Shown one piece after another: positions 1 to 64,000 of a stretch of 64,000 nucleotides of DNA (position 1 is its first letter; each line of letters opens with the position of its first letter). The notes below the pieces were generated by a model. The model had not been told where the DNA came from. It saw only the letters and a program-made list of their open reading frames with translations, and did no database searches. The position numbers were made by a program, and so were the translations under genes. Origin of the DNA: Methylopila sp. 73B (lineage in GTDB: Bacteria > Pseudomonadota > Alphaproteobacteria > Rhizobiales > Methylopilaceae); assembly GCF_000526315.1 (NCBI RefSeq), contig NZ_JAFV01000001.1, positions 1,860,001 through 1,924,000 on the forward strand. Direction: 5' to 3'.

Positions 1-1383
1 TGGCTGCAGCCCGAACAGCGTGTCTTCGACAGCTGCGACCGGCGCATGCGCGAGGCCGCCGTCGAGCACGGCTGGTCCCCGATCCCGTCATCCAAGACGC
101 TGAAGCGTCGGCTGGACCGCGACATCCCCCGCGCGGTTCAGGTGCTGGCGCGCAAGGGCGCTGACGCCGCCAAGGCGCTCTATCCGCATCAGACCCGCGA
201 CCGGACCGTCTTCCACGCCATGGAGGCGGTCAACGCGGACGGTCACATGTTCGACGTGTTCGTCAAATGGGCGGACGGCACGATCGCCCGGCCAACGATG
301 GTCGCGGTGCAGGATCTCTACTCCGGCGTGATCGTCGGCCACCGGCTCGCCCGGTCGGAAAACTGGACCGCGGTCCGGCACGCCTTCGCCGACGCGATAG
401 AGAGCTTTGGCGTTCCGGAACAGTGCTGGCTCGATAACGGCCGGGCCTTTGCTTCGAAGTGGCTGACCGGCGGTTCAAAGACCCGCTTCCGGTTCAAGAT
501 CCGCGACGACGAGCCCGCCGGCATCCTGACGTCGCTTGGCGTGAAGGTGCATTTCGCGACGCCCTATCACGGGCAGGCCAAGCCGATCGAACGCGCTTTC
601 CGCGACCTTTGCGAGGAGATCGCCAAGCATCCGACCTGCGCCGGCGCCTACACCGGCAACTCGCCCATGGCGAAGCCGGACAATTACGGCTCGAAGGCCG
701 TGCCGGAGGAGGCCTTCCGGGCGCTCGTCGCGACGGAGATCCGACGCCACAACGAGCGGCAGGGCCGCCGCACGAAGGTCGCCGCCGGCCGCAGCTTCTT
801 CGACGCCTTCAAGGCGAGCCTTGAGAACGGCGCGCTCGTCCGAAAGGCGACCGCCGCGCAACGCCGCCTGTTCCTTATGGCGGCCGAGGGCGTCACCGCG
901 CGGAAGAACAACGGCGAGATCCAGCTCGCGGGCAATCGGTACTGGGCCGACCCGATGTCGGAGTTCGCCGGCCGCAAGGTCATCGCGCGCTTCGACCCGG
1001 AAGACCTGCTCCTGCCGATCGCGGTCTACGCGACGGACGGCCGGTTCATCTGCGAGGCGTCCTGCTTCGAGGCCGAAGGCTTCAACGACATGGCGGCGGC
1101 GCAAGACCACGCCCGCCTGAAGCGGGCGTGGCTGCGCGCCCAGCGCGAGATGTTGAGCGCCGAGCGCCGGCTGTCGATCAGCGACGTCGCCGCGCTCATC
1201 CCGACCCCGACCCCCGAGCCCCTCCCGACGCCGTCCGTCGTGCGCCTTGTCGCGAACGGCGAGGCGCGGCCGGTCGAGCCGATCGGCGATCAGGAGAGCT
1301 GGTCGGGTTCCGAGAGCTTCAGCCGCGCGATGCGGATGCTCGGCGATAGCGCCGACGTCCTGCCGTTCGGCCGGAAGGACTGA
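1..1383 (+). CDS. MuA-like DDE transposase (5' end outside window)
   Basis: The reading frame is open from base 1, so the N-terminal DNA-binding domains lie upstream and only about 460 residues are visible. The catalytic core of the DDE recombinase is present: Asp in NADGH (codon 238-240), Asp in WLDNGRAF (433-435) and Glu in KPIERAF (589-591). It is followed by the Mu-transpos_C beta-barrel region and a charged C-terminal tail that in Mu contacts the B protein. The enzyme nicks and joins the phage ends to target DNA for integration and replicative transposition. The B gene follows after 72 bases. The truncation is a window-edge effect; there is no sign of decay. Confidence 0.93.
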   Translation, partial: WLQPEQRVFDSCDRRMREAAVEHGWSPIPSSKTLKRRLDRDIPRAVQVLARKGADAAKALYPHQTRDRTVFHAMEAVNADGHMFDVFVKWADGTIARPTMVAVQDLYSGVIVGHRLARSENWTAVRHAFADAIESFGVPEQCWLDNGRAFASKWLTGGSKTRFRFKIRDDEPAGILTSLGVKVHFATPYHGQAKPIERAFRDLCEEIAKHPTCAGAYTGNSPMAKPDNYGSKAVPEEAFRALVATEIRRHNERQGRRTKVAAGRSFFDAFKASLENGALVRKATAAQRRLFLMAAEGVTARKNNGEIQLAGNRYWADPMSEFAGRKVIARFDPEDLLLPIAVYATDGRFICEASCFEAEGFNDMAAAQDHARLKRAWLRAQREMLSAERRLSISDVAALIPTPTPEPLPTPSVVRLVANGEARPVEPIGDQESWSGSESFSRAMRMLGDSADVLPFGRKD

Positions 1384-1455
1384 GGGCGCGAGCCCTCGAA
1401 AAAGAGACGGCGGCCGAAGCCGCCGCGAAGTCGAGTTTGCAAAAGGAGTGGTCGC

Positions 1456-2466
1456 ATGGCCGACGCACAGCCGCAAGATGCTTGGGGGCCGCCAAAGGCG
1501 GAGCCCACTCACCTCGTCGAAGAAACCCTGACGGCATGGCGCTCGATGAGCACGCGGATTCGCGCGCTCGCGGCGCGTGACGGTCTCAACCGGTCCGAGG
1601 TCGCACGCCGCGCAGACGTGCCCCTCGGCACCTTCACGCCCGTTATCGACGGCACCTACACCGGCAACTATGCGAACCAAGTCGCGAAGATCACGCGCTG
1701 GCTCGACAGCGTGGAAGAGGTCCGCAGCCGGGTTACGCCGTTCCCAGACGACCCGGTCTACGTCGAGACGCCGACCTCGCGCGAAGTCGTCGACACGCTG
1801 CTCTACGCCCAGACGATGCCGCTTATGGCGGTCGTCACGTTGGGCTCGGGCATGGGCAAGACGAAGACGGCCGAGCACTACGTCGCGACCCGGCCGTCAT
1901 CCTACCTCGTGACCATGCGTCCGCAGACGGCGGGCGTGCATCGCATGCTGCAGGAGATAGCGCTCTCGCTCGACATCAACGAGCGAAACGGCGCGAAACT
2001 CGACCGCGCGATCGGCGGCAAGCTGAAGCGCAACGGCCGACAGACGCTCCTCATCGTCGATGAGGCCCAGAACCTGCAAGACATCGCGGTCGACCAGCTC
2101 CGGTTCTTCCTCGACGTCTACAAGTGCGGGATCGTTCTGCTCGGCAACGAGGAGATCTACTCGCGGTTCGGCAAGACCGACCTGCGGGACGGTTACGGCC
2201 AGATCCACCGCCGGATCGGCAAGCGCCTGCGTCGCCTGACGCCGCTCGCGGGCGACGTCGAGGCCATCATCGACGCCTGGGGCGTGAAGGACGACGGCGC
2301 GCGCAAACTGCTACGCGCGGTCGGCCGTAAGGCCGGAACGCTTGGGCAGATGAGCCAGACAATCAAGCTGGCGACGGTGCTCGCCGCCGGCGACGGCGCC
2401 GAGCTGACGAAGGCGCACGTCGAGAAGGCGTGGGAGAACCGCGGCGGCGAGGAGGCCCGGCCATGA
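1456..2466 (+). CDS. MuB-like AAA+ ATPase, transposition target activator
   Basis: This 336-residue protein has an N-terminal helix-turn-helix of the MuB type (residues about 30-80, LNRSEVARRADVPLGTF). An AAA+ ATPase core follows, with Walker A GSGMGKTK near residue 132 and Walker B LLIVDEAQ near residue 200. In Mu the B protein binds DNA as an ATP-dependent filament, delivers target DNA to the transposase and confers target immunity. The ATG has a good ribosome site (AAGGAG, 8 bases upstream). Its stop overlaps the next start as ATGA, which suggests translational coupling. IS21 IstB proteins are related, but the phage context makes MuB the right call. Confidence 0.92.
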   Translation: MADAQPQDAWGPPKAEPTHLVEETLTAWRSMSTRIRALAARDGLNRSEVARRADVPLGTFTPVIDGTYTGNYANQVAKITRWLDSVEEVRSRVTPFPDDPVYVETPTSREVVDTLLYAQTMPLMAVVTLGSGMGKTKTAEHYVATRPSSYLVTMRPQTAGVHRMLQEIALSLDINERNGAKLDRAIGGKLKRNGRQTLLIVDEAQNLQDIAVDQLRFFLDVYKCGIVLLGNEEIYSRFGKTDLRDGYGQIHRRIGKRLRRLTPLAGDVEAIIDAWGVKDDGARKLLRAVGRKAGTLGQMSQTIKLATVLAAGDGAELTKAHVEKAWENRGGEEARP

Positions 2467-2972
2467 GCGGGGATCTCACGTTGGCGAAGGTCCGCCAGAC
2501 CGTCTCGACCTTCTACAGGGTGAGCGTGAACGAGATCCTGTCGCCGAGCCGGCGCCGGGAGACGATGGAGGCCCGCAGCGTCGGGATCTATCTCGCTCGC
2601 GAGCACACGCCGCACGCGCTCGAGACGATCGGCCGGCGTTTCGGCCGCTGCGGCCACACCTCTGCGCTCGTCGCGATCGACCGCGTCAAGAACCGCCTGC
2701 ACGACGACGACGACTTCCGAGCGCGCCTCGAAGCCGTCGAGGCGCTCATGATGAAGCCGCCGGCGGAGGCCGTCGCATACGACGGGCCTCCGATCGAGCC
2801 CTTCGAGCAGCAAAGCCCCGCCATGACGCTTCGGCGCGCCGTGGCGGACGTCCTGGCGGCGATGGACGACATCAACAACCGCGGCGGAGCAGAGGCGCGC
2901 CGCCGCAGGGACGAAGCGCTCCACGAGCTGCGCTTCACGTACGAGGCGACCGCCCGCGGAGACGCCCGGTGA
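2463..2972 (+). CDS. DnaA domain IV-like DNA-binding protein
   Basis: This 169-residue protein starts at the ATG overlapping the B stop codon; an in-frame upstream ATG at 2430 lies inside gene B and is less likely. Residues about 5-80 resemble the C-terminal DnaA-box-binding domain of the replication initiator (Bac_DnaA_C). They contain VNEILSPSRRRETMEARSVGIYLAREHT and then GRCGHTSALVAIDRV, which corresponds to the DnaA signature around GRDHTTV. There is no AAA+ ATPase part. The rest is charged and unassigned. Its role is inferred: it may read DnaA boxes in the host or phage for regulation or replication control, or be simply a phage HTH regulator of this fold. Confidence 0.7.
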   Translation: MSGDLTLAKVRQTVSTFYRVSVNEILSPSRRRETMEARSVGIYLAREHTPHALETIGRRFGRCGHTSALVAIDRVKNRLHDDDDFRARLEAVEALMMKPPAEAVAYDGPPIEPFEQQSPAMTLRRAVADVLAAMDDINNRGGAEARRRRDEALHELRFTYEATARGDAR

Positions 2973-3262
2973 TCGCCCAGGCCGCCTACGTCGGTTTCGA
3001 TCCGGAGGAAGAGCCGCTGCGCGTGCGTCGCGGCTACCTTGGTTCCGACGCCGTCGAGGCGCCGCGCCCCCGGCGGCGGCCGTCGCTCAGCAAACTGAGC
3101 CGCGCCGACGTCGCCGAGATCAAGCGCCTCCTTGGCGAGCGGCACGACACGTTCGCCGTCGCCCGCCTCACCGGCTTCCAGGAAGCCGACGTCTACAACG
3201 TGCTCGCCCGGCGGCGTCGCCCGGCGCGCCCTTCCAACAGCCACACAGGAGATCGGGCATGA
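2969..3262 (+). CDS. Small HTH-like early protein
   Basis: This 97-residue protein starts at a GTG overlapping the preceding TGA (GTGA). The N-terminal 40 residues are low complexity and Arg/Pro rich. Residues about 45-85 (LSRADVAEIKRLLGERHDTFAVARLTGFQEADVYNVL) look like a helix-turn-helix of the kind that recognises DNA. It is in the early operon between the DnaA-like gene and the DUF3164 gene, so an early regulatory role is plausible. No closer family is recognised. Confidence 0.6.
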   Translation: MIAQAAYVGFDPEEEPLRVRRGYLGSDAVEAPRPRRRPSLSKLSRADVAEIKRLLGERHDTFAVARLTGFQEADVYNVLARRRRPARPSNSHTGDRA

Positions 3263-3924
3263 CCCCCGAAACCACGACCATTGCGGCCGAGGCCGCCCCT
3301 GCTCCCGGCGTCGTCGTCGTCGGGACGGAAGAGTTCATGCGGAACAGCTCGGGCCACCTCGTGCCGCTCGAGCTCGTGAAGCCGATCGACAAGCTGACCG
3401 ATCAGGCCGTGCGCAAAATCCTCGGCTACGCCCACGACCTCTCGGCGCAGATCGCCCGGTTCAAGGGCCATTCCTTCACCGACGTCGCGACGCTGCAGGA
3501 CCTCGTCGCCGAACTGTACCAAGCGAAGCTCGGCGGCCAGAAGGGCAACGTCACGCTCACCACCGTCGACGGCTGCGGAAAGGTCGTCGTCCAGGTCCAG
3601 GACCAGATCTCGTTCGGGCCGGAGCTGCAGGCGGCGAAGACGCTCGTCGACGAGTGCATCACCAACTGGTCGGAGGGCTCCCGCGCCGAGATCCGCGCGC
3701 TCGTGGATCACGCCTTCCAAGTCGACCGCGAGGGCCAGATCAACCGCAGCGCTCTGTTCCAGCTCCGGCGGATCAAGATCGAGGACGAGACCTGGGCGCG
3801 CGCCATGGAGGCGCTGAGCGACTCCATCCGCGTGATCGGTTCGCAGACGTACATGCGCTTCTACGAGCGGCCCGACCCGAAGGCGCGCTGGGAGCCCGTG
3901 TCGATCGACATGGCTTCGGCGTGA
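3259..3924 (+). CDS. DUF3164 family Mu-like phage protein
   Basis: A 221-residue protein that matches the DUF3164 family found in the early region of most Mu-like phages. After a variable N-terminus come the family hallmarks: a VPLELVKPIDKL segment, a long helical stretch (VRKILGYAHDLSAQIARFKGH) and the tail RIKIEDETWARAMEALSDSI with an aromatic end. The biochemical function of the family is unknown. The ATG overlaps the previous stop by four bases, and an unassigned gene follows 11 bases later, so it is part of the early operon. Confidence 0.85.
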   Translation: MTPETTTIAAEAAPAPGVVVVGTEEFMRNSSGHLVPLELVKPIDKLTDQAVRKILGYAHDLSAQIARFKGHSFTDVATLQDLVAELYQAKLGGQKGNVTLTTVDGCGKVVVQVQDQISFGPELQAAKTLVDECITNWSEGSRAEIRALVDHAFQVDREGQINRSALFQLRRIKIEDETWARAMEALSDSIRVIGSQTYMRFYERPDPKARWEPVSIDMASA

Positions 3925-3935
3925 GGGAGGCGACC

Positions 3936-4310
3936 ATGCAGTTCGCATCCCCGATCGACGGCGTGTTCGCCGCCAGCCTCAACATCATCTGCCCGCCGTC
4001 CGACCGCGACGGCGTGGTGGTGCTCTCCCTCGTCTGCCGGAAGGACGTCGCGAGAAGCATGCACGACGCCATGGCGAGCAAGCTCGCCCTCGGCGATCTC
4101 GACTTCAGCGCCCTGCGGTCCGTCGAACCGGCGCCGGCGTTCGAACGCGGTTCGAAGGTCTTTGCGGCGTGGCACGACCCGGAGGTTGGCGAGGTCGAGA
4201 TCCCGGCCGAAGTGCTCGGGATCGAAGACGACACTCGCCGCCGCATCCGGACGCTGAAGGGCATCGTCACGGTGCTCCACATCCGCGACCTCAAGCCGAG
4301 GAGCGCGTGA
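3936..4310 (+). CDS. Hypothetical early phage protein
   Basis: A 124-residue unassigned protein. The ATG at 3936 follows GAGGGAGGCGACC, a strong ribosome site, and this start is preferred over the long upstream extension, which is out of frame with the DUF3164 gene. The middle is mixed alpha/beta, and the end (RRRIRTLKGIVTVLHIRDLKPRSA) is basic. The stop overlaps the next start (TGATG). No function can be assigned. Confidence 0.6.
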   Translation: MQFASPIDGVFAASLNIICPPSDRDGVVVLSLVCRKDVARSMHDAMASKLALGDLDFSALRSVEPAPAFERGSKVFAAWHDPEVGEVEIPAEVLGIEDDTRRRIRTLKGIVTVLHIRDLKPRSA

Positions 4311-4540
4311 TGGCCGACGTCGTGGACCCTGCGGAGATCGTGTGCGGGGCTTTGCAGGCGGAGGGCTTGCCGCCCAGAGCTTCGGCGCGGCTGACGATCG
4401 CGCTGCTCGACAAGCTCCGTCTCGGCAGCTGGCAGTTCGTCCACGCGACGAACCGGCGCGAGCTGATCAGCTACCGGGCGGGCGCGGCCGAGGCGGAAGC
4501 CTCGGCCGCGCCGCCTGAAGCCGACGCTGTGGAGGCCTGA
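4310..4540 (+). CDS. Hypothetical small early phage protein
   Basis: A 76-residue protein translated from an ATG that overlaps the preceding stop (TGATG). The N-terminal half is helical (VVDPAEIVCGALQAEGLPP) and the C-terminus is a low-complexity Ala/Glu tail. It is coupled to its neighbours in the early operon. No family is recognised. Confidence 0.5.
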   Translation: MADVVDPAEIVCGALQAEGLPPRASARLTIALLDKLRLGSWQFVHATNRRELISYRAGAAEAEASAAPPEADAVEA

Positions 4541-4542
4541 CC

Positions 4543-4995
4543 ATGGTCGCCTACAGCTTCAAGGCGGGCTTCGTCCCGAAGATTCAGACGTTCGAGAAGC
4601 TGCAGACGATCCGCCTGCCCCGCAAGCGGCACGCGCGACCCGGCGAGCCTGTCCAGCTCTATCAGGGCATGCGGACCCGCCATTGCGAAAAGATCATCAC
4701 CGACCCCGTCTGCGTCGGGGTCGACGAGGTCCGCATCGATCTGCGTCTGCTCGACGGCCGCGCGCCGTACGCTGTCCCCGACTTCAGCGGCTTCGTCGTC
4801 GTGAACGGCATTCCCGTGCCGGACGCCGAGGCCGACGCCTACGCGACCTCGGACGGGTTCGGCCCCATCGGGAAGACAGCGCGCCCGATCGTCCGGATGA
4901 CGCGCTGGTGGATGCTGCATCACGGCGTCGTCGTGTTTGACGGCGTCGCAATCCGGTGGCGGCCGGAGCAAATCGGTGGAGCGGTCGATGCTTAG
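4543..4995 (+). CDS. ASCH/PUA-like domain protein
   Basis: A 150-residue protein whose first 60 residues carry the ASCH-type pattern: SFKAGFVPKI, then QTIRLPRKRHARPGEPVQLY, then MRTRHCEKI. In this fold a beta-barrel related to PUA domains binds RNA or modified nucleosides; phage members are common but mostly uncharacterised. The C-terminal half holds a beta-rich segment and a WWMLHHGVVVFDGVAIRW end. It starts two bases after the previous stop. The next gene on its right is convergent on the minus strand, with only one base between the stops. The family assignment is by pattern only. Confidence 0.55.
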   Translation: MVAYSFKAGFVPKIQTFEKLQTIRLPRKRHARPGEPVQLYQGMRTRHCEKIITDPVCVGVDEVRIDLRLLDGRAPYAVPDFSGFVVVNGIPVPDAEADAYATSDGFGPIGKTARPIVRMTRWWMLHHGVVVFDGVAIRWRPEQIGGAVDA

Positions 4996-4996
4996 C

Positions 4997-5251
4997 CTAC
5001 GCGATCAAGCCGCGCAGATAAGCCAAGTGTTCCTTGGCATAACGGCTAAAAGTCAACGGCTCAACGTCTGGGATAGGTCGCGTCAGCAACCCGTCCTCCA
5101 AACTGTCGAGCCTCTCGCGAACTACTTTCAACGTTTCTGCGCTCTGCGCGCTGTCTTTCAAAATTTGAACGAGCAAAAGCTCAAGGACGATCAGCCGAGC
5201 CTGCGAGCGAATGATATCATCCGCGGTCATCAAAGGGCGCCGTCGCCACAT
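4997..5251 (-). CDS. Hypothetical reverse-strand early-region protein
   Basis: An 84-residue protein encoded against the direction of all surrounding early genes. The ATG at 5251 is preceded by GAAAGGACCTGAAGT, with a good ribosome site about 9 bases upstream; an internal ATG seven codons later (MTADDIIRSQ) is possible. The protein is mostly helical (ARLIVLELLLVQILKDSAQSAE) and may form a short coiled coil. Local base composition is visibly richer in A/T than the flanking genes. Reverse orientation inside the early operon is typical of lysogen-expressed moron genes, but the function is unknown. It shares the GAAAGGACC leader with the reverse-strand gene at 17616. Confidence 0.6.
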   Translation of the reverse strand: MWRRRPLMTADDIIRSQARLIVLELLLVQILKDSAQSAETLKVVRERLDSLEDGLLTRPIPDVEPLTFSRYAKEHLAYLRGLIA

Positions 5252-5295
5252 ACTTCAGGTCCTTTCGAGCAAAGCTGTCTTGGTCGGGGTCATCA

Positions 5296-5940
5296 GTGAG
5301 CCCGACAGTTACCCAGATCAAGAAGATCCACGCCCTTTCCCGCAACGCCGGGCTGGACGAGGACACCCGCCGCGACCTGATGGAGCGGGAGGTCGGCGTC
5401 CGCTCCACGAAGGACATGACGGCCGCGCAGGCGATCCGCGTGATCGACCGGCTGAAAGTGATCGCGGGCGATCGCGCGAAGCCGGCCACCCGGAAACCCG
5501 CCGCTTCGGGCAAGGGCGCGCTCGCCCTTGAAGGGCCCTTCGTCGCCGTGATCCGGGCGCTCTGGATCTCGGGCCACGCCCTCGGCGTGATCGAGAACCC
5601 GTCCGACACGGCGATGGTCGCCTTCGTCGAGCGCCAGACGGGCATCCAGAACATGGCGTGGGTCCGCGATCCCCGCGACGGCCGCAAGGCGATTGAGGGC
5701 ATGAAGGCGTGGCTCGCGCGCGCCGGCGGCGTCGTGTGGCGCCGCGAGGACGAGACCGGCCACGGCCGCAAGCTCGCCGTTTATCTCGCCCTCCGCCGGC
5801 TGCTGACGGCCGCCGGCGTCGACCCGCAGTTCATCGACTTTCCCGGCCGCATCGGCGTGCGCTCGCTCGACGAGGCGCGGCTTGACGCGCTGATCCGCGA
5901 CGGCGGCGAGCGCCTCGCCCAGGCGCGCCGGGAGGCATGA
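5296..5940 (+). CDS. gemA: GemA-like regulatory protein (DUF1018, Mu gp16)
   Basis: A 214-residue protein with a GTG start. The N-terminal domain (QIKKIHALSRNAGLDEDTRRDLMEREVGVRSTKDMTAAQAIRVIDRL) is characteristic of GemA/DUF1018. GemA in Mu modulates host gene expression and DNA supercoiling. Residues 60-75 form a Pro/Ala linker. The C-terminal half contains a second helical domain (ALWISGHALGVIENPSDTAMVAFVERQTG, FIDFPGRIGVRS). It resumes the plus-strand early operon after the reverse gene; its leader therefore lies between divergent starts (5252-5295). Confidence 0.85.
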   Translation: MSPTVTQIKKIHALSRNAGLDEDTRRDLMEREVGVRSTKDMTAAQAIRVIDRLKVIAGDRAKPATRKPAASGKGALALEGPFVAVIRALWISGHALGVIENPSDTAMVAFVERQTGIQNMAWVRDPRDGRKAIEGMKAWLARAGGVVWRREDETGHGRKLAVYLALRRLLTAAGVDPQFIDFPGRIGVRSLDEARLDALIRDGGERLAQARREA

Positions 5941-5943
5941 CAG

Positions 5944-6147
5944 ATGCGCCCCGCCTCGATCGAGCAGCTGACAGCGCGGATCGAACGGAAGCGGCGGGCG
6001 CATCGGTCGATCGAGGGCGATCTCGCCCGGCTTCGAGATCTGCGCCACGCGCAGCTCGAGGTGGAAGTGGATCAGGCCCAGCGCGCGGCAGGCCGCCGGC
6101 GGCGGGCGCAGGACGGGTACCAACCGGAGCTCGAGCTCGATGACTGA
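5944..6147 (+). CDS. Small basic coiled-coil protein
   Basis: This 67-residue, strongly charged protein has a heptad-like pattern (SIEQLTARIERKRRAHRSIEGDLARLRDL), which suggests a helical hairpin or coiled coil. It lies three bases after gemA and its end overlaps the next gene by eight bases, so it looks like a real member of the operon. The function is unknown. A longer ORF in another frame over the same bases is a shadow. Confidence 0.55.
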   Translation: MRPASIEQLTARIERKRRAHRSIEGDLARLRDLRHAQLEVEVDQAQRAAGRRRRAQDGYQPELELDD

Positions 6148-6412
6148 CCAGATCGTCTCCGACCATGCGGTCTTAAGGTTCCTCGAGCGCGTCTATCAGG
6201 TCGACGTCGAGGCCTGCCGCGCCCAAATTGCGGATGCGACGGCAGCAGGCCGCGAGGCAGGAGCGCTTGTCGGTTCGCCGCCGCAGTTCGCCATCGTGAT
6301 CGCCCGCGTTCGGTTCGTCGTCTCACGCGGCGCGATCGTCACGGCGCTTGCCCGCGACTGGAGCTTCTGTCCCCGGGGTTATCGCCGGCGGAACGGGCAC
6401 CTCACCCGATGA
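6140..6412 (+). CDS. Small conserved-looking phage protein
   Basis: A 90-residue protein beginning MTDQIVSDHAVLRFLERVYQVD. The phrase SDHAVLRFLERV is a recurring start of small alphaproteobacterial phage proteins of unknown function. The second half is beta-rich (FAIVIARVRFVVSRGAIVTAL) and ends in an Arg-rich tail. Overlaps of 8 bases upstream and 4 bases downstream indicate translational coupling with its neighbours. Confidence 0.6.
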   Translation: MTDQIVSDHAVLRFLERVYQVDVEACRAQIADATAAGREAGALVGSPPQFAIVIARVRFVVSRGAIVTALARDWSFCPRGYRRRNGHLTR

Positions 6413-7113
6413 CCCGCCCGGCCGGCTTCCTCGCTGTCATGGCCGGACGGCGCTCGCCGCCGAAGGCGCTCGACTTCTTCCCGACGCCGCCCTGGGCGAC
6501 GCGCGCCTTCGTCGAGTTCGTGCTCGCCCCCTCGCTTGAGTTCACTGGCTGGGAGCCTCGCGACCTGTGCGGCTGGGACCCGTGCTGCGGCGAAGGCCAT
6601 ATGGTCGAGACGCTGAAGGAAACGCTCGGTTCGTGCCGCGGCAGCGACGTCTTCGATTACGGCACCGGCTACGAGGTCGCCGACGCGCTGGAGCCCGGCG
6701 CGTTCGATCGGCCGTCCGACCTGATCGTCACGAATCCACCGTTCAACATCGCCGCCGGCATTGTGCTCGCGGCCCTGACATCGTCGTTCGCACCGCAACG
6801 TTTCGGCGTCTTCGTGCTGGTCAGAAGCCAGTGGTTCGGCGGGGGCACGCGGTTCCGGAAACTGTTCAGTCGGTTCCCGCCGACGATCCATGCGCCGTAC
6901 GTCGAGCGCGTGCCCATGGTGGCGGGTCGGTACAACCCCAAGAAGTCGACCGCGACCGATTATTGCTGGCTTGGCTGGACGAAGAGCAGAGGCCGCCTAA
7001 GCGATCCGGTGACGTTCATTCCGCCCTGCCGGAAGCGCCTCGAGCTGTCGCGTGACATCCTGCGCTGGTGCCCGCCGGCAGACGCCCCGCTGTTCGATGG
7101 AGCGGTCGCGTGA
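6409..7113 (+). CDS. N6-adenine DNA methyltransferase-like protein
   Basis: A 234-residue protein with the two core motifs of amino-methyltransferases: a SAM-binding motif I (CGWDPCCGEGHMVETL, about residues 50-66) and catalytic motif IV NPPF (about residue 109). It starts with the phrase ALDFFPTPPWATRAF, seen in many phage methyltransferases. The enzyme would transfer a methyl group from SAM to the exocyclic amine of adenine in DNA. No specificity domain is visible, so it is a solitary methylase. It is coupled to both neighbours (ATGA at its start, GTGA at its end). Protection of phage DNA or regulation are both possible roles. Confidence 0.75.
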   Translation: MTRPAGFLAVMAGRRSPPKALDFFPTPPWATRAFVEFVLAPSLEFTGWEPRDLCGWDPCCGEGHMVETLKETLGSCRGSDVFDYGTGYEVADALEPGAFDRPSDLIVTNPPFNIAAGIVLAALTSSFAPQRFGVFVLVRSQWFGGGTRFRKLFSRFPPTIHAPYVERVPMVAGRYNPKKSTATDYCWLGWTKSRGRLSDPVTFIPPCRKRLELSRDILRWCPPADAPLFDGAVA

Positions 7114-7562
7114 AGTATTCGTGGCTGCCCCCAATGCTCGCAGACGTCGCCGAGGCCGCGGGCCTCGACGCGGCGCTCGCGCTCGCGACGGCGGCCGGCG
7201 GACGGCGTGTGACGATCCCGGCGCGCGCGAAGAACGGACACTGGCTCGTCGAGGCGGTCGGTCGTGAGGCGGCCGACAAGATCTGCGCGCACTTCCGGAC
7301 GATCAACGCGGACGGCCGCGAGACCGGCGCCCGGCAGATCGTGATCCCGATGGGACCGGGCTCGGTGGTCAAGGCCGCGAAGCGCCAGCTCGCCCGCAAC
7401 ATCGAGGCCGGCATGACGGTCCGGAAGGCGGCGCAGGCCGCCGGAATGCACGAGCGGACGGGCTTCCGGGTGAAGCGGCGGCTGGACGGCCGCGACGCCG
7501 TCGATCCGAACCAGACGTCGCTTCTGGACCTCTTCGAGCCGTCTTCGAAGGCCCGTCGCTGA
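7110..7562 (+). CDS. Mor/C-type transcription activator
   Basis: A 150-residue protein starting at a GTG that overlaps the methyltransferase stop. It has the two parts of the Mor family: an N-terminal dimerisation region with the repeated pattern GGRRVTIPARAKN and ARQIVIPMGPGS, and a C-terminal helix-turn-helix (GMTVRKAAQAAGMHERTGFRVKRRL). In Mu, Mor activates the middle promoter and the related C protein activates the late promoters by binding dyad sites just upstream of a weak -35 region. Only one such gene is visible here and it is the last early gene. It is therefore the obvious candidate for binding the palindrome seven bases after its stop and the two further copies. Confidence 0.8.
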   Translation: MKYSWLPPMLADVAEAAGLDAALALATAAGGRRVTIPARAKNGHWLVEAVGREAADKICAHFRTINADGRETGARQIVIPMGPGSVVKAAKRQLARNIEAGMTVRKAAQAAGMHERTGFRVKRRLDGRDAVDPNQTSLLDLFEPSSKARR

Positions 7563-7568
7563 CGCTTA

Positions 7569-7588
7569 GGGCTGACAGCTGTCAGCCC
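7569..7588. promoter_or_regulatory. Late-operon palindrome, copy 1 (before endolysin)
   Basis: A perfect 20-bp palindrome, GGGCTGACAGCTGTCAGCCC, seven bases after the activator gene and 79 bases before the endolysin start. The same sequence recurs before the I protease and the tail sheath. Its position matches that of the Mu Plys late promoter. The activator-binding role is inferred. Confidence 0.7.
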
Positions 7589-7667
7589 CCGAAATCCCGG
7601 CTCCGAAGGGGATGGTGACGACAAGAACGCCGCGTCGCGCGGCTCTCGTCAAGCCCCGGAGCATCCC

Positions 7668-8363
7668 TTGTCCCTCGAACCTCTCTGGCTCGCCGCCGCC
7701 CGGCGGGACCTTGGTCTGCGCGAGATCGTCGGGTCCCGCGACGAGCCCCGCATTGTCAACTTCTTCGCCGAGGCCGGCCACCCCTACGTGAAGGACGACG
7801 AGACCGCGTGGTGCGCGGCCTTCGTCAACGCCAAGCTGAAGGAGGCCGGAATCGCCGGCACCGGCAAGCTCAACGCGCGCTCCTTCCTCGCCTGGGGCCA
7901 GCCGCTCAAGACGCCGGCGCCCGGCGCGATCGTCGTCTTCAAGCGCGGCAATTCCGCGTGGCAGGGCCACGTCGCGTTCTACCTCGGCGACACCGGCGAC
8001 AAGATCGTCGTTCTCGGCGGCAATCAGGCCAACTCGGTCTCCGAGGCGCGCTACGCCAAGGCGAGCCTGCTCGGCTACCGCTGGGCCAACGGCGTCGCGC
8101 TGCCCGTGGGCGGTCCCGCTAAGCCGCTGAAGGCCGGGCTCCCACGGCTGCAGATCGGCTCGAACAGCAACGACGTCCGCGTCTGGCAGGAGCAGCTCAA
8201 CGCGCTCGGCGCATCGCCGCAGCTCAAGGCGGACGGCAAATTCGGACCGCTCACCCGGACGGCGACGGCCGCCTTCCAAAAGTCACAACAGCTGTCGGAC
8301 GACGGCGTGGTCGAGGACGGCGAATGGAACGCCGCCGCGACCGCGCTCGAGCGTCTCGGCTGA
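7668..8363 (+). CDS. Endolysin: NlpC/P60-like (TIGR02594) peptidase with peptidoglycan-binding domain
   Basis: A 231-residue protein with a TTG start placed 8 bases after CCGGAG. Residues about 5-145 form a cysteine-peptidase domain of the TIGR02594 type, with the nucleophile in DETAWCAAFVNAKL and the histidine in WQGHVAFYLGDTGDKIVVLGGNQ. Residues about 155-228 form a PG_binding_1 domain (SNDVRVWQEQLNALG, DGKFGPLTRTATAAFQKSQ). It would cut peptidoglycan peptide cross-links at the end of infection. There is no signal peptide, so export should depend on a holin. It heads the first late operon, just downstream of palindrome copy 1. Confidence 0.88.
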   Translation: MSLEPLWLAAARRDLGLREIVGSRDEPRIVNFFAEAGHPYVKDDETAWCAAFVNAKLKEAGIAGTGKLNARSFLAWGQPLKTPAPGAIVVFKRGNSAWQGHVAFYLGDTGDKIVVLGGNQANSVSEARYAKASLLGYRWANGVALPVGGPAKPLKAGLPRLQIGSNSNDVRVWQEQLNALGASPQLKADGKFGPLTRTATAAFQKSQQLSDDGVVEDGEWNAAATALERLG

Positions 8364-8375
8364 CCGGAGGCGGCG

Positions 8376-8903
8376 ATGCTCAGAACCGTCTTCGCCTTCT
8401 TCCTCGAGACCGTCGAGGTGGTGCTCGTCGCCTGCGCGATCGTGTTCTTCGCGGTCGTGCTGGGCGTTGCGCTGTCCGGCCTGGTCGCGGCGCAGGAGGT
8501 CGGCTCCACGCTGACCGGTGCGCCGCCGTGGTGGATCTCGCTGCTGACGGAACTTGCGGCCGGCGTCGTCCTGACCCTCGCGGCGCCGGCCGCCTTTCTC
8601 GCCGTCGGCGTGCTGGCGCGCCTGTTCAAGCGCTTCGGCTTTGATCTCGACGAGCGCCGGCGCAACCGCCTGCAGGCGATCGTCGAGGCCGGCATCATGG
8701 GCGCCGTGGCCCGCCGCAGCCTCACGCGGACGCAGGTCGGCATCGCGCTGGGCGAGCGCGAAGCGATCCTCGAAGAGGCGACCGCCTACGTGAAGCGTCA
8801 CGGCGCCGACACGCTGAAAGACCTCAAAGCGCCGAAGGACGCCGACGATCTGAAGAAGATCGTCGAGGCCCGCGGCGGTCATCTTCTCGTTTCGCAGCAG
8901 TGA
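8376..8903 (+). CDS. Holin-like membrane protein
   Basis: A 175-residue protein with two predicted membrane segments (residues about 8-40 and 52-80). A cytoplasmic domain follows, with the pattern LDERRRNRLQAIVEAGIMGAV and AYVKRHGADTLKDL, which resembles the C-terminal part of LLH-type phage holins. The ATG follows a strong ribosome site (CGGAGG). It lies 12 bases after the endolysin, so a role in forming the lysis pore is likely. Confidence 0.65.
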   Translation: MLRTVFAFFLETVEVVLVACAIVFFAVVLGVALSGLVAAQEVGSTLTGAPPWWISLLTELAAGVVLTLAAPAAFLAVGVLARLFKRFGFDLDERRRNRLQAIVEAGIMGAVARRSLTRTQVGIALGEREAILEEATAYVKRHGADTLKDLKAPKDADDLKKIVEARGGHLLVSQQ

Positions 8904-8910
8904 GCTTCCC

Positions 8911-9375
8911 GTGTCCGACTTCGTGATCATCCATACGCTGAACTACGGCCGGAGCACGGTCGCGCGCTTCCTCGACAGCGCGCTGACCTGGGCGCTCCGC
9001 TTTATCGATAGCTTCTTCGCCGCTCCGGGCATCCGTGGCGTCGACCTCGGCCTGTCGCTGATCGCCGGCGGCTGGGTCTGGTCGATCGCGCATAACCCGG
9101 TGACGATGGAGCGGCTGACCTATGCCGGGCTGTCGTTCATGACCCGGCAAGCGTCGGTCGGCGTGTTCGCCCTCCTCGCGGTGGTCCATCTCATCAGCTA
9201 CCTCAATCCTCACGCGCGGTTCTGGCGCGTGTTTTGGCTCGGCGTTTCGTCCTGGGTCTGGGCGGTGATCGGCTCGTTCATGGCCTGGGCGGTCACGACC
9301 GGCGGCGTCACCTACCTCGTCGTGGGGTTCGTCGCGTTCATCGGCGCCATCTACGTCGAGCGGTCGCACCGCTGA
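8911..9375 (+). CDS. Multi-pass membrane protein of the lysis cassette
   Basis: A 154-residue protein from a GTG start, with about four hydrophobic segments (GVDLGLSLIAGGWVWSIA, ASVGVFALLAVVHLISYL, FWLGVSSWVWAVIGSFMAWAV, VTYLVVGFVAFIGAIYV) and little else. No family is recognised. It sits between two other membrane proteins next to the endolysin, so a second holin or antiholin role is plausible. Its stop overlaps the next start by one base. Confidence 0.6.
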   Translation: MSDFVIIHTLNYGRSTVARFLDSALTWALRFIDSFFAAPGIRGVDLGLSLIAGGWVWSIAHNPVTMERLTYAGLSFMTRQASVGVFALLAVVHLISYLNPHARFWRVFWLGVSSWVWAVIGSFMAWAVTTGGVTYLVVGFVAFIGAIYVERSHR

Positions 9376-9785
9376 TGGACGCCGAGGCCGTCAAAGCGCT
9401 CGTGAAGGCGGCCGAAGGTTCGGACTCGGTGTGGGTGACGGGCCTCGCCCTCGTCATCCTCGCGGTGCTCGTTGCGAACCGCTTCGGCTTGTTCGCCTTC
9501 CTGAGCGGCGGGCGCACCGCAGTCCAGGCGACCGACTTCCAGCAGAAGCTGCTGGACGCGCTCGAGGCGAGCCATCAGCGCGAGGACGCGATGGCGCGGA
9601 AGCTCACCGAGATGGCGGGCCAGAACGACGAACTGCGGGGCGATGTGCAGGACGCGCGCTTCGAGATCCACATGCTTCGCCAGCAGGTCAGGCTGCTGCT
9701 CGAGTGGATCAAGCAGTTGAAGGCCGGCGTTATCGGCCTCGACGCGCCGCTTCCCGAGATCTCGGCGCCGGAGGCCAAGACATGA
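9375..9785 (+). CDS. Membrane-anchored coiled-coil protein
   Basis: A 136-residue protein with one N-terminal membrane helix (residues about 20-40, WVTGLALVILAVLVANRFGLFAFL). A long charged helix follows (residues about 50-120, RKLTEMAGQNDELRGDVQDARFEIHMLRQQV) that should form a coiled coil. This architecture resembles inner-membrane spanins and other phage lysis accessories, though no lipoprotein partner is visible. It overlaps both neighbours (TGATG upstream, ATGA downstream). Confidence 0.6.
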   Translation: MDAEAVKALVKAAEGSDSVWVTGLALVILAVLVANRFGLFAFLSGGRTAVQATDFQQKLLDALEASHQREDAMARKLTEMAGQNDELRGDVQDARFEIHMLRQQVRLLLEWIKQLKAGVIGLDAPLPEISAPEAKT

Positions 9786-10141
9786 CGGAAGCCCCAATCG
9801 AGATCGACGCCGCGGTGATGTTCTTCGTGATGATCACGATCGCGTTCTTCGTCTTCATGGCGGTGTGGGGCGTCGCCCGCAACTCCGCCTCCCTACGCGA
9901 CATGACCGAGGTCAAGGCGCGGCTGACGACCATGGAGACGTCCTCGGTCGACGTCTCCAACCGGCTGGGCGCGCTGGAGACGCAGGTCTCACACCTCCCG
10001 ACCGCCGAACATGTCCACCGCATCGACGTCCAGCTCGAAGGCGTGAAGACGGTCGTGCAGACGACCGCCAAACAAATCGACCGGATGTACGACCACATGA
10101 TGAGCGCGCGCGCGCCATCGCCCTCAGACGGGACGAGCTGA
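9782..10141 (+). CDS. DUF2730 family protein (Mu gp25-like)
   Basis: A 119-residue protein with an N-terminal membrane helix ([22 protein letters not shown]) and a C-terminal coiled coil ([42 protein letters not shown]). This matches DUF2730, a family conserved in Mu-like phages at this position, downstream of the lysis genes. Its function is not established; an accessory lysis role is a common guess. It is coupled by a single-base overlap to the next gene. Confidence 0.75.
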
Positions 10142-10458
10142 TGCTGAGTTTCAAGGAACGGATGCTTCAGGAGGCGCGCCTCGTGATGGTGCGCGAGCTG
10201 GGCCGCCAGACGAGCGGTCGCCTGCCGGTGCGGGCGTTCGAGGCGGTGCTCGAGGTCGAGGGCCATACCGAGCACTCGCCCGAATGGATCATGACCCAGC
10301 TCGCGTTCCTCGAGCAGATCGGGGTCGTCCGCCGGATCAAGGTGGGCGAGAGCGAGACGGCGACGATCGCCCAGCTGACGGATCTCGGCGAACGCTTCCT
10401 CAAGCGTCGCGTGGAGATCGCCGGCATCAAGCGTCCCGACTTCGACGTCGAAATCTGA
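10141..10458 (+). CDS. Mu gp26-like winged-helix protein
   Basis: A 105-residue protein resembling the small conserved protein that precedes the terminase genes in Mu-like phages (VpaChn25_0724 type, Mu gp26). The predicted fold is a winged helix: helices in [18 protein letters not shown] and [18 protein letters not shown], then the wing strands [18 protein letters not shown]. Its role is unknown. The start ATG overlaps the stop of the DUF2730 gene. Confidence 0.7.
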
Positions 10459-10469
10459 GGAGCGCGCCC

Positions 10470-10730
10470 ATGTCCACCGTCAATCCCGACGACATCGCGA
10501 AAGAGCAGCTGACTGCCTTCGTGGAGCGCATCGAGCGGCTCGAGGACGAGAAGGCCGGCATCACCGAGGACATCAAAGAGGTCTACGCCGAGGCCAAGGG
10601 CAACGGCTTCGACGTCAAGGTGCTGCGGAAGGTGATCTCGCTGCGTAAGCAGGACTCCGACGAGCGCGTGGAGATGGAGACGATCCTCGACCTCTATCTG
10701 CAAGCCCTCGGCATGCCGACCGCGAGCTGA
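10470..10730 (+). CDS. GapR-like (DUF2312) nucleoid-associated protein
   Basis: An 86-residue protein that closely follows the alphaproteobacterial GapR/DUF2312 consensus: [44 protein letters not shown] and the end DLYLQALGM. In Caulobacter, GapR encircles overtwisted DNA ahead of replication forks and supports topoisomerase activity and chromosome replication. The start ATG follows GAGGAGCGCGCCC. Finding it between the gp26- and gp27-like genes of a transposable phage suggests a host gene captured for phage DNA replication or packaging; this role is inferred. Confidence 0.85.
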
Positions 10731-10735
10731 CGCCG

Positions 10736-11362
10736 ATGGACGGCCGTCGCGACCGCCTCAGCTCGCTCGACCTCGTGCCCGAGCACGCCCAGGACGACAT
10801 CGTCTGGGCGGTGCGCGAGATGAACAAGCGCACCCGCACGAACGCCGACATCCTGTTCGAGCTGAACGACAAGCTCGCGGTGAAAGGCGTGCCGCCGATC
10901 TCCTCGTCGGCGTTCGGCCGGAAGGCCGTCCGGCTTAAAGCCCTTCGTCAGCGCATGGAGACCGCGCGCGAGGTGTTGGCCGGCGTGCAGGATCTGACCG
11001 CCGGCGACCTCGACGAGCAAGCCGTGAAGGTCGGGCACGTCATCATGATGCTGATCGCCGAGCTCATGGCGGACGGCGTCGATCGCGCGCCCAAGGATCT
11101 GAAGGCGATCGCCGACGCGTTCAAGGCGATCATCACCGGGCAGAAGATCTCCGCGGACCGCCGCCAGAAGGTGGAGGCCGAAGCCGACGCCAAGGCCGAG
11201 AAGAAGGCCGCCGCGAAGACGCTCGCGACCGTCGATAAGGTCGCGCGCGACGCCGGGCTTTCGAAAGAGACCATCCGCAACCTGCACGAGGGCTTCTTCA
11301 ACGTGTTCGGCGGCGACCCTCGGCCGAAGCCGAAGCCCGCCGAGGCGTCTCATGGAGCTTGA
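10736..11362 (+). CDS. DUF3486 family protein, probable small terminase (Mu gp27)
   Basis: A 208-residue protein of the DUF3486 family, which in Mu-like phages lies directly before the large terminase and is taken to be the small terminase subunit. Visible features are the N-terminal HTH-like segment (DDIVWAVREMNKRTRTNADILFELNDKL), a conserved SSSAFGRKAVRLKALRQRM and a basic coiled-coil region with Ala/Lys repeats. It overlaps the terminase gene by 11 bases. It would recognise the phage end and start headful packaging. Confidence 0.85.
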   Translation: MDGRRDRLSSLDLVPEHAQDDIVWAVREMNKRTRTNADILFELNDKLAVKGVPPISSSAFGRKAVRLKALRQRMETAREVLAGVQDLTAGDLDEQAVKVGHVIMMLIAELMADGVDRAPKDLKAIADAFKAIITGQKISADRRQKVEAEADAKAEKKAAAKTLATVDKVARDAGLSKETIRNLHEGFFNVFGGDPRPKPKPAEASHGA

Positions 11363-13004
11363 TCAGGACCGGTTCGCCGAGGAGCCTGTGCTCTCCCGCG
11401 ACCCCGCGGACCTTCCCGAGGCGCTCCCGACCGGCGCGGAGATCCCGGACGATCTCGACCCTCGCAGCGCCGGCGTCCTGATGCGCCATCAGGTCGATTG
11501 GCTCGCGGACACGTCCACGCTGAAGATCGCTGAGAAGGGGCGGCGCACCGGCATCACCTTCGTCGAGGCCCTGGCGGACACGCTGCTGGCCGCGGCCTCC
11601 CGCTCGGCCGGCGGTTCCAACGTGTTCTACATCGGCGACACGAAGGATAAGGGCCGCGAGTTCATCCAGTACGTCGCGCACTTTGCGAAGATCGTCGCGA
11701 AAGAGCTGGCGACGATCGAGGAGTTCCTGTTCGAGGATCAGCGCGACGATGGCTCTTCCAAGAGCATCGCCGCGTTCCGCGTGCGCTTCGCCTCGGGCTT
11801 CCGCGTGGAGGCGCTGTCGTCCCGGCCGGAGAACATCCGCGGCCTGCAGGGCACCGTTGTCATTGACGAGGCGGCCTACCACAAGGACGTCCGGGCGGTG
11901 CTGGACGCGGTCAACGCGCTGCTAATCTGGGGCGGCAAGATCCGCATCATCTCGACCCACAACGGCGTTCTGAACCCCTTCAACGAGCTGATCCGCGAAG
12001 CCCACGCCGGCAAGAACCGCTACGTCGTCCACAACATCCCGTTCTCGGCCGCGGTCGAAAACGGCCTGTTCCGCCGCGTCTGCGCCAACAAGGGCGAGGA
12101 CTGGACGCAGGAAAAACAGGACGCGTGGGAGGCCGAGATCCGCGGTGCCTACGGGTCGCGCACCGCAGCGATGCGCCAAGAGCTGGACGCGATCCCGGCA
12201 GAGGCCGAAGGCGCCGCGCTGACGCGCGTGCAGATCGAAGCGGTGATGAGGCGCGGCACGGGCAAGATCGTGCGCTGGGCGCGCGACGACGCCTTCAAGA
12301 ACGAGCCGCCGCACGTCCGGCAGGCGATCACGCTGGCCTTCTGCGAGGCGCAGCTGAAGCCTGTGCTCGAGGCGATGAACCCGCGGCGGGCGCATGTGTT
12401 CGGCTGCGACTTCGCGCGCAAGGGCGATGGCTCGGCCTATGTGTTCGACGAGATCGGCGCGGACCTGATCCGTCGCCGGCGGCTGACGCTCGAGCTGCGC
12501 AACGTGCCCTACGAGACGCAGCGCGACGTGCTGTTCTGGATCGTCGAGCGGCTTCCGCGCATGGCCGGCGGAGCGCTCGACGCGACCGGCAACGGCGCCT
12601 ACCTCGCCGAGGTGGCGGCCCAAAAGTTTGGCGGGTCGATTGTGGAGGTGAACTTCTCAGGCGGCCTCTGGTACCGCGACAACATGCCGGGCTACGTCGA
12701 AGCCTTCGCCGACCAGTCGATCGAGCTGGAACCGGACGAGGACGTCCTGAGGGATCATCAATCCCTGCAGTATGTCGGTCGCGTCATCAAGGTTCCGGAA
12801 GACTTCCGTCTTTTGGGTGTGGACGGCTACTGGCGGCACGGCGACACGGCGATCGCCGGCGCGCTGTCGTTCTGGGTCTCGACGCAGGACCTGCCGGAAT
12901 ACGGCTACACGCCGGCCTCGAGCCTCGGCCCGACGTCGAGCCCGCTGCTGGGCGGCTCCACCGGCCAGAGCTTCACGAACTACGGAGGGAAGGTCCTGTG
13001 GTGA
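11352..13004 (+). CDS. Large terminase subunit (Mu gp28-like)
   Basis: A 550-residue packaging motor. The ATPase domain has the adenine/P-loop-type segment KGRRTGITFVEALAD (about residue 64) and a Walker B with catalytic acid, VVIDEAAYHKDV (about residue 173). The nuclease domain begins at VFGCDFARKGDGSAYVFDE (about residue 350), where the first Asp is a metal ligand, and continues through GALDATGNGAYLAEVA. Residue count and motif order fit Mu gp28. It translocates DNA into the procapsid and cuts it by headful packaging. Confidence 0.93.
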   Translation: MELDQDRFAEEPVLSRDPADLPEALPTGAEIPDDLDPRSAGVLMRHQVDWLADTSTLKIAEKGRRTGITFVEALADTLLAAASRSAGGSNVFYIGDTKDKGREFIQYVAHFAKIVAKELATIEEFLFEDQRDDGSSKSIAAFRVRFASGFRVEALSSRPENIRGLQGTVVIDEAAYHKDVRAVLDAVNALLIWGGKIRIISTHNGVLNPFNELIREAHAGKNRYVVHNIPFSAAVENGLFRRVCANKGEDWTQEKQDAWEAEIRGAYGSRTAAMRQELDAIPAEAEGAALTRVQIEAVMRRGTGKIVRWARDDAFKNEPPHVRQAITLAFCEAQLKPVLEAMNPRRAHVFGCDFARKGDGSAYVFDEIGADLIRRRRLTLELRNVPYETQRDVLFWIVERLPRMAGGALDATGNGAYLAEVAAQKFGGSIVEVNFSGGLWYRDNMPGYVEAFADQSIELEPDEDVLRDHQSLQYVGRVIKVPEDFRLLGVDGYWRHGDTAIAGALSFWVSTQDLPEYGYTPASSLGPTSSPLLGGSTGQSFTNYGGKVLW

Positions 13005-14638
13005 GCGGGCTCGTCGACGCGCGCGGCAATCCGATCGCCTCGCAACAGCTCTCGGAAGAGATCGCCACACCGACGCTCGCCGGCGTCCGGCGGACGATCG
13101 AGGATTCGGTCGCGGCCGGCCTCACGCCCGAGCGGCTGTCGCAGATCTTGGTCGAGGCGGCGAACGGCCACGCGCGGTCTTACCTGACGCTCGCCGAGGA
13201 GATGGAGGAGCGCTACCAGCACTACGCCTCGCAGCTCCAGACGCGCCGGCTCGCGATCGAGGGCATTTCCGTCTCGATCGACGCGCCGAAGGGCGTGCCG
13301 GCGAAGATCGTCGACTTCGTCACGGAGCTGGTCGAGACGCCGCGCTTCGAGGAGGCGACCGCGGCCCTGACGGACGGCATCGCCAAAGGCTTCTGCGCCG
13401 TCGAGATGATGTGGGAGTACGAGCACCGCGCCCTGCGCCCGGTCGAGTACAAGTACCGCGACCAGCGCTTCTTCCAGTTCGACCGGCTGTCGCTCGCCGA
13501 ACTGCGGCTCGCGACCGACACGAACCTTGACGGCGTAGAGCTGCCGCCCGCGAAGTTCATCCGCCACATGCCGCGCTCGAAGATGGGCATCCCGCTGCGT
13601 CGCGGCCTCGCGCGTCCCGCCGGCTTCGGCTTCCTCGTCCAGCAGTTCGGCATCCAGTCGTGGGCGGCCTTCGCCGAGATCTACGGCGTGCCGTTCCGGC
13701 TCGGCAAATATCACAGCTCGGCGTCGGACGGTGACAAGCGGATGCTGCTGCAGGCCGTCCGCATGATCGCCCAGGACGCCGCCGCGATCTGCCCGGCCGG
13801 GATGGAAATCGAGTTCCACAAGGTCGAGGGCCAGCACGGCTCTCAGGTGTTTGGCGGACTGATCGACTACATCGACAAGAACATCTCGAAGCTCGTCGTC
13901 GGCCAGACGATGACGGCCGACGACGGCGCGTCGATGGCGCAGGCGAAGGTCCACAACGAGGTCCGCATCGACATCCTGCGGGCCGACTGCAAGCAGCTCG
14001 CCCAGACGCTGAACCGCGACGTGATCGAGGTCGCCGTCGCGATGAACTTCGGGCCGCAGGTCGCCTATCCGCAGGTCGCGCTGCACGTCGCCGAGCCCGA
14101 GGACGTGAAGGCGCTGACCGACAGCGTCTCACGGCTGGTGCCGCTCGGCTTCAAGGTCAGTCAGCGCGAGATGCGCGAGAAGCTCGGTCTCTCCGAGCCG
14201 CAGGCCGAGGAGGAGCTTCTGACGCCGCCGGCGGCGAAGCCGGCGGTCCCACCTGGTGGTGACGGTCAGCCCGCGGTTACGCCGCCGGCGGTCCCGCCCG
14301 CCGCCAAGCCCGAGACCTTGGGCGCCCGCCTCGCCGCCCATGTGAGCGGCTGTCGGTGCGACGGCTGTCTCGCGCCGGCGCAGCTCGCCGCCCGGCCCGC
14401 GGCGGCCGACGATGGCCCGGCCGAGGTCGAGGCGTTGATGGATCGCGTGCTCGAGCGCGATTGGGAGCCGATCGAGGACGATCTGATCGGCCGGCTCCGC
14501 ACGATCATGGACAGCGCCGCCTCGCTCGAGGAGGCGAAGGCCATGCTCGAGGCGAAGGGGCCGGACGCCCGCCGGCTGACGGAATCGCTCGCCCGCGCCA
14601 CGGCGATCGCGCGCGGGATCGGCGATGTCCGTGACTGA
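13001..14638 (+). CDS. DUF935 portal protein (Mu gp29-like)
   Basis: A 545-residue portal protein of the DUF935 family. It forms the dodecameric ring at one capsid vertex through which DNA enters. The start is a GTG overlapping the terminase stop; another in-frame GTG lies one codon earlier. Conserved parts visible are GLTPERLSQILVEAANGHARSYLTLAEEMEERYQHYASQLQTRRLAIEG, the FIRHMPRSKMGIPLRRGLARP segment and GQTMTADDGASMAQAKVHNEV. An unusual extension (residues about 405-545) has a Pro/Ala linker and a cysteine cluster CRCDGC at 14351-14368. A longer upstream open frame is a shadow of the terminase. Confidence 0.92.
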   Translation: MSGLVDARGNPIASQQLSEEIATPTLAGVRRTIEDSVAAGLTPERLSQILVEAANGHARSYLTLAEEMEERYQHYASQLQTRRLAIEGISVSIDAPKGVPAKIVDFVTELVETPRFEEATAALTDGIAKGFCAVEMMWEYEHRALRPVEYKYRDQRFFQFDRLSLAELRLATDTNLDGVELPPAKFIRHMPRSKMGIPLRRGLARPAGFGFLVQQFGIQSWAAFAEIYGVPFRLGKYHSSASDGDKRMLLQAVRMIAQDAAAICPAGMEIEFHKVEGQHGSQVFGGLIDYIDKNISKLVVGQTMTADDGASMAQAKVHNEVRIDILRADCKQLAQTLNRDVIEVAVAMNFGPQVAYPQVALHVAEPEDVKALTDSVSRLVPLGFKVSQREMREKLGLSEPQAEEELLTPPAAKPAVPPGGDGQPAVTPPAVPPAAKPETLGARLAAHVSGCRCDGCLAPAQLAARPAAADDGPAEVEALMDRVLERDWEPIEDDLIGRLRTIMDSAASLEEAKAMLEAKGPDARRLTESLARATAIARGIGDVRD

Positions 14639-14849
14639 CGCGGAAGCGCGCAGCATGGCGCTGAGCCGGGGCGTGGCGCTGCAGATCATCGCCGAGGTCG
14701 CGCGCGAGCAGCTGCAGGCCGGCGCCTCGGGCCAACGCGCCGGTCCGCACTGCGCCGGCGTCATCCGCTGGCGGGTCGGCCGACGCCGGCGCGCCGTGAC
14801 GGTCAGCGGAGCCTGCGAGACGCCCGACTGCGTCTCGTTCCGGAGCTGA
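14625..14849 (+). CDS. Small Cys/Arg-containing phage protein
   Basis: This 74-residue protein overlaps the portal gene by 14 bases and ends four bases before the minor head gene, so it fills the gap neatly. It is helical at the N-terminus (ARSMALSRGVALQIIAEVAREQLQAG) and basic with three cysteines at the C-terminus (HCAGVIRW, CETPDC). The function is unknown. Its small size and overlap make it a moderate-confidence gene. Confidence 0.5.
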   Translation: MSVTDAEARSMALSRGVALQIIAEVAREQLQAGASGQRAGPHCAGVIRWRVGRRRRAVTVSGACETPDCVSFRS

Positions 14850-14853
14850 CGGG

Positions 14854-16062
14854 ATGGCCGAGCCTGCGCCCACGAAGGGCTTTCAGACCCCGCCGGAAGT
14901 CCTCAACTACTTCCGCGAGAAGCGGAACGCCCCACGGTTTTCATGGCTCGACGTCTACGGCCAGGAGCACGCCCGCGCTTTTACCGTGGCGAAGGCGGTT
15001 GAGACCGAGCTGCTCGACGTCTTCCGCACGTCGATCGACAAGGCGCTCGCCGAGGGACAGGGCTTCGAGACGTGGAAGGCGCTCGTCGAGCAGGATCTCC
15101 GCCGGATCGGCTGGTGGGGCGCGCGGACCGTCGCGGACCCCGAGCTGCGCGATCGCTCAAAGATGGTCGACTTCTCGCAGCCGCGGCGGCTGCAGACGAT
15201 CTTCTGGTCGAACATGAACGCGGCGCGCGCGGCCGGCCAGTGGGACCGCATCCAGCGCACGAAGGCGGCGCTGCCGTTCATCCTCTATGTCCGCACGACC
15301 GCCAACGAGCCCCGGCAGCAGCATCTCGCGTGGGTCGGCGTCATCCTGCCCGCCGACGATCCGTTCTGGCGGACGCACTTCCCGCCGAACGGCTGGCGCT
15401 GCAAATGCACCGTGCGCCAGATCACCCGCCGCGAGCGGGACCGTCTGCTCGAGGCCAAGGAAGGTCCGGACGGCGTGTTCTACGTCGACCTCGCGCCCGA
15501 CGACGGGCCGCCGGTGCTGCACCGGAATCGTCGCACCGGCGTCGTGACGGAGATCCCGGCCGGGATCGATCCGGGCTGGCACACGAACCCGGGCCTCGCG
15601 CGCTCGGAGACGCTGACCGACAAGCTCGCCGACACGCTGAGCGCGACCGACGAGCCGACCGCCCGGAAGCAGATCGCCGACGTGCTGGGGTCGAAGGATC
15701 TGCCCATCCTCGCAAAGCTGCCGGACCGCGCGCGCCTGCCGGTCGCGGTCGCCAGCGACATCGCGAAGGCGACCGGCGCGAAGTCGGGCGTCGTCTCGCT
15801 GTCGAACGACACGCTGGCGACGAAGATGGAAAAGCACGGCTTCGGGCTTGAGGCGGCTGCGCACGTGCAGAAGCTGATCGACGAGGGCGAGCCGGTGCGC
15901 GACGCCTCGAAAAAGTCGGCGCGGTCGTTGGTCGGCCGGATCGGCGATCGGCTGTGGCGGCTGGCGCTGGGCGTGTCGAAGGACGGCTTTCTCTACGTCC
16001 GCACGCTGCATCCGACGAGCCCAAGCCGGGTCGAGCGTCTGAAGCGTGAGGATGGAGAATGA
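14854..16062 (+). CDS. Minor head / head morphogenesis protein (Mu gpF, gp30)
   Basis: A 402-residue protein with the Phage_Mu_F domain. The family core is visible in residues about 100-200: FWSNMNAARAAGQWDRI, LYVRTTANEPRQQHLAWVGVILPADDPFW, and the metal-ligand-like FPPNGWRCKCTVRQIT. In Mu and SPP1 this protein is a minor capsid component needed for head assembly and DNA delivery. It follows the portal as expected. After it comes a cargo insertion, not the expected protease gene. Confidence 0.92.
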   Translation: MAEPAPTKGFQTPPEVLNYFREKRNAPRFSWLDVYGQEHARAFTVAKAVETELLDVFRTSIDKALAEGQGFETWKALVEQDLRRIGWWGARTVADPELRDRSKMVDFSQPRRLQTIFWSNMNAARAAGQWDRIQRTKAALPFILYVRTTANEPRQQHLAWVGVILPADDPFWRTHFPPNGWRCKCTVRQITRRERDRLLEAKEGPDGVFYVDLAPDDGPPVLHRNRRTGVVTEIPAGIDPGWHTNPGLARSETLTDKLADTLSATDEPTARKQIADVLGSKDLPILAKLPDRARLPVAVASDIAKATGAKSGVVSLSNDTLATKMEKHGFGLEAAAHVQKLIDEGEPVRDASKKSARSLVGRIGDRLWRLALGVSKDGFLYVRTLHPTSPSRVERLKREDGE

Positions 16063-16111
16063 GGCGGCCGGGAGGACGTGACCCCTCCGCGGTTGGCTCC
16101 GGCACCCCGAT

Positions 16112-16140
16112 TTTGCAGCGGCCGCCCGCAACAATATAAG
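16112..16140 (+). promoter_or_regulatory. Candidate sigma-70 promoter of the AlbA_2 cargo gene
   Basis: TTTGCA (16112-16117, four of six against TTGACA) and TATAAG (16135-16140, five of six against TATAAT) are separated by 17 bases, the optimal spacing. The gene starts 37 bases after the -10 element. Such consensus-like elements are not seen before the other phage genes, which suggests expression from the lysogen. Confidence 0.6.
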
Positions 16141-16176
16141 CGAGGCAACCTTCGGCGTCACCTAGGCGAGAATCAT

Positions 16177-17391
16177 ATGCCCCTCACTGCCGTCGAACAA
16201 AAGCCGCTCGCGGAACTAACGCCCGACGACATAACAGCGCTGATCGGTGAACCGGAAACTGACGAACTGGAATTTAAGCAGTCGCTGAGCGAAAAGGGGG
16301 AAAAGTCCGACAGCGGCCGGGCGAAGCTTCACCGCGCGGTGTGCAGCTTCCTTAATGCCTACGGCGGCACGTTCGTCTTGGGGGTCAGCGAAGTCGACGG
16401 GGTCGCGGATGAAGTGAAACCGATCCCAGATTGCGCGCAAATTGCCGACGCACTAGAGCGAGGTATGCGCGCGGTGATGTCTCCTCCCGCCCCAAACGTC
16501 TTTGTCCGTGCAATCCCGATTGAGGGGACTGCAGGCGTCATCGTCTTCAGGGTCCTGAGATCCGAACGTCGTCCGCATGGCGTGATGAAAGAGGGCTCCA
16601 TCCGCGCCTTCATCCGTCGCGGGACCCAAACGCTGGACATGGATATGCGCGAAATTCAGGACCTAACCATTCGCGCCTACTCTGAATCCGAGCAGATTGA
16701 AAAGCGCTTGGAGCAGCTTCGCCGGCCATTTCTGCAAGCCATCGCTAAGCATGACCGGTATCCGACCCAAACGAAGTTTCCCCTCCTTTACGGCGTCCAC
16801 GCCTGCAGCGTGCCTATGACACCGATCGCCATCCCATCACTCGCGGCGGAACAGCTTCACCCGGCCCTACCGCTTTTCTCTATCCAGGACGAACGCAGCC
16901 AAGCCGCATCTGGTCGTCGATCTGAGTTTGAGATGGGGTCGTGGAAGTCGACGTTCCGTGGGCGGCGAGCCGAGTTCACGTCTGAGCATTTCAACGTGAG
17001 CGGCACGATTACAGACGACGGAAGCGTCACCTACAGCCTGGAGGTCTTCAAAGTCGGAGATGATTCATCCAGCAATTATATTAACGACGGGGACGCCGTG
17101 GGAGGCGTTGCGGCCGCTTTGAGCTGGCATCGGCATGTGCGTGAGCTGGCCAAATCGCCGAACCTTCCCTCCGCTTTCGTCTACACGATCGCAACCGGAA
17201 GTTCTGTGAGGCTCTTAAGTGGCGACCGAGTGATCGGGAGATTGTCGCCGGGACTATTCCAAAGCCCCACGCTTCGGAACGACTCGGACACGAGCGAGAG
17301 CGAAATTCTCCGACAGATGTGGTTCGACCTGTATTCCCTCCTGGGTCAGGTCTCCTCTTTCGATCCGTATCGCATCGAGCTAATCGGCTAA
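16177..17391 (+). CDS. AlbA_2/Schlafen-type domain protein, cargo gene
   Basis: A 404-residue protein from ATG 16177. Residues about 20-140 match the AlbA_2 (Schlafen-like, divergent AAA_4) domain: a conserved acidic start (TDELEFKQSLSEKGEKS), the signature FLNAYGGTFVLGVSE and later GVIVFRVLRSERRPHGVMKEGSIRAFIRRGTQT. The C-terminal 250 residues are unassigned and mostly alpha/beta. AlbA_2 proteins bind nucleic acid, and several occur in anti-phage systems or toxin-like contexts. The gene lies between the F and I head genes, has its own promoter and terminator, and is visibly more A/T rich with different codon use. It is therefore probably acquired cargo. An anti-phage or superinfection role is inferred and untested. 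Confidence 0.75.
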   Translation: MPLTAVEQKPLAELTPDDITALIGEPETDELEFKQSLSEKGEKSDSGRAKLHRAVCSFLNAYGGTFVLGVSEVDGVADEVKPIPDCAQIADALERGMRAVMSPPAPNVFVRAIPIEGTAGVIVFRVLRSERRPHGVMKEGSIRAFIRRGTQTLDMDMREIQDLTIRAYSESEQIEKRLEQLRRPFLQAIAKHDRYPTQTKFPLLYGVHACSVPMTPIAIPSLAAEQLHPALPLFSIQDERSQAASGRRSEFEMGSWKSTFRGRRAEFTSEHFNVSGTITDDGSVTYSLEVFKVGDDSSSNYINDGDAVGGVAAALSWHRHVRELAKSPNLPSAFVYTIATGSSVRLLSGDRVIGRLSPGLFQSPTLRNDSDTSESEILRQMWFDLYSLLGQVSSFDPYRIELIG

Positions 17392-17616
17392 CCGAATAGA
17401 CGCAGGGAGCGCCCTCGGCGCTCCCTGCTTTGCGGCTAGGCCATTGTCCTGCGAGACCCTAGCTTTCCCGGCATTGAGGGCCTCCACAATCTGCTGGCAC
17501 TGCTCGATCGAGAAGCAACGCATCAACAGCTTGGGGCCGTCAAACACGTAGAGCCCAGGCTCGGCCAGCTGCACCCGAGCCTCGGTCCAGCCAATTGGCT
17601 TCCACGTCGCTGTCAT
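17380..17616 (-). CDS. Hypothetical 78-residue reverse-strand cargo protein
   Basis: A 78-residue protein, MTATWKPIGWTEAR..., starting at ATG 17616 with AAAGGACCGAG directly upstream, a strong ribosome site. A much longer open frame continues upstream but crosses the protease gene on the other strand and is a shadow. The protein has a short beta segment (PGLYVFDGPKLLMRCFSIEQ) followed by a helix (CQQIVEALNAGK). Its last 12 bases overlap the end of the AlbA_2 gene, so the two genes converge. The function is unknown; it may be a partner or immunity factor of the AlbA_2 protein or an unrelated moron. Confidence 0.6.
   Translation of the reverse strand: MTATWKPIGWTEARVQLAEPGLYVFDGPKLLMRCFSIEQCQQIVEALNAGKARVSQDNGLAAKQGAPRALPASIRLAD
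17402..17431 (+). terminator. Rho-independent terminator of the AlbA_2 gene
   Basis: A perfect 12-bp stem (GCAGGGAGCGCC with GGCGCTCCCTGC) and a three-base loop, followed by TTTGC, begin 10 bases after the AlbA_2 stop. The hairpin lies inside the end of the convergent reverse gene, so it probably limits read-through from the cargo gene in the late direction. Confidence 0.7.
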
Positions 17617-17661
17617 CTCGGTCCTTTCACAGGGCCGCCACAGCGGCCTGCGCACAGGTGG

Positions 17662-17700
17662 AGGCCCGAAGGGACCGGGCAATCCCTGAAGGGCCTTCTT
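17662..17700. terminator. Imperfect hairpin before the I protease operon
   Basis: AGGCCC and GGGA (17662-17674) pair with TCCCT and GGGCCT (17683-17696) around an internal mismatch, followed by TCTT. It may end transcription reaching this point from upstream, insulating the late promoter after it. The U-run is weak, so confidence is low. Confidence 0.35.
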
Positions 17701-17777
17701 GCGGCTTTTAATCGGCTTCTGGTGAGGCGTTGAAGGGCCGGGTGCGGGTCCGCCTGCACGATGGGGCGGAGGTCGGC

Positions 17778-17799
17778 GGGGCTGACAGCTGTCAGCCCC
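17778..17799. promoter_or_regulatory. Late-operon palindrome, copy 2 (before I protease)
   Basis: A perfect 22-bp palindrome with half-site GGGGCTGACAG, ending only 33 bases before the protease start. This is the position of the Mu PI late promoter. The short distance means the transcript must start very near the ATG if the palindrome is an upstream activator site. Confidence 0.7.
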
Positions 17800-17832
17800 C
17801 GAAGCACGGCACCATGGCCGTAGCTTCGCCTC

Positions 17833-18843
17833 ATGAGCCGCCCCGCCGCAAGCCCCGATCTTTCCCTTCCCAACGTCGCCGCCGGCGTCGTCGTCACCGA
17901 CGTCGCGATCGCCGCAGCCGGCGCAGCCGCCGGCACGGCGCCAGACTGGATCAAGATCGGCCCGCGCGGATCGTTCACGACCCGCGACGGCCGCGCCTAC
18001 GCCTTCGACCCGGACACGCTCGTCGCGCGGTTCTCCGCGGACGGCGTCGACATCCCCGTCGATCTCGACCACGCGATCGTCGAGAAGGCCGCGGGCGCAG
18101 CGGCGCAGGGCTGGGTCAAACAGCTCGAGGCCCGCGCCGATGGGCTCTACGGCAAGGTGGAATGGCTCGCTGGCGGCAAGGCCGCGCTCGCAGCCCGCAC
18201 CCACCGCTACGTCTCGCCCTCCTTCCACCACGACGCCGCGGGCGTCGCGACGTGGATTCACTCGATCTCGCTGGTGCCCGCGCCGGCGCTTCCCGGAGCC
18301 GCCGTCGCCTCGGCCGGCCATGCTCAAACCCACCCGGAGACTTCCATGAAGGGAATCGCTGCGGCGCTCGGCCTCAACGCCGACGCCAACGAGGCCGCCT
18401 GCCTCTCCGCCTTGACCGAGATCCGGTCGAAGACGGTCGACAAGGCCGTGCACGACGAGGCGCTCGCCTCGCTCTCCGCCGCCAAGACCGAGCTGGACGG
18501 CATCAAGGCCGCCGCCCGGAAGAAGGAGGTCGACGATCTCCTCGAGGGCGCGCTGAAGGCGAAGACCATCGTGCCGGCCGAGCGCGACGCCTACGCCAAC
18601 CTCTGCGCCACCGACGCCGGCCTCGCCAGCGTCCGTGAGCTGCTGAAGGTGAAGCCGGCCCAGCTCGGCGCGTCCGGACTGGACAGCCGGCCGGCGCCCG
18701 CCGGCGGCCTTGCAGCCCCCGACGTCAACCCGGTCACGCTCGCCGCCAAGGCGCAGATGTACCAGTCGGACATGCGCGCGAAGGGCGTCGAGGTCTCGAT
18801 CTCCGACGCCGTCAATGCCGTGTCCGCGGAGGGCGCGCGCTGA
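17833..18843 (+). CDS. Mu I-like head maturation protease / scaffold precursor
   Basis: A 336-residue protein of the Mu I family. The N-terminal protease domain spans about residues 40-165: a conserved IPVDLDHAIVEKAAGAAAQGWVKQLEARADGLYGKVEW, then RYVSPSFHHDAAGVATWIHSISLVPAPALPG. The C-terminal third is a helical, Ala/Lys-rich scaffold (residues about 170-300). In Mu the full protein cleaves itself and the scaffold during prohead maturation. No clear Shine-Dalgarno precedes the ATG. An internal start at 18346 would yield the scaffold alone. Confidence 0.9.
   Translation: MSRPAASPDLSLPNVAAGVVVTDVAIAAAGAAAGTAPDWIKIGPRGSFTTRDGRAYAFDPDTLVARFSADGVDIPVDLDHAIVEKAAGAAAQGWVKQLEARADGLYGKVEWLAGGKAALAARTHRYVSPSFHHDAAGVATWIHSISLVPAPALPGAAVASAGHAQTHPETSMKGIAAALGLNADANEAACLSALTEIRSKTVDKAVHDEALASLSAAKTELDGIKAAARKKEVDDLLEGALKAKTIVPAERDAYANLCATDAGLASVRELLKVKPAQLGASGLDSRPAPAGGLAAPDVNPVTLAAKAQMYQSDMRAKGVEVSISDAVNAVSAEGAR
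18346..18843 (+). CDS. Internal-start scaffold protein (Mu Z-like)
   Basis: An in-frame ATG inside the protease gene, preceded by CCGGAGACTTCC, gives a 165-residue product beginning MKGIAAALGLNADANE. In Mu the separate scaffold Z is made from exactly such an internal start in gene I. The product is predicted to be helical and charged, as expected for a scaffold that is later degraded. The internal start has a better ribosome site than the protease start itself. Confidence 0.6.
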   Translation: MKGIAAALGLNADANEAACLSALTEIRSKTVDKAVHDEALASLSAAKTELDGIKAAARKKEVDDLLEGALKAKTIVPAERDAYANLCATDAGLASVRELLKVKPAQLGASGLDSRPAPAGGLAAPDVNPVTLAAKAQMYQSDMRAKGVEVSISDAVNAVSAEGAR

Positions 18844-19229
18844 TGTCGGTCCTCGGCCCTCTCATCCGCTCCTTCGAGGCCTCGGCCGCCGTCGAGGGCT
18901 ACCGCTTCGCCGCCGGCGCAAACGACGGCGCCAAGGTCCGCCGTGCAGCGTCCGCCACCGACCGGATCGCCGGCGTGACCGAGCGCATGGGCGCAGGCGC
19001 CGCCGGCGACATGCTCGACGTCGTGCTCGCCGGTCCGACCGAGGTGCTCGCCGGCGGGACCTTCGCCGCCTTCGACCCGCTGACGTCCGACGCGACGGGC
19101 CGGGCGATCAGGGCGGTCCCGGTCGCCGGCCAAGTCGTGCGGGTCGGCGGCTACGCGCTCGCCGACGCGGTCGCCGGCGACATCGTCCAGGTGAACGTCG
19201 CCCCGAGCATCATCAACACGCCGGCCTGA
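18843..19229 (+). CDS. DUF2190-like capsid decoration protein
   Basis: A 128-residue beta-rich protein in the position of the small head protein between scaffold and major capsid. Its pattern (FEASAAVEGYRFAAGAND, ATDRIAGVTERMGAGAAGDMLDVVLAGPTEVLAGGTFAAFDPLTSDATGRAIRAV, GGYALADAVAGDIVQV) fits DUF2190-type decoration or cement proteins that bind the capsid surface. The ATG overlaps the protease stop (TGATG). Confidence 0.7.
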   Translation: MSVLGPLIRSFEASAAVEGYRFAAGANDGAKVRRAASATDRIAGVTERMGAGAAGDMLDVVLAGPTEVLAGGTFAAFDPLTSDATGRAIRAVPVAGQVVRVGGYALADAVAGDIVQVNVAPSIINTPA

Positions 19230-19267
19230 CGTTCGTCGCCGCGCCCGACCTGAAGGACTGACCCGTA

Positions 19268-20233
19268 ATGAGCCGTCCGTTCCCCGTCTCTGCGTCGCTG
19301 ACCGCCATCGCGATCGGCTACCGCAACACCGCGAACATGCTGATCGCGGACCGCGTGCTGCCGCCCGTGGCCGTGTTCTCCGAGCGGTTCAAGTGGATCG
19401 AGTACCCGATCAAGGAAGGCTTCCGCCTGCCGGACAACCGGGTCGGCCGCACCGGCGAGGTCAACCGCGTCGACTTCTCGGCCAACGAGAAGGATAGCTC
19501 CGTCGTCGACTACGGTCTCGAGGCCCCGATCCCGATCTCGGACATCGAAGAGGCTCGGCGCATGCGCGAGCTGGGGCAGTCGACCGTTGATCCTGAGCAG
19601 CAGGCGGTGGAAGGCATCGCGAACTACAATCTGCTTGCCCGCGAACGCCGCGTCTCGTCCCTCGTCCACAATCCGCTGAGCTACGCCGCGTCGCGCCGGA
19701 TCGTGCTCTCGGGCACCTCGCAGTTCAGCGACTACGTCAACTCCGACCCGATCGGCGTCATCCGCGCGGCGCTCGAGGGAACGCTGATCTTCCGGCCGAA
19801 CAAGCTGGTGATGGGCAGCCGCGTCTGGTTCTACCTCGCGTCGCACCCGAAGGTGATCAACGCGGTGAAGGGCGGGCTCACGACCTCCGGCATCGTGACC
19901 AAGGAACAGTTCGCGGCGCTGTTCGAGGGCATTACCGAAATCCTCGTCGGCGAGGCCTACCTCGACGCCGCGAAGTGGGGTCAGGCCGTCGATCTGCAGC
20001 GGGTGTGGGGCAACCACATCGCCGCGATCCACGTGAACCCGCAGGCCTCGACCACCAGCGGCGTCACCTTCGGCTACACGGCGACCTATGGCTCGGCGAT
20101 CGCCGGCCGGCTGCAGGACCCCAAGATCGGCCTGCAGGGCGGCGTCGCCGTACGCGCCGGCACGCGCGAGCGTCAGCTGATCGTCGCGCCCGACGTCGGC
20201 TTCTTCATCCAGAACGCGGTTCCGAACGGCTGA
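19268..20233 (+). CDS. Major capsid protein (Mu gpT-position)
   Basis: A 321-residue protein in the gpT position directly after the decoration protein. It has an N-terminal arm, an EYPIKEGFRLPDNRVGRTGEVNRVDFSANEK segment (E-loop-like), a spine-helix region (QQAVEGIANYNLLARERRVSSLVHN) and a C-terminal domain containing TASTTSG-like turns and QLIVAPDVGFFIQNAV. These are typical of HK97-fold major capsid proteins in alphaproteobacterial phages. It would form the icosahedral shell. Confidence 0.85.
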   Translation: MSRPFPVSASLTAIAIGYRNTANMLIADRVLPPVAVFSERFKWIEYPIKEGFRLPDNRVGRTGEVNRVDFSANEKDSSVVDYGLEAPIPISDIEEARRMRELGQSTVDPEQQAVEGIANYNLLARERRVSSLVHNPLSYAASRRIVLSGTSQFSDYVNSDPIGVIRAALEGTLIFRPNKLVMGSRVWFYLASHPKVINAVKGGLTTSGIVTKEQFAALFEGITEILVGEAYLDAAKWGQAVDLQRVWGNHIAAIHVNPQASTTSGVTFGYTATYGSAIAGRLQDPKIGLQGGVAVRAGTRERQLIVAPDVGFFIQNAVPNG

Positions 20234-20280
20234 CCTCCGTGAAGCCCCGCACCCGCCGCCCTACGAAAAGGACATCCGGC

Positions 20281-20862
20281 ATGGACACTTCCGAGAGCAC
20301 CTCGGCCGACGCGGCGAAGGCGGCGGCTGACGAGCGCCTGGCGCTCGCCGAGGCCGAGCGTCAGGCGCAGGTCGATCTGACCACGGCCCAGACCGACGAA
20401 GAGCTGCGAGCAGCCGAGAAACTGGCGGCGGAAGCCGCCGCTGATCGCAGCGCCGCCGCGGACGAACTGCGCCGCGCGACCGGCCGGCGGCTGTCCGCGG
20501 CATCGGGCGTGTCGCCCTCGAGCGTCCAGCTCGAGCCGTCCACCGAGCCCCGCCAGCGCCTTGCGGACACAGTCGTGGTCGAGCGTCCGGTCGCCCGGGC
20601 TTCGGGCTACGCGGTGCCCCCGGCGGTCGATCCCAACGCGCCGCTGTTTCCGGCGAAGGCGCGCGTCATGGCCGGCGGCGCAGTCCAGCAGGCCGTCCCG
20701 GCCGAGGCGATCGACGGCGAGCGGCGCAGTGTGCTGATCACCAGCCGGGTGCTGCACGACGAGGTGCTCTATGAGGCCGGCGCCCCGGCCGAGGTCACTC
20801 GCGCGCAGTTCATCGCCCTGCGCGACGCCGGCGCCACCGAAGGCTACTGGCCCGGCGACTGA
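20281..20862 (+). CDS. Hypothetical head-region protein
   Basis: A 193-residue protein beginning with a long Ala/Glu-rich helix (residues about 5-70, probably coiled coil). A beta-rich C-terminal domain follows (VLITSRVLHDEVLYEAGAPAEVTRAQFIALRDAGATEGYW). This end resembles the small Mu gp35-type proteins that precede DUF1320 in Mu-like phages. The start ATG at 20281 follows AAGGACATCCGGC. The role is probably head completion, but this is not established. Confidence 0.6.
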   Translation: MDTSESTSADAAKAAADERLALAEAERQAQVDLTTAQTDEELRAAEKLAAEAAADRSAAADELRRATGRRLSAASGVSPSSVQLEPSTEPRQRLADTVVVERPVARASGYAVPPAVDPNAPLFPAKARVMAGGAVQQAVPAEAIDGERRSVLITSRVLHDEVLYEAGAPAEVTRAQFIALRDAGATEGYWPGD

Positions 20863-21025
20863 GATACCCCGAGAGGGGCGGTCCGGTACGGCTCGCGAGG
20901 CCCCCGGCACGCTAGGCGGACGCGGTCCCACGTTGCTCACCGGGACCAGTCGTAGGGGTTCAGCCCGCCGCCCCGTTTTGGATGCCAGCCGAGGCGCGCC
21001 GTCACAGAGGGCGAATATCGGCCGA

Positions 21026-21050
21026 GAGGGGTGGAAGCCCCTCACCCTTT
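21026..21050 (+). terminator. Hairpin before the DUF1320 gene
   Basis: GAGGGG (21026-21031) pairs with CCCCTC (21038-21043) around a six-base loop, followed by ACCCTTT. It is the only clear structure in the 208-base gap 20863-21070. A similar arrangement, ending CCCTTTCCA, occurs before the E gene. It may attenuate transcription after the highly expressed capsid genes. Confidence 0.35.
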
Positions 21051-21070
21051 CCATAGAAGGCCCGCCGCCC

Positions 21071-21538
21071 GTGCCCTCCTACGCTCTTCTCGCTGACATC
21101 GAAGCGCGCTATCCGGCCGAGCTGATCGTGCTCGCCGGCGACGAGACCACCGGCCTGCGCGACGATGGCCGCGTCGAGCGCGCGCTCGAGGACGCGTCGT
21201 CCGAGATCCGCGGCATCCTGAAGGCGCGCTATGCGCCGGCCGAGCTGGCGCGCCTCGACGAGGACAGCCTCGAAACCCTGAAGATCTACTGCATCGATCT
21301 CGCGCTCTACCGGATCGCCATTTCCTTCTCGCGCTCGAACGAGCGGATCAAGGAGCGGTACGACGCGGCGATCAAGCGGCTCGAGGCGATCGCCTCGGGG
21401 AAAGGCGGCCTGTCGTTCACCCCGGGCGGCGGTGGTGACGACGGGCCGTCCGCTCCCGCCGGCGCGGCCTCGCCGAACGAGGTGCTGATCGACGCGCCGG
21501 TGCGCATCTTCTCGCCTCGTCGCATGCGGTTCTCGTGA
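21071..21538 (+). CDS. DUF1320 head-tail connector (Mu gp36-like)
   Basis: A 155-residue protein from a GTG start. It matches DUF1320: YALLADIEARYPAELIVLAGDETTGLRDDGRVERALEDASSEIRGILKARY, followed by CIDLALYRIAISFSRSNERIKERYDAAIKRLEAIA. In Mu-like phages this protein lies between head and tail genes and is believed to be a head-completion or connector protein. The C-terminus is a Gly/Pro-rich tail ending IFSPRRMRFS. Confidence 0.85.
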   Translation: MPSYALLADIEARYPAELIVLAGDETTGLRDDGRVERALEDASSEIRGILKARYAPAELARLDEDSLETLKIYCIDLALYRIAISFSRSNERIKERYDAAIKRLEAIASGKGGLSFTPGGGGDDGPSAPAGAASPNEVLIDAPVRIFSPRRMRFS

Positions 21539-21539
21539 G

Positions 21540-22022
21540 ATGGCCGGCGTCTCGATCTCCGTCGACCTGACCGGCCTCGGCCGCGCCGAGCAGATCGTCG
21601 CTGCGCTTGCGGGCTTCGACGGCGAGCCGCTGATGTCGGCGATCGGCGCGGTCGGCGAGAGCCAGACGCGCCGGCGGATCTCCGACGAGAAGACGTCGCC
21701 GGACGGCACGCCCTGGGCGCCGAACCGTCGCGGCGGCTCGATCCTCGTCGATACCGGGCAGCACCTCCTTCAGTCCGTCGCATGGACCGCCTCGTCGGAC
21801 GAGGCGGTGTGGGGCGCGTCCTGGGAGCACGCCCACGTGCATCAGGAGGGAGCGACCATCATCCCGAGGAACGCCGAGGTGCTCGTGTTCGAGAGCGACG
21901 GGTCCACGTTCTTCGCGAAGAAGGTCACGATCCCGGCCCGGCCGTTTGTCGGCATTTCCGACGACAACCGCGCCGAGATCGAGGAGCTGGTGACGGACTT
22001 CCTCGGAGGGCTGTTCCGGTGA
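21540..22022 (+). CDS. Phage virion morphogenesis protein (Mu gpG / P2 gpS family)
   Basis: A 160-residue protein matching the Phage_tail_S / gpG family: EPLMSAIGAVGESQTRRRISDEKTSPDGTPWAPN near the start, LVDTGQHLLQSVAWTASSDEAVWGASWEHAHVHQ in the middle and IPARPFVGISDDNRAEIEELVTDFL at the end. This family completes tails or joins head to tail. It starts at the ATG two bases after the DUF1320 stop and overlaps the next gene by four bases. Confidence 0.88.
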   Translation: MAGVSISVDLTGLGRAEQIVAALAGFDGEPLMSAIGAVGESQTRRRISDEKTSPDGTPWAPNRRGGSILVDTGQHLLQSVAWTASSDEAVWGASWEHAHVHQEGATIIPRNAEVLVFESDGSTFFAKKVTIPARPFVGISDDNRAEIEELVTDFLGGLFR

Positions 22023-22645
22023 TCACGCCCGCCCGCCTCTCCGCCATGATCGCGGCGTCCCGGCTCGAGGCCGCCAAGACGGCGATCGTCGCGACGCTCG
22101 ACACCCTGATGCCCGACGTCACCGTGGAATCGCATCCCGGCAAGCTCGACATCGCCGACGTCGTCGCGAAGGCGGTCGTCAAAGCGCCGGGCGTCGCGGT
22201 CGGCTGGACGCGCATCCGCACGCCGCGCGACGTCGGGGGCACGTTCGGCTCCGTTGTCGAGTGGGCCGCCTACATCGTGGTGGAAGACACCGCCGACCTC
22301 GCCACGCGGCGCAGGATGGAGCGCGAGGACATCGCGCATGCGATCGGCTCGTTTCTGCTCGCCGTCCTCGCCGACGCTGACACGCCGAGCTGGGGCCTTC
22401 GCAACATCACGATGCCGTCGCGCGATCCCGCGCCGGAGCTGCGGCCCGTCTTCACCACGAAGAGCTTCGAAGGCGGCGCCGCCTATTACGCCGTGACGTG
22501 GACGCAGACGCTGATCGACGAGGGCGCGCCGTTCATGTCGGCCGCGACGCCGGCGTTCGACGAGGCCACCCTCGAGGCGAAGTTCGGCGACGACGGCATT
22601 CCGCCCGAGATCCTCGCCCTTGCACGCGGGGAGCTTGGATCGTGA
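22019..22645 (+). CDS. gp37-like head-tail joining / tail terminator protein
   Basis: A 208-residue protein with a GTG start overlapping the gpG stop. The pattern of a helical start, then VGWTRIRTPRDVGGTFGSVVEWAAYIVVEDTADLATRRRMEREDIAHAIGSFLLAVL, then the beta-rich AAYYAVTWTQTLIDEG, resembles Mu gp37 (Gp37 family). This protein is thought to be a tail terminator or joining factor. Position between G and the tail genes supports this. The family match is by pattern and order. Confidence 0.7.
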   Translation: MITPARLSAMIAASRLEAAKTAIVATLDTLMPDVTVESHPGKLDIADVVAKAVVKAPGVAVGWTRIRTPRDVGGTFGSVVEWAAYIVVEDTADLATRRRMEREDIAHAIGSFLLAVLADADTPSWGLRNITMPSRDPAPELRPVFTTKSFEGGAAYYAVTWTQTLIDEGAPFMSAATPAFDEATLEAKFGDDGIPPEILALARGELGS

Positions 22646-23130
22646 GCCGTCTCGCCGCCACCGAGATCCGCCGGCTGCACCGCAAGGTCGCCCAGGCCGA
22701 CCGGCGCATCGCATGCGCCGTGCTGACCGGCAAGGTGCATCCCGGCAGTCAGGACGCCGAGAAGCGGACGGTCCGCCTCGAGCTGGGCAAGACCGCGGAC
22801 GGCAAGCCCGTGCTCTCGCCGCCGGTGCGCTGGCAGCAACAGGGCGCCGGCACGCTGCAGATCCACGCCACGCCGAAGGACGGCGAGCAGATGGTGCTGC
22901 AGTCACCCTCCGGCACGATCGGCGGCGCCTCGCTCGCGGTGTGGGGAACCTACGACAAGGACACCGCGCCGCCGTCCAAGGCGACCGACGCGGCCGTCGT
23001 CCAGTTCGGGAACGCCTCGATCACGATGAAGAACGGGTCGCTGCGGTTCGCCTGCGGCGCGACCGTGCTCGAGCTGACGCCGGGCAAGACGACGCTGACG
23101 ACGCCGGCCTTCGCAGGGGTGAAGGGCTGA
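22642..23130 (+). CDS. Baseplate assembly protein V-like spike
   Basis: A 162-residue protein with a GTG start overlapping the previous stop. It starts with a helical region and continues in a beta-rich part with an OB-fold-like segment (RIACAVLTGKVHPGSQDAEKRTVRLELG) and C-terminal strands (QFGNASITMKNGSLRFACGATVLELTPGKTTLTTPAF) of the spike beta-helix type. P2 gpV trimers form the puncturing spike at the baseplate centre. A separate tip protein is encoded next. Confidence 0.75.
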   Translation: MSRLAATEIRRLHRKVAQADRRIACAVLTGKVHPGSQDAEKRTVRLELGKTADGKPVLSPPVRWQQQGAGTLQIHATPKDGEQMVLQSPSGTIGGASLAVWGTYDKDTAPPSKATDAAVVQFGNASITMKNGSLRFACGATVLELTPGKTTLTTPAFAGVKG

Positions 23131-23402
23131 TGCCCGGCGTCGCGGTCAAATCGCTCGACGCCGCCGGCGGCGCGCAGCTCGCCGGCGGCCAGGACTGGTT
23201 TCGGGTCGAAGGGCAGCTCGTCGTGGTGATCGGCGATCCCGTGACGCCCCACAGCCCGCAGAAGACCAAGCATTCCGGATCGCCCGAGATGGTCGGCGCT
23301 TCGGGCTGGATGAGCCTCGACGGCAAGGCCGTGTGCCGCGCCGGCGACGAGGCTGACTGCGGCCACGCCTCGACCGGGCGCGGCTGGTTTTCCATCGCCT
23401 GA
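23130..23402 (+). CDS. PAAR-like spike-tip protein
   Basis: A 90-residue protein with the PAAR-type pattern: VIGDPVTPHSPQKTKHSGSPEMVGASGWMSLDGKAVCRAGDEADCGHASTG. His and Cys residues (PHSP, KH, VCR, DCGH) could bind a metal at the tip, as in phage and type VI spike cones. It starts on an ATG overlapping the gpV stop (TGATG), which fits a spike and tip made together. Confidence 0.7.
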   Translation: MPGVAVKSLDAAGGAQLAGGQDWFRVEGQLVVVIGDPVTPHSPQKTKHSGSPEMVGASGWMSLDGKAVCRAGDEADCGHASTGRGWFSIA

Positions 23403-23413
23403 GGAGGGCGCGC

Positions 23414-23749
23414 ATGACCAAGGAAACCTACACCGTCACGAAGCTCGCCGGGCCTTACGTCGCCGGACATCGGGTCTCTGTCGGCGACACGCTCGAGCTG
23501 ACCGAGAACGAGGCGCGCTACGAGCTGCAGACGCAGGCGATCGTCCGCAAGGGCGAGAAGCTGCCGTCCGACAAGCCGACGCCGGAGCTTGAGCAGATCC
23601 AGGCGAACGCCCGTGGCGAGACCGTGACGCCAGCCGAGCCGGCCGCGTCCGAGCCGACGCCGGCGCCGAGCGCCCCGACGCCGACGCCGGCCCCTGCCGC
23701 CGGCGACGGCGCCGCGAAGACTTCGAGCCCGGCCTCGAAGCCGTCCTGA
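23414..23749 (+). CDS. Hypothetical phage protein with Pro/Ala-rich tail
   Basis: A 111-residue protein with a small N-terminal beta domain (TYTVTKLAGPYVAGHRVSVGDTLELTENEARYELQTQAI). A long Pro/Ala/Thr-rich tail (residues about 65-111) follows. The N-terminal domain resembles short phage modules of the YTVxxPxxxxGxxxxxGDxxxLTxxEA type found next to structural genes. The ATG follows GAGGAGGGCGCGC. The function is unknown. Confidence 0.6.
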   Translation: MTKETYTVTKLAGPYVAGHRVSVGDTLELTENEARYELQTQAIVRKGEKLPSDKPTPELEQIQANARGETVTPAEPAASEPTPAPSAPTPTPAPAAGDGAAKTSSPASKPS

Positions 23750-23774
23750 AGCCGCTTCGAAGGGGTCGCGAACG

Positions 23775-24188
23775 ATGATCGGCGCGGTGCGCTACCGGAC
23801 AGGAACCAACCGTGAGACCGGCAAGCCGCTCTCCGGTTGGGCGCATGTCGAGCAGTCGCTCGGCGTGATCTGGCTGACGCGCCTCGAGCAGCGGGTGATG
23901 CGGCTCGCCTTCGGATCGAACCTGCACTCGCACCTCGCCGAGGATCTGACACCCGCGACCGCGCTCGCGATCTACAACGACCTCGTCGCGGCGGCCCATC
24001 GATGGGAGCCGGAGTATCGCATCCGCGACATGCAGCTGGTCTCGCTGACGCAGGCCGGCGGCCTCGGCCTTCGCCATCGCGGGATCTACTACCCCGAGGG
24101 GCGGTTCGGGAATTACGCGATCGCGACCGAAGCCGGCGCGACGACCGGCATCGTGCGGCGCGAGCAGGCCGCGAGGAGCGCGGCATGA
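23775..24188 (+). CDS. Baseplate assembly protein W-like (gp25 family)
   Basis: A 137-residue protein in the P2 W position with the GPW_gp25 pattern: RYRTGTNRETGKPLSGWAHVEQSLGVIWLTRLEQRVMRLAFGSNL, LTPATALAIYNDLVAAAHRWEPEYRI. These proteins form a lysozyme-like wedge at the base of the sheath in contractile tails. It follows V and the tip protein and overlaps J, as in P2 (V-W-J-I). Confidence 0.85.
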   Translation: MIGAVRYRTGTNRETGKPLSGWAHVEQSLGVIWLTRLEQRVMRLAFGSNLHSHLAEDLTPATALAIYNDLVAAAHRWEPEYRIRDMQLVSLTQAGGLGLRHRGIYYPEGRFGNYAIATEAGATTGIVRREQAARSAA

Positions 24189-25099
24189 CGCGTCCCTCCG
24201 CCGTCGACCTGTCGCAGCTCGCAGCCCCCCAGGTGGTGGAGACGCTTTCCTATGAGGCGATTTACGCCGAGCTGAAGGCCGACTTCCTCGCGCGCTGGGC
24301 GATCCTCCGCGCGGCGGACCCGACGCTTCCCGTGATCGACGCCCTCGACCTCGAGACCGACTTGCTGGCGGCCATCTTCCAGGCCGCAGCTTTCCAAGTG
24401 CTGGTGGTGCGTGCGCGGGTGAACTTCGCCGCTCAGTCCGTGATGGTCGCCTTCGCGACCGGCGCCGACCTCGACCATCTCGGCGCCGGCTTCGGCGTCA
24501 CGCGCCTCATCGTGACGCCGGCGACCGCGGACGCCGCCGCCGTCATGGAAAGCGACACGCGTCTGCGCCGGCGCATCCAGCTCGCGCCCGAGGCGTACGG
24601 CGCGGCCGGCTCAGAGGGCGCCTACGTCTTCCACACGTTGACCGCCGAGCCCGGCCTCTCTGACGTCACGGCCATTCAGGGCGGCCCGGGCGCCGTCACC
24701 GTCACCGTGCTCGACGCCGCCGCCGCCACGCCCTCTGCGGCGACGCTCTCCCGGGTGCGGGCGGCGCTGTCGTCCGACCGCGTGCGCCCCCTGACCGACG
24801 TCGTCACCGTGCGCGCGCCGACGCTAAAGCCGGCCGAGATCGAGGCGACGCTGACGCTTTACCCCGGCCCGGCCGCAGGCCCGGTGCTGGCCGAGGCGAA
24901 GGCCAAGCTCGCCGCCTTCCTCGTCGAGAACCGTAAGCTCGGCCGCGATCTGACGCGCTCGGCGATCACGGCGAAGCTGCACGTCGAGGGCGTCCAGTCG
25001 ATCGCGCTGACGCGGCCGTCCGCCGACGTGGACACCGGCCCGGCCGACCTCGTCGTGGTGACGGCCGTGAACGTCGTCGTGGGAGCGCGCGACGAATGA
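24185..25099 (+). CDS. Baseplate J-like protein
   Basis: A 304-residue protein of the Baseplate_J family: VETLSYEAIYAELKADFLARW, LVVRARVNFAAQSVMVAFATGADLDHLGAGFGV, ESDTRLRRRIQLAPEAYGAAGSEGAYVFHTL and the C-terminal LGRDLTRSAITAKLHVEGVQSI. It makes up the inner baseplate wedge. The ATG overlaps the W stop. The length is close to P2 gpJ (302 residues). Confidence 0.93.
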   Translation: MTRPSAVDLSQLAAPQVVETLSYEAIYAELKADFLARWAILRAADPTLPVIDALDLETDLLAAIFQAAAFQVLVVRARVNFAAQSVMVAFATGADLDHLGAGFGVTRLIVTPATADAAAVMESDTRLRRRIQLAPEAYGAAGSEGAYVFHTLTAEPGLSDVTAIQGGPGAVTVTVLDAAAATPSAATLSRVRAALSSDRVRPLTDVVTVRAPTLKPAEIEATLTLYPGPAAGPVLAEAKAKLAAFLVENRKLGRDLTRSAITAKLHVEGVQSIALTRPSADVDTGPADLVVVTAVNVVVGARDE

Positions 25100-26340
25100 G
25101 CGAGCGCCTCGTCCCGTCAAACGCCTCGCCGCTCGAGGTCGCGCTCGACGAGACGCTCGGCTCGCGGATTGGCGCGACGCCGATGCCGATCGCGGAATCC
25201 TCCCGGCCGCTCGACGCCCCTTCGGCTTTCGTGCCGTTCCTCGCCTTCGGGCGCGGCGTCGACCTCTGGAACCCGGAGTGGAGCGACGAGCGAAAGCGCA
25301 AGCTCGCCGATCGCGCGATCGACCTGCAGGCCCGCGCCGGCACGCTGAGCGGCATCCGGGATCTCGTCGATTTCGCGGACGGCCGCGTGCTCAGCGCCGT
25401 GACGCCGCCGGCCGAGTTCTTCGCCGGCGGCGACGAGCAGGACGACGACGAGCGCTGGGCGGCCTTCCTGAAGAGCCTGCCCGAGATCCGGATCTTCCAG
25501 AACACCTCGGCCGACATCGAAAACGGCTACGCGCCGTTCGACGGCGAGGACGACGCGCTGACGCCGGGCGCCTTCCTCGGGGCGGAGAACGGCGACGAGA
25601 CGTTCTTCGCGGACGGTCCGCCTGCGGATTTCGAGCGCGCGGTGATGATCCGAAACGGCCATGAGGAGCCGGTGACGATCCGCAAGCGCGCCGATCCCCG
25701 TGTCGGCAAGCGGGGCGAGGTCTACGACCTGCATTGGCGTCAGCAGGCCGAAGCCTGCGCCCTGTTCGACGATCCCTCCAGCGCGGACGGGTTCCTCGAC
25801 GGCCTGCCGAAGATCCAGACGCACGTCAGCGTCGCGCTCGGCTACGGCTTCGCCGGCGGCGAGAACTGGCACCTCGTCGCGCCGATGGACCGAGTGCAGG
25901 ACATCCGGCCTGAGCTGGGCATGCTGCCCGCCGAGGACCTCGTCGCGCTCTATCTCGACGATGGTTACGCGAACGTCGGGTTCGCGGACGCCGAAGATCC
26001 GCAACGGCACATCTATCGCTCGATCCGCATCCTCGAGCGCGCCGCGGACTGGAGCCCGGCCGCGTCTTTCGCCGACTTCGACCGGCTCGGCATGCCCGCC
26101 TACACGGCCGAGCTTGTCGTCGAGATCCCGTCCACCGCCGCCCGGGAAGACGCTTACGCGGACGCCTGTTTCGCGGAGGCGTGTTTCGCCGACCGCCCCT
26201 TCGATCCGACCACGCTCAACTTCGTCTGCGACGCGGTCGTCGCCGCCAAATCGCTGCGCGACGACATCCTGCTCGACCTCAACGTCGTCACCCGCCGGTC
26301 GCTCTCGAGCGCTCGAACCTTCGCCGATCTCCAGCTCTAG
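25096..26340 (+). CDS. Phage tail protein I with C-terminal extension
   Basis: A 414-residue protein. The first 200 residues match P2 gpI (tail_P2_I): an LPSNASPLEVALDETL-like start, then FVPFLAFGRGVDLWNPEWSDERKRKLADRAIDLQARAGTLSGIRDLVDF. P2 gpI is about 176 residues; here a second half (residues about 200-414) adds beta-rich sequence, including repeated SADGFLDGLPKIQTHVSVALG and FADADAED-like segments. Gene I overlaps J by four bases. It attaches fibres to the baseplate; the extension may dock the large protein that follows. Confidence 0.85.
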   Translation: MSERLVPSNASPLEVALDETLGSRIGATPMPIAESSRPLDAPSAFVPFLAFGRGVDLWNPEWSDERKRKLADRAIDLQARAGTLSGIRDLVDFADGRVLSAVTPPAEFFAGGDEQDDDERWAAFLKSLPEIRIFQNTSADIENGYAPFDGEDDALTPGAFLGAENGDETFFADGPPADFERAVMIRNGHEEPVTIRKRADPRVGKRGEVYDLHWRQQAEACALFDDPSSADGFLDGLPKIQTHVSVALGYGFAGGENWHLVAPMDRVQDIRPELGMLPAEDLVALYLDDGYANVGFADAEDPQRHIYRSIRILERAADWSPAASFADFDRLGMPAYTAELVVEIPSTAAREDAYADACFAEACFADRPFDPTTLNFVCDAVVAAKSLRDDILLDLNVVTRRSLSSARTFADLQL

Positions 26341-26349
26341 GCCCGCACA

Positions 26350-28617
26350 ATGGAAACCCGCGTCAACCTCTATCCCTATCAGGTCATCCCGGCCGGCGAA
26401 CTGAACGCGCTGCAGGGCTACGCCCAGGCGTCGATGGACCGGATCGTCCGCGAGTTGCTGTTCGACGAGCCGCGCTATTCCGGCTTTACGGTCACGGCGC
26501 CCTCGGCGCTGCAGCTGTCCGTCGCAAGGGGCGCGTTCTATCGCGCCGGTCAGGTCTATCCCTCGACCGACGTCCAGAGCCTCTCGCTGACCTCGCTCCT
26601 GCCGTCGAGCGGAAGCCGCATCGTGCTGGTGGTGGTCTCCGGCGACACGGTGAACACGGACGAACAGTCGGTGAAGTTCCTGGTCGACGCCGTCACCCGG
26701 GCCGTCCAGCCCCGCCCCGTCGCCCGCCGCGTCGCCCGACAGGCGAGCATCGAGCTCGTCGCTGGCGCCGCCAGCGCCTCGCCGTCGCGGCCTGCGCTCC
26801 CCGCCGGCTCGATCGTGGTGTCGTCGCTGCGCCTCGCGCCGTCCGGCGTCGTCGATGGCCCGGACATGGAGACGGCGAACAGCGCGATCTCGCTCGAGAA
26901 GGCGATGACGGCGATCGCCTTGCTGCAAGCGCAGGACAAGAAGACGGCCGCGCTGATCAACACGCTGCGATCCGACAACGCCGCGATGGCGAGCCAGATC
27001 AAGGCGACGGCCACCCGGGCGGAGCTGGGTTGGATGATCCGCGACATCATCCAGATGAAGGAGCGGCTCGACATCCCCGACAACCAGTCGCCGCGCGGCA
27101 TCGACTACTTCGTGACCGACAGCGAGACCGATGGCGCCAGCACGGCGATCGTCGAGGGCGGCTACGTCAAGTTCGGTGAGATCGAGCGCGCGTCCCAGCT
27201 GGTCGCGCTGCTCAACCCGTCCGACAGCCGCGTCGACATCTCCGAGATCGGCCTGATCATGCCGAAGTCGACCGACGCGTTGCGGATCGAGGTCGACGAC
27301 AAGGACGCCGAGATCGCGATCGCGTCCTATGGCATCGCCGCCAACGTCCTCAAAAAGCAGACGCTGACGCGGAGCTACTACTACTACGCCGAGAAACAGC
27401 CCTACGAAGAGCTGGAGACCAAGCTCAAGCAACAGTACGTCGTGCGGGTTCGGAACCCGAAAACCGACGCTTTCGAGGTGCTGGAGCTTGCCGGGGCGAA
27501 CTGGCGGCTGGTCTCGCGCGGCAACGACGGCCTGCCGGGCGACTCGCCCTTCTGGCGGATCGACGTGACGACCGACACGTGGTCGATCGGGGCCACCACC
27601 GTGAACGTCTCCGGCGCGAAGATCGCGCAGACTTTCCTCTGCGCGCAGGCGGGCTGGCACAAGCGCCTCGACGTCGGCTTCACCGACATCGCGGCGGTCG
27701 GCAACGTCTTCGTCGCGATCACGAAGTGCAACGAGGCCGGCACTCCCGATCTCAACAACACCGTCGCCACCGCGACCGTCGCGGCGTCCGCCCTGAAAAA
27801 ATGGCCGGCCTGGTCGTCGGTCTTGTTCGATCCGTTCTGGCTCGAGCGTGGCGTCCGCTACGCCGTGGTGCTGATCTCGACCGGCAATCACCGGGTGGGC
27901 ATCTCGAAGTCCAACGACCTGACGAACGGCACCCTCTTCATCTCGACCGACGGCGACTACTGGTCCGGCTCGATCGAGCAGGACCTCGTGTTCCGGCTCT
28001 GGGGCTGCAAGTTCGCGTCGAACAACGTCACCGTCGAGATCGGCGACATCGCGCTGCCGGGCGGCATCCGCCAGCTGCAGGCGATCTTCACCGGCTTCCA
28101 GCCGGCCGGCACGGATCTGATCATGCAGGCGCAGATCGCCGGCGCATGGCGGACGATCGGCGAGAAGGACGCGACGATCCTCTCGACCGCGCCGACGCAG
28201 GTGAAGCTGCGCCTCGTGTTCGTGGGCACGAAGGATCTGATGCCGGGCGTCGACCTGACGGCGAGCCGGATGATCGCCTCGCGGCCCCGGACGCCGACCA
28301 CCCACATCTCGACCGTGCAGTCGATGCCGGCCGGCGGCGTCACCGCCTCGAGCGTCAAGCTCGTGCTGGAGATGATCGGCTTCGACGCCGCGATCCACAC
28401 CCTGACCGCCGCCGTGCTGCACGGCGCCGGCTACGCCACCGAGGTCGCCGCGACCTCGTTCCGGACCGAGACCATCGGGCCGGGCAAGACGCGCCGCGTC
28501 TTCACCATCGGCGGCCTGCCGAACATCACGTCCTTCAAGCTGAAGTTCACGATGGGCTCGTCGAACCCCGCCAAGCTGTTCTCGGTCGTGAGCCGAGACC
28601 ACACCGGCTACACCTGA
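26350..28617 (+). CDS. Large baseplate or tail-tip protein, unassigned family
   Basis: A 755-residue protein beginning METRVNLYPYQVIPAGELNALQGYAQASMDRIV. The N-terminal 150 residues are beta-rich. A helical stretch (residues about 180-235, ISLEKAMTAIALLQAQDKKTAALINTLRSDNAAMASQIKATATRAE) follows, probably a coiled coil. The rest is a long beta-rich region with jelly-roll-like motifs. It lies where P2 has the fibre genes, between I and the fibre. It is therefore probably a baseplate-fibre adaptor or a receptor-binding protein. No named family is recognised with confidence. Confidence 0.65.
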   Translation: METRVNLYPYQVIPAGELNALQGYAQASMDRIVRELLFDEPRYSGFTVTAPSALQLSVARGAFYRAGQVYPSTDVQSLSLTSLLPSSGSRIVLVVVSGDTVNTDEQSVKFLVDAVTRAVQPRPVARRVARQASIELVAGAASASPSRPALPAGSIVVSSLRLAPSGVVDGPDMETANSAISLEKAMTAIALLQAQDKKTAALINTLRSDNAAMASQIKATATRAELGWMIRDIIQMKERLDIPDNQSPRGIDYFVTDSETDGASTAIVEGGYVKFGEIERASQLVALLNPSDSRVDISEIGLIMPKSTDALRIEVDDKDAEIAIASYGIAANVLKKQTLTRSYYYYAEKQPYEELETKLKQQYVVRVRNPKTDAFEVLELAGANWRLVSRGNDGLPGDSPFWRIDVTTDTWSIGATTVNVSGAKIAQTFLCAQAGWHKRLDVGFTDIAAVGNVFVAITKCNEAGTPDLNNTVATATVAASALKKWPAWSSVLFDPFWLERGVRYAVVLISTGNHRVGISKSNDLTNGTLFISTDGDYWSGSIEQDLVFRLWGCKFASNNVTVEIGDIALPGGIRQLQAIFTGFQPAGTDLIMQAQIAGAWRTIGEKDATILSTAPTQVKLRLVFVGTKDLMPGVDLTASRMIASRPRTPTTHISTVQSMPAGGVTASSVKLVLEMIGFDAAIHTLTAAVLHGAGYATEVAATSFRTETIGPGKTRRVFTIGGLPNITSFKLKFTMGSSNPAKLFSVVSRDHTGYT

Positions 28618-28633
28618 AAAAGGATCTCTGAAC

Positions 28634-28828
28634 ATGGCCGCCAAGAAAACCGCCCCCGAGGCCGAGGTCTCGCCCTCGGGCTATTGGGACGTCACCGTCA
28701 GCCGGAAGGTCTCCGACGTGTTCGGCGCGAACTTCCACCCGGGTCCGGTCCACACCGTCAACGACGCCGTGCTCGAGGCGCTCGGCGACGCGGTCCTGAC
28801 CAAGACGCCGCACGTCGAGCCGGTCTGA
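28634..28828 (+). CDS. Hypothetical small tail-region protein
   Basis: A 64-residue protein with a Lys/Ala-rich start and a core GYWDVTVSRKVSDVFGANFHPGPVHTVNDAVLEAL. The last part looks like a small mixed fold. The ATG is preceded by AAAAAGGATCTCTGAAC, a usable ribosome site, and the fibre gene begins two bases after its stop. The function is unknown. Confidence 0.55.
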   Translation: MAAKKTAPEAEVSPSGYWDVTVSRKVSDVFGANFHPGPVHTVNDAVLEALGDAVLTKTPHVEPV

Positions 28829-28829
28829 C

Positions 28830-30920
28830 ATGGCCGGTCGGGAGCCGCTCGATTACACGCAGGAGCTGCTGAAGGCCGAAAACGGCGACGAGCGGCTCGT
28901 CGACCTGTTCGACCGCCTGTTCGGCGACGTGGACGCCAGGCTCCGCGGCGTCGAGGCGGCGGCGACGAGCGTCGCCGAGCTGCAGGGCAAGCTTCTGCAG
29001 GACGGTCAGGACATCATCGACGAGGTGGTCGGGCCGCTGACCGACCGCATCCGCTCGGCGGCCGACATCGGGGTGATCTTCACCGCGGGCTCGGTCTCGG
29101 AAGCCACGGTCGGGCTCGGCGTCCGCACCTTCGTCGTCGTCGAGGCCGACCGCGCGGCCTTCGCGCCGGCCGCGATGCTCACCGTGACGGCGACGGACAC
29201 GCCGGCGGTCGCGATGTTCGGCCGCAAGGTGGCCTACGAACGCGACGCCGGCGTGCTCGAGATCGAGGTGCTGTCGGCCGAGGGCGCGGGCGCCTACGCC
29301 GGTTGGACCGTCACCGCCGGCTCGCGCGTCGCCAACGCCTCGCAGTCGGCGCTGACGCCCGTCGAAGGCTTCGTCGCCCAGACGGTGCAGGCGTCGATCG
29401 CCGCCCTGGCGGAAGCGGTCGGCAACGACCCTGCCTTCGCCGAGCATGTCGTTGCGGCGCTCGCCGAGATCTACACCAAGACCCAGACCGACGATCTGCT
29501 CGGCGCCAAGGCCACCAAGACGACTGCGCTGACGGCGCTGGCCGCCCTTGTCCCGGCCGCCGACCGCGTCGTTTCGTTCTCGTCCGCCAACGGCGCGACG
29601 CTTCTTCCCGCCGGCGCGATCGGCAAGGCGCTGCTCGCCGCCGCGGACTCGTCCGGCGGTCTGGCGATCCTCGGAGCGGCGCCGCTCAACGCACCGACCT
29701 TCACCGGCGCCGTCTCAGCGCCGACGGTCGGCGTCGGCAACAACAGCACAAGGGTCGCCACGACGGCGTTCGTCCAGGCGGCGATCGCGGCGCTGGTCAA
29801 CTCGTCGCCGGCGGCGCTCGACACGCTGGTGGAGCTGGCGACGGCGCTCGGCAACGACGCCAACTTCGCGACCACGATGAACGCCGCGCTTGCGGCCCGC
29901 CTGCGCTACGACGCCGCCCAGGCGCTCACCGACGCTCAGAAGGCGCAGGTGGTCGCGAACGTCGGCCTCGACGCGGTCTATCCCCGCCTCGACGGGGGCA
30001 ACGCCGGCGGCTTCGGCGTCCGGAACCGGCTCATCAATGGGGATTTCCGGTTCGCGCAGCGAGGCCTGTCGCAGACGGCCGGCGGCTACGGTTCGCTCGA
30101 TCGCTGGTATCTCGTCTGGAGCGGCTCGGGGATGACGGTATCCCAGGCGGACACTGGCGAAGGCGGCTTTTGCGCGCGCTTGGCTCTTACCGTCGCCGGC
30201 AACTACACTTTCGAGCAACGGATCGAGCACGCCGCCACGCTCGCCGGCCGGAAGGTCACCTTCTCGTTCGAGGTGCGGACGATCTCAGGGTCCGGCCACA
30301 CGATCCGTCCGACGATCATCCAGCGCTTCAACGACAGCGCCTCGGTGGCCTACGGCCCAGCGGCCGTCGCGGGTCCTGCGGACTCCACCGGTTGGGTCAA
30401 ATTCTCCTATACCGTCGACCTCACCTCAGCCGCCGGTAAGACCTACGGCGTCGGGCACCATCTCGCCGCGCGCATCACCGTGACGAACCCATGCACGATC
30501 GAGATCCGGCGCGCGCAGTTCGAGGAAGGCGGGGCCGCGACGCCGTTCGAGCGTCGGCCGGAGGCGCTCGAACTGGCGCTGTGCCAGCGCTACTTCGCGA
30601 AGACCTACCCGGTGACGACGCCGCTTGCAGCGGCGAACGCTGCGGGTGCGCTCACCGCGTCGCCTCAGACGTCCGGCTCGACCGCCTTCGCTCGCGCGCA
30701 GGCGAGCGTGACGTGGGAGCTGCCGGTGGCCATGCGGGCTACGCCGGCGGTCACGCCCTACAGCCCCGTTTCGGGAGCTACGACCCGGGGCCACGACGGC
30801 GTGGCCGACGCCATCGCCGAGGCCGTCACCTCTGACAAACGCATCCTGCTGCGGCCGACAGGGACCGTCGCCTCGGGCCAGATCTACAGCTACCACGCAA
30901 CCGCCGACGCGGAGCTTTGA
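28830..30920 (+). CDS. Tail fibre protein
   Basis: A 696-residue protein with typical fibre features. The N-terminal part is helical and beta-rich. The middle has the fibre motif PTFTGAVSAPTVGVGNNSTRVATTAFVQAAIAALVNSSPAALDTLVELATALGNDANFATTMNAALAAR. The C-terminal receptor part ends with the phrase RRPEALELALCQRYFAKTYP, common in phage fibres. Trimers would bind the host surface. It overlaps the next gene only through alternative starts. The fibre tip is expected to evolve fastest. Confidence 0.85.
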   Translation: MAGREPLDYTQELLKAENGDERLVDLFDRLFGDVDARLRGVEAAATSVAELQGKLLQDGQDIIDEVVGPLTDRIRSAADIGVIFTAGSVSEATVGLGVRTFVVVEADRAAFAPAAMLTVTATDTPAVAMFGRKVAYERDAGVLEIEVLSAEGAGAYAGWTVTAGSRVANASQSALTPVEGFVAQTVQASIAALAEAVGNDPAFAEHVVAALAEIYTKTQTDDLLGAKATKTTALTALAALVPAADRVVSFSSANGATLLPAGAIGKALLAAADSSGGLAILGAAPLNAPTFTGAVSAPTVGVGNNSTRVATTAFVQAAIAALVNSSPAALDTLVELATALGNDANFATTMNAALAARLRYDAAQALTDAQKAQVVANVGLDAVYPRLDGGNAGGFGVRNRLINGDFRFAQRGLSQTAGGYGSLDRWYLVWSGSGMTVSQADTGEGGFCARLALTVAGNYTFEQRIEHAATLAGRKVTFSFEVRTISGSGHTIRPTIIQRFNDSASVAYGPAAVAGPADSTGWVKFSYTVDLTSAAGKTYGVGHHLAARITVTNPCTIEIRRAQFEEGGAATPFERRPEALELALCQRYFAKTYPVTTPLAAANAAGALTASPQTSGSTAFARAQASVTWELPVAMRATPAVTPYSPVSGATTRGHDGVADAIAEAVTSDKRILLRPTGTVASGQIYSYHATADAEL

Positions 30921-30922
30921 CC

Positions 30923-31426
30923 ATGGACATCCAGAGCGTCACCTTCGCCGATGACCTCCAGTCCGCCGTTTTGGTCGAGACCGCCGGCGGCGGCGCCTTC
31001 ACCGCGCCGTGGCCCTGCGCCACGTGGCACCGCGAGCCGATCGAGGCGTGGATCACGGCCGGCGGCGTGATCGCCGCGCCGGCCGAGCCCGAGGTCGACC
31101 TCACGGCCTACGCCGCTCAGCGGCGCTGGGAGATCGAGACTGGCGGCCTCGACGTCGCCGGCATGCGGGTCGAGACCGACGATCGCGCGAAGCTTCTGCT
31201 GGCCGGCGCCCGGATCAATGCCGAGGCCAATCCGGCCTATGTCACGCGCTGGAAGGTCGCCGGCGGCTGGGTCGAGCTGACCGCCGCCGAGATCGTCGCC
31301 ATTTCGGACGCGGTCCTCGCCTTCGTCGACCGGCTGTTCAACGCCGAGCTGGACTTGCACGAGGCGATCGCCGGCGGCACGGTCACGACTGAGGCGGAGA
31401 TCGACGCGGCGCTCGCCGCCGCCTGA
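30923..31426 (+). CDS. DUF4376-domain protein, possible fibre assembly factor
   Basis: A 167-residue protein from ATG 30923; a TTG two codons earlier would overlap the fibre stop. After an N-terminal beta module (FADDLQSAVLVETAGGGAF) comes the DUF4376 pattern: QRRWEIETGGLDVAGMRVETDDRAKLLLAGARINAEANP, WKVAGGWVELTAAEIVAISDAVLAFVDRLFNAE. DUF4376 proteins usually follow fibre genes and are thought to aid fibre folding or become part of the fibre. It ends the first tail block. Confidence 0.75.
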   Translation: MDIQSVTFADDLQSAVLVETAGGGAFTAPWPCATWHREPIEAWITAGGVIAAPAEPEVDLTAYAAQRRWEIETGGLDVAGMRVETDDRAKLLLAGARINAEANPAYVTRWKVAGGWVELTAAEIVAISDAVLAFVDRLFNAELDLHEAIAGGTVTTEAEIDAALAAA

Positions 31427-31435
31427 CGCCCGGCC

Positions 31436-31457
31436 GGGGCTGACAACTGTCAGCCCC
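31436..31457. promoter_or_regulatory. Late-operon palindrome, copy 3 (before tail sheath)
   Basis: A 22-bp dyad with half-site GGGGCTGACAA / CTGTCAGCCCC, one central mismatch from the other two copies, 70 bases before the sheath start. It marks the head of the second tail block. Mu has a comparable late promoter before its own tail genes. Confidence 0.7.
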
Positions 31458-31527
31458 TCGTTTCCCACGTCGTTCTGCGAGCATGCGGCTTCTCAGACCT
31501 TACGGTCAACCGAGGAGCAAGACGAAC

Positions 31528-32775
31528 GTGGCAGCCACTACCCCGCATGTCGGCGTCCGGGTCTTTTCTGACCTTTCGAGCACCGTCGCCTCGATCGACA
31601 CCCGCGACTCGACCGTCATCGGCATGGTCATGCCGTGCCCGAACATCGCCTCGGGCGACGCCTCCAAGTTCCCGCTGAACGAGCCGGTCCGGCTGTCGAC
31701 GGACGATCCGGAGATGGTCGCGGCCCTTGGCGCCGGCCTTGCGCAGGACGCTGTGGCCCAGATCGCCTCCGAGGGGGTCACCACCGACCTCATCTTCGTT
31801 CGGGTGGGGTCCGACGCCGACGATACCGCGCAGCACGGCCTGGTCGTCGGCTCGGCCGCCCTCAAGACCGGCATCTGGGCGCTGCTCGACGCCAAGTCTC
31901 AGATCGGCCTCGAGCCCGGGCTGATCATCTCCCCCGGCTTCACCGATCGCCGTGTCGGCAACGCTGCGAACCCCGTCGTGGTCGCGATCGACGCCGTCTG
32001 CGAGCGCCTGATCGACTGCATGGGCGTCGTCGATGCAAGCCCGGCCAGCCGTGAGGCCGCGGTCCTCCACGCCTCCGACTTCGCGACGTCGCTCAACATC
32101 ATCGACTGCTACCCGGCCGTTCGCGTCATGCTGAACGGCTCGGTCGTGACGCGGCCGATGAGCCCGCACGTGGCGGCCGCCATTGTGCGCTCCGATCGCG
32201 CCAACGGCACCCCCTTCAAGGCGTTCTGGAACAAGCCCCTGAAGGGCATCCTCGGGCCGGCGCGCAAGGTCACCTACTTCGACGGCCGCACCGACAGCGA
32301 CGCCAACTTCCTCAACCTCGCCGGCGTCATGACCGTCATCGAGAACAAGCTCCTCTGGGGGCCGTTCTCGACCGCGACCGACCCGACCGTGAGGGGCTAC
32401 CGGTCGATCAAGCGCATCCGCACCCGGCGGTCGATCGAGAAGGCGATCCCCCGGGCGCTGCGCCAGTACAGCGGCCAGGATCTCGGGCCGCATCTCGTCA
32501 CGCTGATCTCGACCGCGCTCGCCGAGGCGATCGAGGAGCGCAAGGCCCTCGGCGCGCTGATCGACGGCGAGATCGTCTGGAAGCGCGGGCTGAACCAGAA
32601 CACGTCCCTGCGCGACGGCGTCCTCAAGCTGACCTTCCGTCAGGAAGAGACGCCGGATCTCGTCGACCTGCAGATCTTCGCGGAGGCGATGCCCGAGGCC
32701 TACGACACGCTGTGGAGCTCGATCGAGCAGGCGATCTCGTCTCTCGGCAATCCCAGCATCCGCGTCGCGGCGTAA
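31528..32775 (+). CDS. Tail sheath protein (P2 FI-like)
   Basis: A 415-residue protein, taking GTG 31528 with GAGGAG upstream as the start; an in-frame ATG at 31483 is possible but has no ribosome site. It matches contractile-tail sheath proteins: HVGVRVFSDLSSTVASIDTRDSTVIGMV at the N-terminus and the conserved C-terminal domain FLNLAGVMTVIENKLLWGPFSTATDP, RSIEKAIPRALRQYSGQDLGP. The sheath surrounds the tube and contracts on adsorption. It starts the second tail transcription unit. Confidence 0.92.
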   Translation: MAATTPHVGVRVFSDLSSTVASIDTRDSTVIGMVMPCPNIASGDASKFPLNEPVRLSTDDPEMVAALGAGLAQDAVAQIASEGVTTDLIFVRVGSDADDTAQHGLVVGSAALKTGIWALLDAKSQIGLEPGLIISPGFTDRRVGNAANPVVVAIDAVCERLIDCMGVVDASPASREAAVLHASDFATSLNIIDCYPAVRVMLNGSVVTRPMSPHVAAAIVRSDRANGTPFKAFWNKPLKGILGPARKVTYFDGRTDSDANFLNLAGVMTVIENKLLWGPFSTATDPTVRGYRSIKRIRTRRSIEKAIPRALRQYSGQDLGPHLVTLISTALAEAIEERKALGALIDGEIVWKRGLNQNTSLRDGVLKLTFRQEETPDLVDLQIFAEAMPEAYDTLWSSIEQAISSLGNPSIRVAA

Positions 32776-32814
32776 GCGCCGGACCCCGCCCTTTCGTCCT
32801 CTCGGAGACCCCAC

Positions 32815-33321
32815 ATGGACAGCCTGATTCAGGGCGCCAACTGGTTTGTGGACACGCTGAACCAGCGCCTGCGCATCGCGAAGCTCCAGCTCCCGACCCT
32901 GTCGAAGGAGATGACGACGCTGAAGCCCGGCGGCGGCTTCTACCAGCTCGACGTGCCCGACGAGGTGAAGGCGCTGGAGTCGCCGTTCTCGCTCAACGGC
33001 TCCCACGGCGACGTGCGCTCGCTGTTCGGCCGCGAGGCCGGCGATTGGACCAACTTCTTCTACTACGAGCGCCTGCGGGACATTCAGGCGGGGTCCAACG
33101 TCGGTCGCGTCGTTCGCCTGAAGGGGCTGCTGACCGAGGTCGAGCAGGCCGAGGTCGCCGGCAAGAAGGCCGAGGAGACGAACTACAAGGTCGGCACGAT
33201 CGTGCTCTACCACGACATCGTGGACGGCCAGACGATCCACAAGTTCGACTTCTTCAACAACCAGCTCGTGATCAACGGCGTGGACTACACGGCCGAGCAC
33301 AACCGTCTGATCGCCGCCTGA
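32815..33321 (+). CDS. Major tail tube protein (P2 FII-like)
   Basis: A 168-residue protein of the P2 FII family: GANWFVDTLNQRLRIAKLQLPTLSKEMTTLKPGGG at the start and GTIVLYHDIVDGQTIHKFDFFNNQLVINGVDYTAEHNRLI at the end. These proteins stack as hexamers to make the inner tail tube. The gene follows sheath as in P2. Its stop is followed by a strong hairpin. Confidence 0.92.
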   Translation: MDSLIQGANWFVDTLNQRLRIAKLQLPTLSKEMTTLKPGGGFYQLDVPDEVKALESPFSLNGSHGDVRSLFGREAGDWTNFFYYERLRDIQAGSNVGRVVRLKGLLTEVEQAEVAGKKAEETNYKVGTIVLYHDIVDGQTIHKFDFFNNQLVINGVDYTAEHNRLIAA

Positions 33322-33348
33322 CGACGGCGCGTTCAGCGCCGACGACGC

Positions 33349-33380
33349 AAGGGCGAGGAGCGCTGAAGCCCTCGCCCTTT
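33349..33380 (+). terminator. Hairpin between tube and E genes
   Basis: A 10-bp perfect stem (AAGGGCGAGG with CCTCGCCCTT) around an 11-base loop lies in the 90-base gap after the tube gene, followed by T and CC. It has no long U-run, so it is more likely an attenuator or 3' stability element that lowers expression of E relative to sheath and tube. Confidence 0.45.
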
Positions 33381-33411
33381 CCACATCCAGCCCAAGCCGC
33401 CCGAGGGTCCT

Positions 33412-33858
33412 ATGACTGACGCCGCCGCCAATCCGCTGAAGGTCGATCTCGATCAGATCCCGCTGCCGCCCGAGGACGTGATCAAGGACATGCTCGCCGA
33501 CGAGCAGCCCTCCGCGCCGACGCCGCAGCCGGCCGCGCCCGCCGCGGCGCCGCAGGTCGAAACCCTCGACTTCGTGAAGCGCGACGTTCGGGAGAAGGCG
33601 ATCCCGCTCGAGCATCCTTTCCGGCGCGACGGCGCGCTCGTCGAGCAGATCGTCGTCCGCCGCCTGACCGGGTTCGAGGTGGGCGAGTTCGTCCGCACGT
33701 CTCTCGGCGTCGACAAGGGGTTCGACCGCTTCGAGCTGTACGCCACGATGACCGGCGTCCCGGCGCCGGTGCTCCGCGGCCTCGATCAGGACGATCTGAT
33801 GGCTCTGACCGACGTGGCCTCGGATTTTTTGCCCCGCGGGTTCGCGGCGCGCGGCTGA
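33412..33858 (+). CDS. Tail assembly chaperone E (zero-frame product)
   Basis: A 148-residue protein in the P2 E position between tube and tape measure. The Pro/Ala-rich N-terminus is followed by the assembly-chaperone domain: REKAIPLEHPFRRDGALVEQIVVRRLTGFEVGEFVRTSLG. It ends shortly after a slippery run at 33825-33831. These chaperones coat the tape measure protein during tail assembly. The ratio of E to its frameshifted form is known in P2 and other phages to be critical. Confidence 0.85.
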   Translation: MTDAAANPLKVDLDQIPLPPEDVIKDMLADEQPSAPTPQPAAPAAAPQVETLDFVKRDVREKAIPLEHPFRRDGALVEQIVVRRLTGFEVGEFVRTSLGVDKGFDRFELYATMTGVPAPVLRGLDQDDLMALTDVASDFLPRGFAARG

Positions 33859-34037
33859 ATCTCGACCTCGCGGACTGGCGCCGCATCGTCGGCCGGGTAG
33901 CGGCGCTTTACGCGACGCCGCTCCCGGCGGTCCTCGCGATGGACTGGGACGAGATCGTCGCGTGGTGGAGCGAGGGCGCCGAGATCCACGCCGAGACCTG
34001 GGGGCTGTTGCCGGCCGCTTTCGCAAAGATCGTCTGA
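33412..34037 (+). CDS. Tail assembly chaperone E' (-1 frameshift fusion)
   Basis: A -1 slip on the heptamer TTTTTTG (33825-33831, read T TTT TTG in the zero frame) joins the E frame to a second open frame that continues without a stop to 34037. The fusion adds 68 residues including LADWRRIVGRVAALYATPL and MDWDEIVAWWSEGAEI, which resembles the P2 GpE' region with its conserved aromatic residues. The total is about 208 residues. P2 uses the same slippery heptamer for E'. The second frame has no good start of its own, which supports expression by frameshift only. Confidence 0.8.
33825..33831 (+). other. Programmed -1 ribosomal frameshift site
   Basis: The heptamer TTTTTTG fits X XXY YYZ with codons TTT TTG in the zero frame, inside the E gene and 28 bases before its stop. 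The -1 frame is open for the next 69 codons. A GC-rich stretch follows at once (CCCCGCGGG), which could stall ribosomes. Confidence 0.8.
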
Positions 34038-34038
34038 C

Positions 34039-37000
34039 ATGTCCGATTTCGACGTCGCCCTTCGCCTTAAGCTGCTGAACGAACTGTCCGGCCCGGCGAA
34101 GGTCGCGGCCGGCGACATGGCCACGCTGAAGGCCACCGTCTCCTCCCTCGACGGCGTCAACGCCGGCGCGAAGCTCGCCAAGGATCTCGGCCTCGTCGAT
34201 CGCGCCGCCGATCAGGCCGGGGCCGAGCTGCGGGACGCCGCCAAGGCCGCTGCCGCGATCGGACAGGCCGATGGGGCGGTCGATCTCGCCCGCGATCTCG
34301 GCCGCGCCGGGCAAGCCGCCGACACTGCGACGGCGGAGATCCTGCAGGCCCACAAGGCGGCGGCGAGCCTCGGGGCCGCCGCTGGCCCTGAAAATCTCGC
34401 CCAGGATCTGAAGGCTGTCGACAGCGCCGCGGGCCAAGCCGGGGCCGAGCTGCAGGGCGCCGCTAAGGCCGCCGCCGCGATCGGACAGGCAGACGGGGCG
34501 GTCGCTCTCGCCCGCGATCTCGGCCGCGCCGAGCAGGCGGCCGACGCAGCGACGACGGACATTCTGAAGGCGCACAAGGCAGCGGCCAGCCTCGGGGCCA
34601 GCGCCGGGCCGGACAACCTCGCGCGGGACCTGAAGGCGGTCGATCGTGCGGCCGACGCGGTCGTCGAAGGCCTCGCGAAGACGAAGCGCGCCGTCGCCGG
34701 CCTCGGCGCCGCGGACGGCGCGAGCGAGGTCACGCGCGATCTGAAGACGCTCGACAAGGCGGTCGACAACGCCGCCGCGAAGCTCTCGAAGGTGGTGCGG
34801 GCGTTCTCGAAGCTCGGCGAGGGCGACGGCGCCGAGACGCTCGCCCGTGACATCCGGGACGCGGACAAGGCGGCGGACGCGGCGTTGAAGAGCCTCGCCC
34901 GCATGGCGCGGGCGGTCGAGCGCATCGCGCAGTCGGACGGCGCCCGTGAGCTCGCCCGCGACCTTCAGTCGATCGACCGCTCGGCCGACCGCGTGTCCCG
35001 CGATCTTGCCGGCGTCGCTCGCGAGGCGGCCCAGCTCGGCCGAGGTGACGGCGCGGGCGTTCTGCGGCGTGGGCTCGAAGGGATCACCCGCCAAGCCCGC
35101 GAGGCCGCCGGCGCGGTCGCGAAGGTGAGGCAGGAGCACGCCTCCGCCGTCCGCAACGCTTCGCCGGCCGGGCGCATGGAAGGTGGCGGCGGAGGTTCAG
35201 GCTTCGCGCTGCCGCTCGGCATGGTGCCGCCGATCGCCGCCGGCGCGCTCGCCTACCAGACCGGCAAGGACATGTTCGGCGCGTCGATCGCGATCGAGAA
35301 GTCGCTCGCCGAGGTGCGCAAGTTCTACGACCTCGACGATCCGTTCCGCCTCGGTCAGGTCAAGGCCGAGATCCTTGGGCTCGTTGATGACCTCAAGCGC
35401 AGCCCGGAGGCGATCGGCAGCGTCTACGCCCGAGCAGGGCAACAGGGCATCCCCCTCGATCAGGTGCGGAACTACGCCCGCGAGGTGATCGCGATCGCGA
35501 CCGCCTGGGACACCGCCGAGGAGGAGACGGCGAACGCGATCGGCACGCTGAAGACTACGTTCGATCTCGACCAAGCCGGCATCATGAAAACCGCCGGCGC
35601 GATCAACGCGATCGCGGACGGGCTCGAAGGGCCTGTTAGCGAGACGGGACTTCTCGACTTCCTCAATCGGACAGGCAACGCGGGCCGCCGTCTAGGGATG
35701 TCTGCGAAGGAGATCGCCGCGATCGGCGGCGCCTTCGCTTCGATCGGCCGGCCGATCGAAGTAGCCGGTTCGGCCGTCAACGCGATCATCTCCAAGCTTG
35801 AGAACGCAAGCTCTCTCCCGAAGGACGCTCAGGCGGCGATCCGCCTGCTCGGGACCACGCCGAAAAAGCTCGAGAAGGACATCAAAGCTGGGGGGATCGA
35901 CGGGTTCCTCAAACTGCTCGATCGGATCAAGGCCTCACCGCATGCCAATAAGATCGGCTTCGAGCTGTTCGGTCTGGAGAACGTCGACGAGTTTCAGAAC
36001 CTCCTAGGGGCGCTCGATCAGGTCCGCAAAGCTCTAAAGCTGGTCGAAGACGACAGCGCCAACGTCGCCTCGTTGAAGAAAACGTTCGACATCTTTTCGG
36101 GCACGACGGCCGCCAACATCGCCGGCTTCAAGGCGAATCTGCAGGTGACGGGCGACGCGCTCGCCAGCGACTGGCTACCGGCCGTCAACGGCGCGCTCGA
36201 GCGCTTCAACACGCTGATGAGGGAGCTGCGCGAGTCCGGTACGGTTCTGGACGAGATCCGGACGAACGCCATGGGGTTCGCGCAGGGCATGGGCTACGAC
36301 GGCCCGGGCGCCATGCTCGACGACATCGGCCGGCGGCTCGGCGTCATCTCCCAGAGCGCGCGGGAGCCGGGCGACAAGCTGGCGCAGGGCTTTGAGGCCG
36401 CGCGACAGACAGGCGTCGCGCTTCGCCAGATGATCGACGACATCGCGCAAGCGCTCCGGATCGCCGGCGACAGCTGGACGTCGCTCTTCGGCGAGGGCGA
36501 CGCGAAAAAGGCCGCGACCGAACGGCTGAACAACTGGTTTGCGGACCTTGTGACCGACCCCAAAACCGGCACGCTCGACGCGCTGGCGATGGGTCTCGTC
36601 GTGCCCGAGGAGCACAAGGCCGCCGCCCGCAAGCGCCGCGCCGACCGCGAGGCGGCGACCCGGAAGGCCGGCGAGCGGCCGGCTGACGTCGCCGGCCCCG
36701 ATCAGGCGGAACGGTCCGAGGACCTGCAGCGGATCATCCGCGATCGCCCCTCGGCCGAGACGCCCCGACCGCCCGAAGGCAAGACGGCGCGCGAGCGCCT
36801 CGAGGACGCCTTCGCGCCCCTCCCGCTCACCACCGATCTGAAGGATCTTCGGGACGCGCTGCGCCTTCGTCGCCAGCCCGGCGAGACGGCGCCTGCGCCT
36901 CCGCCGGCGACGCCGGCTGACAGCGCGCCCAGCCCGAAGCCGGTCACCCCCAAGCGCGTGATCCCGCTGCCGCCGGTCGCGCCGACGATCGACCTCCGCC

Positions 37001-37800
37001 GCCTGCAGGAGACGTTCTCGCCGACGATCACGCCGAAGACGCCGATCGTTCTGCCGCCGCGGGCCGACCGCGCAAGCGCGCGTCCCGCGCCGACGCCGGC
37101 GACGTCCGGTGACAGTGCGCCCAGCCAGTCGCCGGCCACCCCCAAGCGCGTGGTCCCGCCGCCGCCGGACGCGCCGCCGATCGACCTCCGCCGCCTTCAG
37201 GAGACGTTCTCGCCGACCATCACGCCGAAGACGCCGATCACGCCGCCGGCGGCTGTGGCCCCCGCTGCGGCCGAGCGCGCAGCCCCGCGTCCGGCGCCCA
37301 CGACGGCGTCGTCGCCGGCGAAGCCCGACCCGATCGTGCTTCCCAAGCCTCAGCCCGATCGCGGGGTGAAAGCGGAGATCGAGGCGGCGTACGGGCTCGA
37401 TCTCGGCCGCGTCGGCGAGAAGGCGATGGCGGATTACGTTGCGGCGATCAACGTGGGCGGCTCTCAGGCCGTCTCGGTCGCGCAGGGATACGCCGCGCAG
37501 ATCAAGGCCGCGTTCGGCTTCACAGTCGAGCCGACGATCAGCCCGCGCTACGTCAATCCGGGACCGCCGGCGGCTGGCACCGCCCCGGCGGCTCCGGCCG
37601 CCGCGCCCGGCAAGCAATCCGCCGCTCCGGCGGCCACGCGCACCCAGGTCGCCGGCGCGCCGTCGCTGCACCTCACCCAGCACATCTACGGGCAGAGCGA
37701 CCCCAAGGCGACGGCGCGCGTCGCCGAGCGCCGCGCGGATCGCGCCATCCGGCAGGCGCAGGCCGGCGCCCTGCATGATCTCGGATCGGCGACCGCATGA
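34039..37800 (+). CDS. Tail tape measure protein
   Basis: A 1253-residue protein. Residues about 39-371 consist of nine tandem 37-residue helical repeats (pattern ADGAxxLARDLGRAxQAADxA). Residues about 390-800 match the TP901-type tape measure core: MFGASIAIEKSLAEVRKFYDLDD, GSVYARAGQQGIPLDQVRNYAREVIAIATAWDTAEEETANAIGTLKTTFDLD, DFLNRTGNAGRRLGMSAKEIAAIGGAFASIGRP. Residues about 940-1115 are Pro-rich and contain two 64-residue repeats. The last part has a membrane-like or amphipathic end. It sets tail length and is ejected with the DNA. It starts two bases after the E' stop. Confidence 0.92.
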   Translation: MSDFDVALRLKLLNELSGPAKVAAGDMATLKATVSSLDGVNAGAKLAKDLGLVDRAADQAGAELRDAAKAAAAIGQADGAVDLARDLGRAGQAADTATAEILQAHKAAASLGAAAGPENLAQDLKAVDSAAGQAGAELQGAAKAAAAIGQADGAVALARDLGRAEQAADAATTDILKAHKAAASLGASAGPDNLARDLKAVDRAADAVVEGLAKTKRAVAGLGAADGASEVTRDLKTLDKAVDNAAAKLSKVVRAFSKLGEGDGAETLARDIRDADKAADAALKSLARMARAVERIAQSDGARELARDLQSIDRSADRVSRDLAGVAREAAQLGRGDGAGVLRRGLEGITRQAREAAGAVAKVRQEHASAVRNASPAGRMEGGGGGSGFALPLGMVPPIAAGALAYQTGKDMFGASIAIEKSLAEVRKFYDLDDPFRLGQVKAEILGLVDDLKRSPEAIGSVYARAGQQGIPLDQVRNYAREVIAIATAWDTAEEETANAIGTLKTTFDLDQAGIMKTAGAINAIADGLEGPVSETGLLDFLNRTGNAGRRLGMSAKEIAAIGGAFASIGRPIEVAGSAVNAIISKLENASSLPKDAQAAIRLLGTTPKKLEKDIKAGGIDGFLKLLDRIKASPHANKIGFELFGLENVDEFQNLLGALDQVRKALKLVEDDSANVASLKKTFDIFSGTTAANIAGFKANLQVTGDALASDWLPAVNGALERFNTLMRELRESGTVLDEIRTNAMGFAQGMGYDGPGAMLDDIGRRLGVISQSAREPGDKLAQGFEAARQTGVALRQMIDDIAQALRIAGDSWTSLFGEGDAKKAATERLNNWFADLVTDPKTGTLDALAMGLVVPEEHKAAARKRRADREAATRKAGERPADVAGPDQAERSEDLQRIIRDRPSAETPRPPEGKTARERLEDAFAPLPLTTDLKDLRDALRLRRQPGETAPAPPPATPADSAPSPKPVTPKRVIPLPPVAPTIDLRRLQETFSPTITPKTPIVLPPRADRASARPAPTPATSGDSAPSQSPATPKRVVPPPPDAPPIDLRRLQETFSPTITPKTPITPPAAVAPAAAERAAPRPAPTTASSPAKPDPIVLPKPQPDRGVKAEIEAAYGLDLGRVGEKAMADYVAAINVGGSQAVSVAQGYAAQIKAAFGFTVEPTISPRYVNPGPPAAGTAPAAPAAAPGKQSAAPAATRTQVAGAPSLHLTQHIYGQSDPKATARVAERRADRAIRQAQAGALHDLGSATA
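34153..35150 (+). repeat. Tandem 111-bp coding repeats in the tape measure gene
   Basis: About nine units of 37 codons lie head to tail in frame. Units 1-2 and 3-4 are most similar, showing a later 74-residue (222-bp) duplication. Each unit carries the pattern DGAxxLARDLxxxDxAAD followed by an Ala/Lys helix. Confidence 0.8.
36909..37290 (+). repeat. Two 192-bp Pro-rich coding repeats in the tape measure gene
   Basis: Two direct in-frame repeats of about 64 residues share DLRRLQETFSPTITPKTP exactly, with flanking PKRV-P-PP and PAPTPATSGDSAPS segments; the shared cores begin near 36991 and 37183. Confidence 0.75.
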
Positions 37801-38198
37801 CCGCCCTCCTGTCCATCGGCGGCGCGGTCCTGCGCACCATCGGCCTCAATCCGCAACGCGTCGCGACCTCGAGCGAGGGACGCGTGCCGGGCCGGCCGAC
37901 CTTCGGCGGCATGGACTATCAGCTGACCGGCCTCGACGAGCGCGCCACCTCGATCGAGGCCGAGACGATGCCGTTCATCGTCGGCGGCCTCGACGCTCTC
38001 GGCTGGCTCGAGCTTCATCACCAGCGCCAGGACGCCGTGCCGTACATCCGCCTGCAGGCCAACTTCCTCGGCGTCGTCGCGGGCAATGTCATCATCCGCT
38101 CGCTCGACGTCGAGGAGGGCCGCTTCCATCCCTTCACCGGCGTCGGCCGGCAGGTGACGGCGACGATCGAGCTGCTGCACGTCGGGAGCCTTCTGTGA
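37797..38198 (+). CDS. Tail protein U (P2 gpU-like)
   Basis: A 133-residue protein of the P2 GpU family: GGAVLRTIGLNPQRVATSSEGRVPGRPTFGGMDYQLTGLDERATSIEAETMPFIVGGLDALGWLELHHQRQDAVPYIRLQ. It belongs to the contractile tail and is involved in baseplate or tail completion. The ATG overlaps the tape measure stop (ATGA). Its end overlaps X. Confidence 0.9.
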   Translation: MTALLSIGGAVLRTIGLNPQRVATSSEGRVPGRPTFGGMDYQLTGLDERATSIEAETMPFIVGGLDALGWLELHHQRQDAVPYIRLQANFLGVVAGNVIIRSLDVEEGRFHPFTGVGRQVTATIELLHVGSLL

Positions 38199-38413
38199 CG
38201 GTCTACGAGGTCACCAGCGAACGCGAGCGGCTCGACCGGATCGCGAAGGCCGTGATGGGTGCGGAGACCGGCGGCGGGATTGAGGCGCTGCTCGCGGCGA
38301 ATCCGGCGCTAGCGTCAAACGGCCCATTCGCCCCCTTCCAGACGAAGGTGGTCGCCGGTGACGCCACGCCCACGCGCGACGTCGCGACCGCGCTCACGAG
38401 GCCCTGGGAGTGA
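38195..38413 (+). CDS. Tail protein X (P2 gpX-like, LysM-type)
   Basis: A 72-residue protein from a GTG start overlapping the U stop. The pattern YEVTSERERLDRIAKAVMGAETGGGIEALLAANPALA is that of phage tail protein X, a LysM-like module thought to act at the baseplate or on peptidoglycan. The C-terminus (TPTRDVATALTRPWE) also fits. It overlaps D by four bases, as expected for the U-X-D order. Confidence 0.88.
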   Translation: MTVYEVTSERERLDRIAKAVMGAETGGGIEALLAANPALASNGPFAPFQTKVVAGDATPTRDVATALTRPWE

Positions 38414-39459
38414 AGATCCTCCGCAAGCCGGTCATCCGCGTCACGGGTCCGACCGGCGTCGACCTCGTCGGCCGCTGGGGACAGGCGCTGCTCGGCGTCA
38501 CGATCACGGATCACGCCGGGCACGAGAGCGACGAGTGCGTGATCCGGCTGCGGCGGGCGCCGCCATGGGACGCGCCGCCGCCGACCGGCGCTCGCTACAC
38601 CGTCGAGGTCGGCTGGGCGGGCGCAGGCCTCGCGATGACAGGCGTCTACACGACCCAGCGCCATCGCATCTCCGGCTCGCCCGAGGAGGGCGAGGAGATC
38701 GAGGTGGTGTGCCGGGCGGCCGACTTCCTCGACAAGGGCAAGGCCGTCGACAGCGAGCACTTCGACGAGGAGAACGGCCACGGCACGGCCGGCAAGATCT
38801 TCGAGACGCTGGCCGCCCGCATGGGCGTCGAGGCCGTCGTCGATGCTGAGATCGCCGCTGTCGCGGTCCCCTATCGGCTGCGCTGGCGGCAGAGCGCGAT
38901 CGACTTCGCGAGCGAGCTGGCCGACGACGTCGGCGCGGTCGCCAAGCCCCAGGCCGGCAAGCTCGTCGTGACGAAGCGCGGCGGCGGCTCGTCCGCCAGC
39001 GGCAAGGCTCTGCCTCCGGTCCATGTCGTCTACGACGAGAGCTACGCCTTCGACGTCAACGGCGAGCCGCGCGGCTCCTACGCCAAGACGTCCTCGCCGT
39101 GGTTCGACGGCGAGGCGGGACGCGACGACGTCGAGGAGTTCGACAGCGCGAGCGCGACCTCGGCCAGCGGCGACATCCACCCGGCGCCCTCGAAGGAAGA
39201 GGCCAAGAGCCGCGCCTCGGCCGCCGGCGACGCCCAGGCGCGCGGAGGGCTCACCGGATCGTTCGAGATGGCCGGCAATGCGGCGGCCGTCGCCGGCGCG
39301 CCGCTGATCGCCTCGGGCTTCGGCGCCGGCGTCGACGACGTCGACTGGCGCATCGGGACCGTCACCCACGACATCACGCCCGACGTGGGCTGGGTCACGA
39401 CCGTCGAGGTCGAGACCAAGCCGAAGAAGAAGGAGGAGAAGAAGAAGGCCGCGACCTGA
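38410..39459 (+). CDS. Late control D protein, baseplate hub (P2 gpD-like)
   Basis: A 349-residue protein of the Phage_GPD family. The N-terminus (GRWGQALLGVTITDHAGHESDECVIRLRRAPPWDAPPPTGARYTVEVGW) and middle (QRHRISGSPEEGEEIEVVCRAADFLDKGKAVDSEHFDEE, LRWRQSAIDFASELADDVGAVAKPQAGKLVVTKRGGG) match the T4 gp27-like hub fold, which binds the spike. The C-terminus is a Lys-rich tail. It starts at an ATG overlapping X. Confidence 0.9.
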   Translation: MKILRKPVIRVTGPTGVDLVGRWGQALLGVTITDHAGHESDECVIRLRRAPPWDAPPPTGARYTVEVGWAGAGLAMTGVYTTQRHRISGSPEEGEEIEVVCRAADFLDKGKAVDSEHFDEENGHGTAGKIFETLAARMGVEAVVDAEIAAVAVPYRLRWRQSAIDFASELADDVGAVAKPQAGKLVVTKRGGGSSASGKALPPVHVVYDESYAFDVNGEPRGSYAKTSSPWFDGEAGRDDVEEFDSASATSASGDIHPAPSKEEAKSRASAAGDAQARGGLTGSFEMAGNAAAVAGAPLIASGFGAGVDDVDWRIGTVTHDITPDVGWVTTVEVETKPKKKEEKKKAAT

Positions 39460-39603
39460 CGGGTGGCGAGGGCCGGCTTGCGCCGGCGACGGGGATCAGT
39501 TGGCGCCGAGACCCGTCCGACGATGCACATGAATGACCGCCGCCCCGCCCCGTGCTCGCTCAGGAGCGCACGGACGGTCGGCTGATTCCGGGATGACGGG
39601 ATA

Positions 39604-40434
39604 GTGGACGCGTTCACGAACTTGGGGATGACCGAGGCGCCGCGCGCCCGGCCGTTGGCGGGCTACGTCGGCGGAAAGAAGATGCTGGCGAGGCGGCTCG
39701 CCGAAATCATCGACCAGACGCCGCACGACCTCTACGGCGAGGTGTTCGCCGGCATGGGCGGCGTGTTCTTCAAGCGCCGGCTCGCGCCGAAGGTCGAGGT
39801 GATGAACGACCTGAGCCGGGACGTGGCGACGTTCTTCCGCGTGCTCCAGAACCATCATCAGGCCTTCCTCGACATGCTGCGCTGGCAGCTGGCGAGCCGG
39901 GAGGAGTTCGGGCGCTTGCTCGGGCAGGACCCGGAGCGCCTGACCGACCTTCAGCGGGCCGCGCGCTTCCTCTACGTCCAGCGCCTCGGCTTCGGCGGGA
40001 AGGTGGTCGGCCGGACGTTTGGGGTCTCGCGGGAGCGCGCCGCGCCGTTCGACGTCCACAAGCTCGCGCCGCTGATCGCCGAGGCTCACGAGCGCCTCGC
40101 CGGCGTGTGGATCGAGTGCCTGACCTGGGCGGCCTTCCTCGACCGCTGGGACCGGCCGGGCGCCCTGTTCTATCTCGACCCGCCCTATTGGGGCACGGAG
40201 AGCTACTACGGCCCCGGCATGTTCGCGCCGGCGGATTTCGCCGCGCTCGCGACCCGCTTGAAGGGGCTTCGAGGGCGCTTCGTGATGTCTTTGAACGACC
40301 TTCCGGAGACCCGTGAGACGTTCGCCGGGTTCTCGATCGAGACGGTGCCCGTGACCTATACGGCCGGCCTGTCCAACGGGACGCGAGCGACGGAGATCAT
40401 CATCACCGGGGGAGGCTCGGCCGTTGCTCCATAG
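39604..40434 (+). CDS. D12-class N6-adenine DNA methyltransferase (Dam-like)
   Basis: A 276-residue protein from a GTG start. It has the D12 Dam layout: N-terminal motif X/I pair (YVGGKKMLARRL and GEVFAGMGGVFF), an inserted target-recognition region (residues about 85-165), then catalytic motif IV DPPY (FYLDPPYWGTESYY). It would methylate adenine in DNA from SAM. The gene is the last before the right end, where Mu carries the mom modification genes. It is 144 bases beyond D and probably a separate unit. Protection of phage DNA against restriction is the likely job. Confidence 0.88.
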   Translation: MDAFTNLGMTEAPRARPLAGYVGGKKMLARRLAEIIDQTPHDLYGEVFAGMGGVFFKRRLAPKVEVMNDLSRDVATFFRVLQNHHQAFLDMLRWQLASREEFGRLLGQDPERLTDLQRAARFLYVQRLGFGGKVVGRTFGVSRERAAPFDVHKLAPLIAEAHERLAGVWIECLTWAAFLDRWDRPGALFYLDPPYWGTESYYGPGMFAPADFAALATRLKGLRGRFVMSLNDLPETRETFAGFSIETVPVTYTAGLSNGTRATEIIITGGGSAVAP

Positions 40435-40448
40435 CCGCCCCGTTTGCT

Positions 40449-40493
40449 GCAGATTCAAGTGTCCGGAATTGCAGATTCATGTGTCCGGCTACA
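40449..40493. repeat. Right-end transposase-binding repeats and putative right terminus
   Basis: Two direct 18-base repeats, GCAGATTCAAGTGTCCGG (40449-40466) and GCAGATTCATGTGTCCGG (40471-40488), lie 22 bases apart, two helical turns, as R1 and R2 sites do at Mu ends. CTACA follows, so the 3'-terminal CA would be at 40492-40493. GGGAG after it would be the start of the host sequence. Confidence 0.7.
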
Positions 40494-41088
40494 GGGAGCA
40501 GCGTCGAACTCCGTCATGGAAGGTCTCCCTCTCGGGGCGTGGAAGGCGTCGCCGCCGTTCCTCGCCCGCAGTTCTGGAGCATGGGAGAAACCTACCCGAC
40601 GAGCGTCACGCTGTCAATGCATATTTTCCTAGTTAGGATTTTTAGCTGGTCACGAGCGGAGCGTGTGGGACGGCCGGCGGCGCGCTGGGTCTGGCTCCGA
40701 TGACCCGGCGGGGCCGGCTTAGGCCAATCGGGAGTCCGCTGCGACGCGCGCTACGGCACGCACTCCGCGCCGGACTGGTAGGCGGTGCGCGGTCTCGCCC
40801 GTTAACCGCTCGTGAACCGTCTGAACCGGAGATGAACCTTATTATTAGAATAAATTCAGATTGGCTGAGCTAACGTCGCGCCGCGTCCAGGGTGTCCCCC
40901 GTCCGAAAGACGCTGCGCCGGAATTCCGCCCCTCTCCGGTTCAGGCCCCTTAGACGATGCTCAACCGTTGGGGAGCGGTTGAGCGCCTTTTCCGCTCCCT
41001 GCGTTTGGGTTCACCCTGTCCGGATCGTCGCGGCGAGCGGTTCTCGAGCCTTGCGGAAGCCTACCCGGCGAGCGTTGGGCGTTCGGGT
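40494..41088. other. Host intergenic region to the right of the prophage
   Basis: No convincing gene is seen in these 595 bases. They contain an AT-rich patch at about 40835-40865 that could be a promoter, a terminator-like hairpin at 40959-40984, and two copies (near 40574-40610 and 41035-41070) of a diverged motif built on GTTCTNGAGC and CCTACCCGRCGAGCGT. Small open frames here look like chance frames in GC-rich DNA. Confidence 0.5.
40959..40999 (+). terminator. Overlapping hairpins in host intergenic DNA
   Basis: GCTCAACCG pairs with CGGTTGAGC (loop of 8), followed by GCCTTTT, giving a terminator-like structure. GGGAGCGG (40971-40978) can pair instead with CCGCTCCC (40992-40999). The two stems share CGG, so they are mutually exclusive. 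Confidence 0.45.
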
Positions 41089-42270
41089 CTATCCTGTCAC
41101 GGCGAGCACCCGCGCGCGGATGTCGACGCGCGGGTCGCACGCGAGCCGCGGGCGAAGGTCGGCGGCCAGCGCCCGGGCGCGGGCGGCGGCGACTGGCTGG
41201 GCGTAGGCGCTGCGGACGGCGGCGCGGAAGGCCTCCGCGCTGCGCTCGTCCCGTGAGACGACCTTCATCACGCCCGCTTCCGCGGCCCGCCGGGCGTGAT
41301 AGCCCTGCTCCAGATGCTGGGGCGCCGCCACCTGCGGCAGGCCGGCGCCGAGGCCGAGGCACAGGATGCCGTGCTGCCCCGCGCTCAGCAGCAAGCGGGT
41401 GCGGCGGGCGATGGCGTCGACCGGGACGGGGGCGGCCTCGACCGTCACGCCGCGGGCCGCCAGCCGCCCGGCGACTGCGGCGTCGAGGCCGGGGATGAAG
41501 GCGCGGGTCGGCGCGCCGAGGTCTTCCAGCGCCTCCATCAACGCCGGATCGTCGCGCTCGGTGGTGGAGAAGTAGACGAAGATCTCCTCGCCGGAGCCGT
41601 CGGACGGGGCGGTCGGCAGATCAGCCACCGGCGGCAGCAACGGCCGCGTCCGCAGCCCGTCGTAGGGGTCGAGCATCGGCAGCGTGCGCGCGAGCTGGTC
41701 GTCGGAGGCGTAGACCGCCGGCAGCCGGTCGATCTCGGGAACGCCAAGCGGCGTGGCCGCGCGGTTGACGGCCGCGACGATGTCGCGCTCGTCGTAGAGC
41801 CGCTCGGCGTGCTCGGGCATGAAGATCGGAAACGCAGGCATGTCCGGGGGCGGGCAGGAGTAGCCGACGCCAATTGCGACGGCGGGCACGCCGAGGCTGC
41901 GCGCGGCCATCAGCGCGCAGGGCGCGAAGTCGCCGACCACCAGCGCGATCCGCCGACAGCGGATCACCTCCTGCCACCACGCGATCTGGCGCGTCAGGAA
42001 GGCCTCGTCGCGAAAGCCGAGGTCGCCGAGAAACTCGCCCCACGTTGCGGTGTGGACCGCGCCGGGGCCGCGCCGGTGGGCGTCGCGCGGGCGAAGCGCG
42101 CCGCCCGGGAACACCAGCTCGCAGACCGGCTCGAGCTCGGCGGCGTGCTCCATGCGGCAGAGCGCGGCGTCGAAGACGAAACGGTCGCCGAGCGCCTCGG
42201 CGACCGTTTTCAGGGTGACGACGTGACCGCGCCCGGCCCCGCCTTCCCAGGCGAGCAGAGCGCGCCGCAC
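41089..42270 (-). CDS. GT1-like glycosyltransferase
   Basis: A 393-residue protein with the GT-B fold pattern: an N-terminal GAGRGHV loop, a mid-part FVYFSTTERDDPALMEALEDLG and the C-terminal donor-site signature SAGQHGILCLGLGAGLPQVAAPQHLEQGYHARRAAEAG, which resembles the UGT/MurG-like nucleotide-sugar site (H..G, P..xEQ..NA). It probably transfers a sugar to a lipid or other acceptor; the substrate cannot be told. It lies four bases downstream of the beta-barrel gene on the same strand, so they may be cotranscribed. Confidence 0.65.
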   Translation of the reverse strand: MRRALLAWEGGAGRGHVVTLKTVAEALGDRFVFDAALCRMEHAAELEPVCELVFPGGALRPRDAHRRGPGAVHTATWGEFLGDLGFRDEAFLTRQIAWWQEVIRCRRIALVVGDFAPCALMAARSLGVPAVAIGVGYSCPPPDMPAFPIFMPEHAERLYDERDIVAAVNRAATPLGVPEIDRLPAVYASDDQLARTLPMLDPYDGLRTRPLLPPVADLPTAPSDGSGEEIFVYFSTTERDDPALMEALEDLGAPTRAFIPGLDAAVAGRLAARGVTVEAAPVPVDAIARRTRLLLSAGQHGILCLGLGAGLPQVAAPQHLEQGYHARRAAEAGVMKVVSRDERSAEAFRAAVRSAYAQPVAAARARALAADLRPRLACDPRVDIRARVLAVTG

Positions 42271-42274
42271 CGGC

Positions 42275-43171
42275 TCAGGTGGGGTAGCAGGGACCGCAGG
42301 AGGTTTCGCCGCCGCAGGTCGGCGGCGGCGGAGGCGGCGGCGTGACGCCCCGCGAGCGGCGCTTGGACGAGGTCGAGAACAGGTCGTCCTTGAGCCAGTT
42401 CGGCGGGTCGCTCTCGCGGTGGCGCTGGATCAGCGTCTTGTCCCCGCCGCCGAAGTAGACCTTCAGGCCGCCCCACACCGCCTTGTAGTCCTTCTCGCCG
42501 ATCCGCCCCTCGACGAAGGCCGAGGAGTCGACGCCGGCGACCGGCAGCGCGATCTCCGTGCCGAGGGCCGCGGCGTGCTTGCGGCCGGTGTAGCGGTGGC
42601 CGGCGGAAACCTTCCAGTCGTCGGTGACGTAGTAGCTCACGTCGACATAGTCGAAGAACGAGCCGCCCTTGCGGGTCCGCTCGGTCGCGCTCGAACCGCC
42701 GCCGATGCGCTCGTAGCCCAGCACGCCGGACAGGGTGAGGCGGCCGAAATAGGCCTCGCCCTCGGCGCCGACCTTGGCGTTCCAGGAGTTCAGCCGGTCG
42801 TCGAAACCGACCCCGGAGCCATAGACGCCGAAGAGGTAGCTCGACGGGTCGCGGGTGAAGAGATGGCCGGCGCCGCCGCCGACGAAGTCGCCGCGCTTCG
42901 CCGCCGCGATCCCGTCGATCTGGGCTCCGAAGCGCTCGCCGAGCGGCAGCGTGACGGAGGCCAGCCCGCCGCCGACGAAGTCGCCGCTGCGGCCGAAGCG
43001 GCCGTCCGCCCAGCCGCCGAAGCCCTCGACCTTGCCGTTCAGCACGTCGACCGCGGGCGCGAGCCCGGCGCTCTCCGAAAACATGTCCGCGGCCCGAACC
43101 GGCGCCCCCGCGCCGAACGCAAGCCCAATCGCGGCGCCCGACAGGAGCGCCGTCTTCAATCTCATGTGCAT
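42275..43171 (-). CDS. Outer membrane beta-barrel protein, secreted
   Basis: A 298-residue protein with an N-terminal signal peptide (MHMRLKTALLSGAAIGLAFGAGAPVRAAD; a second Met two codons in could be the start). Alternating Gly/aromatic/polar sequence follows (GFGGWADGRFGRSGDFVGGG, FGVYGSGVGFDDRLNSW, VSYYVTDDWKVSAGHRYTGR), typical of small beta-barrel proteins. The C-terminal 60 residues hold a Pro run and a Cys pair (TCGGETSCGPCYPT), unusual for a porin. The function is not known; it could be an OmpW/lipid-related barrel. Confidence 0.55.
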   Translation of the reverse strand: MHMRLKTALLSGAAIGLAFGAGAPVRAADMFSESAGLAPAVDVLNGKVEGFGGWADGRFGRSGDFVGGGLASVTLPLGERFGAQIDGIAAAKRGDFVGGGAGHLFTRDPSSYLFGVYGSGVGFDDRLNSWNAKVGAEGEAYFGRLTLSGVLGYERIGGGSSATERTRKGGSFFDYVDVSYYVTDDWKVSAGHRYTGRKHAAALGTEIALPVAGVDSSAFVEGRIGEKDYKAVWGGLKVYFGGGDKTLIQRHRESDPPNWLKDDLFSTSSKRRSRGVTPPPPPPPTCGGETSCGPCYPT

Positions 43172-43269
43172 GTGATCTCGCTCCCCCCGGGCGACTCGTC
43201 AGAGCCAAAAAGAGACCACACTCCTCGCGCTCTGACCAGCCTTCGATCGAGTCATCCTGCGCTCGTTCG

Positions 43270-45486
43270 TCAGCCCGCCGCACGGCCGCTGGCGCTGCGC
43301 GCTTCGGGGGCTGGAGCGGCGGCCAGGAGGGTCAGGAGGTCGGGCTCGGCGAGCGGGCGCGCGAGATAAAACCCCTGGACCTCGTCGCAGGAATCGACGC
43401 GGAGCAGCATCAGCTGCTCGGGGGTTTCGACGCCCTCGGCGGTGACGGTGAGGCCCAAAGCGCGGCCAAGGCCGAGGATCGCCTGCACGATGGCGCGCGC
43501 CTCGCCGCGGGGGGCGAGGTCCGCTACGAAGCGGCGGTCGATCTTGATGGCGTCGAACGGGAAGCTGCGGAGATAGCCGAGCGAGGAGTAGCCGGTTCCG
43601 AAATCGTCCATCGCCAGACGGACGCCGAGCGCCCTCAGCTCCAGCATCACCGCGCGGGCGCGGTCGGCGTCCTCGATCAGCACGCTTTCGGTAATCTCGA
43701 TCTCGAGCCGGCTCGGCTCCAGGCCGGAGCGCAGAAGGGCGTCCGCCACCACGGCCGAGAGCCCCTCGTCGCGCATCTGGACCGCGGACACGTTCACGGA
43801 GACGCCGATGTCCGGCCAGCGCACGGCGGCGGCGCAGGCGGCGCGCATCACCCACTCACCGATCGGGACGATCAGCCCGGTCTCCTCGGCGAGCGGAATG
43901 AACTCCGACGGGCTGACCAGGCCGCGGGTCGGATGGCGCCACCGCAGCAGCGCCTCGGCCCGGCGGACCCGCATCGAACGCGTGTCGTAGCGCGGCTGGA
44001 AAGCCAGGGTGAACTCGTGCCGCTCGAGCCCGCGCCAGAGTTCGGCCTCGAGCTTTCGGCGCGCAAGGATCTTTTCGTTCATCTCGCTCGCGAAGAACCG
44101 GTAGGTGCCCCGGCCGGCCTCCTTGGCGCGGTAGAGCGCAAGGTCGGCGTGCCGCATCAGCTCGCCCGCGTCGCAGTCCGGCTGCGGCATCGCCACGCCG
44201 ATCGAGAGGCCGAGCCGGACCTCGCCGAAGGCGTGCCGGATCGGCGCCGCGACGGTCGCGATCAGCCGCCGGCAGAGCCGCTCGACGCCCTCCTGGTCGA
44301 GCCCCCCGGCGACCACCACGAACTCGTCGCCGCCGACCCGCGCGACGAGGTCGCCCTCCGGCAGGCTGCGGCGCAGGCGCTCCGCCACCTGCTGCAGCAC
44401 CTCGTCGCCGGCGGCGTGGCCATGGGCGTCGTTGACCGGCTTGAAGCGGTCGAGGTCGAGGAACAGCAACGCGAGGCGCGACGTCGGGTCCTGGAGGCGC
44501 TCGCCCATGTGCCGGTCGAGCATCAGCCGGTTCGGCAGGCCGGTGGTGGCGTCGTGCATCGCCTTGCGCTCGACGTCGCGGTAGGCGGCCTGGAGCCGGC
44601 GTTCGCTCGCGCGGATCAGCCCCGTCGCGCGGCGGGAGTCGTGCGCGAACAGCGCGAGCAGGAGGGCCATGGCCGCGCCCGCGCAGAGCACCAGCGGCAG
44701 CACCATGCCGACCAGCCGCCGGCCGGGACGCTCCGGGTCCCAGCGCAGCGTTACGGGAGAGCCGTTCTCGAGGGCGAGATGGACGGCCGGGGCGGCGGCG
44801 GCGTCCGTCGCGTCCCGCGCGACGCGGAGGTTGTCGACGAAGTAGCGCGACCCCAGCGCCTTCAGCCGGGCCGGCGCCATGCGCTCCGCGAACAGCATCA
44901 CGGAGGCCGGCCCCGGAACCGGCGTCACCGTCCAGTCGGCGCCGGTGGAGATCGCCGCGGCCGAGACGATCGCCGGATCGCCCCCGATCGTCAGCAGCCC
45001 AGGCGTCGTGACCGTCGTGTTGGTCCCGGCGGCCCGGCGCGCGCGCGCGATCAGGTCGCCGACCGAGGGGCCGAACGTGCCCTCGACAGTGGAGGAGCTC
45101 AGCGCGCCGTCGACGAGCGCGTAGCGCGTGTCTCCCGACGGCCCCACCACGAAGACATGCGTGACCCCCAGCCGCTTGAACACGGTGTCGCCGAGGTTGG
45201 CCTGATTGTAGGCCCAGTCCATGTCCACCCGGACATGCAGATTGGAGTAGGCCGCGCCCCAGGCGGCGTAGTCCTCGAGCGTCGTCGCGAGCAGGTCCCG
45301 CCGCCCTTGCCAGGCGTGGCTCTCGAGCGCGACCGAGCGCCGCTCGGCGATGACGTCCTGGTCGTCGGCGATCCAGGTCAGCAGCGCGAACGCGACCACG
45401 AAGGCGAACACGATCGCCCCGACGAGCGCCGTCATGGCGCGGCGCCCCAGCGCGGCCGCCGTCGCGGCGTCCTGATCATCCGACAT
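43270..45486 (-). CDS. CHASE4-GGDEF-EAL cyclic-di-GMP protein
   Basis: A 738-residue membrane protein. The first membrane helix is at about residues 17-39; a CHASE4-type periplasmic sensor runs to about 255 (NYAAWG-type EDYAAWGAAYSN, VDMDWAYNQANLG); a second helix is at about 260-282. The GGDEF domain (about 310-470) has RVGGDEFVVV with GGDEF intact, but PEGD replaces the RxxD inhibitory site. The EAL domain (about 480-725) keeps EALLRW, VNVS, EITES, DDFGTGYSS, IKID and EGVET, so phosphodiesterase activity is expected. It makes or breaks cyclic-di-GMP in response to an extracytoplasmic signal. It is divergent from minCDE. Confidence 0.85.
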   Translation of the reverse strand: MSDDQDAATAAALGRRAMTALVGAIVFAFVVAFALLTWIADDQDVIAERRSVALESHAWQGRRDLLATTLEDYAAWGAAYSNLHVRVDMDWAYNQANLGDTVFKRLGVTHVFVVGPSGDTRYALVDGALSSSTVEGTFGPSVGDLIARARRAAGTNTTVTTPGLLTIGGDPAIVSAAAISTGADWTVTPVPGPASVMLFAERMAPARLKALGSRYFVDNLRVARDATDAAAAPAVHLALENGSPVTLRWDPERPGRRLVGMVLPLVLCAGAAMALLLALFAHDSRRATGLIRASERRLQAAYRDVERKAMHDATTGLPNRLMLDRHMGERLQDPTSRLALLFLDLDRFKPVNDAHGHAAGDEVLQQVAERLRRSLPEGDLVARVGGDEFVVVAGGLDQEGVERLCRRLIATVAAPIRHAFGEVRLGLSIGVAMPQPDCDAGELMRHADLALYRAKEAGRGTYRFFASEMNEKILARRKLEAELWRGLERHEFTLAFQPRYDTRSMRVRRAEALLRWRHPTRGLVSPSEFIPLAEETGLIVPIGEWVMRAACAAAVRWPDIGVSVNVSAVQMRDEGLSAVVADALLRSGLEPSRLEIEITESVLIEDADRARAVMLELRALGVRLAMDDFGTGYSSLGYLRSFPFDAIKIDRRFVADLAPRGEARAIVQAILGLGRALGLTVTAEGVETPEQLMLLRVDSCDEVQGFYLARPLAEPDLLTLLAAAPAPEARSASGRAAG

Positions 45487-45642
45487 CTACGCTCGCCCCC
45501 GATGCGGGCGCCATCCTGGCGCCAAAGGCTAAACATTTCGGCGCCGCCGCCCCGGTCCCCGGCCAGTTTTGCGGGGCTCGCGGGGCGTCGCCCCCTCGGC
45601 GTCGCAGATTGCGCGGGCGCCCGGCAGAAAGTGCCGGGCCGG

Positions 45643-45658
45643 TTAACCCGTCGTTAAC
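45643..45658. promoter_or_regulatory. CtrA-type box in the minC - GGDEF/EAL intergenic region
   Basis: TTAA, seven bases (CCCGTCG), then TTAAC matches the alphaproteobacterial CtrA-binding consensus TTAA-N7-TTAA exactly. It is 61 bases upstream of the minC start. A single extra TTAAC half-site lies at 45692-45696. CtrA control of min genes is known in rhizobia; here it is inferred from the site. Confidence 0.6.
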
Positions 45659-45718
45659 CACGGACGCGTCAACTCAGGTGGCAACGCTTCGTTAACCCTC
45701 CTGATTCCGGGACCGCTC

Positions 45719-46447
45719 GTGTCGCAAGCCGCTCTCCAGATTGTGCCGAAGCCGGCCGACGCCGCCTCCGAGACCGCCGCCAAGCGGCGTCCCATCCGCT
45801 TCCGCGGCCGCTCCTTCATGGCGCTGGTGCTCGCCCCCGAGCAGCCGCTCGAGGAGTGGTACGCCGAGCTCGACGCCCTGACCGCAGGCTCGCCCGGCTT
45901 CTTCGGCGAGCGCCCGGTGGTGCTCGACGTTTCCGCCATCAAGCTGTCCCCCCGCCTGCTCGCGGCCCTCCTGGGCGAGCTCGACATCCGCAAGGTGCGG
46001 ATCATCGGCGTCGAAGGCTGCGACCCGAAATTCCTCGACGGCCCCAACGCCCGGCTCGCCATGCCGGTCGGCGGGCGGGCGGCCGGCGAGATTTCCGCCA
46101 AGGAAGCGGCCGCCGCCTCGACCACCTCGCTGGTGATCGACCACCCCGTGCGCTCGGGGCAGAGCGTCTCGTTCCAGGGCGACGTCACGATCTGCGGGTC
46201 GGTCGCCTCGGGCGCCGAGATCGTCGCGGGCGGCTCCATCCACGTCTACGGCGCGCTCCGCGGCCGGGCGATCGCGGGCTCGGCCGGCGACGGCAAGGCG
46301 CGCATCTTCTGCCGCAAGCTCGACGCCGAACTGCTGGCGATCGACGGCGTCTACATGACCACCGACGAGCTCGACAAGACGCTCCGCGGCAAGCCCGTCC
46401 GCGCCCAGCTCGACGGCGAGATCCTGCGCGTCCACGCGCTCGACTGA
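45719..46447 (+). CDS. minC: Septum site-determining protein MinC
   Basis: A 242-residue protein from a GTG start. The N-terminal FtsZ-inhibiting domain (residues about 20-115, RPIRFRGRSFMALVLAPEQPLEEWYAELD) is followed by a linker. The C-terminal beta-helix domain that binds MinD contains LVIDHPVRSGQSVSFQGDVTICGSVASGAEIVAGGSIHVYGALRGRAIAG, the family signature. It blocks FtsZ ring formation at the cell poles. It is the first gene of the minCDE operon, with minD 45 bases downstream. Confidence 0.95.
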   Translation: MSQAALQIVPKPADAASETAAKRRPIRFRGRSFMALVLAPEQPLEEWYAELDALTAGSPGFFGERPVVLDVSAIKLSPRLLAALLGELDIRKVRIIGVEGCDPKFLDGPNARLAMPVGGRAAGEISAKEAAAASTTSLVIDHPVRSGQSVSFQGDVTICGSVASGAEIVAGGSIHVYGALRGRAIAGSAGDGKARIFCRKLDAELLAIDGVYMTTDELDKTLRGKPVRAQLDGEILRVHALD

Positions 46448-46492
46448 TCTTTCGACGAACGACACGACACAACGATTTTGGAGAGACATCAC

Positions 46493-47308
46493 ATGGCTGA
46501 GGTTCTGGTCGTCACGTCGGGCAAGGGAGGCGTCGGCAAGACGACGTCGACCGCAGCCCTCGGCGCGGCTCTCGCCCAGACCGGGCAGAGCGTCGTCGTC
46601 ATCGATTTCGACGTCGGGCTGCGCAACCTCGACCTCGTCATGGGGGCCGAGCGCCGGGTCGTCTACGACCTCATCAACGTGGTCCAGGGCGACGCCAACC
46701 TCAACCAGGCGCTGATCAAGGACAAGCGGGTGGAGAGCCTGTCGCTGCTGCCCGCCTCCCAGACGCGCGACAAAGACGCGCTGACGGCCGAGGGCGTGGA
46801 GCGCGTCATCAACGAGCTCAAGGGCCGCTTCGACTGGATCATCTGCGACAGCCCGGCCGGCATCGAGCGCGGCGCCTATTTCGCGATGCGCCACGCCGAT
46901 CTCGCGGTCATCGTGACCAACCCGGAAGTCTCCTCGGTCCGTGACTCGGACCGCATCATCGGCCTGCTGGACAGCAAGACCGAGAAGGCCGAGCGCGGCG
47001 AGACCATGGAGAAGCTGCTTCTCCTCACCCGCTACGACCCGGTCCGGGCCGAGCGCGGCGACATGCTGAAGGTCGACGACATCCTCGAGATCCTGTCGAT
47101 CCCGCTGCTCGGGATCATCCCCGAGAGCCCGGAGGTCCTGAAGGCCTCCAACCTCGGCTCGCCCGTGACGCTCGCCAACCCGCTGTCGGCGCCGGCGCGC
47201 GCCTACCTCGACGCCGCGCGGCGCCTGCGCGGCGAGACCATCGAGATGACGGTGCCGAGCGAGAAGAAGCGGCTGTTCGGCAACCTGTTCGGTCGGAGGG
47301 CGGCATGA
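46493..47308 (+). CDS. minD: Septum site-determining ATPase MinD
   Basis: A 271-residue ParA/MinD ATPase. The deviant Walker A is GKGGVGKTT at residues 10-18, followed by VVIDFDVGLRNLDLVMGAERRVVYDLINV, the MinD signature. The C-terminus (TVPSEKKRLFGNLFGRRAA) forms the amphipathic membrane-targeting helix. It binds membrane in the ATP form, recruits MinC and is released by MinE. The ATG at 46493 with GGAGAG upstream is preferred over one five codons earlier. The stop overlaps minE (ATGA). Confidence 0.97.
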   Translation: MAEVLVVTSGKGGVGKTTSTAALGAALAQTGQSVVVIDFDVGLRNLDLVMGAERRVVYDLINVVQGDANLNQALIKDKRVESLSLLPASQTRDKDALTAEGVERVINELKGRFDWIICDSPAGIERGAYFAMRHADLAVIVTNPEVSSVRDSDRIIGLLDSKTEKAERGETMEKLLLLTRYDPVRAERGDMLKVDDILEILSIPLLGIIPESPEVLKASNLGSPVTLANPLSAPARAYLDAARRLRGETIEMTVPSEKKRLFGNLFGRRAA

Positions 47309-47574
47309 GCGTTCTCAAGTTCTTCACGCGCCGCACCTCGGCGCCCGCCGCTCGCGAGCGCCTGCAGCTCCTGCTCGCCCACGAGCGCGCCGTGTTCGGC
47401 CGCACCGATCTCGTCGCCCAGCTCAAGGACGAGATCCTGGCCGTCATCGCGAAGCATATCGCGATCGACCCGGACAAGGTCCGCATCAAGACCGACACCC
47501 GCGACACGCTGGCGACGCTCGAGGTGGACATCGAGATCCGCACGCCGAACGGCGGTCTGAAGCTCGCAGGCTGA
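47305..47574 (+). CDS. minE: Cell division topological specificity factor MinE
   Basis: An 89-residue protein with the MinE layout: an N-terminal MinD-stimulating segment (RERLQLLLAHERAVFG) and a C-terminal dimerisation domain (LVAQLKDEILAVIAKHIAIDPDKVRIKTDTRDTLATLEVDIEI). It drives MinCD oscillation by stimulating MinD ATPase. It overlaps minD by four bases and ends the operon before a strong terminator. Confidence 0.96.
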   Translation: MSVLKFFTRRTSAPAARERLQLLLAHERAVFGRTDLVAQLKDEILAVIAKHIAIDPDKVRIKTDTRDTLATLEVDIEIRTPNGGLKLAG

Positions 47575-47595
47575 CGCGGTTTTAGGCTTTGAAAC

Positions 47596-47628
47596 AAAAC
47601 GGCGCGCTCCTCGGGGCGCGCCGTTTTT
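47596..47628 (+). terminator. Terminator of the minCDE operon
   Basis: AACGGCGCGC (47598-47607) pairs with GCGCGCCGTT (47616-47625), loop of 8, flanked by A's before and a T5 run. It is 20 bases after the minE stop and is a strong rho-independent terminator; the A/T flanks make it bidirectional. Confidence 0.9.
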
Positions 47629-47818
47629 CATTCACAGCCGTTCCCTTGGCAGCTTCACGAGGAACCACGCCGTCGTTCCGGACGAAGTCCCGGAACCCAT
47701 CAGCCCGCCGTTTGAAGAGCATCTCAACCGGCGGGCTTATGGGCCCCGGGACAAGCCCGGGGCGACGGTTGAGCGTGTGGGACGTCAGTCCCGCCAGCCG
47801 ACGAAGCACGCGCTCCAC

Positions 47819-48553
47819 TCAGCCCAGCGTCGCGAGTCCCGGAAACGTCTCCAGCAGCCAGAACGACGCCGTCGTGGTGAAGCCGGTGAGGAAGGCGATC
47901 CCCGTCAGCACCAGCAGCCCCCCCATCACCTTCTCGACCGTGCCGAGGTGGGAGCGGAAGCGGCGGAGAAAGCCGACGAAGGGTTTCATCGCGAGGGCCG
48001 CGATCAGGAACGGCACGCCGAGGCCCAGCGCGTAGACGCCGAGCAGCCCGGCGCCCGCGGCCACCGTCGTCTCGGACGCCGCGACCGAGAGGATCGCCGC
48101 CAGCACAGGCCCGATGCAGGGCGTCCAGCCGAAGGCGAAGGCGAGGCCCATGACGTAGGCGCCCCAGAGCCCGACGGGCTTCTGCACCTCCATGCGCGTG
48201 TCGCGCATCAAAAGCGGAATGCGGAACAGCCCCAGAAAGTGCAGCCCCATCACGATGATGGCGACGCCCGCGATGGTGGCGAGCAGCGGCGCGTTCTGAA
48301 GCAGCACCCGGCCGAGCAGCGACGCGGTCGCGCCGAAGGCCACGAACACGGTGGAGAACCCCGCGACGAACAGCACCGCGGCCGCCAGCGCCCGGCCGGT
48401 CGCGGCCTTGGGCGCGTCGTCGGCGGTGAGCTTGTCGAGCGTTGTGCCGGCGAGGAAGCACAGGTAGGGCGGCACCAGCGGCAGCACGCAGGGGCTCAGA
48501 AAGCTGATCGCCCCGGCCGCGAAGGCGGCGGGAATGGTGACGGCGCCGATCAT
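47819..48553 (-). CDS. ccdA: Cytochrome c biogenesis protein CcdA
   Basis: A 244-residue polytopic membrane protein with about six membrane segments. The redox-active cysteines of the CcdA/DsbD transmembrane family are in the first and fourth segments: ISFLSPCVLPLVPPYLCFLAG and AFAFGWTPCIGPVLAAIL. It passes electrons from cytoplasmic thioredoxin to periplasmic thiol carriers for cytochrome c maturation. It is convergent with minE. The 5' region is 127 bases from the next gene on the minus strand, so it probably has its own promoter. Confidence 0.93.
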   Translation of the reverse strand: MIGAVTIPAAFAAGAISFLSPCVLPLVPPYLCFLAGTTLDKLTADDAPKAATGRALAAAVLFVAGFSTVFVAFGATASLLGRVLLQNAPLLATIAGVAIIVMGLHFLGLFRIPLLMRDTRMEVQKPVGLWGAYVMGLAFAFGWTPCIGPVLAAILSVAASETTVAAGAGLLGVYALGLGVPFLIAALAMKPFVGFLRRFRSHLGTVEKVMGGLLVLTGIAFLTGFTTTASFWLLETFPGLATLG

Positions 48554-48680
48554 CTCACGCTCCGGTCGCGCGAGGCCTTTCGCGCCTCCCTGCCCTAGCC
48601 CGGCTTCGGGCCGAACGAAAGGCGCCCGTTCGGCGCGGCGCGGGAACGTGAAGGACGGCGCCTTTCACAGGTCACCGACG

Positions 48681-49697
48681 CTACGGCGCCCCAAACCGAT
48701 CCCGCCACGCGGCTTGCGCGCCCGGCGACGGCAGAGCCGTCGCCTCGTACACCCCACGGGCCACGGCGCGCGCCAGCGTCAGCGCCGCGACATGGCCGAG
48801 CGCCGTCAAGGCCGCCAAACGATCCCCCTCGAGTTCGCGCAGGCCGGTCGCGGCCGAAAACACGACGTCCCCGTCGAGCGGCGAGTGGCAGGGCACGAGG
48901 GCGCGCGCCAGCCCGTCCTGCGCCATGACGGCGAGCGCCTTCGCCTCAGCCTTTGTCAGGCGCGCGTCGGTCACGACGACCGCCAGCGTGGTGTGCGCGC
49001 CGGCCTGAGGTTTCGCCGGCGGGAACAACGCCTCGGGCGGAACCACGGGCGCCGGCCCCCGCCCGCCGAACTCGTCGCCGATTTCGAACGGCGCGGCCCA
49101 GAAATGCGCGCCCTCCCCGACCGTCGCGGAGCCCAGCGCGTTGACGGCGGCCAGCGCGCCCACCGTGACGCCTAGGTCGTCGAGGATCGTCGAGGCCGAG
49201 CCCAGTCCGCCCTTCAGCGTCGCGGTGCGCGCGCCGAGCCCGGCGCCGACCGAGCCGAGCGCGAAGTCGCTCCCTGCGGAGACCGTCGCACAATAGCCGA
49301 GGTCCCTGTAGGGCGGATACCGGCCCCAGTCCTTGTCGCCGCCATTGGTCAGGTCGAACAGGATTGCGCCGGGCACGATCGGGACCCGCACGGGTCCCAC
49401 GGCGAAGCCGCGGCCGGCCTCCGCCAGCGCAGCCATGACGCCCGCGGCGGCGTCGAGGCCGAAGGCGGAGCCGCCGGAGAAGACCAGAGCGTCGATCGCC
49501 TGCACCGTGCGCTCAGGGGAGAGCAGCTCGGTCTCCCGGACGCCAGGCCCCCCGCCGCGCACGTCGACCGAGGCGGCGGCCGGGGCATCGAACACGATCG
49601 CGGTGACGCCCGAGGCGAGCCCGGCGTCGTCCGCGTGCCCGACGCGGACTCCCGCGACGTCCGTCAGCAGGTTTCGGGCCCCTCCGCGGAGCCTCAC
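48681..49697 (-). CDS. P1 family (DmpA/S58-type) peptidase
   Basis: A 338-residue protein from a GTG start that overlaps the upstream hydrolase stop (GTGA); a longer frame extends into the hydrolase gene and is a shadow. Family signatures are [16 protein letters not shown] at the start, [41 protein letters not shown] and the late [14 protein letters not shown]. These Ntn-fold enzymes self-process and act as L-aminopeptidase/D-esterase or beta-peptidase. The tight coupling to a cell-wall hydrolase gene suggests a role with peptidoglycan peptides, but this is inference. Confidence 0.85.
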
Positions 49698-51136
49698 GCG
49701 TCGCCCGGCTGGGGCGCGTGCCAGCGCACCCGGTAGAAGATGTGGCGGCCGATCTTGTCGAGCTTGACCATGTCGCGGATCCAGCGCGGGCGGACGTAGG
49801 TCGCGTGATAATGCGTCGAGGAGCCGACCTCGGGAAGCCACGCGCCGCCCTCGGTGACGTCGCGGGCGATGCGGGTCGCCAGCCGCCACGCGTAGACGTT
49901 GTTCACCCGGTCCGGGATCCGGTCGCAGGCGAAGGAGAATTGGCAGGCGTTGCGCCAGGTCTTGTTCTGGTAGACGACGCCGCACACCGTGTTCGGGTAG
50001 TAGCCGGAGCGTGCGCGGTTCATGACGACCTGCGCCACCGCGTACTGGCCTTCGACCGGCTCGCCGCGCGCCTCGAAGTAGATCGCTTCGGCGAGGCACT
50101 TTTCCGACGAGGCGAGCTGGGCCTCGGGAATGAACAGCCGGCGAGACATCCGGGTCTGGATAACGCCGTCGAGGCCGCCGCGGAGAGCCGCGGTTTCGGC
50201 TTCGGAGGGCGCGCCCTTGCCCAGCGGCGCGTCGTCGGCGCGGGCGTCGACCTTCGCGAGATGACCGGCGTCGCCCTTCGTCGGCGCAACCGGCATCGCC
50301 GCCACCGCCATCGGCGGCTCGGTCTCGGGCGTGGTGGTGCGCGGGATGTGGCCGCCGGACAGGAACGCGACGGACGGCGTCGAGCCGTCATGGTTGGCGC
50401 CGGCCTCGCGGCGCGTCATCGGCACGCGCGTCACCGAGCCGAGGTCCTGAACCGCCGAATAGGCGCCCTCTTCGTCGAGGCCGTCGTCCTTGGGCGCGGC
50501 GTCCGCGACCTTCTCGGACAGCTCCGCATGGTTCGGCGTCGGCGGCAGGACGATGGTCGGCGCCGCGCGGCGGCCGTCGCCGACGAGCGGCAGGACGCTC
50601 AGCACGCCGCGGCGGTCGGGATGAAGCAGCGCGCCGATCGGGGGCAGGGTCATGAACGCCTCGCCGGAGTCGACGATCGCCGCGACGGTCGGCGTCGTCG
50701 GCTCGGGGGGCGGGAGGATGGCGCTCCGGTCGCCCTTCACGGTGCGGTCGAGGAACGCCTCCGGACCCTGACCCTTGGCCGCAGCGGCGGCGACGACGAC
50801 CTCCGCCTTCGGCTCCTCGGCCTCCTGCAGCACGAGATATTCGCCGGCGCCGAGAGGATCCACGGACAGCTCGGGCCCCCGGCCCGATGCGAACAGGTCC
50901 GCCGCTTCGAGCGAGACGAGATCCGCCGCGCGCCGATGGCCGGCTGCAAGATAGAGCGCGCGATCGCCCTCCTCCGCCCGCGCGCGACCCGATGAGAGGC
51001 CGAAGGCGTCCTGCCGCGCGATGGAGGTCGTGGCGAAGGGCAGCGTCGCGGCCGCGAGCGCAAGGCGCAGCACGAACGGCCCGAGCCGCCGCTCCCGCCG
51101 TCCGCCGACGCGCCGCTTCGTCTCCCGTGACGCCAT
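49694..51136 (-). CDS. SleB-type cell-wall hydrolase with N-terminal membrane anchor
   Basis: A 480-residue protein from ATG 51136; an upstream in-frame GTG/ATG would add 19 residues with no better ribosome site. A membrane segment is near residues 20-45 ([23 protein letters not shown]). A long low-complexity region (residues about 45-340) follows, then the Hydrolase_2 (SleB) catalytic domain: [50 protein letters not shown]. The catalytic Glu is in [10 protein letters not shown]. It cleaves cortex-type or glycan bonds in peptidoglycan. It is translationally coupled to the P1 peptidase. Confidence 0.8.
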
Positions 51137-51246
51137 GAAACGCGCACTCCACGCGACGCCGGGGCGAACCACGTCCGCCTCAGCCGAAACCACACACGGG
51201 TATGGTTTTCGCGTTTTAACCTTGAGGAGCGGTTAACGAGGGCGCG

Positions 51247-52194
51247 TCAGGGGCCGGTCAGCCGCGCGGCGAGGCGCGTGGTGACTTCGCGTTCGCGGGC
51301 GAAGGCGCCGCCGGAGAGCTCACGGAGAAGCGGGACCGCGGCGGCGACGCCGGCCGTGCCGAAGCGAGCCTTGAGGGCCGCGTTCAGCCGGGCTTCGGAC
51401 TGCCGTCTGCGTTGGGACCCAAGCTGGCCGGTCGCCTTCAGGTGCGCGAGGTGCTCGTCGACCAGCGCGGCGAGGCTTTCGACGCCGTCGCCGGTCTCCG
51501 AGGACACCAGCGTCACCGGGGGACGCCAGCCGTTCGCGCCGCCGCTCGCGAGCGTCAGCGCGCTTTCGAGGTCGTCGCGCGCGCGCGTGGCCGGGGCGCC
51601 GAGGTCCGCCTTCGTGACCGCCACGACGTCCGGCAGCTCCATCACGCCCGCCTTGATGAACTGCAGAGCGTCGCCCGAGGCGGGCTGCACGGCGAGCAGG
51701 ATGGTGTCGGCGACCAGCGCCACGTCCGCCTCCGACTGGCCGACGCCGACCGTCTCCACGATCACCCGGTCGAACAGCGCACGCATCAGGATGACGACGC
51801 CGAAGGCGAGGTCGGACAGGCCGCCCAGCCGATCGCGCGCGGCGAGCGAGCGGACGAAGACGTCCTGGTCGTCGGGGTCGGTCAGGATGCGGGCGCGGTC
51901 GCCGAGCAGGGCTCCGCCGGAGCGCATGGACGAGGGATCGACCGCCACCACGCCGACCGACAGGCCGCGGTTGCGCAGCCGCTGCACCAGCGCCCCGGTG
52001 AGGGTGGACTTGCCGACGCCCGGCGGGCCGGTGAGGCCGATCACGTCGCCTTTCGGCTCGGCCTCCGCGGCGTCGAGCAGGGCCGCGACCTCAGGGCCGC
52101 CGGCGCCGCGCTCGAGCCGGGCGAGCGCGCGCGCCAGGCCGACCTTGCCGGCGCCTCGGAGGGTCTGAAGATCGGGAAACGGCTGGGCTGTCAC
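51247..52194 (-). CDS. meaB: Methylmalonyl-CoA mutase-associated GTPase MeaB
   Basis: A 315-residue G3E-type GTPase, taking GTG 52194 as start (another GTG at 52242 would add 16 residues). It has Walker A GPPGVGKSTLTGAL, switch/Walker B VIVETVGVGQSEADVALVADT and the base-specific VTKADLG. MeaB/ArgK proteins load cofactor into and protect B12-dependent methylmalonyl-CoA mutase. The C-terminal dimerisation arm (LKARFGTAGVAAAVPLLRELSGG) is present. The mutase genes themselves are not in this window. Confidence 0.93.
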   Translation of the reverse strand: MTAQPFPDLQTLRGAGKVGLARALARLERGAGGPEVAALLDAAEAEPKGDVIGLTGPPGVGKSTLTGALVQRLRNRGLSVGVVAVDPSSMRSGGALLGDRARILTDPDDQDVFVRSLAARDRLGGLSDLAFGVVILMRALFDRVIVETVGVGQSEADVALVADTILLAVQPASGDALQFIKAGVMELPDVVAVTKADLGAPATRARDDLESALTLASGGANGWRPPVTLVSSETGDGVESLAALVDEHLAHLKATGQLGSQRRRQSEARLNAALKARFGTAGVAAAVPLLRELSGGAFAREREVTTRLAARLTGP

Positions 52195-52291
52195 GGAACC
52201 TGGCGCACCGGAGGCGAGAGAAGCGTCAGCCTCCTCTCGCACGATTCCGCGGCGCCCGCGACGGCGCCTTCGTCGGCGAGGCGCGCCCGCG

Positions 52292-52702
52292 TCAGGGCTT
52301 CGGCGCGGCGTTCGGCTGCGCGGGCGCGGTCTTGTAGCGGTCGCACGCGTCCTTGAGCATGCTGTCGGCCTTCTGCAGCGCCACGTTGAACACGCGCGAC
52401 TTCTCCGGCGGGAACATGGCGCGCTGCGCCTTCGCCTTGTCCACGTCGCCCATCATGTAGTCGTAGAACACCTGCCGCTCGGCGACGTCGTTGATGTGCA
52501 GGTTCGCGACCTGAACCACGCAGCCGCACAGCTCTTTCGACACCTTCGCCGTGCAGGCGGCGGTGTAGGCGCCGTCGACCTTCGCGGATTCGGCCGGATC
52601 GGCGGTCTGTTGCTGGCCCGCGGACGGCGCGCCCTGCGCAAAGGCCGCGCCGCCGGCGGCGAGGAGAAGGGCGGCCGCGAGGCCGAAGCGGGCGTGACGC
52701 AT
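52292..52702 (-). CDS. Secreted hypothetical protein
   Basis: A 136-residue protein with a signal peptide (MRHARFGLAAALLLAAGGAAFAQ, cleavage after AFA). The mature part is helical with four cysteines (AACTAKVSKELCGCVVQ, KDACDRYKT), which are probably disulphide bonded, and ends in a Pro/Ala tail. No family is recognised with confidence. It is probably monocistronic. Confidence 0.6.
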   Translation of the reverse strand: MRHARFGLAAALLLAAGGAAFAQGAPSAGQQQTADPAESAKVDGAYTAACTAKVSKELCGCVVQVANLHINDVAERQVFYDYMMGDVDKAKAQRAMFPPEKSRVFNVALQKADSMLKDACDRYKTAPAQPNAAPKP

Positions 52703-52826
52703 AGGTGATGTCCTCCGACGCGGGCGGCGCCGTCTGTCGCGGCGCTCGCCTTCTTATGGCGCGCTTACGTTTGGCACGCCTCGCCCGGATCAGCCACCCC
52801 CGCGGGGGGCGACGATGGGCGAAGCG

Positions 52827-53426
52827 TCAGTGCGCCGCGGTGGCGTCGTAGGCGGGTGTGGTGGCGCGGAAGGCGTCGAGCCATTCGACAAGCTTCGGAT
52901 GCTCAGCGCGCCATCGTCCCTCGAAGCGGAAGTCCAGATAGCCGAGCGCGCAGGCGACCGCGATGGCGCCCACGTCGCCATGCTCGACCGGCGGCGAGGC
53001 ATCGAGCGCGCTGAGCGCCCGCGCGACTTTCCCGGCCTGCATCTCGAGCCACTTCGGTTCGACCTTGGCCTCGTCGCGGAAGCGCCGCTCGTAGATCTGC
53101 AGCAGGGCGGCGTCCATCAGCCCGTCCGCGAGCGCCTGCGTCCGCAGCGCGGCGAAACGGGCGGAGGGGTCGGCGGGGATGATCTTCCCGCCGCCGGCGA
53201 GGTGGTCGAGATATTCGAGGATCACGCGGCTGTCGAACAGCGTCGCGCCGTTGTCGAACTCGAGCGTCGGGATCTTCCCGAGCGGATTGACCGTGCTGAT
53301 CGGGTCGGCGGGGTCGGCGGTGTTGGTGGCCACCACGGTGAGGCGGTCGGACAGGCCGAGGACCGCGGCCGCGATCTTGACCTTGCGCCCGAATGGCGAA
53401 GGGGCGGCGGAACGCAGGATGAGCAT
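52827..53426 (-). CDS. Glutathione S-transferase family protein
   Basis: A 199-residue protein with a thioredoxin-like N-terminal domain (MLILRSAAPSPFGRKVKIAAAVLGL; the Ser in SPFG is in the active-site position). The glutathione-binding stretch NPLGKIPTLEFDNGATLFDSRVILEYLD follows, then an all-helical C-terminal domain. It resembles bacterial GSTs of the SspA/beta-like group. Its substrate is unknown. There is no operon partner. Confidence 0.88.
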   Translation of the reverse strand: MLILRSAAPSPFGRKVKIAAAVLGLSDRLTVVATNTADPADPISTVNPLGKIPTLEFDNGATLFDSRVILEYLDHLAGGGKIIPADPSARFAALRTQALADGLMDAALLQIYERRFRDEAKVEPKWLEMQAGKVARALSALDASPPVEHGDVGAIAVACALGYLDFRFEGRWRAEHPKLVEWLDAFRATTPAYDATAAH

Positions 53427-53588
53427 GGCGTCTCCAGAGCATGAGGACCGTCAGGCCCCCCGGCGGCCGCCGGGGGCGTCCGTCAGGATCGCCGTCCCCC
53501 TGTAGCACGGGGAGACGCGGCGGAAACGCGCGAAGCCCCCGCCGCCCCTACGTCCGCCCGCGATCCCGCCGCTCTGCGCGCAGCCGCC

Positions 53589-53801
53589 TCAGCCGACGGT
53601 GAGGTTGACCGCCTTGGGACCCTTCCCCTTGCGGTCCGGCTCGACCTCGAACGTCACCAGTTGGCCTTCCTCCAGACCCGTCAGGCCCGAGCGCGTTACG
53701 GCAGAAACATGCACGAAGATGTCGGCGCCGCCGCCGTCCGGCTTGATGAAGCCATACCCCTTCTCGGCGTTGAAGAACTTGACCGTCCCGCTTTGCGCCA
53801 T
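53589..53801 (-). CDS. Cold-shock domain protein
   Basis: A 70-residue single cold-shock domain: [72 protein letters not shown]1 (KGYGFIKP) and RNP2 (DIFVHV) are both present. It binds single-stranded RNA and DNA as an RNA chaperone. The 243-base region upstream (53802-54044) may hold a long leader of the sort that controls such genes, but no clear structure is certain. Confidence 0.95.
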
Positions 53802-54044
53802 GTGGCGCCCCCTTCGCTCGCAAGTGAACCACCCGCGCCCCCTCCGGCGCGTATCGAACGCCGGCCGCCCGCCAGGGCTGCAAAGACGAAGGTCACACCT
53901 GCGCCGCCTCGCCCATCCCGCTCGGCCTCCCCATTTTGGTAACGTTTCGCACCTGCGAAAGGCAAGGCGAAAAGATGGCGCGTTCCAAGGGGTAGGCGCC
54001 TCAGGACGGTGCAGAAAGGCGACGATACCGGCCGGACGCGATGG

Positions 54045-54893
54045 TCAGGCGCTCAGTTCTTCGACGATGGCTCGCCCGCCTGCGTCCTGTTGAAGAGCTT
54101 GGGCGATGTCCGGCAGTCCGGAACGGCAGTCGTCGGCGAGCGTCCAAGGCGGGTTGGCGAGGATCAGCCCGGACCCGTTCAGCAGCCGGGCGTCTTCGCA
54201 CCCGCGAACATGAACCTCGACGCGCAGCAGCTTAGGCCGGCCCGACGCCTTCAACGGCTCGATAAGCGCTTGCAGGTCGCGAAGGTCCTTCACCGGATAC
54301 CAGAGCGCGAAGACGCCGGTCGGCCAAACGGCGTGCGCCGCGAGGAAGCGCTCCGCCATCCGCGCCAGTTCGCCCGTTTGCTCGTAAGGCGGATCGACGA
54401 GCACGAGGCCGCGGCGCTCCCGCGGCGGCAGCCAGGCGTTGAGCGCGGTCCACCCATCGATCTCGACGACCTTCACGCGCTTGTCCCGGCCCATCGCCTG
54501 CCCGAGGGCGACGGCGTCCTTGGGGTGCAGCTCGCACAGGCGGAGGCGGTCGTCGTCGCGCGCGAGCCGCCGGACGATCTCGGGCGAGCCGGGATAGCGC
54601 CCCGGCCGCCCCGCGCCGTCGTCGAATTCGGTCAGCACCCGGCGCCATGGCGCGAGCAGCCGCTCCGCGGCCTCGCCCAGGCGCCGCCCGGCGAGGCGGC
54701 CGACCCCGTTCCGCCATTCCGCGGTCCGACTCGCCTCCTCGCCTTCGAGATCGTAGACGCCGACGCCCGCATGGGTGTCGAGATACCCCCAGGGCGCGCT
54801 CTTCAGGTTCAGGTGTTCGATGACGCGGGCGAGCAGGACGTGCTTGAGCACATCCGCGAAATTGCCGGCATGAAAGGCGTGGCGGTAGTTCAC
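54045..54893 (-). CDS. rlmJ: 23S rRNA (adenine2030-N6)-methyltransferase RlmJ
   Basis: A 282-residue protein beginning MNYRHAFHAGNFADVLKHVLL, the diagnostic start of RlmJ, from a GTG codon. SAM-binding WGYLDTHAGVGVYDL and catalytic DPPYE (LVLVDPPYEQTGEL) motifs are both in place. It methylates A2030 in 23S rRNA. The gene is followed on the same strand by an unrelated region and preceded by the cupin gene after 15 bases, so they may be cotranscribed. Confidence 0.95.
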   Translation of the reverse strand: MNYRHAFHAGNFADVLKHVLLARVIEHLNLKSAPWGYLDTHAGVGVYDLEGEEASRTAEWRNGVGRLAGRRLGEAAERLLAPWRRVLTEFDDGAGRPGRYPGSPEIVRRLARDDDRLRLCELHPKDAVALGQAMGRDKRVKVVEIDGWTALNAWLPPRERRGLVLVDPPYEQTGELARMAERFLAAHAVWPTGVFALWYPVKDLRDLQALIEPLKASGRPKLLRVEVHVRGCEDARLLNGSGLILANPPWTLADDCRSGLPDIAQALQQDAGGRAIVEELSA

Positions 54894-54908
54894 TCGCGGC
54901 GGCCTGCG

Positions 54909-55304
54909 TCAGGCGTCGTCGGACGGCGGCGGGAGCATGACCACGAAGTCCTTCTCGCAGGCCTCCACCACCGTCCAGACGCCGACGAAGCCGGGCTCGA
55001 TCACGATCGCGTCGCCGGCCTCGTAGTCGACCGGCTCGCCGCCCTCCGGCGTCAGCACGCAGCGACCGGACCGCAGACGGCACCACTCCCACTCGTCGTA
55101 GGCGACACGCCACGCGCCCGGGGTCGCGGACCACACGCCGGCGATCAACCGTCCGTCCGGCGACTCGTAATGCACCGACGTCCGGAAGGTCGGCGCGCCC
55201 TCGACGACGAGCTCGGGCGCGGGCGCGCCGTCCTCGAACGCTGGGCCTGGTCCTCCCAGGAGGTGCAGGCGCATGGCGGCTTCGACGTCGTCAACCACGG
55301 TCAC
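54909..55304 (-). CDS. Cupin-domain protein (Cupin_3/DUF861-like)
   Basis: A 131-residue protein with a GTG start overlapping the RNase T2 gene by four bases. It has a single cupin of the DUF861 type: GVWSATPGAWRVAYDEWEWCRLRSGRCVLTPEGGEPVDYEAGDAIVIEPGFVGVWTVVEACEKDFVVM. The usual metal-binding His residues are mostly replaced (DEWEW), as is common in this family. The function is unknown. It sits within a minus-strand run with RNase T2 and rlmJ. Confidence 0.8.
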   Translation of the reverse strand: MTVVDDVEAAMRLHLLGGPGPAFEDGAPAPELVVEGAPTFRTSVHYESPDGRLIAGVWSATPGAWRVAYDEWEWCRLRSGRCVLTPEGGEPVDYEAGDAIVIEPGFVGVWTVVEACEKDFVVMLPPPSDDA

Positions 55305-55951
55305 TCTCCCCGCATCGGCGGAAACGCCACGCGGTCCGCGCGGCAGGCGCGGCGGTCGACCTCGCCGCAGGCGCGGAACTCCAGGTCCTTGGTCATGCAG
55401 AGTCTCACCTCGCGCAGGTTTCGCCGCGCACAGTCGACCGCGATCATGTCCGCGTTCAAGCCCGGGTTGGCCGCGATGAAGGCGCGCTCGACGTCGTCCG
55501 GCGAGGTCGTGAGCCAGCGGTCGAGCGCCCGGTAGGCCGAAGGGATCGTCACCTTGTCATACGCCGCGCGGGCTTTCGCGAAATAGCCGGCCGGATCGAG
55601 CCCCGAACACGTCCCATGTTTGCGCCACTGATAGCGCACGAGGCCCGGGCTCGGCATGACGTCGAGCATCCCATCGACCGTGCGGCGCGAGGGGCCGCGA
55701 GTGTCGCCGCCGCAGGATGACGGGAAGCCGCGCTCGTACTGCGGCCAAAGCCCATGCAGCACGAAGGCGAAGGGCCTCGGACCCCCGCATTGCATGCGGT
55801 CGGCCCGTTCGCCGCGGTCGGCGCAATAGGTCGGCGACCACGACAGCGAGAGCACGTAGAAGTCGAAGTCCCCAGCCTGCCCGCGCTCCTGGGCCGAGGC
55901 CGGAGCGACGGCAAGGAATAAGAGCGCGGCGGCGAGAAGGCGTCGGATCAC
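55301..55951 (-). CDS. Secreted ribonuclease T2 family protein
   Basis: A 216-residue protein from a GTG overlapping the upstream stop (GTGA). A signal peptide (VIRRLLAAALLFLAVAPASAQ) is followed by the T2 core. Both catalytic segments are intact: CAS I FVLHGLWPQYE and CAS II YQWRKHGTCSG, with His in each. The enzyme cuts RNA in the periplasm or outside, using a 2',3'-cyclic intermediate. Several Cys residues suggest disulphides. It is coupled to a secreted protein upstream and to the cupin gene downstream. Confidence 0.92.
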   Translation of the reverse strand: MIRRLLAAALLFLAVAPASAQERGQAGDFDFYVLSLSWSPTYCADRGERADRMQCGGPRPFAFVLHGLWPQYERGFPSSCGGDTRGPSRRTVDGMLDVMPSPGLVRYQWRKHGTCSGLDPAGYFAKARAAYDKVTIPSAYRALDRWLTTSPDDVERAFIAANPGLNADMIAVDCARRNLREVRLCMTKDLEFRACGEVDRRACRADRVAFPPMRGE

Positions 55952-56418
55952 GGACGAACCATCTTGCAGCCCGGAGCGAAGGCGCGGTGACGGTCGAGGC
56001 CGGTGACGCACCAGTTCACGCCCCAACCGATCCCGGCGAAGCCGTCGCCCTCGATGATCTCGTAGAACACCCGGCGCGGACGCCGATCCGTCGTGAGGGT
56101 CTCGGCGGCGCAGAACCGGCGAGGCACGAAGCTCGGTCCCCAACTGCGGTAGCCGATCTCGCGGGGGTGGCCGACGGCCTCGAGGGCGAGGTCCGAGCCC
56201 CAGTAGCCGCGCTCGCGGGCGGCGAAAGCCGAGGTGACGCGGCCGAGCACGCCGCTGTCGCCGCAGGCCGGCAGGCGACCGGAGAACCCACGGAAGAACG
56301 GCGCCGGTTCGACGACGGTCGCCGCGTATGTCTTCGTCGTCGCATAATCCGCGGCCACTGCCGCGGGCGCGGTCATGACCGTCGCGAGGATCGCGCAGGC
56401 GCCTGCTAAGCTCTTCAT
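55948..56418 (-). CDS. Secreted hypothetical protein coupled to RNase T2
   Basis: A 156-residue protein from ATG 56418 with GGAGGG upstream; a farther start at 56481 is less likely. A signal peptide (MKSLAGACAILATVMTAPAAVAA) precedes a mature part with several Cys and aromatic residues (ACGDSGVLGRVTSAFAARERGYWGSD, IEGDGFAGIGWGVNWCVTGLDRHRAFAPGC). No family is recognised. The GTGA overlap with the RNase gene suggests a common job or an inhibitor/partner role, which is inference. The region upstream to 56606 is a divergent promoter region. Confidence 0.65.
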   Translation of the reverse strand: MKSLAGACAILATVMTAPAAVAADYATTKTYAATVVEPAPFFRGFSGRLPACGDSGVLGRVTSAFAARERGYWGSDLALEAVGHPREIGYRSWGPSFVPRRFCAAETLTTDRRPRRVFYEIIEGDGFAGIGWGVNWCVTGLDRHRAFAPGCKMVRP

Positions 56419-56606
56419 CCGACCCTCCGCCGCATCGTCTTGGAGCGCATGCGCGCCCGAAAGCGACATCAAGCGCCTCACTGGTTAAAATCAAGCGTTC
56501 GCGCCCGACATGGTTACGTCGGCCGGCCGGTCTTTGGACCGTCGCGGAGCGGATGCTAACGTCCGGCCGCCCGACTGCGCCCCCGCGAAAGGATACGCCG
56601 CCCCCG

Positions 56607-57836
56607 ATGCAGAGGTTCGAGACCGCCCAGGACGCCGCCCTCGCCCTCCGGCCCGACCAGCCCGTCTACGCGTTCCGGCCGAGCGTCCTGGCGACCGACG
56701 CGAAAGCGTTTCTCGACGCCTTCCGCGGACAGACGGCCTACGCCGTGAAGACCAACGGCGAGCCGTTCGTCCTCGACGAGCTGGTGAAGGCGGGCGTGAC
56801 GGCCTTCGACGTCGCAAGCCCCGCCGAGTTCGCCGCCGCGCGCGCCGCCTCAGCCGAGGCCGGGATGTTCTACATGCACCCGGTGAAGGCGCAGTCGGAC
56901 ATCCGGCTCGCGCTCGAGACCTACGGCGTCCGCCATGTCGCCCTCGACCATGAGGACGAGATCGCGAAGATCCTCAGGATCGTCCGCGCGCAGGACATCT
57001 CGCCGAGCGACATCACGCTGTTCGTCAGGCTCGCGACCAAGGGGCACGCCGCTTACGAGCTCTCGAAGAAGTTCGGCGCGACCGCAGCGCACGCCGTCGA
57101 ACTGCTGCAGCGGCTCGATCGGGTTGGCTTTCGCGCGGGCCTGACGTTCCACGTCGGCAGCCAGGTCGAGGATCTCGACACCTACGAGCGGGCGATCGGC
57201 ACCGCCGCCTGGGTGAAGGGGCGCGCCGGCGTCGACATCACGGCGCTCGACATCGGCGGCGGCTTTCCCGCGCCTTACGGCCGCGACCTGAAGAAGGACG
57301 CGCGGCCGACGCCCGAGATCGGCAGCCTCGTCGCCAAGATCGAGCAGGAGATCGACGCCTGGGGCCTTGGCGACCTGCCCCTGATCGCGGAGCCCGGCCG
57401 GGTCGTCGTGGCGCGCTCGCTCTCGGTGCTGGTGCGCGTGCTGCTGAAAAAGGGCCAGCGGCTCTACATCAACGACGGCGTCTGGAGCTCGCTCTCCGAC
57501 AGCTGGACCGGCAAGATCACCCTGCCCGCCCGGCTGATCCCGGATCCGGCGCGCCGCCGCGCTCCTCGGTCCTCCGCGCCGAAGCTCGCGCCTTACCGGG
57601 TGATGGGCGCGACCTGCGACTCCGTCGACATCCTCTCCAGGCCGTTTTGGCTGCCCGACACGGTGGACACCGGCGACTGGATCGAGATCGGCCACATCGG
57701 CGCCTACAGCCTCGCGCTGCGCACCCGTTTCAACGGCTTCTATCCCGACACCTTCGTGGAGGTGGCGACGCCCTATGAGGACGAGGAGGGCCTCGAAGGC
57801 GTCGCGACGGTGGAAAGCCGGGGCGCGGTGCGCTGA
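56607..57836 (+). CDS. PLP-dependent ornithine/lysine/DAP decarboxylase family protein (group IV)
   Basis: A 409-residue protein of the Orn/DAP/Arg decarboxylase 2 family. The PLP lysine is in AYAVKTNGEP (about residue 49), with FHVGSQ, DIGGGFP, EPGR and ATCDSVD all present. The last of these supplies the partner-chain catalytic Cys. It would decarboxylate ornithine or lysine to putrescine or cadaverine for polyamine synthesis. The ATG follows AAAGGATACGCCG; an upstream in-frame ATG at 56553 is less likely. It is divergent from the secreted protein. Confidence 0.9.
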   Translation: MQRFETAQDAALALRPDQPVYAFRPSVLATDAKAFLDAFRGQTAYAVKTNGEPFVLDELVKAGVTAFDVASPAEFAAARAASAEAGMFYMHPVKAQSDIRLALETYGVRHVALDHEDEIAKILRIVRAQDISPSDITLFVRLATKGHAAYELSKKFGATAAHAVELLQRLDRVGFRAGLTFHVGSQVEDLDTYERAIGTAAWVKGRAGVDITALDIGGGFPAPYGRDLKKDARPTPEIGSLVAKIEQEIDAWGLGDLPLIAEPGRVVVARSLSVLVRVLLKKGQRLYINDGVWSSLSDSWTGKITLPARLIPDPARRRAPRSSAPKLAPYRVMGATCDSVDILSRPFWLPDTVDTGDWIEIGHIGAYSLALRTRFNGFYPDTFVEVATPYEDEEGLEGVATVESRGAVR

Positions 57837-57847
57837 GCCGCTAAGCG

Positions 57848-58906
57848 TCAGCGCTCGCCGCGGAACACGATCGGGAACTTGCCGGGCTCCCCGACCCCAT
57901 CGCACTCCTCCTTGGCGCGGTATTCGACCATGCGGAAGGCGGCGCCGCCCCACTCCCAAGTCCCGACCTGCCCGCAATCGCCCTGCGCGCGGCCGCGGTC
58001 GAAGGCGGTGAGCTGCTTCTTCGAGGGGTCGTAGGCGACGTTCGAGAGCACGTCGACGCCGGTCCAGCCGACCGATTCCAGGAAGGCCGCGAACAACAGC
58101 GGCTCGAACCGCCCCGCCGCTCGCGACGGATCCTCGAGGAAAAGCGTGAAATCGACGTTGGTCGCGCCCGAGGCGCAGACCATCGCCCAGAGCGTCAGCC
58201 CGCCGCCGAGATCGGCCGCGAAGGATTCCTCGGCCAGGAACGAGGCGTCGGTCTCGTTGCGGTCCCAGACGGGGCAGTCGCGATCGACCATGATCTGGCG
58301 CAGAGCCGGCGGCGCGTTCTCCCGGCTCACGTCGCGCACCTGTCCCGAACGCACCGCCGGCGTGTCGCCGCCGACAAGAGCGATCAGCGCGTCCGGACGG
58401 TCGACGCGTCCTTGCGCGCGATCGACCTCGGCGAGCGCGGAGGCGAACCCCGGCAAAGCGAAATCCGCCGACAGGTCGCGGCGATCCTCCGCGACGATCG
58501 CCACGGTCAGCATCTTGCCGCGCCGGAGAAAGGGCAGGAGCTTCCGGGTGGCCGCGTCGGAAAAGCGGATCTCGACGCCCCCGCCCGGCCCCGGGGCGCT
58601 CGCGAGATCCGCGCCCGAGGCGAAGCGGATCGGCGGACCTCCGTCGACCGCGAGCGCCACGCGCGGCCGGTTCAGGGCGCCGTCGACGTCGATCGACAAA
58701 GTGAGCTTCGGCTGGGCGTCCTTGGGGCCGGCGCGTTGCGCCGCGAGCGTGGCGGACGTCGCGGTGGTGCGGGACGCGGCGATCTCGACCCGACAGTCTC
58801 CTGCCGGCTTGCCCGTTCCGCACGCGACGTTCCAGCCCTCGAACTGGGCGGCGTCGGCCGCGCCGCCGGCGATCATCAGGATGAGGCTTGCGAGCAAACG
58901 GCGCAT
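57848..58906 (-). CDS. DUF1176 family secreted protein
   Basis: A 352-residue protein with a signal peptide (MRRLLASLILMIAGGAADAAQ). It matches DUF1176, a periplasmic family in alphaproteobacteria: FEGWNVACGTGKPAGDCRVEI and the later LTLWAMVCASGATNVDFTLFLED, SKKQLTAFDRGRAQGDCGQVGTWEWGGAAFRMVEYRAKEECDG. The conserved Cys and Trp residues suggest a ligand-binding beta-rich protein. The function is unknown. It is convergent with the decarboxylase. Confidence 0.85.
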   Translation of the reverse strand: MRRLLASLILMIAGGAADAAQFEGWNVACGTGKPAGDCRVEIAASRTTATSATLAAQRAGPKDAQPKLTLSIDVDGALNRPRVALAVDGGPPIRFASGADLASAPGPGGGVEIRFSDAATRKLLPFLRRGKMLTVAIVAEDRRDLSADFALPGFASALAEVDRAQGRVDRPDALIALVGGDTPAVRSGQVRDVSRENAPPALRQIMVDRDCPVWDRNETDASFLAEESFAADLGGGLTLWAMVCASGATNVDFTLFLEDPSRAAGRFEPLLFAAFLESVGWTGVDVLSNVAYDPSKKQLTAFDRGRAQGDCGQVGTWEWGGAAFRMVEYRAKEECDGVGEPGKFPIVFRGER

Positions 58907-59131
58907 GGCGGGTCGCGACCTCGGACGCAGCGGACGGCGCGCGACCCTAATCCGGAATCGCGCCGAGACAAATCAGACCGACAGCCAAGGCCTCGCGAGG
59001 TCGTCACGCAGACGTGAGGCGCCCGGCCGGCTGCCGCGAAACCTTCCGCCGGACGGTCGAGTTATCTCCGGTGGGAGAGGCGCAGAATCTGGCGCGCAAC
59101 GCGCGCCCTTAAAAATCAGGAGCTTCAAAAG

Positions 59132-59638
59132 ATGCGAAAGACGCTCGCCATAGCGATCGCCGCAACGATCGGCCTGACGGGAGTCGTCAGCGCCGAAGCG
59201 GCTCCGCCCCGCGCGCCGAAGCCGCGGGCGACGCTGGAGCAGGTGCGCGCCCAAGCGCTGACCGACATGCAGACCGGAGACATCCAGACCGTGGATCGGC
59301 GCCGCTGGCGCGGCGGACGCGGCTGGGGCGGAGGTCGCCACTACGGGGGCCGTCGGCATTTCTCCAGCCGGCGGTATTACGGCGGACGCCGGCACTATGG
59401 CGGGCGCAGGTACTACGGACGGCGCTATTATGGGCGGCGGTACTATCGTGATCGGGACTACGGCGGCTATGCGGCGGCAGGCATCGCGGGCCTGGCGGCC
59501 GGCGCTCTGATCGCGGGAGCGGCGAACGGCCGCAGCTATTCGCGCGGCGACAGCTACTGCGCACAGCGGTTCCGCTCGTACAATCCGCGGACCGGCACCT
59601 ATACGGGCTACGACGGGCGCCAGCGCGCCTGCCCGTAA
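59132..59638 (+). CDS. BA14K-family secreted protein
   Basis: A 168-residue protein with a signal peptide (MRKTLAIAIAATIGLTGVVSAEA). The middle (residues about 50-110) is a Gly/Arg/Tyr repeat (GGRRYYG and GRRYYR units). A hydrophobic GIAGLAAGALIAGAA segment follows, then the BA14K domain DSYCAQRFRSYNPRTGTYTGYDGRQRACP. BA14K proteins are immunoreactive surface lectin-like proteins of Hyphomicrobiales. The ATG follows AGGAGCTTCAAAAG. A strong terminator comes 46 bases after the stop. Confidence 0.88.
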   Translation: MRKTLAIAIAATIGLTGVVSAEAAPPRAPKPRATLEQVRAQALTDMQTGDIQTVDRRRWRGGRGWGGGRHYGGRRHFSSRRYYGGRRHYGGRRYYGRRYYGRRYYRDRDYGGYAAAGIAGLAAGALIAGAANGRSYSRGDSYCAQRFRSYNPRTGTYTGYDGRQRACP

Positions 59639-59683
59639 GCCGCTCCGAACGGCGGCGTTGGACCAGCGCCGCCCGTTCCTCCG

Positions 59684-59718
59684 AAAGCCCCGGCGCGCGC
59701 CCCGCGCCGGGGCTTTTT
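59684..59718 (+). terminator. Terminator after the BA14K gene
   Basis: A perfect 14-bp stem (AAAGCCCCGGCGCG with CGCGCCGGGGCTTT) with a five-base loop, followed by T's, starts 46 bases after the stop codon. Confidence 0.9.
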
Positions 59719-59795
59719 CGTGTCCGCCGTAGAGGAACCGTCATTCCCTTCGAGCGTTTCCCTCTGTGAACGAAGACAGAACGAGGAAACGCCCC

Positions 59796-60104
59796 ATGGC
59801 TGAAAGCCGCCCGCAAGCCCATGTCGACGCCCGCCGTGCGGCGGACCCCGATGCGCCGACGCCCGGCGCTCCGGCTCACGAGGTTCACCCCAATCCGAAG
59901 ACCGCGCCCGATCCCGAGAGCAACGCGGAGAAGGATCCGAGTGACTGGGTGTCCGGCGACGAGCCGATGACCGGCGCTCAGGCCTCCTACCTGAAGACGC
60001 TCTCCGAGGAGACCGGCGCCGAGGCTTACAAGCCGGACCTGACAAAGGCCGAGGCCTCGATGGCGATCGACGAACTCAAGGACGCCCGCAACCAGAAGCG
60101 CTGA
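59796..60104 (+). CDS. DUF3072 family protein
   Basis: A 102-residue protein whose C-terminal part (DWVSGDEPMTGAQASYLKTLSEETGAEAYKPDLTKAEASMAIDEL) matches DUF3072, a short helical family of unknown function in alphaproteobacteria. The N-terminal half is charged and Pro-rich, probably disordered. The ATG at 59796 follows GAGGAAACGCCCC. Convergent with csaA. Confidence 0.8.
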   Translation: MAESRPQAHVDARRAADPDAPTPGAPAHEVHPNPKTAPDPESNAEKDPSDWVSGDEPMTGAQASYLKTLSEETGAEAYKPDLTKAEASMAIDELKDARNQKR

Positions 60105-60113
60105 CGCGCGTGT

Positions 60114-60476
60114 TCAAAACAGGCGGCCGCCGTTCGGCACGGCGGTCGTCGGCGACAGCAGCACGACCTCCCCGTCGGCGTCGGGCACTCCGAGGGTCAA
60201 GACCTCGGAGATGAACTTGCCGATCTGACGCGGCGGAAAGTTCACCACCGCCACCACTTGACGACCGATCAACGCCTCTGGCGCGTAGTGCTTGGTAATC
60301 TGCGCCGACGATCGCTTCACGCCAATGTCCGGGCCGAAGTCGATCCTGAGCTTGATCGCGGGCTTTCGCGCCTCGGGATAGGGCTCGGCTTCGACGACGA
60401 CGCCCACACGGACATCGACCTTCAGGAAATCGTCGAAGCCTATGACGGGCGACGCGGCTTCAGCAGTCCAGCTCAC
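60114..60476 (-). CDS. csaA: tRNA-binding-domain protein CsaA
   Basis: A 120-residue protein made of a single tRNA-binding OB fold: DDFLKVDVRVGVVVEAEPYPEARKPAIKLRIDFGPDIGVKRSSAQITKHYAPEALIGRQVVAVVNFPPRQIGKFISEVLTLGV. It is full length for CsaA. It acts as a chaperone and export-related factor in other bacteria. It overlaps the end of the TetR gene by four bases and is probably cotranscribed. Confidence 0.9.
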   Translation of the reverse strand: MSWTAEAASPVIGFDDFLKVDVRVGVVVEAEPYPEARKPAIKLRIDFGPDIGVKRSSAQITKHYAPEALIGRQVVAVVNFPPRQIGKFISEVLTLGVPDADGEVVLLSPTTAVPNGGRLF

Positions 60477-61192
60477 GCGGCGCTCGCCAGGTCGTCGGCG
60501 TCGTCCTTACGGGGCCGGCGAGCGAAGGCGCGGTCGCACACGTCGCGAAACGGAGCCGTCAAGCGGAGCGCGTCGTCGGCGCGGCGGGCCCAGCGTTCGG
60601 CCTTGCGGAGCTCCTCGTCGAGCGCCTTCATGGTGCGGGCGAGGCCCTGATCAGAATCGTTCAGGAAGGTCTCGAAGACGCGCGCGTTAACGAGCACAAG
60701 CGCCTGAGCGCGAGCGGCCCCCAACGGGCCGGATTCCTGCACGCCGGCCGCCGCCAGCATCCACTGCATCGACGAGACCGCGACCTTGTTCATCTCGGCT
60801 GCGCCGAGCGGATCGCGCATCACGCCGCGGCGGGCGGCGCGCAAGCCCTCGCGGTAGGGGGCCAGTGCCTCGAAACGCCGCATCAGCACGTCGAAGAGAC
60901 GCTCGCGCGCCGGCTCGTCGGCCATATCCTTGACGTCGTGATTGAGGACGTCGAGATCGATCTTGCGGACGAAGCCAGCCAGCACCGCGCCCTTCGAAGG
61001 GAACAGGCCGCGAAGGTCCGCCAAGCCGATACCGGCCCGTTCGGCCAGATCATGCAGGCCGATCTCGCCCCACGGCCTCTCGGCGAGCAGCGAGAACAGC
61101 GCGTCGATCGCTTTGTCGCGCGGATCGGGTCCGGGCTCGGCCTTCGACGGCTTCGCCGACGAAGCGTCGCTAGACGATGGATTGCGTGCCAT
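60473..61192 (-). CDS. TetR-family transcription regulator
   Basis: A 239-residue protein from ATG 61192. The N-terminal HTH (residues about 25-70, RDKAIDALFSLLAERPWGEIGLHDLAERAGIGLADLRGLFPSKGAVLAGFV) is of the TetR type. The C-terminal helical ligand-binding domain is long and ends in a Lys/Asp-rich tail. The ligand and targets are unknown; autoregulation and control of the downstream csaA gene are plausible. It overlaps csaA (GTGA/ATGA-type coupling). Confidence 0.85.
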   Translation of the reverse strand: MARNPSSSDASSAKPSKAEPGPDPRDKAIDALFSLLAERPWGEIGLHDLAERAGIGLADLRGLFPSKGAVLAGFVRKIDLDVLNHDVKDMADEPARERLFDVLMRRFEALAPYREGLRAARRGVMRDPLGAAEMNKVAVSSMQWMLAAAGVQESGPLGAARAQALVLVNARVFETFLNDSDQGLARTMKALDEELRKAERWARRADDALRLTAPFRDVCDRAFARRPRKDDADDLASAA

Positions 61193-61278
61193 GGCGCGTC
61201 TCCTCGCGGGTTTGTGGTGCTCGCTCGTCACGCGATTATGGGCACGGCGCGCGTTTGTTCCAAGGCGGCCCGTGCGGC

Positions 61279-62118
61279 TTAGCCCGCAAGTTCCCGGGAG
61301 CGCGCCGTCGCCGCCGCCACGGCGCGCTCGAGCAAAGGATCGAGGCCGTCGGCCGCCATCAGGACGCCGAGCGCCGCGGCCGTCGTGCCGTTTGGAGAGG
61401 TTACGTTCTTCCGCAACGTTTCCGGCGTCTCGGGGGAACGATGCAGCAATTCGCCCGCCCCCTCGATGGTGGCCCGCGCGAGCTTGCCGGCGAGTTCAGG
61501 CGACAGCCCGGCCGCGACGCCTGCGCGCGCGAGCGATTCCGCCATCAGAAACACATAGGCGGGGCCCGAACCGGACACGCCGGTGACGGCGTCGATCAAC
61601 GCCTCGTCGTCGACCCACACAACCTCGCCGCAGGTCTGCAGCAGGCGGTCCGCCAGAGCCCGCTGCCTCGCGTTGACGCCTTCGCCTGCGACGCAGGCCG
61701 TGATCCCGCGGCCAACGGAGGCCGGCGTGTTCGGCATGGTCCGCACCACGGCGGCGCCATCGGGAAGCCCGCTGCGCAGCGTCCTGAGCGTCGTTCCGGC
61801 GAGAATGGACACGACGACGGTATCGGGGCCAATAAAGCCCGCGACGCTCGGAAGCGCGGCGGTCGCCATCTGCGGCTTGACCGCGAAGAGGATCGCGGCC
61901 GGCGGCGGCAGGCTGCCGGGCTCGGGAGCAAGGACGACGCCCTGCGCGGCGAGGCGCTCCGCGGCGGCCGTCGGCAGTCCAGGATCGACGACGGCGACCA
62001 GCGCCGGATCGAGCCCGCCCGCCAGCCACCCGTCCAGAAGGGCGCCGCCCATCTTGCCCGCGCCCACGAGAAGGATCGGGCCGCCCGAAGAGAGCGGCCC
62101 GATGGAATGATCGGTCAT
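61279..62118 (-). CDS. proC: Pyrroline-5-carboxylate reductase ProC
   Basis: A 279-residue protein with the Rossmann fold NAD(P)-binding motif ILLVGAGKMGGALLDGWL and the ProC signature region GSGPAYVFLMAESLARAGVAAGL. It reduces pyrroline-5-carboxylate to L-proline. ATG 62118 is chosen; upstream open frame overlaps the YbjN-like gene. The two may be cotranscribed, as they are 16 bases apart. Confidence 0.95.
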   Translation of the reverse strand: MTDHSIGPLSSGGPILLVGAGKMGGALLDGWLAGGLDPALVAVVDPGLPTAAAERLAAQGVVLAPEPGSLPPPAAILFAVKPQMATAALPSVAGFIGPDTVVVSILAGTTLRTLRSGLPDGAAVVRTMPNTPASVGRGITACVAGEGVNARQRALADRLLQTCGEVVWVDDEALIDAVTGVSGSGPAYVFLMAESLARAGVAAGLSPELAGKLARATIEGAGELLHRSPETPETLRKNVTSPNGTTAAALGVLMAADGLDPLLERAVAAATARSRELAG

Positions 62119-62134
62119 GAAAGGCTCAACGCCG

Positions 62135-62635
62135 TCACGCCTCCCCCGCCGTCTCGAAGGCCACCACCTGCATGGCCTCCTCGGCGCTCTTGCCCGCCCA
62201 GACCACGAACTGGAACGCCTGGTAGTGACGTTCGCAGGCTTCGAGGGCCCCTTGCAGCAGGGCTTCGCATTGGGGGGCGCTCGCCTCCGCCCCGCCGGTG
62301 AGCAGGAGCGAGTGCCGGTAGACCACCACGCCCTCCTTGCTCCACAGATCGAAGTGGCCCAGCCACATCTGCTCATTGACGAGCGTCAGGAGCTGGAGAA
62401 TTTCCACCTTGCGGCGGTCGGGAACCTTGAGGTCGAAGGCGCAGGCGAGGTGAAGGGACTCCAGATCGTCCATCCACGTGAGAGATACGTGGTAGTCGGA
62501 CCAGGATCCGTCGACGGAAATCGTGATCTCGTCGTCGTCGGACCGGTCGAAAGACCAGTCGTTCAACGTCGCGATGCGTTCGATCATGTCGACAGGGTGG
62601 CCGTGACGCTCGGCGTCCACGTCGATGAGAGCCAT
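62135..62635 (-). CDS. YbjN-domain protein
   Basis: A 166-residue protein from ATG 62635 with GGGGAGGAG upstream. It has the YbjN alpha/beta pattern: DMIERIATLNDWSFDRSDDDEITISVDGSWSDYHVSLTWMDDLESLHLACAFDL and the end VNEQMWLGHFDLWSKEGVVVYRHSLLLTGG. YbjN proteins are structurally type III secretion chaperone-like, with an uncertain role in stress or envelope biology. It precedes proC. Confidence 0.9.
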   Translation of the reverse strand: MALIDVDAERHGHPVDMIERIATLNDWSFDRSDDDEITISVDGSWSDYHVSLTWMDDLESLHLACAFDLKVPDRRKVEILQLLTLVNEQMWLGHFDLWSKEGVVVYRHSLLLTGGAEASAPQCEALLQGALEACERHYQAFQFVVWAGKSAEEAMQVVAFETAGEA

Positions 62636-62834
62636 GAGCTCCTCCCCAGGTGAAGGCCCTGCTCGAGGGCGTGGGAACGACGTCGCGCGTGACCTGCGGA
62701 CCAAGGGCGGCCCGCCGACCGAGGCTCCGGATCGCGTGGCGTAAAGCCAGCGATTCGAGCCCCCTCAAACAGTATATGGCGCCCGTTTCCGCGCTGCACA
62801 CATGCTGTCGTGCTTGTATGAACGGATCGGCGCG

Positions 62835-63137
62835 TCAAATCGCGACTGTGTCTTCGGGACCGCTGCCGCCTTGCGGCGTCGAGGTTGAGTCAGCGAGCTT
62901 CGCTTCCAGCGCGTCGAGCCGGGCGGAGAGGGTCTCGTTCTCCTCGCGCGCCTTCACCGCCATCGCGCGCACGGCCTCGAACTCGTCGCGGCGGACGAGG
63001 TCCAGGTCCGCGAGGATCTTGCTGGCCTGAGCCCGCACGATCGTCTCGACCTCGCGCTTCACCCCGGAGGCGGCGCCGGCGGCGTCGGTCATCAGGCGTC
63101 CGATCTCGTCGAACACGCGGCCGCGGGTCTCGGTCAT
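62835..63137 (-). CDS. ubiK: Ubiquinone biosynthesis accessory factor UbiK (BMFP)
   Basis: A 100-residue protein from ATG 63137, with the BMFP pattern: FDEIGRLMTDAAGAASGVKREVETIVRAQASKILADLDLVRRDEFEAVRAMAVKAREENETLSARLDALEAKLA. The N-terminal amphipathic helix and C-terminal coiled coil form trimers at the membrane that assist ubiquinone synthesis. The gene stands alone on the minus strand. Confidence 0.9.
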   Translation of the reverse strand: MTETRGRVFDEIGRLMTDAAGAASGVKREVETIVRAQASKILADLDLVRRDEFEAVRAMAVKAREENETLSARLDALEAKLADSTSTPQGGSGPEDTVAI

Positions 63138-63210
63138 GGGGTCAGGCCTTTCGCAGGGAAAACGCTCGTCACACATGGCCCGCCGCCGCCCTTCCCGCAA
63201 GATCGGCGGC

Positions 63211-63984
63211 TCATGCGGCGTCCGGCTTCCGCGCCACGAGGAAGGCGTCCACGTCCGGGGCGTCGCCGGGAACCGGCCTGAAGCGCACGGCCAGACGCGC
63301 CAGCGCGTAGGCGAGGACGAGGCTGACGTGCCAGGACCACCGGTGGCCGACATAGCGGGCCTTGGGCGGCGGATCCGTCCGGCGGGCGAGCAGACGCCAC
63401 AGCCAGAGGATGACGCCCTGATGGGGCGAGACCGGCAGCGTCTCCAAAGCGACGACCTCGAGGCCGAGCTCCGCCGCCAGCGCGCGGAACGCGCCCGCGT
63501 TCCACCATGTCACGTGATGCGGGGGCAAGTTGAGCGGGAAGTTCGGGATGTCCGTCAGCGGCGAGGGGTGCAGCGGCGCCGCGAGGATCAGCAGACCGCC
63601 GGGCTTCAGCAGCTTCGCCATAAGCCTGGCGTGGCCGAGCGGATCGGGCACGTGCTCGATGACGTGGAACGCCGTCGCCACGTCATAGGCGGCGGTGTTC
63701 GCCTCCGCATGATGCTCGAGCGTCTCGCGGATCACCGCGTCATCGACGTCCTGGCCGGCGTAGGGATCGAGCCCGACGAACCGGGCGTGCGGCAAGTGGC
63801 GACGAAACAGGCCTGGGCCGCAGCCGATGTCGATGACCGTGGCGCCGTCTGGCACGGAGCGGGCGGCGCGGCGGAAATCGACGCGGCGATCGACCTCCTC
63901 CGTCAGCCCCTTGTGGATGTCCCACTTGGCGTAGAACCGGGCGTAGAAGGCCGCGTCGCCCACGATCGGCGGATCGAAGAACAT
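63211..63984 (-). CDS. Class I SAM-dependent methyltransferase (start may lie beyond window)
   Basis: A 257-residue methyltransferase with motif I VIDIGCGPGLFRRHL, motif post-I FVGLDPYAGQDV and motif IV VATAFHVIEHVPDPL, as in the ubiquinone or sugar-type methyltransferases of fold I. The C-terminal 60 residues are hydrophobic and Arg-rich. The target is unknown. No stop is seen between the ATG and the window edge, so a start farther upstream cannot be excluded. Confidence 0.8.
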   Translation of the reverse strand: MFFDPPIVGDAAFYARFYAKWDIHKGLTEEVDRRVDFRRAARSVPDGATVIDIGCGPGLFRRHLPHARFVGLDPYAGQDVDDAVIRETLEHHAEANTAAYDVATAFHVIEHVPDPLGHARLMAKLLKPGGLLILAAPLHPSPLTDIPNFPLNLPPHHVTWWNAGAFRALAAELGLEVVALETLPVSPHQGVILWLWRLLARRTDPPPKARYVGHRWSWHVSLVLAYALARLAVRFRPVPGDAPDVDAFLVARKPDAA

Positions 63985-64000
63985 AAGGCCCGACGGGCTT

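Follow-up and report, generated by a model that had tools for sequence, protein, structure and literature searches.

The question raised by this locus is why a prophage of Methylopila sp. 73B carries a gene for GapR, a nucleoid protein that its host already encodes, and where the phage gene came from. The locus was studied in a stretch of 64,000 nucleotides (contig NZ_JAFV01000001.1, positions 1,860,001 to 1,924,000), which is referred to below as the window.

Identity of the gapR gene and its product

The gapR gene occupies positions 10470-10730 of the + strand, starts with ATG and encodes 86 amino acids; an in-frame ATG further upstream, at 10284, gives a longer listing of the same frame. 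A Shine-Dalgarno-like GAGGAG overlaps the stop codon of the preceding gene, and the following gene begins 5 nt past the gapR stop. The product was matched by the Pfam family of the GapR DNA-binding domain, PF10073, over the whole profile (1-72 of 72) with an E-value of 1.5e-34 and 117.8 bits (cut-off 22.6 bits), and by the NCBIfam subfamily NF010247 with 125.1 bits (cut-off 94). When the PDB was searched by sequence at E-values up to 1, seven of the eight matches, including all those below 0.001, were GapR/UPF0335 proteins, the best being 6cfx (2.2e-29), and the eighth was at chance level (E 0.92). Against NF052541, the Caulobacter-type GapR equivalog, which needs 140 bits, the protein scored 109.5 bits, below the threshold. 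Because the chromosomal GapR of the host also falls short (108.1 bits), this model appears to be narrow. Taken as sequence matches, these results confirm far beyond chance that the protein belongs to the GapR family, and an earlier note on this DNA was right to assign the 86-residue product to GapR/DUF2312.

The AlphaFold model of the monomer (mean pLDDT 90.8, pTM 0.57) contains helices at residues 6-44, 49-60 and 63-79. This modelled layout, with a long N-terminal helix and two short ones, agrees with the helix arrangement given for GapR in PMC6853979. A Foldseek search of the PDB with the monomer model gave ten matches, none of which was a GapR chain, and a second look with VIA-align likewise gave none. 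Against BFVD, Foldseek found two proteins named Azospirillum phage Cd Gp10 (1.9e-6 and 1.8e-5); gp10 of this phage is annotated as DUF2312.

The carrier is a Mu-like prophage

The prophage was delimited with a script that sought TG...CA termini together with a 5-bp duplication in both flanks. Among four end candidates, the best pair was alike at 21 of 30 end positions (the next at 13) and had the duplication GGGAG, which lies just outside the right end at 40494-40498. The prophage defined in this way spans genome C1 1855459-1900493 (45,035 bp) and takes up window positions 1-40493, with its left end outside the window. Repeats of the type GGACACwTGnnnCTGCA were found at both ends, three at the left and two at the right, where two repeats resembling transposase sites lie at 40448-40488 on the - strand.

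The 3' part of a MuA-type transposase gene, which begins upstream of the window (L005 9248), occupies positions 1-1383 (+; DDE_2, 168.3 bits) and is followed by the gene for a MuB-type target protein (1456-2466, +; PF09077, PF13401). Directly after MuB, at 2430-2972, a protein of 180 amino acids with a DnaA domain IV is encoded (PF08299, residues 20-86 of 180). Further downstream lie a gemA homologue (5296-5940, +; PF06252, 93.2 bits), the gene for a Mor/C-type late transcription activator (7068-7562, +; phrog_836, 3.2e-23) and an endolysin-like gene with CHAP and peptidoglycan-binding domains (7668-8363, +; PF05257, PF01471). The gapR gene is directly preceded by a gp26-type gene (VpaChn25_0724-like; 10141-10458, +; phrog_436, 1.4e-13), which scored 52.1 bits against NF050184, below the cut-off of 65. 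It is directly followed by the gene for a Mu Gp27-type small terminase subunit (10736-11362, +; PF11985, 71.8 bits; phrog_426) and then by that for a Mu gp28-type large terminase (11352-13004, +), which tblastn aligned to the Mu gp28 region at 38.6% over 89% (E 1e-83). A Mu-like protease and a tape-measure-like tail protein are also encoded by the prophage within the window. The MuA, MuB, Mor/C, Gp27 and protease genes, the TG...CA ends, the 5-bp duplication and the end repeats identify the carrier as a Mu-like transposable phage.

The earlier note had placed gapR among late genes just before the terminase. Its place just before the terminase was found to be correct: the gene stands after the Mor/C-type activator and a lysis-type gene, and both terminase genes follow it. 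The place of gapR behind both the Mor/C-type activator gene and the endolysin-like gene makes late expression probable, as judged from gene order; a scan of positions 7000-11400 for sigma-70-type promoters found none. The note had also combined GapR with a DnaA-like protein as two mimics of host replication factors. The latter does contain the C-terminal DNA-binding domain of DnaA (PF08299), with no match beyond that domain, and the description of two mimics was overstated because the protein matches DnaA domain IV only.

Several other genes were observed in the prophage and beside it. A Schlafen AlbA_2-domain gene (PF04326; 16078-17391) is inserted between the minor head and Mu-like protease genes, and a gene for a D12-class N6-adenine DNA methyltransferase (39604-40434) lies at the right end, 59 bp short of the end site. 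Upstream of the window, the early region contains a gene with a ParB N-terminal domain (L005 7952-8932), located 5' of the transposase gene. A separate phage-type portal and terminase pair on the other strand (L005 978-5083; PF04860; PF03237/PF17289) adjoins the prophage and is perhaps a gene-transfer-agent-like or older prophage remnant.

Origin of the phage gene

Three gapR genes were found in the host genome: the window copy; a gene at C1:2911159-2911374, which adjoins a DUF1244 gene and was taken as the chromosomal one; and a third at C1:666442-666657, within the stretch C1 666412-666669 (L007 6413-6670). This third gene lies in a second phage-like region, is flanked by an HNH gene and by ERF/YqaJ recombination genes, and is 55-56% identical to the window copy. 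At least one gapR was present in all 13 genomes of the host genus and in at least 231 of the 249 genomes of the order sample. The window protein and the host chromosomal GapR share 73 of 82 residues (89%), and the tree places the window copy within the set of chromosomal GapRs from this genus.

Another genome of the same genus, G215, contains a Mu-like prophage whose gapR occupies the slot between gp26 and gp27 as well. Its locus is identical to IMG/VR locus L069 across the 2,553 nt compared, and this phage is the nearest relative found in IMG/VR by gp27 (72%; next 49%). The GapRs of the two same-slot phages share 60 of 82 residues (73%), and the G215 phage protein shares up to 72 of 82 with other chromosomal GapRs of the genus. 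A single clade of the two same-slot phage copies was rejected by the AU test (p 0.0019 with outgroups, again 0.0019 when the rows were limited to the genus, and 0.0069 once a 68-nt tract described below was removed); these p-values concern a hypothesis prompted by the data because doubt about the clade arose from the pairwise identities before the tree. From this rejection and the host-like identities, it follows that gapR would have entered this slot by more than one capture, or by a single capture followed by exchange with host gapR.

At the DNA level, the window gapR is 88% identical to the host gapR, a value tied by the genus member L464, and the two share a 68-nt run without change. This run is common to three chromosomes (L001, L465, L466) and absent from seven others compared. 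The 22 unchanged codons in a row have a P of 0.0017 under random placement and of 0.023 when only synonymous differences are counted. The tract is compatible with exchange in either direction, and 82 codons are little data. Between the two phage loci, dS was 0.68 for gapR, 0.83 for gp26, 0.93 for gp27 and 0.71 for the terminase. Similar dS across gapR and its neighbours is as expected of an old shared insertion and speaks against the simple picture; the pairwise dS sums still favour the tree (0.75 vs 0.93 and 0.98). As judged from these comparisons, host chromosomes were the source of the window gapR or later exchanged sequence with it. The description of the gene in the earlier note as a phage copy of the host GapR agrees with the 73/82 identity to the chromosomal copy and with the clustering among genus GapRs. 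The phylogeny did not place the protein in a clade unrelated to GapR, the outcome that the note had named as counting against it.

Occurrence and sites of gapR in phages

With GenBank and RefSeq duplicates counted separately, tblastn detected the GapR family in 156 of the 50,697 phage records searched, and alphaproteobacterial host genera account for at least 117 of the 156. In phage Mu, gp26 and gp27 adjoin with no GapR between them. Of 160 terminase loci, 15 had GapR in the flank that was fetched; ten of these 15 (L197-L206) look like a single phage that was resampled. When terminase-selected IMG/VR records, some of them fragments, were searched whole, GapR was found in 5 of 47; these 47 were hand-picked from 80 terminase loci and excluded L069, which had been chosen for its GapR. 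In four of the five, two of which look like the same phage, gapR lies directly 5' of gemA. An IMG/VR search with MuB gave two loci.

The idea that gapR at gp26/gp27 is standard in alphaproteobacterial Mu-like phages was rejected: in the order sample, only 2 of 37 gp27 matches had it, the 37 including the window and two matches with no gp26 in the stretch (L012, truncated where its contig stops, and L494, in which gp27 is a fragment). Among related loci with both gp26 and gp27, gapR lay between them in 1 of 213 (near-copies included). The 196 gapR-free gp26/gp27 loci comprised 181 with less than 110 nt between the domains and 15 with at least 200 nt, and the junction seems prone to insertion. 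Another small protein of about 88-101 amino acids was observed at the junction in the Mu-like phages L164 (3703-3969), L233 (3708-3971), L239 (3835-4101) and L170 (3028-3333); the proteins of L164 and L233 had no Pfam match.

The sites occupied by gapR in Mu-like phages were designated A to E, same-strand genes only being listed as neighbours for A to D. At site A, gapR lies just upstream of gemA (L076, L078, L185/L243, L197-L206, L211/L235, L317, L395, L397) or, with wider spacing, 300-470 nt upstream of it (L316/L349, L387, L396). Site B is the slot between gp26 and gp27 (window, L069), site C is located between gp27 and the large terminase gene (L177, L328, L330, L338, L339), and site D lies between Mor and gp26 (L416, L429). 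At site E, in genome G126, gapR is flanked by the tail genes GpU and GPD; a gp27 match 26 kb upstream of it presumably belongs to the same prophage. Among 53 gemA loci that closely resemble the Roseovarius-type gene, 18 had gapR in the fetched stretch, and 11 of the 18 (L352-L362) seem to be repeated samples of a single phage. The two genes overlap in L314 and L311, where the stop codon of gapR runs into the start of gemA. Among nine other phages inspected, four had a polymerase, helicase, RuvC or Holliday-junction-resolvase gene within about three genes of gapR, Azospirillum phage Cd being assigned to these four by its RefSeq label. Because gapR elsewhere adjoins gemA, lies among tail genes or has replication/recombination genes nearby, the place before the terminase is not characteristic of it.

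A protein tree was built from 140 rows over a small number of columns and has 128 inner branches, 70 of them with less than 80% support. Its general phage rows were 76 of the 80 IMG/VR GapR loci; L076 and L078 were counted as Mu-like, and L069 (identical to L475 over 2,553 nt) and L077 were left out. Most site A rows and three site C rows grouped together, and L076/L078, L177, L416/L429 and the window were placed elsewhere. This scattered placement of Mu-like GapRs therefore points to several gains of gapR by Mu-like phages.

Conserved residues and selection

According to PMC7498317, Caulobacter GapR contacts DNA at K34, K42, K49, K56, K59, K60, R63 and K66, and R26, E28, E31, E47, R65 and K66 form salt bridges at its interfaces. 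Six of the eight contact positions are identical in the window protein, the changes being K59 to R and R63 to S, and all eight have the same state in the host chromosomal copy. The six salt-bridge residues are all retained. In the sister-phage copy of G215, the contact lysine K42 is replaced by A. In the residue table, from which L077 and L476 were omitted, the 76 general phage rows keep K34 in 71, K49 in 76, K56 in 75 and K66 in 68 cases, and every one of them has R or K at position 59; K42 (43 K, 21 R), K60 (29 K) and R63 (36 R, 12 K) are variable. K60 is rare in the order's 30 chromosomal rows too, 27 of which have Q. The dN/dS of the window gapR was 0.12 against the host gapR and 0.31 against the G215 phage gapR. 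The window gapR is under purifying selection.

Possible role of the phage GapR

GemA, which is encoded by many Mu-like carriers beside gapR, has been linked to host gyrase. Its function is called unknown in PMC8705779. Pairing of the Mu ends and Mu replication are stated to need gyrase, a central gyrase site, IHF, Fis and HU (PMC3820752; PMC8705779). GapR follows overtwisted DNA and stimulates gyrase and topo IV according to PMC8510090, and its aid to these enzymes on overtwisted DNA is also described in PMC12185513.

The proposal favoured here, which is given an even chance, is that the GapR of the Mu-like prophage, being of host origin, raises the supply of GapR and thereby relaxes overtwisted phage DNA during replication or late transcription. 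The prophage would carry an additional GapR from the host chromosome in an apparent late operon. Since the phage protein equals the host protein at the DNA-contact and interface positions, it is predicted to encircle DNA as a ring in the manner usual for GapR. The phage copy would provide more GapR while the phage replicates by transposition and the late operon is strongly transcribed. GapR would sit on overtwisted DNA ahead of forks and polymerases, where it would help gyrase or topo IV to relax that DNA. Several points stand against this role: phage Mu and most relatives searched are without gapR, the host already has a chromosomal gapR, the scan of 7000-11400 gave no sigma-70-type promoter, the Foldseek search of the PDB gave no GapR chain, and the contact lysine K42 is missing from the sister-phage copy. 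Because Mu and most of these relatives lack it, gapR appears to be dispensable for the Mu-like life cycle. A broader proposal is more tentative and is considered rather less likely than not. Alphaproteobacterial Mu-like phages might repeatedly capture GapR as a portable topology factor, often as a gapR-gemA pair, which would feed gyrase in replicative transposition; in the window lineage, the gene would have come to lie in the late operon and would be matched to the host by recombination with chromosomal gapR.

An 89% identity to the host protein and identical interface residues would also suit mixed rings, in which phage GapR co-assembles with host GapR, alters or displaces it and strips the host chromosome or slows host replication late in infection. 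The window copy goes with the host subclade, which would be expected of a protein that has to match its partner. Its purifying selection and retained contact residues, however, suggest a functional protein rather than a poison, and the GapRs of other phages frequently differ strongly from those of hosts; this explanation is considered unlikely. The position of gapR in the apparent late operon would also fit a late-transcription factor like T4 DsbA, which would coat late promoters or late operon DNA and aid late transcription. DsbA is called a GapR homologue in PMC7824862, Rhodobacter phage records carry a DsbA-like name, and a weak similarity runs both ways (window protein to phrog_639, E 0.0019; T4 DsbA to PF10073, E 0.026, and to phrog_4212, E 0.076). 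However, the similarity is under the family cut-offs, with no PF11126 match at 0.001, and many Mu-like carriers have gapR beside gemA, outside the late operon. Since T4 dsbA is moreover described in PMC2988020 as non-essential and as having no effect in an in vitro late system, a DsbA-like role is judged improbable.

No phage role would be needed if a host gene had been caught by chance at an insertion-prone junction. In agreement with this, 15 of the 196 gapR-free gp26/gp27 loci, several of them near-copies, hold another insert of at least 200 nt, and gapR is rare at the slot, as the single case among 213 loci illustrates. Such a passenger is nevertheless quite unlikely in view of the low dN/dS against both the host and the sister phage, the tight packing of the gene with its own Shine-Dalgarno-like site, and the occurrence of gapR at several sites in different Mu-like phages. 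A packaging role, which the earlier note called possible, would have GapR work with the terminase and takes its evidence from position: the tight arrangement with both terminase genes in the window, and the location of gapR between gp27 and the large terminase gene in the site C loci. This role was not supported and is very unlikely, for other Mu-like carriers have gapR next to gemA, G126 has it between tail genes, and Mu and most relatives searched do without it.

Comparison with known systems

The window protein has the same full-length domain as chromosomal GapR (PF10073/DUF2312/UPF0335; Caulobacter CC_3319 and the host copy). It equals the host protein in contact and interface residues and differs from it at nine residues; the host chromosomal gene is located beside DUF1244, whereas the window copy lies between gp26 and gp27 in a Mu-like prophage. 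Members of the same family are carried by other alphaproteobacterial phages (Rhizobium, Caulobacter and Rhodobacter phages, Azospirillum phage Cd with gp10, Erythrobacter R34L1), but most of those inspected are not Mu-like, and the other phage GapRs compared are more distant from any host copy (best non-genus row 69%). The Mu-like gapR-gemA pairs of Roseovarius mucosus, Citreimonas salinaria and IMG/VR contigs resemble the window in that a transposable phage carries gapR on its coding strand. They differ from it in that gapR precedes gemA and in their separate tree branch, and their GapRs are 42-49% identical to the window copy.

T4 DsbA (PF11126) is likewise a small phage protein that binds dsDNA, and its gene is coupled to a late-transcription gene according to PMC2988020. 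Its profile similarity to the window protein is weak and under the cut-offs, and it has a Pfam family of its own, unlike GapR with PF10073; T4 DsbA is possibly a distant GapR relative. Plasmid H-NS homologues, such as Sfx of R6K as presented in PMC13250579, provide a parallel in that a mobile element has its own host-type nucleoid protein, as the window prophage does, but Sfx belongs to another protein family and, unlike GapR, has a silencing role.

Significance

Phage-borne GapR is already known, as public records label such genes DUF2312, UPF0335 or DsbA-like. In PMC12185513 (2025), the first identification of GapR in a phage genome is claimed; this statement is qualified by the many deposited records and by the link between DsbA of T4-type phages and GapR that was made in 2021 (PMC7824862). 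No paper on GapR in transposable phages was found in the open-access literature, which was searched without most subscription journals, and the occurrence of gapR at about five sites in Mu-like phages, often right before gemA, was not found in print. The different gapR sites in Mu-like phages and the host-matching of the window copy are the parts worth following. A gyrase-dependent type of phage, exemplified by Mu, that brings an extra protein for overtwisted DNA may serve as a natural test of what GapR is for, and the window prophage would represent a phage gene that stays tied to the version of its host.
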